A DNA stretch of 23,755 bases from a virus. The notes beneath the pieces are model-generated. The model made no database searches. It was given only the letters and a program-made list of their open reading frames with translations, and had not been told where the DNA came from. Where the stretch lies: IMG/VR virus record IMGVR_UViG_3300050011_000271, positions 1 to 23,755 of that record; one strand, 5' to 3'. This document shows, one piece after another, positions 1 to 23,755 of this stretch; position 1 is the stretch's first letter, and each line of letters starts with the position of its first letter. The position numbers and the translations under genes are program-made.

Positions 1-120
1 GGAAACGTGATTAGATACTATCAGTAAACTTCAAGTGTTGATGTCTGGGTATACGGATGATCCGTAAATAAAAATTTTTTTGGATATGAAACTTTATCAC
101 TTTTGGTACATCAAATATAC
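1..120. other. Left-edge stretch, no gene supported
   Basis: The first 27 bases stay open in frame 1 and end at a TAA, so they could be the last eight codons of a gene lying outside the window; this is too short to identify. A short inverted repeat (ACGGAT/ATCCGT around a single G, 54-66) is followed by an A/T-rich run. It might be a weak terminator or operator, but the centre is too tight for a normal hairpin. I see nothing else here. Confidence 0.3.
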
Positions 121-390
121 ATGGGACCACCAACAGATTACACCTCTTCGGTTGCATTATCAATAGCAATAGATAATACCATAAAAATTTTAATTGAATC
201 TGGAAAATTTTTTTTTCCAGAAAAAACAGTATATACTGTATACGAATTATTGATGTTATTAGGCAACCAGCATAAACTATGTTTCCTAAATACCTATATC
301 CAATTAAAAACAGCATATTTAGCTGTAATTGCACGATATGGTGAACATGTGGTAAATAATTTAGAGATTGACATTCCGGTAAATTTCTGA
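121..390 (+). CDS. Hypothetical protein, 89 aa
   Basis: Unrecognised small protein. The ATG at 121 is preferred over an in-frame TTG at 103; neither has a convincing Shine-Dalgarno site. The translation looks like a real soluble protein, with a mixed helical middle section and charged C-terminus, and it ends in TGA directly against the -10 box of the downstream promoter. The antisense strand is also open here, but its translation is a hydrophobic low-complexity product typical of a shadow frame. It lies first in a plus-strand run of short accessory genes. No function can be assigned. Confidence 0.5.
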   Translation: MGPPTDYTSSVALSIAIDNTIKILIESGKFFFPEKTVYTVYELLMLLGNQHKLCFLNTYIQLKTAYLAVIARYGEHVVNNLEIDIPVNF

Positions 391-396
391 TATAAT
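368..396 (+). promoter_or_regulatory. Consensus sigma70-type promoter
   Basis: TTGACA at 368-373 and TATAAT at 391-396 are separated by exactly 17 bases, a full match to the bacterial housekeeping consensus. If the -10 box occupies -12 to -7, the start site falls on base 403, which is the A of the next gene's ATG. In T4-like phages such host-type promoters serve immediate-early genes, and the small genes downstream fit that role. The match is read directly; the activity is inferred. Confidence 0.75.
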
Positions 397-402
397 GGGT
401 AT

Positions 403-594
403 ATGAAAACGAAAACAAAAAAACCAAACGAATTAACTTTAGGATATGGATTAAGTAAAAATGGAATTAATATTGTATTTACTCTATATGGTAAGGTTAT
501 TCAAGAATGTACTCCGGATGAAGCAAGATCAGTTGCACGGCTCCTTGATGAAATTGCAGATGCCGCAAGTGAAAATTGGAAAAACATATTATGA
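403..594 (+). CDS. Hypothetical protein, 63 aa, candidate early gene
   Basis: Unrecognised small protein. It starts with a Lys/Thr-rich stretch, followed by a short beta-like segment and an acidic/Ala-rich helix near the C-terminus (residues about 38-58). The ATG coincides with the predicted transcription start of the upstream consensus promoter, so its mRNA would be leaderless; no Shine-Dalgarno site lies upstream. The stop overlaps the ATG of the next gene (ATGA), suggesting translational coupling. Small proteins of this kind are common in early regions of T4-like phages, but no homologue is recognised. Confidence 0.65.
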   Translation: MKTKTKKPNELTLGYGLSKNGINIVFTLYGKVIQECTPDEARSVARLLDEIADAASENWKNIL

Positions 595-767
595 TGACCC
601 GAGATGAAATATCCGACTTAAGAGCACTAATGGAAACTGTTGTTGAACGAGAAAAAGAATTATTATTAGCAAAAGAATGCGTCCGGTTGGCTTGGAATGA
701 ATTGTTACAATTTCTTTATAAGCATGAAGAAGTAAATATAAATAATAAAGCTGTAGTAAGAGCATAA
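591..767 (+). CDS. Hypothetical protein, 58 aa, helical
   Basis: Unrecognised. The start is set at the ATG that overlaps the previous stop (ATGA); a second ATG follows at once, and an in-frame TTG further upstream is less likely. The protein is almost entirely charged and helical (residues about 5-45, with Glu, Lys, Leu and Arg spacing compatible with a coiled coil), and a basic tail follows. It is co-transcribed with the upstream gene from the promoter at 368-396. No function is proposed. Confidence 0.6.
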   Translation: MMTRDEISDLRALMETVVEREKELLLAKECVRLAWNELLQFLYKHEEVNINNKAVVRA

Positions 768-778
768 AAGGAAAATAC

Positions 779-1144
779 ATGCATAAACTTTTTTCAAAGT
801 GTATTATGGTAATTGGACTATTCTTATTTGTAGGTACTTTCATGGTATCTACCGTCAATGCTGCCGGACCATCACTAAATGTTATTCCGGTAACAAAATA
901 TTGTACTGCAAAACAGCCAATTATGATTTCGGATGTCCGGGCAATGTTGCCACAAAATCTGAAGGATCTATATCGTGGTCCACAAATGTCGGTTTATCTT
1001 ACGGGCCCAACAATGCCGCCTGATCCATGGGCTGGTTGCGGAGCAGATCCTTGTAATTGTCTGATTAACTCAGGTTGGCAGTATTTCTGGTGCACCATTG
1101 GTGTTACTTCACCGCCATCAGGATGTACAGGCAATTCTTGTTAA
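779..1144 (+). CDS. Exported cysteine-rich small protein, 121 aa
   Basis: Residues 1 to about 28 form a clear Sec signal peptide: a basic N-terminus, a hydrophobic core rich in Ile, Phe, Leu and Val, and an Ala-type cleavage site near VNA/AGP. The mature part has seven cysteines, six of them in the last 45 residues, which suggests disulphides in the periplasm or outside the cell. The start has a good ribosome site (AAAGGA, 7-8 bases upstream). It follows two cytoplasmic small genes in the same direction. Exported phage proteins can act in superinfection exclusion, lysis or envelope modification, but no family is recognised here. Confidence 0.65.
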   Translation: MHKLFSKCIMVIGLFLFVGTFMVSTVNAAGPSLNVIPVTKYCTAKQPIMISDVRAMLPQNLKDLYRGPQMSVYLTGPTMPPDPWAGCGADPCNCLINSGWQYFWCTIGVTSPPSGCTGNSC

Positions 1145-1156
1145 ATTAATCATATA

Positions 1157-1163
1157 CTAAATA
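1157..1163 (+). promoter_or_regulatory. CTAAATA motif, possible late promoter variant
   Basis: CTAAATA lies 62 bases before the gene at 1225. The same heptamer recurs in several intergenic positions of this window, and it differs from the T4 late core by having C in place of TA at the 5' end. Promoter function is inferred from the recurrence only. Confidence 0.35.
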
Positions 1164-1174
1164 GTATTGTAAAG

Positions 1175-1202
1175 TGTCCTTTAATATTCACATTGAAGGA
1201 CA
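1175..1202 (+). other. Leader hairpin
   Basis: TGTCCTT (1175-1181) is the perfect complement of AAGGACA (1196-1202), with a 14-base loop. There is no T-tract, so it is not an intrinsic terminator. It lies between the CTAAATA motif and the ribosome site of the next gene and could protect or regulate the leader. Confidence 0.4.
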
Positions 1203-1224
1203 TAATTTAGAAAGGATCTAAAAT

Positions 1225-1866
1225 ATGTTTCAATCTTATATTAAAGGTTTTGGATTAAAAGGAGATGGCTCTGGTTTAGCTGGATCTTTCCCTTATCAAT
1301 TAACATTACGCGTAGTTGGAGTTGCGGAGGCATCACCAAAGAACATCTGGATTAATGACTATGATACAGTAGCCCATGCAAAAAGCGATGCAGATACATT
1401 ATTTGCTGGTTTAGGCGCCAGTACTGAAACATGGACCGATACATTTATTGCAGGAAGTGGTGGAGCAATTCTGGAAAGTTTGAGTAATACATTCTCACCA
1501 ACATTTGGTACAGGTACAGGCCGTGGTGGTCTGGTATATGATGTAAAGAAACGGTCAACATTTAATCCTGGTCCAGGTACTGGTATTAATAGTCGTCCTG
1601 AATATGATTTAAATCACAAAACAACAATTGGTCCTAATGGTACAACATTTAATGCAAATCCTGGTACCGTAAATGATCCAAATTATCGTGGTAATGTAAA
1701 TTATCCTGGTAATCCTGGTAACCCAGATGGTCCGAATGGTCCAAATTATCGCGGTGGTGGGAGCGGCCCTTATGGAGTAAATGATCCAACTTATCCACAG
1801 AATCCAAATGTATCTGTATTCCCAACAAAACCGAATCTTCCCGATTCTAATTATAACAAAAACTAA
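1225..1866 (+). CDS. Gly/Asn/Pro-rich protein of unknown function, 213 aa
   Basis: The N-terminal part (residues about 1-105) looks folded, with alternating hydrophobic strands and several Trp/Tyr residues. From about residue 112 to the end it is a low-complexity tail rich in Gly, Asn, Pro, Asp and Tyr, with recurring short motifs such as NPG, NDP and NYRG. This kind of tail is seen in extended structural or adhesive proteins. It has no signal peptide. The start is supported by AAAGGAT 8 bases before the ATG. It is followed four bases later by a small exported peptide gene and then a terminator. A virion or adhesive role is only a guess. Confidence 0.6.
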   Translation: MFQSYIKGFGLKGDGSGLAGSFPYQLTLRVVGVAEASPKNIWINDYDTVAHAKSDADTLFAGLGASTETWTDTFIAGSGGAILESLSNTFSPTFGTGTGRGGLVYDVKKRSTFNPGPGTGINSRPEYDLNHKTTIGPNGTTFNANPGTVNDPNYRGNVNYPGNPGNPDGPNGPNYRGGGSGPYGVNDPTYPQNPNVSVFPTKPNLPDSNYNKN

Positions 1867-1869
1867 TCT

Positions 1870-1992
1870 ATGGTGAAAAAGATTATACTTATATTATTAT
1901 TAATTACATCATTTGCATGTGCTATTAAGATTCGTGTTCGCCCAGGCGAACCAAATCACCGCGATAGAGCATATAAACTACAAGCGCGGTAA
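1870..1992 (+). CDS. Small exported peptide, 40 aa
   Basis: Reading from the ATG at 1870 gives a 40-residue product with a basic start (MVKK), a run of Ile/Leu, and a possible cleavage region SFACA, followed by a short basic tail rich in Arg. The Cys could be a weak lipobox (position -3 is Ser, not Leu/Val/Ile), so a small lipoprotein such as an Rz1-like outer spanin is possible but unproven. It begins four bases after the previous stop and ends six bases before the terminator stem, so it is the last gene of this plus-strand group. Confidence 0.5.
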   Translation: MVKKIILILLLITSFACAIKIRVRPGEPNHRDRAYKLQAR

Positions 1993-1997
1993 TACGC

Positions 1998-2037
1998 AAA
2001 GGGTTCCGGGTATCTCAAATACTCCGGAACCCTTTTT
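1998..2037 (+). terminator. Strong intrinsic terminator
   Basis: The stem AAAGGGTTCCGG (1998-2009) pairs with CCGGAACCCTTT (2024-2035), extended by GTAT/ATAC across one bulged T, and is followed by a T run. It ends the plus-strand accessory group. The complementary strand would form the same hairpin but with only three T residues after it. Confidence 0.9.
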
Positions 2038-2090
2038 CTTTTGGTTTATGCAAATAAATAGTAAACTCCGGTAGATGGACAGGCGAGTGG

Positions 2091-2267
2091 ATGCGGGATG
2101 CAAATGATAACACAATTCCCTATATTTGCCATTATATCTTGACAGATGGAATATTAAATTATTGTGCGGATTGTACTCATGCATATGCGGGAAATCAATT
2201 GAGTTACCAGATTTACCCAAAAGTCTCACGGATGATATGTACGATTATTGAAAATTTTTCTTTTTAG
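2091..2267 (+). CDS. Possible small Cys/Tyr-rich protein, 58 aa
   Basis: An open frame from the ATG at 2091 gives a 58-residue protein with five Cys (including a CADC motif) and many Tyr/Ile. The frame stays open upstream to 2058 without another start. The ribosome site is weak (AGG at 2081). It lies just after a strong terminator and has no obvious promoter, so it may be a remnant. A longer antisense frame overlaps it but looks less protein-like. Function unknown. Confidence 0.3.
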   Translation: MRDANDNTIPYICHYILTDGILNYCADCTHAYAGNQLSYQIYPKVSRMICTIIENFSF

Positions 2268-2363
2268 GTCGTCGGAGCGAATCGAAATATAATAATAAAG
2301 AAAAAAGAAAAGAACATAAATAATAGAAATGCAATACAATAACTAAAATTATTTTTAATGTTG

Positions 2364-2555
2364 TCATAATTTAATATTTCCTTTATACCCAGCAGCTTCC
2401 ATAAATTCTTCAACTTGACCAGTCAATGCTGATTGGAAAATTAAATCTTTATCAACATTATATCTTTTTTCAAGGTCAGCTTTTTCTTGGTTGTATTGTT
2501 CTTTAAGTTTATCAAGTAAAAAATTGAGATTATCGTAATTGTGTGATGTTAACAT
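2364..2555 (-). CDS. Hypothetical helical protein, 63 aa
   Basis: Small charged protein with a long predicted helix or coiled coil (residues about 8-40, rich in Leu, Lys, Glu and Gln), then a Gly-containing C-terminus. It begins four bases after the stop of the upstream membrane protein gene, so the two are probably co-transcribed; there is no clear ribosome site. It is the last gene of the minus-strand block. The roughly 95 bases downstream (to 2268) are A/T-rich and contain no clear terminator. No family recognised. Confidence 0.6.
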   Translation of the reverse strand: MLTSHNYDNLNFLLDKLKEQYNQEKADLEKRYNVDKDLIFQSALTGQVEEFMEAAGYKGNIKL

Positions 2556-2559
2556 AATA

Positions 2560-2925
2560 TTATAAGTTTAGTTTGGTGTTTGCTGTTTCTGTTCTCAATT
2601 TATGAGCCTTTTGAATATCTCCCAACGCCTCATACTTGTCGGCTGCCATTTCTCGTAATATATCGCTGATATCGGGGAAAAGGTCCATAATTTTCAGGTT
2701 TAAGATTTCTTCAATTTGTTCCGCTTGGATATTATTTTTTAATTCAAAATCCTCTTCGGTAATTTGGCGTTTGATTGACAATTTACCAAATTGGTACCAC
2801 AGTATTATTGTACCTAATAATCCACCCGCATATGGTAATGCACCAGCAATTGGTATTTGAAAGGAACAAAACCCCACAAACGCAATTATTATAATAAAAG
2901 TAAATATCGTTGGTTTAAAGTTCAT
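2560..2925 (-). CDS. Two-helix membrane protein, 121 aa
   Basis: Residues about 5-25 and 30-47 are hydrophobic and separated by a short Pro/Gly turn, predicting two inner-membrane helices. The remaining 70 residues are charged and helical, probably cytoplasmic. Unrecognised. The start lies just downstream of a minus-strand terminator hairpin (2936-2977), so this gene and the next are insulated from the four genes upstream, or depend on read-through. The leader has only an A-rich ribosome site. Possible roles include membrane-level exclusion or host takeover, but nothing in the sequence selects one. Confidence 0.6.
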   Translation of the reverse strand: MNFKPTIFTFIIIIAFVGFCSFQIPIAGALPYAGGLLGTIILWYQFGKLSIKRQITEEDFELKNNIQAEQIEEILNLKIMDLFPDISDILREMAADKYEALGDIQKAHKLRTETANTKLNL

Positions 2926-2935
2926 AGTTTTCTTT

Positions 2936-2977
2936 TTAAAAATAGGTAACCATATTTAGTTGCATATATGGTTACCT
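2936..2977 (-). terminator. Intrinsic terminator, minus strand
   Basis: A perfect 12-bp stem (AGGTAACCATAT at 2944-2955 with ATATGGTTACCT at 2966-2977) has a 10-base loop. Read on the minus strand it is followed by TATTTTTA. It lies just after the gene ending at 2998 and just before the membrane protein gene that starts at 2925. Confidence 0.75.
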
Positions 2978-2997
2978 GTTCAAGGAGAAATTAAGTT

Positions 2998-3197
2998 TCA
3001 TATATTGTAAGTTTTTCGGAAGGTTTCATGATGGTAGCCAAATACTACTGTTCCATCTTTTTTGGCTACAACCATATAGCCTGGCGGCATATTTTCAATT
3101 TTACCCAATACTACCACTACTTCTTTATTATCAAAATCTAATGAATAATCCTCTCTCCCCTATAGGTAATTGTACTTCGGCTAAAGTAAGGTTTCAT
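2998..3197 (-). pseudogene. Small gene with one apparent frameshift
   Basis: On the minus strand an ATG at 3197-3195 overlaps the previous stop as ATGA and has a good ribosome site (GGAGA, 5 bases away). The first frame stops after 19 codons. The adjacent frame opens in the run around 3157-3160 (GGGG then AGAGAGG on the coding strand) and continues for about 55 codons to a TGA at 2998, giving a sensible beta-rich protein with motifs such as VVVVLGKI and a GYHHETFRKTY tail. One missing base joins the two. This could be a sequencing error, a real mutation or programmed slippage. Function unknown. Confidence 0.5.
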
Positions 3198-3403
3198 GGA
3201 ATTCTCCGGAACGTATAAACTGGAGAAAACCCAGGAAGTGGTTCCATAGTACTCATATCAATCTTTGTATATTTCAAACGCTTTTTTCTTTTTGGTTTTT
3301 CGAAATTTTTCTTAATAGGTTTTTTCTTTGTTACCACCTTCTTAAGGGTTTTTTTCTTATTTGTTACCTTCTTTAATTTTTTGGTTTTAATTTTCGTTTT
3401 CAC
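3194..3403 (-). CDS. Very lysine-rich basic protein, 69 aa
   Basis: The GTG at 3403 is chosen as start because AAGGA lies 7-8 bases upstream; an in-frame TTG at 3418 overlaps that ribosome site. The first 45 residues are mostly Lys with Thr, Val and Ile in a repetitive histone-tail-like pattern (KKVTNKKK, KKVVTKKK). The last 25 residues are more ordinary and contain Pro, Tyr and Arg. Such composition suggests nucleic-acid binding, for example a host nucleoid or RNA-polymerase interacting protein, but this is inference from charge alone. The start overlaps the preceding gene by 17 bases and the stop overlaps the next ATG. Confidence 0.6.
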   Translation of the reverse strand: MKTKIKTKKLKKVTNKKKTLKKVVTKKKPIKKNFEKPKRKKRLKYTKIDMSTMEPLPGFSPVYTFRRIP

Positions 3404-3668
3404 TATTAAATCCTTCAATGGTTATAGCTACATCTACTGAATGATAATTTTTAACCACACCACCTTCATAATCAGCCTTGTACCAACAATGCTCTACTAT
3501 GTGCTCAGGTGTTCCGAAATAACAAACTTCTTTAACGTTTTTATAAAATAATCCAGAGCATCCTTCAGCTATTGTTATTGTTCCTGTAAACCATGTATAT
3601 ATTGGAATATTTTTCCAATTTATTTTATTAGATTTTTCTGGTTTTAAATATTCAATTTTCTTTAGCAT
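3387..3668 (-). CDS. Hypothetical protein, 93 aa
   Basis: The ATG at 3668 is preferred over an upstream in-frame start because AAAGGA sits about 8 bases before it and the longer version would run back over the preceding gene's stop. The product has a basic N-terminus and a middle with several Tyr, Trp and Cys residues (residues about 28-60, with three Cys). The pattern of short strands suggests a small beta-rich fold. No family recognised. It sits third from the left-hand end of a tightly spaced minus-strand group. Confidence 0.6.
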   Translation of the reverse strand: MLKKIEYLKPEKSNKINWKNIPIYTWFTGTITIAEGCSGLFYKNVKEVCYFGTPEHIVEHCWYKADYEGGVVKNYHSVDVAITIEGFNSENEN

Positions 3669-3681
3669 TTTATTTATCCTT

Positions 3682-4091
3682 TTAGCGATCCGGCATATAC
3701 CCATATTGTTTTATAGTTTTTACTTCCCGTCCACCGACATTATAAAGTGTATATGATTCTACCATATCATCCTGAGTACTTCTTTGTCCTGTCCAAGGAC
3801 CACCTACACATAAAAATTTGGTACTCTTTTGTATTGATGTATGAATGTATTTTCCAGTACCCTTACATATTACACACGGACCATGTTCCTTTATCCCTAT
3901 AAATTCACGTTCGGCAGCAAAGTGATTGAGTTCTGAAGTTTTTAGGAATTTTGTATATTTTTCATAACATCGGCAATTATTATGGTCTAAAGCTTCATGC
4001 CCAGTAATCGCATCATAACAATTACATTTTCTTTTCTCTTTAGTTGTTATAATTTTTGTGTTTGCGTTTCGCGCTTAGTAACATTTTTCAT
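3682..4091 (-). pseudogene. Zinc-ribbon-like small gene with one apparent frameshift
   Basis: From the ATG at 4091 the frame stops after 14 codons. A -1 shift at the A-run (4057-4053 on the coding strand) opens a frame of about 120 codons that ends at 3682 and has no usable start of its own. That frame contains CNC, CRC, a CVICKGTGKYIH segment that resembles the CxxCxGxG zinc-ribbon element of DnaJ-like proteins, and later LCVGGPWTG, so a zinc-binding domain is likely. The joined protein would be about 135 aa. A sequencing error, a true mutation or programmed slippage would each explain it. The ribosome site of the next gene directly follows its stop. Confidence 0.5.
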
Positions 4092-4099
4092 ATAATACT

Positions 4100-4128
4100 A
4101 TTGTCGCATATTATACAAAGGATGTCAA
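4100..4128 (-). promoter_or_regulatory. Candidate sigma70-type promoter, minus strand
   Basis: On the minus strand TTGACA (4128-4123) is followed by a 17-base spacer and GACAAT (4105-4100), a four-of-six match to the -10 box. The predicted start is near 4093, two bases before the ATG at 4091, so the message would be almost leaderless. A TATAAT also occurs in the spacer (4114-4109), but its distance from TTGACA is too short. Confidence 0.45.
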
Positions 4129-4136
4129 GAAAAATT

Positions 4137-4174
4137 AGTGGGCCGAGTGTTGGGCGAACAACACATGGCCCACT
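4137..4174. other. Long GC-rich stem-loop with GNRA-type loop
   Basis: AGTGGGCC (4137-4144) pairs with GGCCCACT (4167-4174). After a G-T pair and one A-A mismatch the stem continues as GTGTTG/CAACAC around the loop GGCGAA, which can fold as a GCGA tetraloop on a sheared G-A pair. It is much more GC-rich than its surroundings and has no T-tract, so it is not an ordinary terminator. Confidence 0.7.
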
Positions 4175-4181
4175 GACAGAG

Positions 4182-4205
4182 GCATTATGCATTGACTCAT
4201 AACGC
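4182..4205. other. Second stem-loop in the divergent region
   Basis: GCATTATG (4182-4189) pairs with CATAACGC (4198-4205) with one A-C mismatch and an 8-base loop. It lies seven bases from the first hairpin, forming a tandem pair just before the back-to-back promoter motifs. Confidence 0.55.
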
Positions 4206-4218
4206 AAATGTCTGGTAT

Positions 4219-4226
4219 TATTTATA
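4219..4226 (-). promoter_or_regulatory. T4-type late promoter motif, minus strand
   Basis: Read on the minus strand this is TATAAATA, the full T4 late core. It points toward the minus-strand block, and a transcript from it would carry the two hairpins in its leader. It abuts a plus-strand CTAAATA, so the two may be a divergent pair. In an AT-rich genome a single chance match cannot be excluded. Confidence 0.4.
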
Positions 4227-4233
4227 CTAAATA
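4227..4233 (+). promoter_or_regulatory. CTAAATA motif before gp14
   Basis: CTAAATA lies 13 bases before the ATG of gp14. It is a candidate for the promoter of the plus-strand structural genes, but the leader would be only about 8 bases long. Confidence 0.4.
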
Positions 4234-4246
4234 ATCATGAGATATT

Positions 4247-5494
4247 ATGGTTAATCCCTATTTCAATTTTACAACCTCAAATAACGAACAAAATTTGGTA
4301 GAAGACCTGGTAATTGAATCAATCCAGATATATGGAATGGATATACAATATATCCCTACAACTTTTGTGGATTACAGTAAACTATTCGGTGAAGATCCTC
4401 AACGAGCCTTTTTATCTTCATATACAATTGAAGCTTATTTTGAAAATGTTGAAGGATTCATGGGAGATAAAAATTTCCTAAACAAACTCGGATTAAATAT
4501 AGATAAGCAGGCTACATTTATCATATCAAAAAGGCGTTTTGATGAAGAAGTTTTAGGTATAAATTGGAAAGATGATTGGGATCCTACAATAACATATAGT
4601 TTAAATGATGCCGTACGTTATCAGGGAGTTGGTCCTGTGCCTGGGATTTATATTAATCGTGTAGATGGTAATGTTAATAATGTACCAGGGACAGATTTTT
4701 TGACATTAGCAATAGAAGATACAACCAATTTAGTATCTTTAACTTTAAATTATGTATCTGGTGTATTCGACCCCGAGGATATTATTGTTGGACAAACAAG
4801 TAATGCTCTTGCAACTGTGATTAGTTTTGATGGTACAATATTAATTTTACAACCCACAACAAATACCGGATCATTTATTATAGGGGAGGTTATTTTGGAT
4901 TCCAGTACCACCCAACTAAATACTGTTGCAACTGGTACCATTACTGCAATAGATCCATATGTAATAGCAAATTCATTTAGACCCGGCGATATTTTAAGTG
5001 GCGCTGTAAGTAATGCAAGTGCGGTTGTAGTGAGTTTTAATAGTTATACGAATGTATTGCAAATTACAAATGCACGGGGATTATTTTTATATGGAGAAAA
5101 TCTTTTAAATATAACAAATGGCGCGAAAGCTGAAATTTTAAATGTTATCATGATTCCTAATATTTCTCCAAGTAACTGGAAAGTTATGGATCAAGTTAGC
5201 CCAGGAAAAGGTGGTTTAATATATCTCCCGGTTACCCATGATCTTTTTGAAATTTTATTTGCAGACCACGAAGAAGTTTTTTATCAATTAGGTAAAATTT
5301 ATGTCTGGAAAATAACTTGTGAGAAATACCGTTTTAGTCATGAAAAAATTGATACAGGTATTCTTGATATTGATTCAATTGCCAAAAAATTGGAAAATAA
5401 TGATAGTGTGGAAAATGATCCATTAGCAGATAATGAAGTTGTTGAACGTAGGGTTGAAGATTTTCTGAACCTGGACTCGAAAGCACCATTTTAA
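4247..5494 (+). CDS. 14: gp14-like neck protein with large inserted beta domains
   Basis: Homologue of T4 gp14, which with gp13 forms the neck between the filled head and the tail. Residues 1-104 follow T4 gp14 closely (NPYFNF, the ESIQ helix start, FGED, YFENVEGF) and residues about 318-360 match its second half (IYLP, LFEI, FYQLG). T4 gp14 has 256 residues; this one has 415. The difference is an insertion at about 105-317: a WxxxxxYxxxDxVxYxG segment (107-148) like small carbohydrate-binding modules, then two related beta repeats (about 172-216 and 243-286, with GxTSNAxAxVxSF). The start is the first ATG; its ribosome site is weak. No gp13 lies directly upstream. Confidence 0.9.
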   Translation: MVNPYFNFTTSNNEQNLVEDLVIESIQIYGMDIQYIPTTFVDYSKLFGEDPQRAFLSSYTIEAYFENVEGFMGDKNFLNKLGLNIDKQATFIISKRRFDEEVLGINWKDDWDPTITYSLNDAVRYQGVGPVPGIYINRVDGNVNNVPGTDFLTLAIEDTTNLVSLTLNYVSGVFDPEDIIVGQTSNALATVISFDGTILILQPTTNTGSFIIGEVILDSSTTQLNTVATGTITAIDPYVIANSFRPGDILSGAVSNASAVVVSFNSYTNVLQITNARGLFLYGENLLNITNGAKAEILNVIMIPNISPSNWKVMDQVSPGKGGLIYLPVTHDLFEILFADHEEVFYQLGKIYVWKITCEKYRFSHEKIDTGILDIDSIAKKLENNDSVENDPLADNEVVERRVEDFLNLDSKAPF

Positions 5495-5495
5495 T

Positions 5496-5502
5496 CTAAA
5501 TA
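5496..5502 (+). promoter_or_regulatory. CTAAATA motif before the collagen-like gene
   Basis: CTAAATA lies directly after the gp14 stop and 23 bases before the ATG at 5526; a strong ribosome site (ACGGAGAAA, 5512-5520) follows. This is one of the better placed CTAAATA copies. Confidence 0.4.
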
Positions 5503-5525
5503 TGTATATTAACGGAGAAAATTAG

Positions 5526-6947
5526 ATGTTGAAAAAATTATTATTGTCGTTTATTTTTTGTGTATTAATTGTTCATGCACAACCTGGTATTATTTCATTT
5601 CCTTGGGCTTCAGGGCCTTTGAGTGCCATACCAGCAAAATGTTTTGTAAGTCAACCTTATTTTGCTACTGATGCACCTGCTGGACAAAACATTTATGTTG
5701 GAACAGTTGCAACGGGAACACAAAGTGGAAATGCAAATGGTTGTATGTGGACCCATTGGACATCGGGTACACCCGGGCCCGTTGGACCTCCAGGGCCTCC
5801 TGGACTTAGTGTACAAGGATCCATAGGACCCGTTGGACCCGTTGGGCCCGTTGGACCAATAGGGCCCGTTGGACCCGTTGGACCAATAGGACCCGTTGGA
5901 CCAATAGGACCCATAGGACCTGCTGGACTTGGTGGACCACCAATTACGCGGACCGTTGCTGGTTGTCCCGTAGGTTATGGTGATATGTATTGGAATAGTC
6001 CTGTTAATTTATTGCCGGTAGTAATGGCAAGTAATCAAATGATTACATCTTTAGGTACAGGTAATTTATGGCCATCACCTGAATTTATATTGAATGTGGG
6101 TGATAATACTACTCCAACAACACCAAGTTATCTTATGCAATGGGATCAAACAGATCCAATGGAATTTGACTCGGGAAATTATCCTATGACTCCTAATACT
6201 TATGTGAGTGGGTATGTATTTGGAGCCCCACCTCTTGTAAGTAATGCGGTAAGTGGAGGCGACAACCATGTGTTGATGTTAAACAGTTCAATTTGTTTTG
6301 AGTATGAAACTTACGCCCTTCAAAATAATGTACCTCCATATCATAATGGTACAGGCACAATTATAGATTGGAGAGATTATAGACTCAGATCAGCCCAAAA
6401 ATTTCAAACAGTACCGGGCGATTCAGCCGGAATGGATAATGGAACTTGGAGCGGTATGCCAATTTATCCTTTCGTGTTAACTCACCAAGAGGTATACAGC
6501 GGCCAACCAATCGTTCATGGGATGAGAATCGCATTTTCGAAAACACAAGGTTCCGGTAGTTATCAATGGCCGGCTTTACATGGTTGTTGTTTAACGGGTA
6601 CTTCTCATATTAATGCAGGGACCACATTTAGATTAAAAGCTAGTTTTGATACCAATACTTGTGGTTACAAAGAAAATGTAGGGCAACCTTTCCCTGTCCT
6701 GGTTAAGAATGTCCTTACTGCTTTACAGGTTTATGGTATGTATTATACTGATAATACAAATTATCCAGGAAGTATTGGAACCGATGCAGATCAAGCTTGG
6801 GGAGATCCAAATCTTTCAACAAGTGATGCTTGGGTTTTTGCTGGATGGTTACATTGTATACCATTTAGTGCTTTAGAAGTAGTAGATAACACACCGCGAG
6901 TTATAAGTGTAACCAGTGGACAGGTACAAACATTTATACCGAGATAA
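5526..6947 (+). CDS. Exported collagen-like protein with bacterial exoprotein-like C-terminus
   Basis: Residues 1-18 are a Sec signal peptide (MLKK, hydrophobic core, VHA/QP). A short Cys-containing segment follows, then Gly-X-Y collagen repeats (about 81-136, mostly GPV and GPI). The rest (about 145-470) resembles, from memory, a family of secreted proteins in soil bacteria, with motifs in the same order: LP near the start, a [10 protein letters not shown] stretch, [38 protein letters not shown] and a final ALEVVD. That family has no function I can name. The gene sits between gp14 and gp15, five bases from gp15, so it is probably expressed late. It may be a surface fibre or a secreted product. 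Confidence 0.8.
5766..5932 (+). repeat. Collagen Gly-X-Y repeat tract
   Basis: The DNA consists of 9-base units (GGACCCGTT, GGGCCCGTT, GGACCAATA) repeated many times with only synonymous or Val/Ile changes. It is richer in G/C than the flanks, and because GGNCCN units are nearly self-complementary it reads as collagen-like on the other strand as well. Such tracts change length easily by slippage. Confidence 0.85.
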
Positions 6948-6952
6948 TATTT

Positions 6953-7720
6953 ATGTTACGAGAGGAACCTTTTAATTTTCACACTATACAGAAGATAACT
7001 GAAACTTTTGGTTTTTTATTTGGAGATATTACTATTGAAAGGATTGATCCTAAAACTTCTGCGGTGAAACGTATTAAGGTTCCTATAAGTCAATCAGCTA
7101 AAGAAAAATGGGCGGTTCGTATGGAAGCTGATCCAAATGCAGGTGATGAATCAAACCAAAGACATGTCCAAATTATTTTACCTCGTATGGGTTTCGATTT
7201 AACTAATTTTCATTTTGATGCAAAAAGAAAATTACCTACAATTAATTATAGAGTGTCTCCTTCAGGAAATGGTCCATCTGCATTGGTCCAATTAACTCCT
7301 CTTCCTTGGATATTTGATTACTCTTTATATCTCCAAGCACGTACATTAAGCGATTCTTATGCTATTGTAGAACAAATTTTAGCCTTTTTTCGTCCTGACT
7401 ATACAGTTCCTATAATTGATATACCGCCTATGAATAGTCATAGGGATATAGTTTTTACTCTTTTAAATTGTTCTCATAGTGATTCTTATGAAGGTAATTT
7501 TCAAGATAAACGTGTTATTGAATGGCAATTTGATTTTCAAGCCCAAGCATATATTTACCCTCCAATCAAGATAAAACCTGTTATTACGCAAGTTATTGTT
7601 GGTTTAGAAGATTCTGGTGATGATAATTTTAGTGGAGAAGTCATCGTTGCTGCTAATCCTAATACCGGTAATATTGACCAACCTTATTCCATAATTGTCA
7701 CTGATGTTGAACAGCCCTAA
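6953..7720 (+). CDS. 15: gp15-like tail completion and sheath terminator protein
   Basis: Homologue of T4 gp15, the hexameric protein that caps the contractile tail at the neck and stabilises the sheath. Length 255 aa against 272 in T4. Conserved features include FGDITIER near residue 25, the ILPRMGFDL segment, FDYSLYLQARTLSD followed by IVEQILAFFRPDY, the HRDIVF strand and RVIEWQFDFQAQAYIYPPIK near residue 190-205. It lies five bases after the collagen-like gene and nine before gp16, in the T4 gene order apart from that insertion. The C-terminal 45 residues are acidic and variable. Confidence 0.92.
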   Translation: MLREEPFNFHTIQKITETFGFLFGDITIERIDPKTSAVKRIKVPISQSAKEKWAVRMEADPNAGDESNQRHVQIILPRMGFDLTNFHFDAKRKLPTINYRVSPSGNGPSALVQLTPLPWIFDYSLYLQARTLSDSYAIVEQILAFFRPDYTVPIIDIPPMNSHRDIVFTLLNCSHSDSYEGNFQDKRVIEWQFDFQAQAYIYPPIKIKPVITQVIVGLEDSGDDNFSGEVIVAANPNTGNIDQPYSIIVTDVEQP

Positions 7721-7723
7721 ATA
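7717..7723 (+). promoter_or_regulatory. CTAAATA motif at the gp15/gp16 junction
   Basis: The motif contains the gp15 stop codon and lies six bases before the gp16 ATG. A transcript from it would start at or inside the gp16 start region, so promoter function is doubtful here. Confidence 0.2.
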
Positions 7724-7729
7724 ATTAAT

Positions 7730-8269
7730 ATGCCACGTGGAAGACCAAAGAAACAACCTCTTGCGACAAGGATTACAAGTGCTCTTGATATTGCCCAGGA
7801 AGAAGTTAATAGACTTTTACCTGTGGTTACACAAGAATCATTTGTGCCCGAAGTAATATATCCGGAGGTTGTTGTAGAAGAACCATTAAGAGTTGCAAAA
7901 GATGTTCGGGATGATTATGAATTTGCCCGGACAAATCTTCATGGTCTATTGGAAAAAGGTAATAAACTTTTATCTGGAATAACTAATTTGGCGGAAGAGA
8001 GCGATCATCCTAGAACCTTTGAGGTTGCAGGTAATATTTTAAAAGTATTATTTGAAGGCACACGGGAATTAATGACACTTCAAAAAGATATTCGGGATGT
8101 TGAAAAGAAAAATCCAATATCGGAAGCAACTACTTCGGTAACGGTAGAACATGCTGATGAAATTACAAATAATACCATTGTTGCAACTACTATGGATATG
8201 CTTGAAGTTTTACAAGAAATGAAACGAAAGAAATTAGAAGAACAAACAAATAAGGAAATAGGCAATTAA
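7730..8269 (+). CDS. 16: Small terminase subunit, gp16-like
   Basis: Homologue of T4 gp16, which forms a ring that recognises DNA ends and stimulates the gp17 motor. Length 179 aa against 164. The family's central helical pair is visible: DDYEFARTNLHGLLEKG (about 61-77), the SDHPRTFEVAGNILKVL segment (about 92-107) and the following LQKDIRDVEKK helix. Residues 1-10 are basic (PRGRPKK), which fits DNA contact. The C-terminal 30 residues are charged and helical. The large-subunit gene does not follow at once: a fibre-like gene of 1.5 kb separates the two. Confidence 0.9.
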   Translation: MPRGRPKKQPLATRITSALDIAQEEVNRLLPVVTQESFVPEVIYPEVVVEEPLRVAKDVRDDYEFARTNLHGLLEKGNKLLSGITNLAEESDHPRTFEVAGNILKVLFEGTRELMTLQKDIRDVEKKNPISEATTSVTVEHADEITNNTIVATTMDMLEVLQEMKRKKLEEQTNKEIGN

Positions 8270-8273
8270 ATTT

Positions 8274-9782
8274 ATGGCTAATCCAAATACCGCTGCATTT
8301 CCTACCAGTGTGGCAACCGATATTAATTTAACGGTAAATTCAGATAATGCATTTTCTGCATTAGCATCTCCTGGTGTTGCTGATGGTTCGGCAACAACTA
8401 TAGCTTTCGTTGATAATTCAGTTTTTAATGTACCTTGTTTAATTGCATTAGAAAATGAAGTTATTTTAGCCCGTGGTCCAATTAGTGGATCCCATAATAT
8501 TACTAATTGTGTACGTGGATTTTTAGGTTCAGGTGTATCCCATAGTACTGGTATTGTTGGTTACGCCTATATATTTTCATATACGGTTAACCAAATATGT
8601 GCTGAAATTAAAGCCATTGAAACCGCTTTGGGTGCGGGCATGGTAAATATACCCGGAACATCGGTTGGTGGAGATCTTTCAGGTACATTACCGGATCCGG
8701 ATGTAGTTTCAGTTGGTGGCGGCGCAGCTACAGCAAGTGGTATTGTGAGTGCTGTAAGTTTAAAACATACACAAAATACTGATATAGGTACATCAAGTGC
8801 TACTTTCCAAATAGGTACTAGTGGTAATAAAATCAAAGATGTTGGGACAGCATTACAAATAAGAAATTCTGGTGATTCTGATTATGCCAATCTTTCTGTA
8901 GCCTCTATTGCGACAAATGGTGATGCTTTGGGAGGAGATTTAACAGGAGATCTTCCTAATCCAGCATTAGCAGATACCGAAGTAGCGCCGGGCACATATG
9001 GTAATGGAACACAGGTTGGATCTTTTACTGTAGATGCAAAAGGAAGAATAACTACAGCATCAGGTGTTCCAATTACAGGTGCTGCACCCACTGGTTCCGC
9101 TGGAGGAGATATAACAGGTTCATATCCAAATCCAATATTAACAACTACAGGTGTTATTCCAGGGACATATGGTGATACAACTCATGTGGCATCTATTACT
9201 GTAGATGCAAAAGGAAGATTGTCATCAGCATCTGGTATAACAATCACTTATGGTACTGCAAGTGGTGATTTAACGGGACCTTATCCTAGTCCAACGATAG
9301 CTCTTGTTGGTGGTGTAACCGCGGCTAATGTGGCCGCCGGTGCAAATCTTGCTAATACTGCTGTTTCTACAGCTACTCCTAGCACAATTGTAATTCGTAA
9401 TCCTAGTGGTGATTTTGCTGGTCGAAATATTACTGGTAGAATTATAAGTGGAAATACATCACCTACCAAATCACTTGGGGCCGGATCTGGATCAGGATCA
9501 TCTGCTACTTTGGCTGGTAATGATATGGCTGGATCAATTACTTTAACAACAGGATCCGCACCAAGTACAGCTTCAACTATTATAACATTAACTTTCGGAA
9601 CATCATTAAGTTCATCACCTTCGGCTGTTGTTTTATCTCCAGGAAATGCAGCTACAGCCGCATTAACGACCAATCAACCATTTGTTAGTGGTTTAAATGT
9701 TGATGGATTTGGTTTGACTTCAAATGCTGTTGCTTTGATAAATGGAATAACATATGTTTGGTATTATGTTTGTATAGGATAA
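8274..9782 (+). CDS. Tail-fibre-like repeat protein, 502 aa
   Basis: The N-terminal domain (about 1-115) resembles virion-attachment domains of phage fibres, with a strand-rich region and CVRGFLGSGVSHS near residues 79-91. A shaft of repeats follows: a GGDLTG or SGDLTG unit with LPNP/YPNP occurs four times (about 131, 220, 277 and 330), and two copies extend through VDAKGR. The C-terminal 100 residues (GNDMAGSITL onwards) resemble the tip domain seen at the ends of various phage fibres. There is no signal peptide and no catalytic motif. It starts 4 bases after gp16 and ends 1 base before gp17, so it shares their transcript. It may bind the host surface or decorate the virion. Confidence 0.8.
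   Translation: MANPNTAAFPTSVATDINLTVNSDNAFSALASPGVADGSATTIAFVDNSVFNVPCLIALENEVILARGPISGSHNITNCVRGFLGSGVSHSTGIVGYAYIFSYTVNQICAEIKAIETALGAGMVNIPGTSVGGDLSGTLPDPDVVSVGGGAATASGIVSAVSLKHTQNTDIGTSSATFQIGTSGNKIKDVGTALQIRNSGDSDYANLSVASIATNGDALGGDLTGDLPNPALADTEVAPGTYGNGTQVGSFTVDAKGRITTASGVPITGAAPTGSAGGDITGSYPNPILTTTGVIPGTYGDTTHVASITVDAKGRLSSASGITITYGTASGDLTGPYPSPTIALVGGVTAANVAAGANLANTAVSTATPSTIVIRNPSGDFAGRNITGRIISGNTSPTKSLGAGSGSGSSATLAGNDMAGSITLTTGSAPSTASTIITLTFGTSLSSSPSAVVLSPGNAATAALTTNQPFVSGLNVDGFGLTSNAVALINGITYVWYYVCIG
8928..9240 (+). repeat. Tandem fibre repeat at DNA level
   Basis: Two copies of a roughly 140-base unit (8928-9068 and 9100-9240) encode the GGD(L/I)TG...VDAKGR repeat. They share an exact 22-base block (9026-9047 and 9197-9218), suggesting recent duplication or recombination within the fibre shaft. 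Confidence 0.75.
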
Positions 9783-9783
9783 A

Positions 9784-11544
9784 ATGTTTCAAGATGAAAA
9801 TTCGTATTTAGGAAATACATCTCTAAAAGACCAAAATGTAAAAGTACAATGGACACCTTATCGTTTGGCTGAATTAGAAAAATGCGCCGAAGATCCTATA
9901 TATTTTATCCAAAAATATGTTAATGTTGTAACCATTGATGAAGGTGTAACTGGATTTAAATTGTGGGAGTTTCAGAGAGAATTTATTGAATTAATTCACC
10001 GAGAACGATATACAATTGCCAAATGGCCTAGGCAGAGTGGTAAAAGTACAACAGTAATTGCATATTTTTTACATTATATTTTATTTAACAAATATAAAAG
10101 AGTCGGTATCCTTGCAAATAAACGGGATTCGGCTGTAGATTTATTATCTCGTTTACAACTTGCATTTGAATTATTACCAACATGGTTACAACAAGGCGTT
10201 AAAACTTGGAATAAAACAAGAATAGAATTAGAAAATGGTTGCCAGATTTCCGCACACGCAACTTCCGGTGCATCTGTCCGTGGTCGCACTTTTAATTTTA
10301 TTTTCTTGGATGAATTTGCTCACATTGAAAATAAATTAGCTGATAAATTCTGGACTAGTACTTATCCTGTTATTTCACAAGGTACAACCTCTAAATTAAT
10401 TATGGTTTCAACTCCTAATGGAATGAACATGTTTTATGATTTCTGGGAAAAAGCAAATTTGGATCATGAGAATTCAAAATGGAATCAATTTTTCCCCTTT
10501 GATGTGCATTATATGCAAGTTCCTAATTATGCTGTACCTGGTTGGGTAGAAAAAACTATTTCTGTTATTGGACAAGAAAGATTTGACCAAGAATTTGGTG
10601 GAGAATTTTTAGGATCAGGTGCAACATTAATCAACGGCCGGGCTTTAAAATTATTACCAATTTTATCACCAATATATAGTCAAAATAATCTGGATGTTTA
10701 TAAAGATCCAACTCGTACTAAAAATGAACCTCGAATTTATGTTATTTGTGTTGATACAGCAAGAGGTGTTCAATTAGATTATTCAGCTTTTACTGTTATT
10801 GATGTTACCGGTTCACCTTATGAAGTGGTAGCAAAATATAGAACTAATAGTATACCTCCAGTTTTACTTGCTGATATAATTGCTCCTATTGCTTTAAAGT
10901 ATAATACTGCTTTTATTCTCATGGAAATGGATGGACCAGGATATCAAGTTTCTGATGATCTTAACTTTATACATGAATATCCTAACATTCTATTGGTGGC
11001 AACAAAAGGTAGATCGGGTCAAATTTTAGCAACTGGTTTTGGTCATACCGGTAAAAATGTACAGCGCGGAGTCAAAATGAGTACACCTGTACGCCGGACA
11101 GGTTGTTCAAATTTAAAAACTCTCATTGAAACGAATCGTTTATTAATTCATGATAATGATATAAAATTGGAATTAGCATCTTTTGAATTGAAAGGTGATA
11201 AATACCAAGCCGCTGAAGGACACCATGATGATTTAGTAATGTCTTTGGTTAGTTTTGCGTGGCTAACAACCCAAAAACATTTTAGAGATCTTGTAGAAGC
11301 TGCCGTCCGTGAAGATTTACAAGAAGAATACGCACCACAGATGGAACACGATTTAACTCCATTTGGTTGGATTGAAGTTCATCAAGATGTTGTGGAAATT
11401 GTACTTACTGAAAAGGATATATGGAAAAGTGCTCAAAGTGATATATGGGATAAATACGCAGACCAAGAGAGAATTAAAGCGTCAATAGATATGAATCGGT
11501 TGAAAAGATTAGAGGCTGCCGGTTGGGTTACCACACCTGGTTAG
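9784..11544 (+). CDS. 17: Large terminase subunit (packaging ATPase/nuclease)
   Basis: Homologue of T4 gp17 (610 aa; 586 here), the motor that pumps DNA into the prohead through the portal and cuts the concatemer. The N-terminal ATPase domain has a Walker A motif RQSGKSTT (residues 83-90) and Walker B FIFLDE (172-177, with the catalytic Glu at 177), then the VSTPNG coupling motif (208-213). The C-terminal RNase-H-like nuclease shows its acidic triad: D324 in ICVDTA, E381 in ILMEMDG, and D482/D483 in HHDDL. All key residues are present, so the enzyme should be active. The ribosome site is AGGA shortly before the ATG. Confidence 0.97.
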   Translation: MFQDENSYLGNTSLKDQNVKVQWTPYRLAELEKCAEDPIYFIQKYVNVVTIDEGVTGFKLWEFQREFIELIHRERYTIAKWPRQSGKSTTVIAYFLHYILFNKYKRVGILANKRDSAVDLLSRLQLAFELLPTWLQQGVKTWNKTRIELENGCQISAHATSGASVRGRTFNFIFLDEFAHIENKLADKFWTSTYPVISQGTTSKLIMVSTPNGMNMFYDFWEKANLDHENSKWNQFFPFDVHYMQVPNYAVPGWVEKTISVIGQERFDQEFGGEFLGSGATLINGRALKLLPILSPIYSQNNLDVYKDPTRTKNEPRIYVICVDTARGVQLDYSAFTVIDVTGSPYEVVAKYRTNSIPPVLLADIIAPIALKYNTAFILMEMDGPGYQVSDDLNFIHEYPNILLVATKGRSGQILATGFGHTGKNVQRGVKMSTPVRRTGCSNLKTLIETNRLLIHDNDIKLELASFELKGDKYQAAEGHHDDLVMSLVSFAWLTTQKHFRDLVEAAVREDLQEEYAPQMEHDLTPFGWIEVHQDVVEIVLTEKDIWKSAQSDIWDKYADQERIKASIDMNRLKRLEAAGWVTTPG

Positions 11545-11557
11545 AAATCCGAGGATT

Positions 11558-11565
11558 TATAAATA
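11558..11565 (+). promoter_or_regulatory. T4-type late promoter before gp18
   Basis: TATAAATA, an exact match to the T4 late core, lies 13 bases after the gp17 stop and 65 bases before the gp18 ATG. It is preceded by a G/A-rich stretch. In T4 such sites are read by host polymerase with the phage sigma factor gp55 and co-activator gp33. The gene order and spacing make it a convincing late promoter. Confidence 0.8.
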
Positions 11566-11630
11566 TCTTTGAAACTATTGATTTACATAATAATCGAGAA
11601 TAAATTATAAAGAAACAAGGAGAATATAAA

Positions 11631-13895
11631 ATGGCAATGTTATTAAGTCCGGGTGTTTCCATAAATGAAATTGACCTTTCTACTTATGTGCCTGCGGTTG
11701 CGACCACAGGTGGCATAATTGCTGGTCCATTTAATTGGGGACCCGCTAGCGTCAAAACATTGGTGGATAGTGAAACCACTTTAGTTAATACTTTTGGAGA
11801 ACCAACAAACGATACGGCAGATGTTTTCTTTACCGCAGATAGTTTCTTGCAATATGGTAATAATTTAAATGTTGTTCGTGTATTACCTTCAGATGCGAGA
11901 AATTCTGCCGTAATTAATGACGGTATCACTTATGTTAAAATTGAAACCCCAGGTATTGGTTACGATCATGTGCCTACATTAGCATTTTCTTCAGGAGGTG
12001 CAACAGCTTCAGGTATTGTTGCAAATGGAGAAATTGTAGGAGTTATAATTAATACTCCAGGTTCAGGGAATGTTGTAGATACCCCACCAACAATAACAGT
12101 CACACCAACAGGTGGAGATATTATTACACAAGCCGCAGTTTTGATTCCTGTTGTTGGACTTCAAATTAAAAATGAAACTGATTATTTACACAATTATTCT
12201 GCTGGTCAATCTGAGGCTGGTGAATTTTGTGGTAAGTTTGCAGGTACATTAGGAAATGGAATCCAAATATCTGTTTGTGATAATTCAATACAATTTGCAA
12301 CATGGCCTTGGAAACTGTATTTTACAAGTGCCCCGGGAACTTCAGATTATGCTGCCCATGTTGGTGGTAGTAATGACGAGCTACATATTGTTGTAGTTGA
12401 TAATTTTGGAGCAATTAGTGGTACCGCAGGTACTGTATTAGAAACATTTGGATTTGTTTCAAAAGCCGTAGATGCCCAAAACGCACAAGGTGCAAGCATT
12501 TATTATCCAAATGTTTTGGATAGAACATCAAATTGGGTTCGTTGGTTAGATTTCCCAACTTCAATGAGCAATTGGGGAACTACAGCCGCAAGTACTACAT
12601 TTGATACATTGTATGTTCCTGCTGTTGCTGCTGGCCCTTTGGCTGTATCTGCTTCAGGTTTAGTATACACCGCAAGAAAAACTGGTTCTGCTGGAAATAA
12701 TATTAAAATTCAATATATCAATCCTGGTACAACAACCTCAAGCACAACTGTTGCCGTCTCTGGCACAGGTACAAGTGGAAATCCTTATTTGATTGCCGTA
12801 ACTCTTTCTTATACTGGTTCTGTTACTGCAACAAATGCTGATGTTTTGGCCGCTGTTAATAGTGTTCCTTCCGCAGCTTCATTGGTAACTGTTGTTGACC
12901 CTCCTGGATATAGTGGTGTTGTAGTAGCAGGTTTTGCTGCCCAACCTTTAACTGGAGGTACAGACGCTACGGAATATCTTGTTATATTAGAAGGTGGAAG
13001 TAATGGAACATTACCATTACAAGATGGTGATGTAATGCTTGGTTATGATCTATTTAATACTGATGATTTTAAATTTTCATTAATTTTAACTGCTAGCTAT
13101 GATGCAACTGTGGTAGAATATTTGATAACAGAAATCGCTGAAACTCGTATGGATTCTGTTGTATTCTTTTCGCCACCTTCCGATTTAGTTGTTAATAATG
13201 CTGGATTTGAAGCGGCAGATATCGTTACATATCGTAATTCTCTTCCGAGTTCAAGTTACGCCTTTATGGATGGTAATTGGCTATACAAATACGACAAATG
13301 GAATGATGTTTACCGTTATGTACCTGCCAATGGTGATGTTGCCGGTTTGTGTGTAAGAACCGACCAAACTCGTGATCCATGGTTCTCGCCAGCCGGTTTG
13401 AATCGTGGTCAAATAAAGGGTGCAATAGGATTACCATGGAATCCAAAACAAGCTTACCGTGACCTTTTGTATGTCAATGGTGTTAACCCAGTCGTTTCTT
13501 TTGCGGGACAAGGGGTTGTTTTATTTGGTGATAAAACATTATTGTCTAAACCAAGTGCCTTTGATCGTATCAATGTAAGACGTTTGTTTATAGTAATTGA
13601 ACAAGCTATTGCAACTGCATCAAAATATAGTTTGTTTGAAATAAACGATGAAATTACAAGAGCACAGTTTGTTGGATTAATTGATCCTTATCTCCGAGAT
13701 ATTCAAGGAAGACGTGGAATGTATGCTTATCAAATTGTTTGTGATTCATCAAATAATACACCTCAAATGATTGATTCAAATCAATTCCGAGGGGATATTT
13801 ATATACAACCAGCTAAATCTATTAATTTCATACAATTGAATTTCGTAGCAACACGTACTGGAGTAGACTTTAACGAAATTGTTGGTCAGTTCTAA
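11631..13895 (+). CDS. 18: Tail sheath protein, gp18-like, with inserted modules
   Basis: Homologue of T4 gp18, the contractile sheath subunit. The N-terminus (LLSPGVSINEIDLSTYVPAV then GPFNWGP) and the C-terminal core (IYIQPAKSINFIQLNFVATRTGVDF) carry the family motifs that form the intersubunit arms. The protein has 754 residues against 659 in T4. Two segments look inserted: about 100-175, a Gly/Pro-rich beta repeat with GGATASGIV and PPTITVTPTGG, and about 328-448, a Ser/Thr/Gly-rich domain with TGSAGNNIKIQY and TGGTDAT. Both should lie on the sheath exterior, where T4 also carries its variable domains. An AAGGAG site lies before the ATG. Confidence 0.95.
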   Translation: MAMLLSPGVSINEIDLSTYVPAVATTGGIIAGPFNWGPASVKTLVDSETTLVNTFGEPTNDTADVFFTADSFLQYGNNLNVVRVLPSDARNSAVINDGITYVKIETPGIGYDHVPTLAFSSGGATASGIVANGEIVGVIINTPGSGNVVDTPPTITVTPTGGDIITQAAVLIPVVGLQIKNETDYLHNYSAGQSEAGEFCGKFAGTLGNGIQISVCDNSIQFATWPWKLYFTSAPGTSDYAAHVGGSNDELHIVVVDNFGAISGTAGTVLETFGFVSKAVDAQNAQGASIYYPNVLDRTSNWVRWLDFPTSMSNWGTTAASTTFDTLYVPAVAAGPLAVSASGLVYTARKTGSAGNNIKIQYINPGTTTSSTTVAVSGTGTSGNPYLIAVTLSYTGSVTATNADVLAAVNSVPSAASLVTVVDPPGYSGVVVAGFAAQPLTGGTDATEYLVILEGGSNGTLPLQDGDVMLGYDLFNTDDFKFSLILTASYDATVVEYLITEIAETRMDSVVFFSPPSDLVVNNAGFEAADIVTYRNSLPSSSYAFMDGNWLYKYDKWNDVYRYVPANGDVAGLCVRTDQTRDPWFSPAGLNRGQIKGAIGLPWNPKQAYRDLLYVNGVNPVVSFAGQGVVLFGDKTLLSKPSAFDRINVRRLFIVIEQAIATASKYSLFEINDEITRAQFVGLIDPYLRDIQGRRGMYAYQIVCDSSNNTPQMIDSNQFRGDIYIQPAKSINFIQLNFVATRTGVDFNEIVGQF

Positions 13896-13918
13896 GAAAG
13901 GTTTAAGGAGAAATTATA

Positions 13919-14506
13919 ATGCCTAGAAGTATTACCGGTTTTAGAGCCGCATTAGTTGGTAGCGGAACAAGACCAAATCTATTTCAAATTGTTTTTGCAT
14001 TTCCCCCATTAGCTACGCCGCCCGGTAATGCTAATGGGTTGGTTACGCTATTAGCGCAAGCCACATCAATTCCTGTTGATAAGGTAGATGAAATTGAAGT
14101 TTCGTATATGGGACGTAAAGTTTATTACCCAGGAGATCGTTTGTTCGAACCTTGGACAATTACAATCTTGAATGACGAAAACTTTGTCATTCGTGATTCA
14201 TTTGAATTCTGGTTAAGTGCTTTAAATGCCCATGATGCAAACATTCGGGATCCATTAGCTTCTACACCTAAGGGTTATACAGCATTTGGACAAGTTCAAC
14301 AATTAGCCAAAGTTGGTGATGTTCCTCTCAAGATTTATCAAATGGAAGGATTCTTCCCTGTTGAATTAGGAGCAATTGAGTTAGATTGGGGAACAAATAA
14401 CACAATTGAAAAATTTACTGTTACTTTGAGATACCAATGGTGGAGTGCAACCGGTGTGAATGGCCCCACAACAGATGATGGTGGTCAAATTTCAACAACA
14501 CCGTAA
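13919..14506 (+). CDS. 19: Tail tube protein, gp19-like
   Basis: Homologue of T4 gp19 (163 aa; 195 here), which stacks as hexamers to form the inner tail tube. Conserved landmarks are RPNLFQI near residue 18, the ATSIP segment, GRKVYYPGDR (about 66-75), WTITILNDE, and the closing GAIELDWGTNN/IEKFTVTLRYQWW strand pair. A Pro/Gly loop near residue 30-40 and a polar tail explain the extra length. It has a strong ribosome site (AAGGAG) and follows gp18 by 23 bases, as in T4. Confidence 0.95.
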   Translation: MPRSITGFRAALVGSGTRPNLFQIVFAFPPLATPPGNANGLVTLLAQATSIPVDKVDEIEVSYMGRKVYYPGDRLFEPWTITILNDENFVIRDSFEFWLSALNAHDANIRDPLASTPKGYTAFGQVQQLAKVGDVPLKIYQMEGFFPVELGAIELDWGTNNTIEKFTVTLRYQWWSATGVNGPTTDDGGQISTTP

Positions 14507-14529
14507 TTGATTACCAAACAAATATTATT

Positions 14530-14561
14530 CAGATAGGGGAAATTTAGTTTTCCCTTATCTG
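14530..14561 (+). other. Hairpin before the gp20 ribosome site
   Basis: CAGATAgGGGAAA (14530-14542) pairs with TTTCCCtTATCTG (14549-14561) over 13 positions, one of them G-U, with a 6-base loop. There is no T-tract after it. The gp20 Shine-Dalgarno site (AAGGA, 14565-14569) follows three bases later. It may be an RNA-processing or stability element that sets portal expression apart from the tail genes. Confidence 0.65.
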
Positions 14562-14574
14562 TTTAAGGAATATA

Positions 14575-16170
14575 ATGGCAAATAAATTTATTACTGAAGC
14601 GTTTCGGTTACTTGGTTTCCAGTTTGGCAACCACAATCCTGTCCAGAAATTTAAGTCATTCGCTATACCTGCAAACCTTGATGGCGCCTCACAAATCGCA
14701 TCTGGTGGTATTTACGGAACTTATGTGGACTTGGAAGGCACGGCTAAGAATGAAGCCGAGCTAATAACAAGGTACCGCGATATGGCGATGCAACCGGAAT
14801 GTGAGCAGGCCATAGAGGATATAATCACAGACTCGGTAGTCCAGGAAGATAATAAACCAGCAATTCAAGTGAATTTGGAACAAGTAGAAATAGCTGAATC
14901 TATTAAAACCGATATTCGTGATGCTTTTGATGATTTACAACGCCTTCTGAATTTTAACGAAGATGGTATGGAAATATTTCGTCGGTGGTATGTTGATGGT
15001 AGACTTTTTTATCATATTATGGTTGATCCTGAAGCTCCTACAGAAGGTATTAAAGAATTAAGATATCTTGATCCTCGTAGAGTAAGAAAAATCCGAGAGA
15101 TTAAAAAGAAACTTGGTGAGGGTGGAGTTGAAATTATTGATGCTATTTTGGAATATTACCTTTATAATGAACGTGGTATTGTTAATGTTGAATCTACAAC
15201 TGCGGTTGGTGTTAAAATAGCACCCGATTCTATTTGTTATGTGCATTCAGGACAAATTGATAGCACACGTAATATGGTGGTAAGTTATTTACATAAAGCT
15301 ATAAAACCACTTAATCAATTACGTGCAATGGAAGATGCTCACGTAATTTATAGATTAAGCCGCGCCGCCGAACGGCGTGTATTTTATATTGATGTTGGTA
15401 ATATGCCAACAATCCGTGCTGAACAATATATTAAAGTAATCATGAATGACTTCAGAAATAAGTTAGTTTATGATTCTAATACTGGTGAAGTCCGGGATGA
15501 TAAGAAATTTTTGTCGATGCAGGAAGATTTCTTCCTACCAAGACGTGAAGGTGGTAGAGGAACTGAAGTAACAACACTTCCCGCGGGTACAAATTTAGGA
15601 CAAATTGAAGATATAAGATATTTCCAAGAACGTTTATATAAAGCACTACATGTTCCTACTTCACGGTTATCATCTGATTCTGGATTTGGTATGGGAAGAT
15701 CGGCTGAAATTTCTCGTGATGAAATTAAATTTTCAAGATTTGTTACCAAACTTCGTAAAAGATTTGACCATTTATTTAAAGAATTATTGAAAGTTCAATT
15801 ATTATTAAAACAAATTATTGTTATTGAAGATTGGGATAATATTAAAGAGAAAATAACTTTTGATTATCAAAAAGATTCTGTTTTCCAAGAAGCAAAAGAA
15901 CAAGAAATTTGGACAACAAGAATGGAATTATTATCGTTATTTGATCCCGGTCCCGTTATAGATCGGTATGTATCTCGTCATTGGTTATGGAAAACTATTT
16001 TACGTTTTAATGATGATGAAATAGAATTGATGCAAAAAGAAATTGATAAAGAAAAACCAATTGCGGATGCAGAAGCTGAGAAAACTGCTGCATTAGAGAC
16101 TGGTGAATTTTTCGATACAGAAAAACCAACACCAAAGAAAAAAGCGGGAGAAAAAAAGAAAAATGCCTAA
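14575..16170 (+). CDS. 20: Portal vertex protein, gp20-like
   Basis: Homologue of T4 gp20 (524 aa; 531 here), the dodecameric portal on which the prohead starts and through which DNA enters. Recognisable segments include the RYRDMAMQPECEQAIEDII start of the wing (about 66-84), RWYVDGRLFYH, LRYLDPRRVRKI, the RAMEDAHVIYRLSRAAERRVFYIDVG motif (about 256-281), RDDKKFLSMQEDFFLPRR and the GRSAEISRDEIKF region. The C-terminal 35 residues are Lys/Glu-rich and variable. A strong AAGGA site precedes the ATG. Its end overlaps the next gene by eight bases. Confidence 0.97.
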   Translation: MANKFITEAFRLLGFQFGNHNPVQKFKSFAIPANLDGASQIASGGIYGTYVDLEGTAKNEAELITRYRDMAMQPECEQAIEDIITDSVVQEDNKPAIQVNLEQVEIAESIKTDIRDAFDDLQRLLNFNEDGMEIFRRWYVDGRLFYHIMVDPEAPTEGIKELRYLDPRRVRKIREIKKKLGEGGVEIIDAILEYYLYNERGIVNVESTTAVGVKIAPDSICYVHSGQIDSTRNMVVSYLHKAIKPLNQLRAMEDAHVIYRLSRAAERRVFYIDVGNMPTIRAEQYIKVIMNDFRNKLVYDSNTGEVRDDKKFLSMQEDFFLPRREGGRGTEVTTLPAGTNLGQIEDIRYFQERLYKALHVPTSRLSSDSGFGMGRSAEISRDEIKFSRFVTKLRKRFDHLFKELLKVQLLLKQIIVIEDWDNIKEKITFDYQKDSVFQEAKEQEIWTTRMELLSLFDPGPVIDRYVSRHWLWKTILRFNDDEIELMQKEIDKEKPIADAEAEKTAALETGEFFDTEKPTPKKKAGEKKKNA

Positions 16171-16546
16171 ACTAAATTTTAGTGCTGCGGTTCGCAACAA
16201 AATAATATCAAAAGGATCAGGAGTTTCACCGGCACGACATATTGTGAAAACTGACAAGGTAGTTTATGGTGTTTCTTCTGCACACCCACATGTTAAAAGA
16301 AACCCTATAAAATATAAACCACCTGTAGCAACAGTTACAAAAGGAAAAACAATTACGATATCTACTGGTGTATTTGTAAAACCAGTTACTTCTGTTGATG
16401 CAACAACATTAGTTGAACCTCGAAAAGCGGTTTATGGTATTAAAGAAAAACACGCAACAAGAATAGAAGCTGAGGCCTTACCTTCTAAGAGCCAGAAAAT
16501 ACCAGATACTATTACCCTTGCACCTAAAGAACCATGGAGAAAATAA
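16163..16546 (+). CDS. Basic protein of the head-assembly cluster, 127 aa
   Basis: The ATG at 16163 overlaps the end of gp20 and is preferred to an in-frame start 60 bases upstream, which would run through the gp20 Lys-rich tail. The protein is basic, Pro/Lys/Thr-rich and probably extended. It has an internal repeat: VVYGVSSAHPHVKR (about 34-47) and AVYGIKEKHATRIE (about 89-102). It occupies the place of the T4 prohead-core genes 67/68, but I cannot align it with either. A core or DNA-contacting role is inferred from position and charge. Confidence 0.7.
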   Translation: MPKLNFSAAVRNKIISKGSGVSPARHIVKTDKVVYGVSSAHPHVKRNPIKYKPPVATVTKGKTITISTGVFVKPVTSVDATTLVEPRKAVYGIKEKHATRIEAEALPSKSQKIPDTITLAPKEPWRK

Positions 16547-17179
16547 ATGTTTGACCAAAAAATAAATGATATCGTTTTATCTTGTGAAAATGAAGATCCA
16601 CGATCTTTAGTTAATAGTGTTGATTTTGTACTTACCGAAAAATTAGTAGATGCCATTGATGATAAAAGAAAATTTATTAGTAAATCACTTTTGGAACAAG
16701 CTGGTAAGGCTTCTAGAAAAGATCCTTATGAAGATTATGATCCTGGTATACGTGAAGCTATCGATTATGTTGTAGAAGGTGTATTAGAAAGTGGTTTAGA
16801 ATTAGAAAATACTATTCTAATGGCTTCCAAACAATATAAGGTTGATGAAAAAGAATTAAAAGAATATTTTGATACTTTCTTAGAAACTACAAAAACTGAA
16901 GTAAAAGTGGATAGCACAAGTTCTGATGACGAAGATAGCAAACGTGGCATGAGAGACGATGAAGATACTAATAAACGTGTCCGTTATGAATCTACACATA
17001 TTACTTTCGGAAATGGAGAAAATGTAGTAATTACAGAAGATTTTTGGAAAAATCAAATTGAACCTGTGTTAGGTCAATTAACCGAAAGCAATCAAGATAT
17101 CTTTATGGAATATTTAACCAAAGATAAAGTTAGTTTTATAAAAGTTATAGAATTTTGCCAAAAAGCGGTAAAAGAATAA
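16547..17179 (+). CDS. Candidate prohead core protein, 210 aa
   Basis: It starts directly after the previous stop. The N-terminal 60 residues (LVNSVDFVLTEKLVDAIDDKRKFISKSLL) resemble the short helical motif of gp67/gp68-type prohead core proteins, in which a Leu/Val-rich helix runs into a Lys-rich one. The middle (about 120-145) is a highly charged Asp/Glu/Arg-rich linker, and the C-terminal 55 residues look like a separate helical domain. Core proteins are packed inside the prohead and digested by the protease gp21. It is longer than T4 gp68 (141 aa), so the assignment is tentative. Confidence 0.6.
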   Translation: MFDQKINDIVLSCENEDPRSLVNSVDFVLTEKLVDAIDDKRKFISKSLLEQAGKASRKDPYEDYDPGIREAIDYVVEGVLESGLELENTILMASKQYKVDEKELKEYFDTFLETTKTEVKVDSTSSDDEDSKRGMRDDEDTNKRVRYESTHITFGNGENVVITEDFWKNQIEPVLGQLTESNQDIFMEYLTKDKVSFIKVIEFCQKAVKE

Positions 17180-17182
17180 ATA
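17175..17182 (+). promoter_or_regulatory. NATAAATA motif before the small core gene
   Basis: AATAAATA matches the NATAAATA form of the late core; it overlaps the previous stop codon and lies 15 bases before the ATG at 17197. Position is plausible but a chance match is also likely in this AT-rich DNA. Confidence 0.35.
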
Positions 17183-17196
17183 CAATTGGAGCTATT

Positions 17197-17445
17197 ATGG
17201 CACAAAACAATATTATCGAAGCTATTGAAAATAAACAATTTTTAATGGCTCATGAAGTAATAGAAAAATCCTTATATCGCAGAGCCGGTGTTATTATAGA
17301 AGAAAAGAAAAAGCAAGTTTCCGCTAAATCTTTTCCTGGAAAACATCTAACTGGTAGTGACGAAAAAACAATTTTTAATGCTTCAAGACGCCAAGCGTTT
17401 AAAGAAAAAATTAAAAAATTTGGTAAGAAAAAAGAGGAAAAATAA
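17197..17445 (+). CDS. Prohead core protein, gp67-like, 82 aa
   Basis: The ATG at 17197 is chosen because GGAG lies 6-9 bases upstream; an earlier in-frame ATG would overlap the preceding gene by 25 bases. The protein has the gp67-like plan: a short N-terminal amphipathic helix (IIEAIENKQFLMAHEVIEKSL), a second helix (IIEEKKKQVSAKSF) and a very Lys-rich tail. T4 gp67 has 80 residues and is a major component of the prohead core, cut to peptides by gp21. Size, position between portal and protease, and pattern agree. The stop overlaps the next ATG (TAATG). Confidence 0.7.
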   Translation: MAQNNIIEAIENKQFLMAHEVIEKSLYRRAGVIIEEKKKQVSAKSFPGKHLTGSDEKTIFNASRRQAFKEKIKKFGKKKEEK

Positions 17446-17672
17446 TGTATCCATATGTACACGTGGCTTTGGTTTCACCAAGTGATACCGTAAATTTACC
17501 AAATGAGTGTACCGCATTTATAGTTGGTGTAAGTGGAAATGTAAAATTCACAACGATTTATAATGAAACCGTAACAATACCATGTATTGCAGGATATCTT
17601 TATCCTATACGCGCATTACAAATTTGGGCAACAGTAGCCGGAGCAGCAACCAGTATAGTTGCATTATCATAA
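17445..17672 (+). CDS. Small beta-rich protein, candidate head component, 75 aa
   Basis: All-beta small protein with the pattern D-x-x-x-L-P-x-x-C-TAFIVGVSGNVKFTT, then ETVTIPCIAGYLYPIRALQIWAT and ATSIVALS. From memory this resembles small proteins encoded next to capsid genes in many tailed phages, with a GNVKVTxxxGETVTFxNVxAGxxxPVRVKRVxATGT pattern; these are thought to be head or fibre-base components. It is not part of the T4 cassette, so it is an added gene. It overlaps the previous stop and ends four bases before the gp21 ATG. Confidence 0.65.
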   Translation: MYPYVHVALVSPSDTVNLPNECTAFIVGVSGNVKFTTIYNETVTIPCIAGYLYPIRALQIWATVAGAATSIVALS

Positions 17673-17676
17673 AAAT

Positions 17677-18372
17677 ATGCCAACAACATTTAACGGCGAA
17701 TCCAAAGAAGAATTACCATTATTAATTGAATCATGTGAAGTTCAATTCCTGATCGAAGATGTAAATGGAAAACGATACCACATGATTGAAGGAATATTTC
17801 TTCAACAGGAACTTGCTAATAAAAATAAACGAAAATACACAAAATCTGTAATGGAACCAGAAGTTCAACGTTATACGAACGAAATGGTTCTTAAAAATCG
17901 TGCTGTGGGTGAATTGGGACATCCCGAAGGCCCCACAATTAATCCAGAAAGAATATCACATAAGATAATTTCATTAATACAATCTGGAAACGATTATATT
18001 GGCAAAGCAAGAATTTCAAATTCACCATTTGGTAAAATTGTACAGAATTTTTTGGATGAAGAAATTCAATTTGGTGTTTCTTCACGTGGTATTGGGACAC
18101 TAAGACGTATTAGTGGTATCGATATGGTACAAAACGATTTTCGTTTATCTACTGCCGCTGATATTGTTATGGATCCATCTGCACCTGATGCATTTGTACG
18201 TGGTGTGATGGAAAGTAGAGAATATCTTTTAGCTGATGGTTTAATCCAAGAATCTAGTATAGACAAATGGAAAAAAGCTATTAAATCTGCAACTAAAAAT
18301 AGTTTAAATGAAATTTCTTTATGTACGTATAGAGATTTTTTAATCGAATTGGATAACCACTTTAAAATTTAA
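17677..18372 (+). CDS. 21: Prohead protease, gp21-like
   Basis: Homologue of T4 gp21 (212 aa; 231 here), the serine protease that digests the scaffold and trims gp23 during head maturation. The catalytic motifs are visible: GELGHP with His82, and FGVSSRG with the nucleophile Ser135 or Ser136. The start is set at the ATG at 17677; a TTG at 17659 lies inside the previous gene. In T4 the enzyme is made as an inactive precursor inside the core and degrades itself. The C-terminal helix (about 195-231) probably corresponds to the self-removed propeptide. It precedes gp22 as in T4. Confidence 0.95.
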   Translation: MPTTFNGESKEELPLLIESCEVQFLIEDVNGKRYHMIEGIFLQQELANKNKRKYTKSVMEPEVQRYTNEMVLKNRAVGELGHPEGPTINPERISHKIISLIQSGNDYIGKARISNSPFGKIVQNFLDEEIQFGVSSRGIGTLRRISGIDMVQNDFRLSTAADIVMDPSAPDAFVRGVMESREYLLADGLIQESSIDKWKKAIKSATKNSLNEISLCTYRDFLIELDNHFKI

Positions 18373-18377
18373 AAAAT

Positions 18378-18385
18378 GATAAATA
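18378..18385 (+). promoter_or_regulatory. NATAAATA late promoter before gp22
   Basis: GATAAATA lies 41 bases before the gp22 ATG and just after the gp21 stop. It fits the NATAAATA form of the late core and a normal leader length, with the AAGGAG ribosome site downstream. Confidence 0.6.
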
Positions 18386-18426
18386 ACCATGATATCCATT
18401 ATGAACACAAATAAAGGAGATATAGG

Positions 18427-19827
18427 ATGAATTCTTTTACAAAGAAATTGGAAAAAATCCTCCGCGAAGATAAACAGACCGTTTTAGCTGAGTCCGAAGA
18501 AGCATACGGAACTCACAGTCCAACTCAAGTTAAACCCGAAAAAGGTGAAGAGGTGACTACAAGTTTAGACGGTTCAGGTAAAATCAATGCGACTGGACCA
18601 ATTCCAACAAATACCGCAGGAACATTAAAAACAACACCTGGTGTAAGCGCAACAGAAGGACCTACTGGTCATATTCCAACTAATTCTGATCTTCCACGTG
18701 GACAACACGATGGATTAGGTACATCAAATGGTCCAGGTAGAGATAGTCTTCCTCCAAAGCCAAAAGTTTATGGTTTAAGAGAAGAAGAGGAAGAAGACGA
18801 AAAAAAGAAAAAATTGAAAGAAGAGGAAGAAGACAAGAAAAGGCTTCCGCCTTTCATGGCAAAACATAAAAAGAACCTCAAAGAAGAGGAAGATGACAAA
18901 AAATTGAAAGAAGAGAAAGAAAAGAAACTGAAAGAAGAGAAGGAAGAAAAATCCGAATCTGAAGCAGCTAAAACTTTACTTGGAAAATCTCACGGTTCTG
19001 GGGAAAAAGCCGATCATGTCAAAGAAGAAACTGATGAAGGTGAAGGTGATAAAACCGAACATAAAATAGCAAAAGAAGAAAAAGAAGACGAAAAGGCGGA
19101 TAAAAAAGCTGTCGAAGAAGCCTCCGCAGAACTTTTGTCTGGTGAGACAATCTCTGAAGCGTTAAGAGAAAAAACTGCCACAATTTTCGAAGCAACACTT
19201 TCAAAACGTATTAAAGAATATCGTGCCATATTAAATGATCGGTTTACTCAAAAACTTAATATGCGCGTAGAAACAATTCGTGAAGATCTAAGTGAAGCTG
19301 TAAGTGGTCATTTAGATATTGTTGTAGAACACTGGATTAAGGAAAATGAAGTTCCTTTAGAGAAAGCTATTAAAGCTGAGTTAGTAGAAGATTTTATTAG
19401 CGGCTTAAAAGGTTTATTTGAAGAACATTATATCGAATTACCTCCAGAGAAAATTGATGTAGTAACAGAAATGGTAGATCGTATTTCTAAGCTTGAAAAT
19501 AAATTAAACGAACAGATTGACACAAATGCCAATTTGCAAAAACAAGTTAAGTTACACGAACGTACTGATGTATTCGAAAAAGTAACAAAGGGTATGGTAG
19601 CTACACAAGTTGAAAAACTTAGAAGTTTATCAGAAAATGTTGAATTCAAAAGCAATAAACAATTTGAAATAGCATTGACCACTTTAAAAGATGAAGTTAC
19701 TACACAAAAGAAACCCGCTGAGGCAAAAAAGACCTTGTCTGAGCAAACATTAGAGCAAAGTTTAGAGCCAAGTACTGGTATGATGGATACTGTAACTGAA
19801 ACTCTTGCTCGGATGGCTAAAAAGTAA
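18427..19827 (+). CDS. 22: Scaffold protein gp22-like with long charged arm
   Basis: Homologue of T4 gp22 (269 aa), the main internal scaffold around which gp23 assembles and which gp21 then digests. The conserved part is the C-terminal half: KRIKEYRAILNDRF (about 258-271), a long coiled-coil-like helix, DFISGLKGLFEEHYIELPPEKIDV (about 322-345) and the ENKLNEQ region. This protein has 466 residues. The extra length is N-terminal: a Gly/Thr/Pro-rich stretch (about 30-110) and a Lys/Glu-rich arm with repeated KLKEEEE and KLKEEKE units (about 110-235). The N-terminal KLEKILREDKQ helix may hold the core-binding site. AAGGAG precedes the ATG. Confidence 0.9.
   Translation: MNSFTKKLEKILREDKQTVLAESEEAYGTHSPTQVKPEKGEEVTTSLDGSGKINATGPIPTNTAGTLKTTPGVSATEGPTGHIPTNSDLPRGQHDGLGTSNGPGRDSLPPKPKVYGLREEEEEDEKKKKLKEEEEDKKRLPPFMAKHKKNLKEEEDDKKLKEEKEKKLKEEKEEKSESEAAKTLLGKSHGSGEKADHVKEETDEGEGDKTEHKIAKEEKEDEKADKKAVEEASAELLSGETISEALREKTATIFEATLSKRIKEYRAILNDRFTQKLNMRVETIREDLSEAVSGHLDIVVEHWIKENEVPLEKAIKAELVEDFISGLKGLFEEHYIELPPEKIDVVTEMVDRISKLENKLNEQIDTNANLQKQVKLHERTDVFEKVTKGMVATQVEKLRSLSENVEFKSNKQFEIALTTLKDEVTTQKKPAEAKKTLSEQTLEQSLEPSTGMMDTVTETLARMAKK
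18775..18955 (+). repeat. Lys/Glu codon repeat in gp22
   Basis: A purine-rich tract of AAA, GAA, GAG and AAG codons encodes KLKEE-type units. The coding strand is almost free of C and T over this span. It probably grows and shrinks by slippage or unequal recombination. Confidence 0.7.
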
Positions 19828-19832
19828 GGATT

Positions 19833-19840
19833 TATAAATA
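19833..19840 (+). promoter_or_regulatory. T4-type late promoter before gp23
   Basis: TATAAATA, an exact match to the T4 late core, lies 5 bases after the gp22 stop and 53 bases before the gp23 ATG. The gene for the major capsid protein has its own strong late promoter in T4 as well. The AAGGAG ribosome site is at 19878-19883. Confidence 0.8.
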
Positions 19841-19892
19841 AACTTAAAGAGTTTATTATCCGTTTAAGAAAGAGTTAAAGGAGAAACATTTA

Positions 19893-21260
19893 ATGAGACC
19901 TGAAATGACCACTGATAAGTTAGTCGAAAAGTGGGGACCGGTTCTTGATGACGAGAATTTTGGTAAGTTGAAAAATTACCACAAACGTAGAGTATGTGCT
20001 ACGGTTTTGGAAAATCAACAAGTTGAATTTGAAAAAACGCACCAAATATTGTCAGAAGCCGCTCCAACACTTAGTACTGGTGCCGGTATTGCAAACTTCG
20101 ATCCAATTTTAATTTCGTTAGTTAGACGGGCTATGCCCAATTTGATAGCATATGATGTCTGTGGTGTTCAACCAATGGTTGGACCTACTGGATTGATTTT
20201 TGCAATGAAATCGCGTTATACAACCAAAACCGGAACAGAAGCTTTGTTTAATGAAGCTAATACCGCGTTTACTGGTCAAGATCCTAATGGCCCATTTGGT
20301 GCAAATTGGGGTGGAGCAAGTGGAACTGGTAGTCCTGCTGTTCAAACTTTCTCAGGTGCCACTGCACATTCTGGATTAGATCCTGTAACAACAGGGTTCC
20401 CACCGACTGCATCTGGTTATTCAACTGGTCGTCCAATGCTAACAGCACAAGCCGAAGCGTTAGGTGATGGAGTTGGAGCAGATTTCAACCAAATGGCCTT
20501 CAGTATTGATAAAATTTCTGTGGAAGCCAAGACAAGAGCATTGAAAGCTGAATATTCAGTTGAAGTTGCTCAAGATTTGAAAGCAATCCACGGATTAGAT
20601 GCTGAAACAGAATTAGCAAATATTCTATCCGCTGAAATCTTAACTGAAATCAACCGTGAAATTATCCGTACAATCTATTATATTGCCGTACCTGGAGCAG
20701 CACAATGTACTAACCCGGGTGTGTTCGACTTAGACGTGGATGCCAACGGTCGTTGGTCAGTTGAGAAATTTAAAGGTTTAATGTTCCAAGTGGAACGTGA
20801 AGCTAATGCTATCGCAAAGGCTACACGTAGAGGTAGAGGGAATGTTATTATCTGTTCATCAGACGTTGCAAGTGCCCTTGTAATGGCTGGTAAATTAGAT
20901 TATACACCTGCTATTTCTGCTGACCTAACGGTAGATGATACCGGCAATACATTTGTCGGTGTATTAAATGGACGTTACCGCGTTTATATCGATCCTTACT
21001 TCGGTAATGGTGGAACAAACGAGGAATTCCTATTAGTTGGATATAAGGGCGCCAATGCCTATGACGCTGGTTTATTCTATTGCCCTTATGTGCCTTTACA
21101 ATTGTTTAGAGCACAAGATCCACATTCATTCCAACCAAAGATTGCTTTCAAGACACGTTATGCCATCGCACCAAACCCATTCTGGTCAGATGCAAACGCT
21201 AACTTGCAGGCTAATTCAAGTGCATATTACAGAATGATTAAGGTAATTAATTTACTGTAA
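19893..21260 (+). CDS. 23: Major capsid protein, gp23-like
   Basis: Homologue of T4 gp23 (521 aa; 455 here), the HK97-fold hexamer protein of the head. The N-terminal 55 residues are the assembly delta-region. ILSE followed by AAPT matches the gp21 cleavage pattern (hydrophobic-x-Glu), so maturation should cut after Glu55. Conserved features follow: GAGIANFDPILISLVRRAMPNLIAYDVCGVQPM (as two consecutive blocks), RYTTKTGTEALFNEA, the IDKISVEAKTRALKAEYSVE spine helix region, and YVPLQLFRAQDP with TRYAIAPNPF near the end. The protein is shorter than T4's, which suggests smaller insertion domains. A strong terminator follows. Confidence 0.97.
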   Translation: MRPEMTTDKLVEKWGPVLDDENFGKLKNYHKRRVCATVLENQQVEFEKTHQILSEAAPTLSTGAGIANFDPILISLVRRAMPNLIAYDVCGVQPMVGPTGLIFAMKSRYTTKTGTEALFNEANTAFTGQDPNGPFGANWGGASGTGSPAVQTFSGATAHSGLDPVTTGFPPTASGYSTGRPMLTAQAEALGDGVGADFNQMAFSIDKISVEAKTRALKAEYSVEVAQDLKAIHGLDAETELANILSAEILTEINREIIRTIYYIAVPGAAQCTNPGVFDLDVDANGRWSVEKFKGLMFQVEREANAIAKATRRGRGNVIICSSDVASALVMAGKLDYTPAISADLTVDDTGNTFVGVLNGRYRVYIDPYFGNGGTNEEFLLVGYKGANAYDAGLFYCPYVPLQLFRAQDPHSFQPKIAFKTRYAIAPNPFWSDANANLQANSSAYYRMIKVINLL

Positions 21261-21280
21261 TTTAACGAAAATACACACGA

Positions 21281-21295
21281 CTAGCTGAAGGCTAG
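21281..21295 (+). other. Small hairpin after gp23
   Basis: CTAGC and GCTAG pair around TGAAG. It precedes the main terminator by 12 bases and may protect the 3' end of the abundant capsid mRNA. Confidence 0.4.
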
Positions 21296-21307
21296 CAATA
21301 AACTTAG

Positions 21308-21340
21308 AGGCAGCCGAACAAGTTTTGGCTGCCTTTTTTT
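21308..21340 (+). terminator. Strong intrinsic terminator after gp23
   Basis: AGGCAGCC (21308-21315) pairs with GGCTGCCT (21327-21334), followed by an unbroken run of seven T residues. It closes the capsid transcript and separates it from the glycosyltransferase gene. Confidence 0.9.
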
Positions 21341-21344
21341 ATGT

Positions 21345-21352
21345 TATAAATA
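21345..21352 (+). promoter_or_regulatory. T4-type late promoter before the glycosyltransferase gene
   Basis: TATAAATA lies four bases after the gp23 terminator and 19 bases before the ATG at 21372. Terminator and promoter back to back make the downstream genes an independent late unit. Confidence 0.75.
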
Positions 21353-21371
21353 CTAGTGAGGCGATATAATA

Positions 21372-22439
21372 ATGAATATGTTAAAAGTTTTGGTGGTCTT
21401 TAAGGATACCAAAATTGATTTGCCTACATCTTATCACCAAGGTCTTGGTGTTACAGCACGTAGATTAGCGGAAGCTCTAAACACGTTATATATAAAAGCG
21501 GATGCTTTTCCTATTAAAAATGGAGAATATTTATGGGCCAAATTAAATTCAGATTGGCAATCATATACTCATATTGTTTTTATGGCACCCTTTGTTGATG
21601 CGGGTTTTCTTGAACGGTTATTTTCGAATTTTCATATGCAGAAATTTACTATAATCTACCATTCTAATTTAGGTTTTTTGAGTGTAGATAGATTTTCGGT
21701 AAAATCATTAGAATTATATTTAAATCTTGAAAAAATATGTCCTAATTTTACCGTATCAACAAATTGCCTTGAATTATCTCGTAGTATAGAATTAGGTTCA
21801 GGTCGAAAATTCTGTTATCTTCCCAATTTATTTCCTCTACCCAACAAAAAACCTGATAGAAATTTTCAAATTTATCCTTTAAATATTGGTATATTTGGTG
21901 CAGCACGTGTATTAAAAAATTGGTTAACGGCAACTGTAGCTACGATGATAATAGCAAATAAGTTGAAGCAAAAGGTTAATTTCCATATATCCACACAGAG
22001 AGATGAAGGCGCAGAAAGTACTCGGGAAAATATAAAAAGTCTTTTAGCTTTAAATACTAATATTAATCTTATTGAAGTTCCATGGTTAGACCATGATAAA
22101 TTTCTAGATTATCTCCATGATAAAATGGATTTATTATTACAACCAAGTTTTACTGAAACATTTAACAATGTTACTGCCGAAGGATGTATTTCTGGTGTAC
22201 CTAGTGTTGTTTCTGATGCCATTGTTTGGGCTCCAGATAGTTGGAAAGCAAGATCTGATAGTGCCACTTCGGTTGCCGAAGTAGGAATGGATCTTTTAAA
22301 TGATCCTGGTGCTTATAAAGATGGATGGAAAGCTTTAACTAAATACAATAAAGATGCAAGTAAAATTTGGTTAAAATGGTTAGGGGCAAAAGATGAGTCA
22401 AGTATTTTCCAACGAATCTCAAAATTATGGAGCTCTTAA
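21372..22439 (+). CDS. GT-B (GT4-like) glycosyltransferase, 355 aa
   Basis: Two Rossmann-like halves are visible. The N-terminal one starts at LKVLVVF (4-10) and includes a Gly-rich loop near 24-26 typical of acceptor-domain starts. The C-terminal one begins at NIGIFGAAR (171-179) and contains the GT4-type E-x7-E motif, E262 to E270 in TETFNNVTAEG, followed by SGVPSVVSDA. This predicts a retaining transferase using a nucleotide sugar. The acceptor is unknown: capsid or fibre protein is suggested by the late promoter and gp23 neighbour, modified DNA or host glycan are alternatives. T4 alpha/beta-glucosyltransferases lie elsewhere and are not similar at motif level. The next gene starts inside its last 47 bases. 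Confidence 0.8.
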   Translation: MNMLKVLVVFKDTKIDLPTSYHQGLGVTARRLAEALNTLYIKADAFPIKNGEYLWAKLNSDWQSYTHIVFMAPFVDAGFLERLFSNFHMQKFTIIYHSNLGFLSVDRFSVKSLELYLNLEKICPNFTVSTNCLELSRSIELGSGRKFCYLPNLFPLPNKKPDRNFQIYPLNIGIFGAARVLKNWLTATVATMIIANKLKQKVNFHISTQRDEGAESTRENIKSLLALNTNINLIEVPWLDHDKFLDYLHDKMDLLLQPSFTETFNNVTAEGCISGVPSVVSDAIVWAPDSWKARSDSATSVAEVGMDLLNDPGAYKDGWKALTKYNKDASKIWLKWLGAKDESSIFQRISKLWSS

Positions 22440-22974
22440 TAGACAACCAAAAAATGTAAATCCACTTCTACCAAATAAATTTACATTTTTTATTACTAAA
22501 TTACCAGAAGTATCTCTCACAAGTAAAAGTGTAAATATTCCTGGTATATCTTTAGAAAATTGGGATCAACCCACCAGTTTAAATCCTATTCCAAGAAGTG
22601 GGTTAAATCTACATTTTGAACCCTTAGAACTTACATTTATTGTAGATAGAGATTTAAACAATTATTCTGAATTGGCTAATTGGATGAGATTAATGGCTAT
22701 GGTTAAAAATAGTGATGATTATGCTAAAGTTCTTTTGGAAAAATTGCAACCTGGTCCGGATCATGGTTTAGTTTCAGATGCTCAAATTGTATTATTAACA
22801 AACGAAAATGTTCCGAATATTGTGTTTTATTTTATTGATGCTTTCCCGGTATATTTGAGTGATTTGCCATTAACAAATGATACTACAGATCCAACACCAT
22901 TAGAAGCGACGGTCCGTTTCATTTACACGTACTACGATTTTGCCACTGTTAATCCTGAGGCAGAACCTGACTAA
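22393..22974 (+). CDS. Tail-tube-fold protein, candidate gp3-like tail terminator
   Basis: The 193-aa protein has the tube-protein signature: NKFTFFITKLPEVSLTSKSVNIPGISL (as NKFTFFITKLP and SKSVNIPGISL, about 28-54), then LHFEPLELTFIVDRDLNNYSEL (about 72-93), WMR and a closing strand set ending EATVRFIYTYYDF. This fold is shared by gp19, gp54 and gp3 in T4. Lying between gp23 and uvsY, with a length near T4 gp3 (176 aa), suggests the tail terminator gp3; a gp54-like tube initiator is the alternative. It overlaps the glycosyltransferase gene by 47 bases, with an AGGGG ribosome site. Confidence 0.75.
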   Translation: MSQVFSNESQNYGALNRQPKNVNPLLPNKFTFFITKLPEVSLTSKSVNIPGISLENWDQPTSLNPIPRSGLNLHFEPLELTFIVDRDLNNYSELANWMRLMAMVKNSDDYAKVLLEKLQPGPDHGLVSDAQIVLLTNENVPNIVFYFIDAFPVYLSDLPLTNDTTDPTPLEATVRFIYTYYDFATVNPEAEPD

Positions 22975-22977
22975 ATA
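22971..22977 (+). promoter_or_regulatory. CTAAATA motif after the tail-tube paralogue
   Basis: The motif overlaps the stop codon of the preceding gene and precedes a broken small gene and the HNH/uvsY group. It is one of five plus-strand CTAAATA copies located at gene ends; promoter function is uncertain. Confidence 0.3.
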
Positions 22978-23191
22978 ATATTATATGAATCAACCTTATG
23001 GTTAGTTGGAAAATTTAAAAGTGAATTACCTGATGGTACTATTTCTTTGGGAATTTATGGGAATTTTTGATAATGAAATAGTTGCTGTTGAAGCTTGCCG
23101 AAATAAATATTATTTCCTTGGTCCTGTAGAACTTAATAGATTATTACCAGATAAACTTGTACCTTGGCCAGGATGCCGATATCCCCTATAA
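22975..23191 (+). pseudogene. Small gene broken by an apparent frameshift
   Basis: The frame continuing from the previous stop (22975-23070) encodes a sensible stretch, WLVGKFKSELPDGTISLGIYGNF, and stops at TGA. The adjacent frame then continues smoothly as DNEIVAVEACRNKYYFLGP and on to a TAA at 23189. One extra T in the run at 23064-23068 explains the break, giving a joined protein of about 70 aa. No good start codon lies in the first frame; an ATG at 22986 in the other frame hits a stop after six codons, so a second change may exist. Function unknown. Sequencing error and real decay are both possible. Confidence 0.45.
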
Positions 23192-23233
23192 GTGGGCTAT
23201 ATTGTCAATAATATTTAATTAAAGTAGGATTTT

Positions 23234-23296
23234 ATGACATTTTGTGGTTTTAAGTTATTGAAAAGAAAGAATTTATATTTTGATTATTTAATATGA
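23234..23296 (+). CDS. Possible 20-aa leader peptide or remnant
   Basis: A mini-frame from the ATG at 23234 has a ribosome site (AGGA, about 5 bases away) and its stop overlaps the ATG of the HNH gene (ATGA), as expected for a translationally coupled leader. The product is aromatic and basic (MTFCGFKLLKRK start). It could equally be a leftover of an interrupted gene. Confidence 0.25.
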   Translation: MTFCGFKLLKRKNLYFDYLI

Positions 23297-23631
23297 ACCA
23301 GGAACGTCATATTCATCATATACAACCTAAATATTTGATAGGAATTGATAATTCCCCGGATAATTTAACTCCTCCGATTTCGGTAGAATTACACGCGGCT
23401 CTACATAAAGACCTTTTTGAACATTTTGGTAATACAGAAGATTTCCTTGCATGGAAAGGTTTATTGGGAGAATCTAAAAAAGGAATTATATTAACACCCG
23501 AAATTAGAAAGAAAATATCTGAAGCTAATAAAGGTAAAAAACTTTCTAAAGAAACTAAGGAAAAAATTTCAAAGGCTCATAAAGGTAAACATTTTAAAAA
23601 TGACACTTTTAGAATTACAAGAGCAAGTTAA
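23293..23631 (+). CDS. HNH homing endonuclease with NUMOD3 repeats, 112 aa, probably truncated
   Basis: The N-terminal half carries an HNH-type pattern: H6, H8 and H9 in RHIHHIQP, N24 in the SPDNLTPP turn, H34 and H38 in ELHAALHKD. Two NUMOD3-type DNA-binding motifs follow (residues about 68-86 and 86-101, TPEIRKKISEANKGKK and KETKEKISKAHKGKHF). Such free-standing endonucleases cut related phage genomes that lack them and spread by repair. The last 11 residues are read from DNA that encodes the start of uvsY in another frame, so the C-terminus is probably cut short or was joined there on insertion. It has no clear promoter of its own. Confidence 0.75.
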   Translation: MNQERHIHHIQPKYLIGIDNSPDNLTPPISVELHAALHKDLFEHFGNTEDFLAWKGLLGESKKGIILTPEIRKKISEANKGKKLSKETKEKISKAHKGKHFKNDTFRITRAS

Positions 23632-23755
23632 AAAAGATTTAAAAATTGATGGTTCGGAATTAACTCTCGCGGCAATTAAAACTCCGGATCTACATAATCG
23701 GTATAACAAAATGCTTTTTTCTGAAAAATTAGCATTAAAAAAATTGGAGAGACAA
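23600..23755 (+). CDS. uvsY: Recombination mediator UvsY-like, N-terminal part only
   Basis: The first 52 residues are present; the window ends before the stop. The start LLELQEQVKKDLKID lines up with the T4 UvsY N-terminus (LEDLQEELKKDVFID), followed by a similar helical, Lys-rich stretch. UvsY loads the UvsX recombinase onto ssDNA coated by gp32 and is needed for recombination-dependent replication. The gene starts inside the end of the HNH gene (32-base overlap), without a clear ribosome site of its own, so translation may depend on coupling. Confidence 0.75.
   Translation, partial: MTLLELQEQVKKDLKIDGSELTLAAIKTPDLHNRYNKMLFSEKLALKKLERQ

Follow-up and report, generated by a model that had tools for sequence, protein, structure and literature searches.

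Phages of the T4 and T5 types provide the closest described cases of phage proteins that leave the host cytoplasm. Llp of T5 is an exported receptor blocker (PMC9586334). T4-like phages make use of Sec, with the antiholin RI of T4 carrying a cleavable signal peptide (PMC8385771). Collagen-like proteins are known from prophages of E. coli O157, but a signal peptide is not mentioned for them (PMC3368898). In the literature searched, no report of a collagen tail fibre with a signal peptide was found. The gene described here encodes a collagen tract together with a predicted signal peptide. It resides in a 23.8-kb IMG/VR virus record of a T4-like soil phage, which is 23,755 nt long and is referred to as the window.

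The gene and its genomic context

The gene order of the window is of the T4 type (gp14, gp15, gp16, gp17, sheath, tube and portal onward). The gene under study is placed between gp14 and gp15, with gaps of 31 nt and 5 nt, respectively (Table 1). That one gene at this position combines a signal peptide, a collagen tract and a C-terminal domain had been originally predicted, and this is what the ORF analysis, Pfam and a heuristic signal peptide scan found. An assembly artefact was considered and is ruled out by the intact frame, the GC3 of 0.23, which is that of the phage, and the flanking gp14 and gp15; it is also countered by a second phage with an identical architecture (see below).

A gene of this kind is missing between gp14 and gp15 in two related contigs of the T4-like type (L004 and L011), so the gene is dispensable. 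In a third one (L005:1-474), the stretch directly ahead of gp15 holds a different small ORF with a signal peptide (202-474) as well as the terminal part of another ORF. Because this slot is filled differently in L005 and is without such a gene in L004 and L011, it may be an insertion point that accepts genes for exported proteins. The absence from related contigs would also suit a recently captured passenger (moron) that has no adaptive role for the phage. We consider this highly improbable, as the base composition fits the phage, the frame is intact, and an unrelated phage has kept the architecture, with an identity of about 51%.

Several other features were observed. In L006-L010, gp15 is immediately preceded by a giant ORF, which measures 1425 aa where it is complete. 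The large terminase ORFs of L004, L005 and L011 are split and are followed by intein-like or endonuclease-like frames. The window codes for a second probable exported protein (779-1144, + strand, 121 aa) with the signal peptide MHKLFSKCIMVIGLFLFVGTFMVSTVNA^A and seven cysteines in the mature part; it has no match in Pfam or PHROG. Between the genes for the small and large terminase subunits lies an inserted ORF of 502 aa (8274-9782, + strand), which is fibre-like, has GDLTG-type repeats and is devoid of a signal peptide. L008 contains a comparable ORF after its small terminase gene (6289-7809). The ORF directly after the major capsid gene (21372-22439, + strand) is, judged by motif, presumably glycosyltransferase-like.

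Table 1. Features of the gene, its neighbours and its product in the window, and runs of fibre-like ORFs with signal peptides in other phage contigs.
Feature	Position	Strand	Remarks
T4-like neck protein gp14 (upstream neighbour)	4247..5494	+	PF11649, E 7.7e-32
Shine-Dalgarno GGAG	5514..5517	+	8 nt ahead of the ATG of ORF 5526-6947, read directly
ORF, signal peptide-collagen-adhesin-like protein	5526-6947	+	473 aa
Predicted Sec signal peptide, residues 1-18	5526..5579	+	VHA^Q; heuristic n/h/c-region scan
N-terminal module, residues 19-80	5580..5765	+	62 residues, with C39 and C73
Collagen tract, residues 81-139	5766..5942	+	5 + 14 G-X-Y triplets, one interruption
Exoprotein/tail-adhesin domain, residues 146-456	5961..6893	+	~310 aa; tblastn, HMM envelope, model pTM 0.82
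C147, family cysteine 1 (column 1)	5964..5966	+	Cys in 96% of bacterial members (90 bacterial alignment rows)
C257, family cysteine 2 (column 107)	6294..6296	+	Cys in 98% of bacterial members (90 bacterial alignment rows)
C379, subfamily cysteine	6660..6662	+	window, L002, L117
C444, subfamily cysteine	6855..6857	+	window, L002, L117
T4-like gp15 tail-sheath stabiliser (downstream neighbour)	6953..7720	+	PF16724, E 2e-51
Fibre-like ORFs with signal peptides, G001	L102:1-4033	-	
Fibre-like ORFs with signal peptides, G760	19643-28496		
Fibre-like ORFs with signal peptides, G761	27228-33555		

Signal peptide, N-terminal module and collagen tract

The first 18 residues contain two lysines and an unbroken hydrophobic core ahead of the predicted cleavage site (heuristic scan). 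A lipoprotein signal is absent: Cys12 is located within the hydrophobic core, and there is no cysteine at the predicted cleavage site. The subsequent module bears weak similarity to one in a secreted protein from Terriglobia (L140; phmmer E 5e-4). It is followed by 19 G-X-Y triplets at residues 81-95 (five) and 98-139 (14). This tract scores just below the gathering score of PF01391 (E 3.1e-5; 24.1 bits, with 27.2 bits required) and is matched by PHROG tail-fibre profiles. Outside the collagen tract, the protein has no match in PHROG or Pfam, and thus no known N-terminal tail-attachment domain.

The C-terminal domain belongs to a secreted bacterial family

Residues 145-470 have no match in Pfam, PHROG, NCBIfam or among PDB sequences. 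A tblastn search of plasmids with the domain alone returned hypothetical proteins from Streptomyces and Kitasatospora (E 4e-17 and 2e-17; family members WP_159395844.1 and WP_331722672.1). The alignments cover 94-98% of the query and are alignable throughout. Judged by sequence, the homology of this region to a secreted bacterial family is far beyond chance and is confirmed. The bacterial exoprotein family that had been proposed is real.

A first profile scan of genome contigs with alignment A1 as query returned nothing. A later scan of bacterial genomes, with a profile built from the bacterial matches, succeeded and revealed at least 483 bacterial loci. These are distributed over Actinomycetota, Chloroflexota, Acidobacteriota, Deinococcota, desulfobacteria and others. 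Many of the 80 bacterial loci that were retained start with a signal peptide or a lipoprotein signal when read by eye. In the loci L022-L101, the domain is sometimes part of proteins that also contain fn3, TIG, Kre9/KNH or beta-helix domains.

For the domain from the window, AlphaFold returned a model with a pTM of 0.82 based on 44 sequences; a family member from Bryobacteraceae reached a pLDDT of 94.8 and a pTM of 0.92. Neither model matches a PDB fold at E <= 0.001, so the family appears to represent an unsolved fold. The profile search and structure prediction that had been suggested for this region yielded bacterial homologues and a model, but neither a Pfam or NCBIfam entry nor a PDB fold. 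Five clear matches were obtained among predicted viral structures (E 6e-13 to 1e-6). They include the minor tail protein of Gordonia phage Guillaume (Foldseek E 2e-12) and a Caudovirales protein annotated as 'Parallel beta-helix repeat'. The notion of a purely host-type domain is not supported, as the domain also occurs in Gordonia minor tail proteins and in other phage proteins without a signal peptide.

The window protein keeps the family-invariant residues D246, H248, E261, H331, R334, H352, R369 and D409. Across alignment A4, including the window, D, H, E, H, R, R and D are invariant, and 23 of the 35 conserved polar columns are kept by the window domain. Because the family-invariant polar residues are retained, the domain has probably kept its capacity for binding or catalysis.

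Phage copies of the domain and their phylogeny

Phage copies without a signal peptide are the Gordonia minor tail proteins (phrog_17388), a protein of Microcystis phage Mae-JY09 and L021/L144, the latter two being the same contig, where the domain copy adjoins an endolysin. Copies with a signal peptide are encoded in the window, in L002/G001 and in the contigs G760, G761 and G762; large terminases are present in G761 and G762. L002/G001 is an unrelated phage of 62% GC, which has its own portal, large terminase and neck protein. Its protein has the same order of signal peptide, collagen tract and domain, with 51% identity to the window protein.

In a maximum likelihood tree, the copies from the window and from L002 are sisters (support 100/100). 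Next to this pair branches L117 (99/94), a protein with a signal peptide that is encoded on a Terriglobia chromosome. A prophage origin of L117 was considered and rejected, because the surrounding ORFs, inspected by eye, are TetR-like, LysE-like and peptidase-like and correspond to an ordinary chromosome. The proteins from the window, L002 and L117 have a C-terminal insertion in common (..TC......G..FP.., ..DPN..W.F.GW.HCI..). The simplest history would be that the domain was captured from, or exchanged with, acidobacterial exoproteins, with either direction being possible. The relatives of the domain are the sole indication that the host may belong to Terriglobia. For host assignment, the signal-peptide ORF from L005 was also searched in 250 Terriglobia genomes and matched none of them.

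Large fibre-like ORFs that start with signal peptides are consecutive in G001 and G760, and several are close together in G761 (Table 1). Within these runs, there is one match to a GDSL hydrolase and one to CBM5/12, both under the Pfam gathering score. Such neighbours might indicate that the window protein is an exported carbohydrate-active enzyme, which processes matrix or capsule, rather than a binder. The strictly invariant D, H, E and R residues of the family would agree with this, as would the occurrence of the domain on the bacterial protein L136, the opening region of which we take to resemble subtilase propeptides. However, no enzyme family or fold was matched, and the invariant residues may be structural. 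An enzymatic role is thus considered very unlikely.

Cysteines and the question of export

Both family cysteines are kept in the window and in L002. Neither is found in the phage copies without a signal peptide that were examined (Gordonia, Mae-JY09 and L144). The number of cysteines in the mature protein is even in each case (eight in the window, six in L002, eight in L117). Cysteines make up 1.8% of the mature window protein (eight in 455 residues) and 0.52% of the other window proteins that entered the comparison; the P of 0.003 is nominal and uncorrected for the choice of this gene. Because the family cysteines are kept in the collagen proteins with signal peptides and are lost in copies without a signal peptide, the pattern favours true export and folding where disulfides form. 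This argument is not absolute because L143 and L145, phage copies with a signal peptide, do not have the cysteine pair.

Further points speak for export: the signal peptide is found at a start with a supporting ribosome-binding site, the protein order recurs in the unrelated L002, the closest bacterial sister also has a signal peptide, and other phage contigs carry blocks of signal-peptide fibre-like genes. The original suggestion that the protein may be exported instead of being built into the virion is partly supported by the recurrent signal peptide and the retained cysteines. The homology alone, however, is no argument against a role in the virion, because the domain also occurs in phage tail proteins.

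The protein might instead belong to the virion, as a whisker-like fibre of the neck or collar with a collagen shaft and an adhesin tip. The N-terminus would then be a membrane-targeting or attachment segment, or it would be skipped. The position between two neck genes would suit such a fibre as well, phage fibres often have collagen shafts, the tract has PHROG tail-fibre matches, and the domain tips annotated minor tail proteins in Gordonia and other phages. These points are opposed by the absence of a known N-terminal tail-attachment domain in Pfam and PHROG, by a canonical signal peptide linked to a ribosome-binding site in two unrelated phages, by conserved cysteine pairs that are unlike the cytoplasmically assembled copies, and by the dispensability of the gene. 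We regard a neck fibre as rather unlikely. It is also conceivable that the protein is exported to the periplasm or surface and binds to particles while the cell lyses or afterwards, so that virions are decorated from outside. This would reconcile the signal peptide, the collagen shaft, the position in the tail operon and the use of the domain in tails, and it would agree with the gene blocks in G001, G760 and G761. Such decoration has no precedent in the literature searched, an attachment motif was not found, and we judge it to be clearly improbable. Judged by sequence, the protein could be released, remain at the cell surface or be bound to the particle.

Proposed function

The reading that we prefer is that of a Sec-exported, disulfide-stabilised surface or matrix adhesin, which is tail-fibre-like and has a collagen stalk. 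As a complete scenario, its chances of being right or wrong seem about equal to us. The protein would be made together with the neck and tail proteins and would cross the inner membrane via Sec, with removal of the 18-residue signal peptide. The collagen stalk would drive trimerisation, and disulfides would form upon folding in an oxidising compartment. The C-terminal domain, which would stem from Terriglobia-like secreted proteins or be held in common with them, may bind a host glycan or another ligand of the envelope or matrix. Both before lysis and after it, the protein would act outside the cytoplasm. By occupying or modifying surface ligands of the infected cell and of debris, it might prevent progeny or competing phages from being trapped. 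Best supported among these steps are the location with the neck and tail genes, Sec export with loss of the signal peptide, an oligomer with a collagen stalk, and an adhesin domain akin to bacterial exoproteins and to phage tail tips. That progeny are shielded by the occupation of host ligands is a guess, made by analogy with T5 Llp, which reaches this end in a different way.

It is tempting to speculate that this is a general strategy, in which some environmental phages export sets of tail-fibre-like proteins via Sec from the late structural region. Such proteins would function extracellularly or coat virions once the cell has lysed, and their domains would be exchanged with host exoproteins. 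We propose this only tentatively and consider it possible rather than probable. If export is real, signal-peptide 'tail-fibre' genes would represent a class of secreted phage adhesins and not annotation noise. This would change the prediction of virion proteins and the understanding of progeny protection or biofilm escape. A large domain family of secreted bacterial proteins from several phyla has also come to light. It is shared with phage tails and is missing from Pfam and NCBIfam, and a solved fold was not detected for it.

Comparison with known systems

The secreted bacterial family (Streptomyces/Kitasatospora and L117 from Terriglobia) shares with the window protein the domain at residues 146-456, the signal peptide, the family cysteine pair and most invariant polar residues. 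The bacterial copies examined are devoid of a collagen tract and are encoded on chromosomes or plasmids, whereas the window gene is encoded on a phage and has collagen. The C-terminal insertion of the window protein is, among the copies aligned, confined to the window, L002 and L117.

The Gordonia minor tail proteins of phrog_17388 (Guacamole gp30, Gibbles gp34) have the same predicted fold and are remotely similar to the window protein (HMM E 2e-13 to 6e-15). The relation exists only at the level of fold and remote HMM similarity, as the phrog_17388 profile from PHROG does not match the window protein. The Gordonia proteins lack the signal peptide, the collagen tract, the family cysteines and several of the invariant residues, all of which are present in the window protein.

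In collagen-like tail fibres of phages and prophages (PF01391; E. coli O157 prophage, PMC3368898), as in the window protein, a G-X-Y shaft leads to a tip at the C-terminus. The window protein has, however, no recognised N- or C-terminal fibre domains, and it has a signal peptide.

T5 Llp (PMC9586334) and T4 RI and Spackle (PMC8385771) are Sec-exported proteins of lytic phages, as is predicted for the window protein. They are small, whereas the window product has a mature size of 455 aa, a collagen stalk and no lipobox, and its export is a prediction. The window protein is not an ordinary one and is part of a pattern that recurs and is apparently undescribed.
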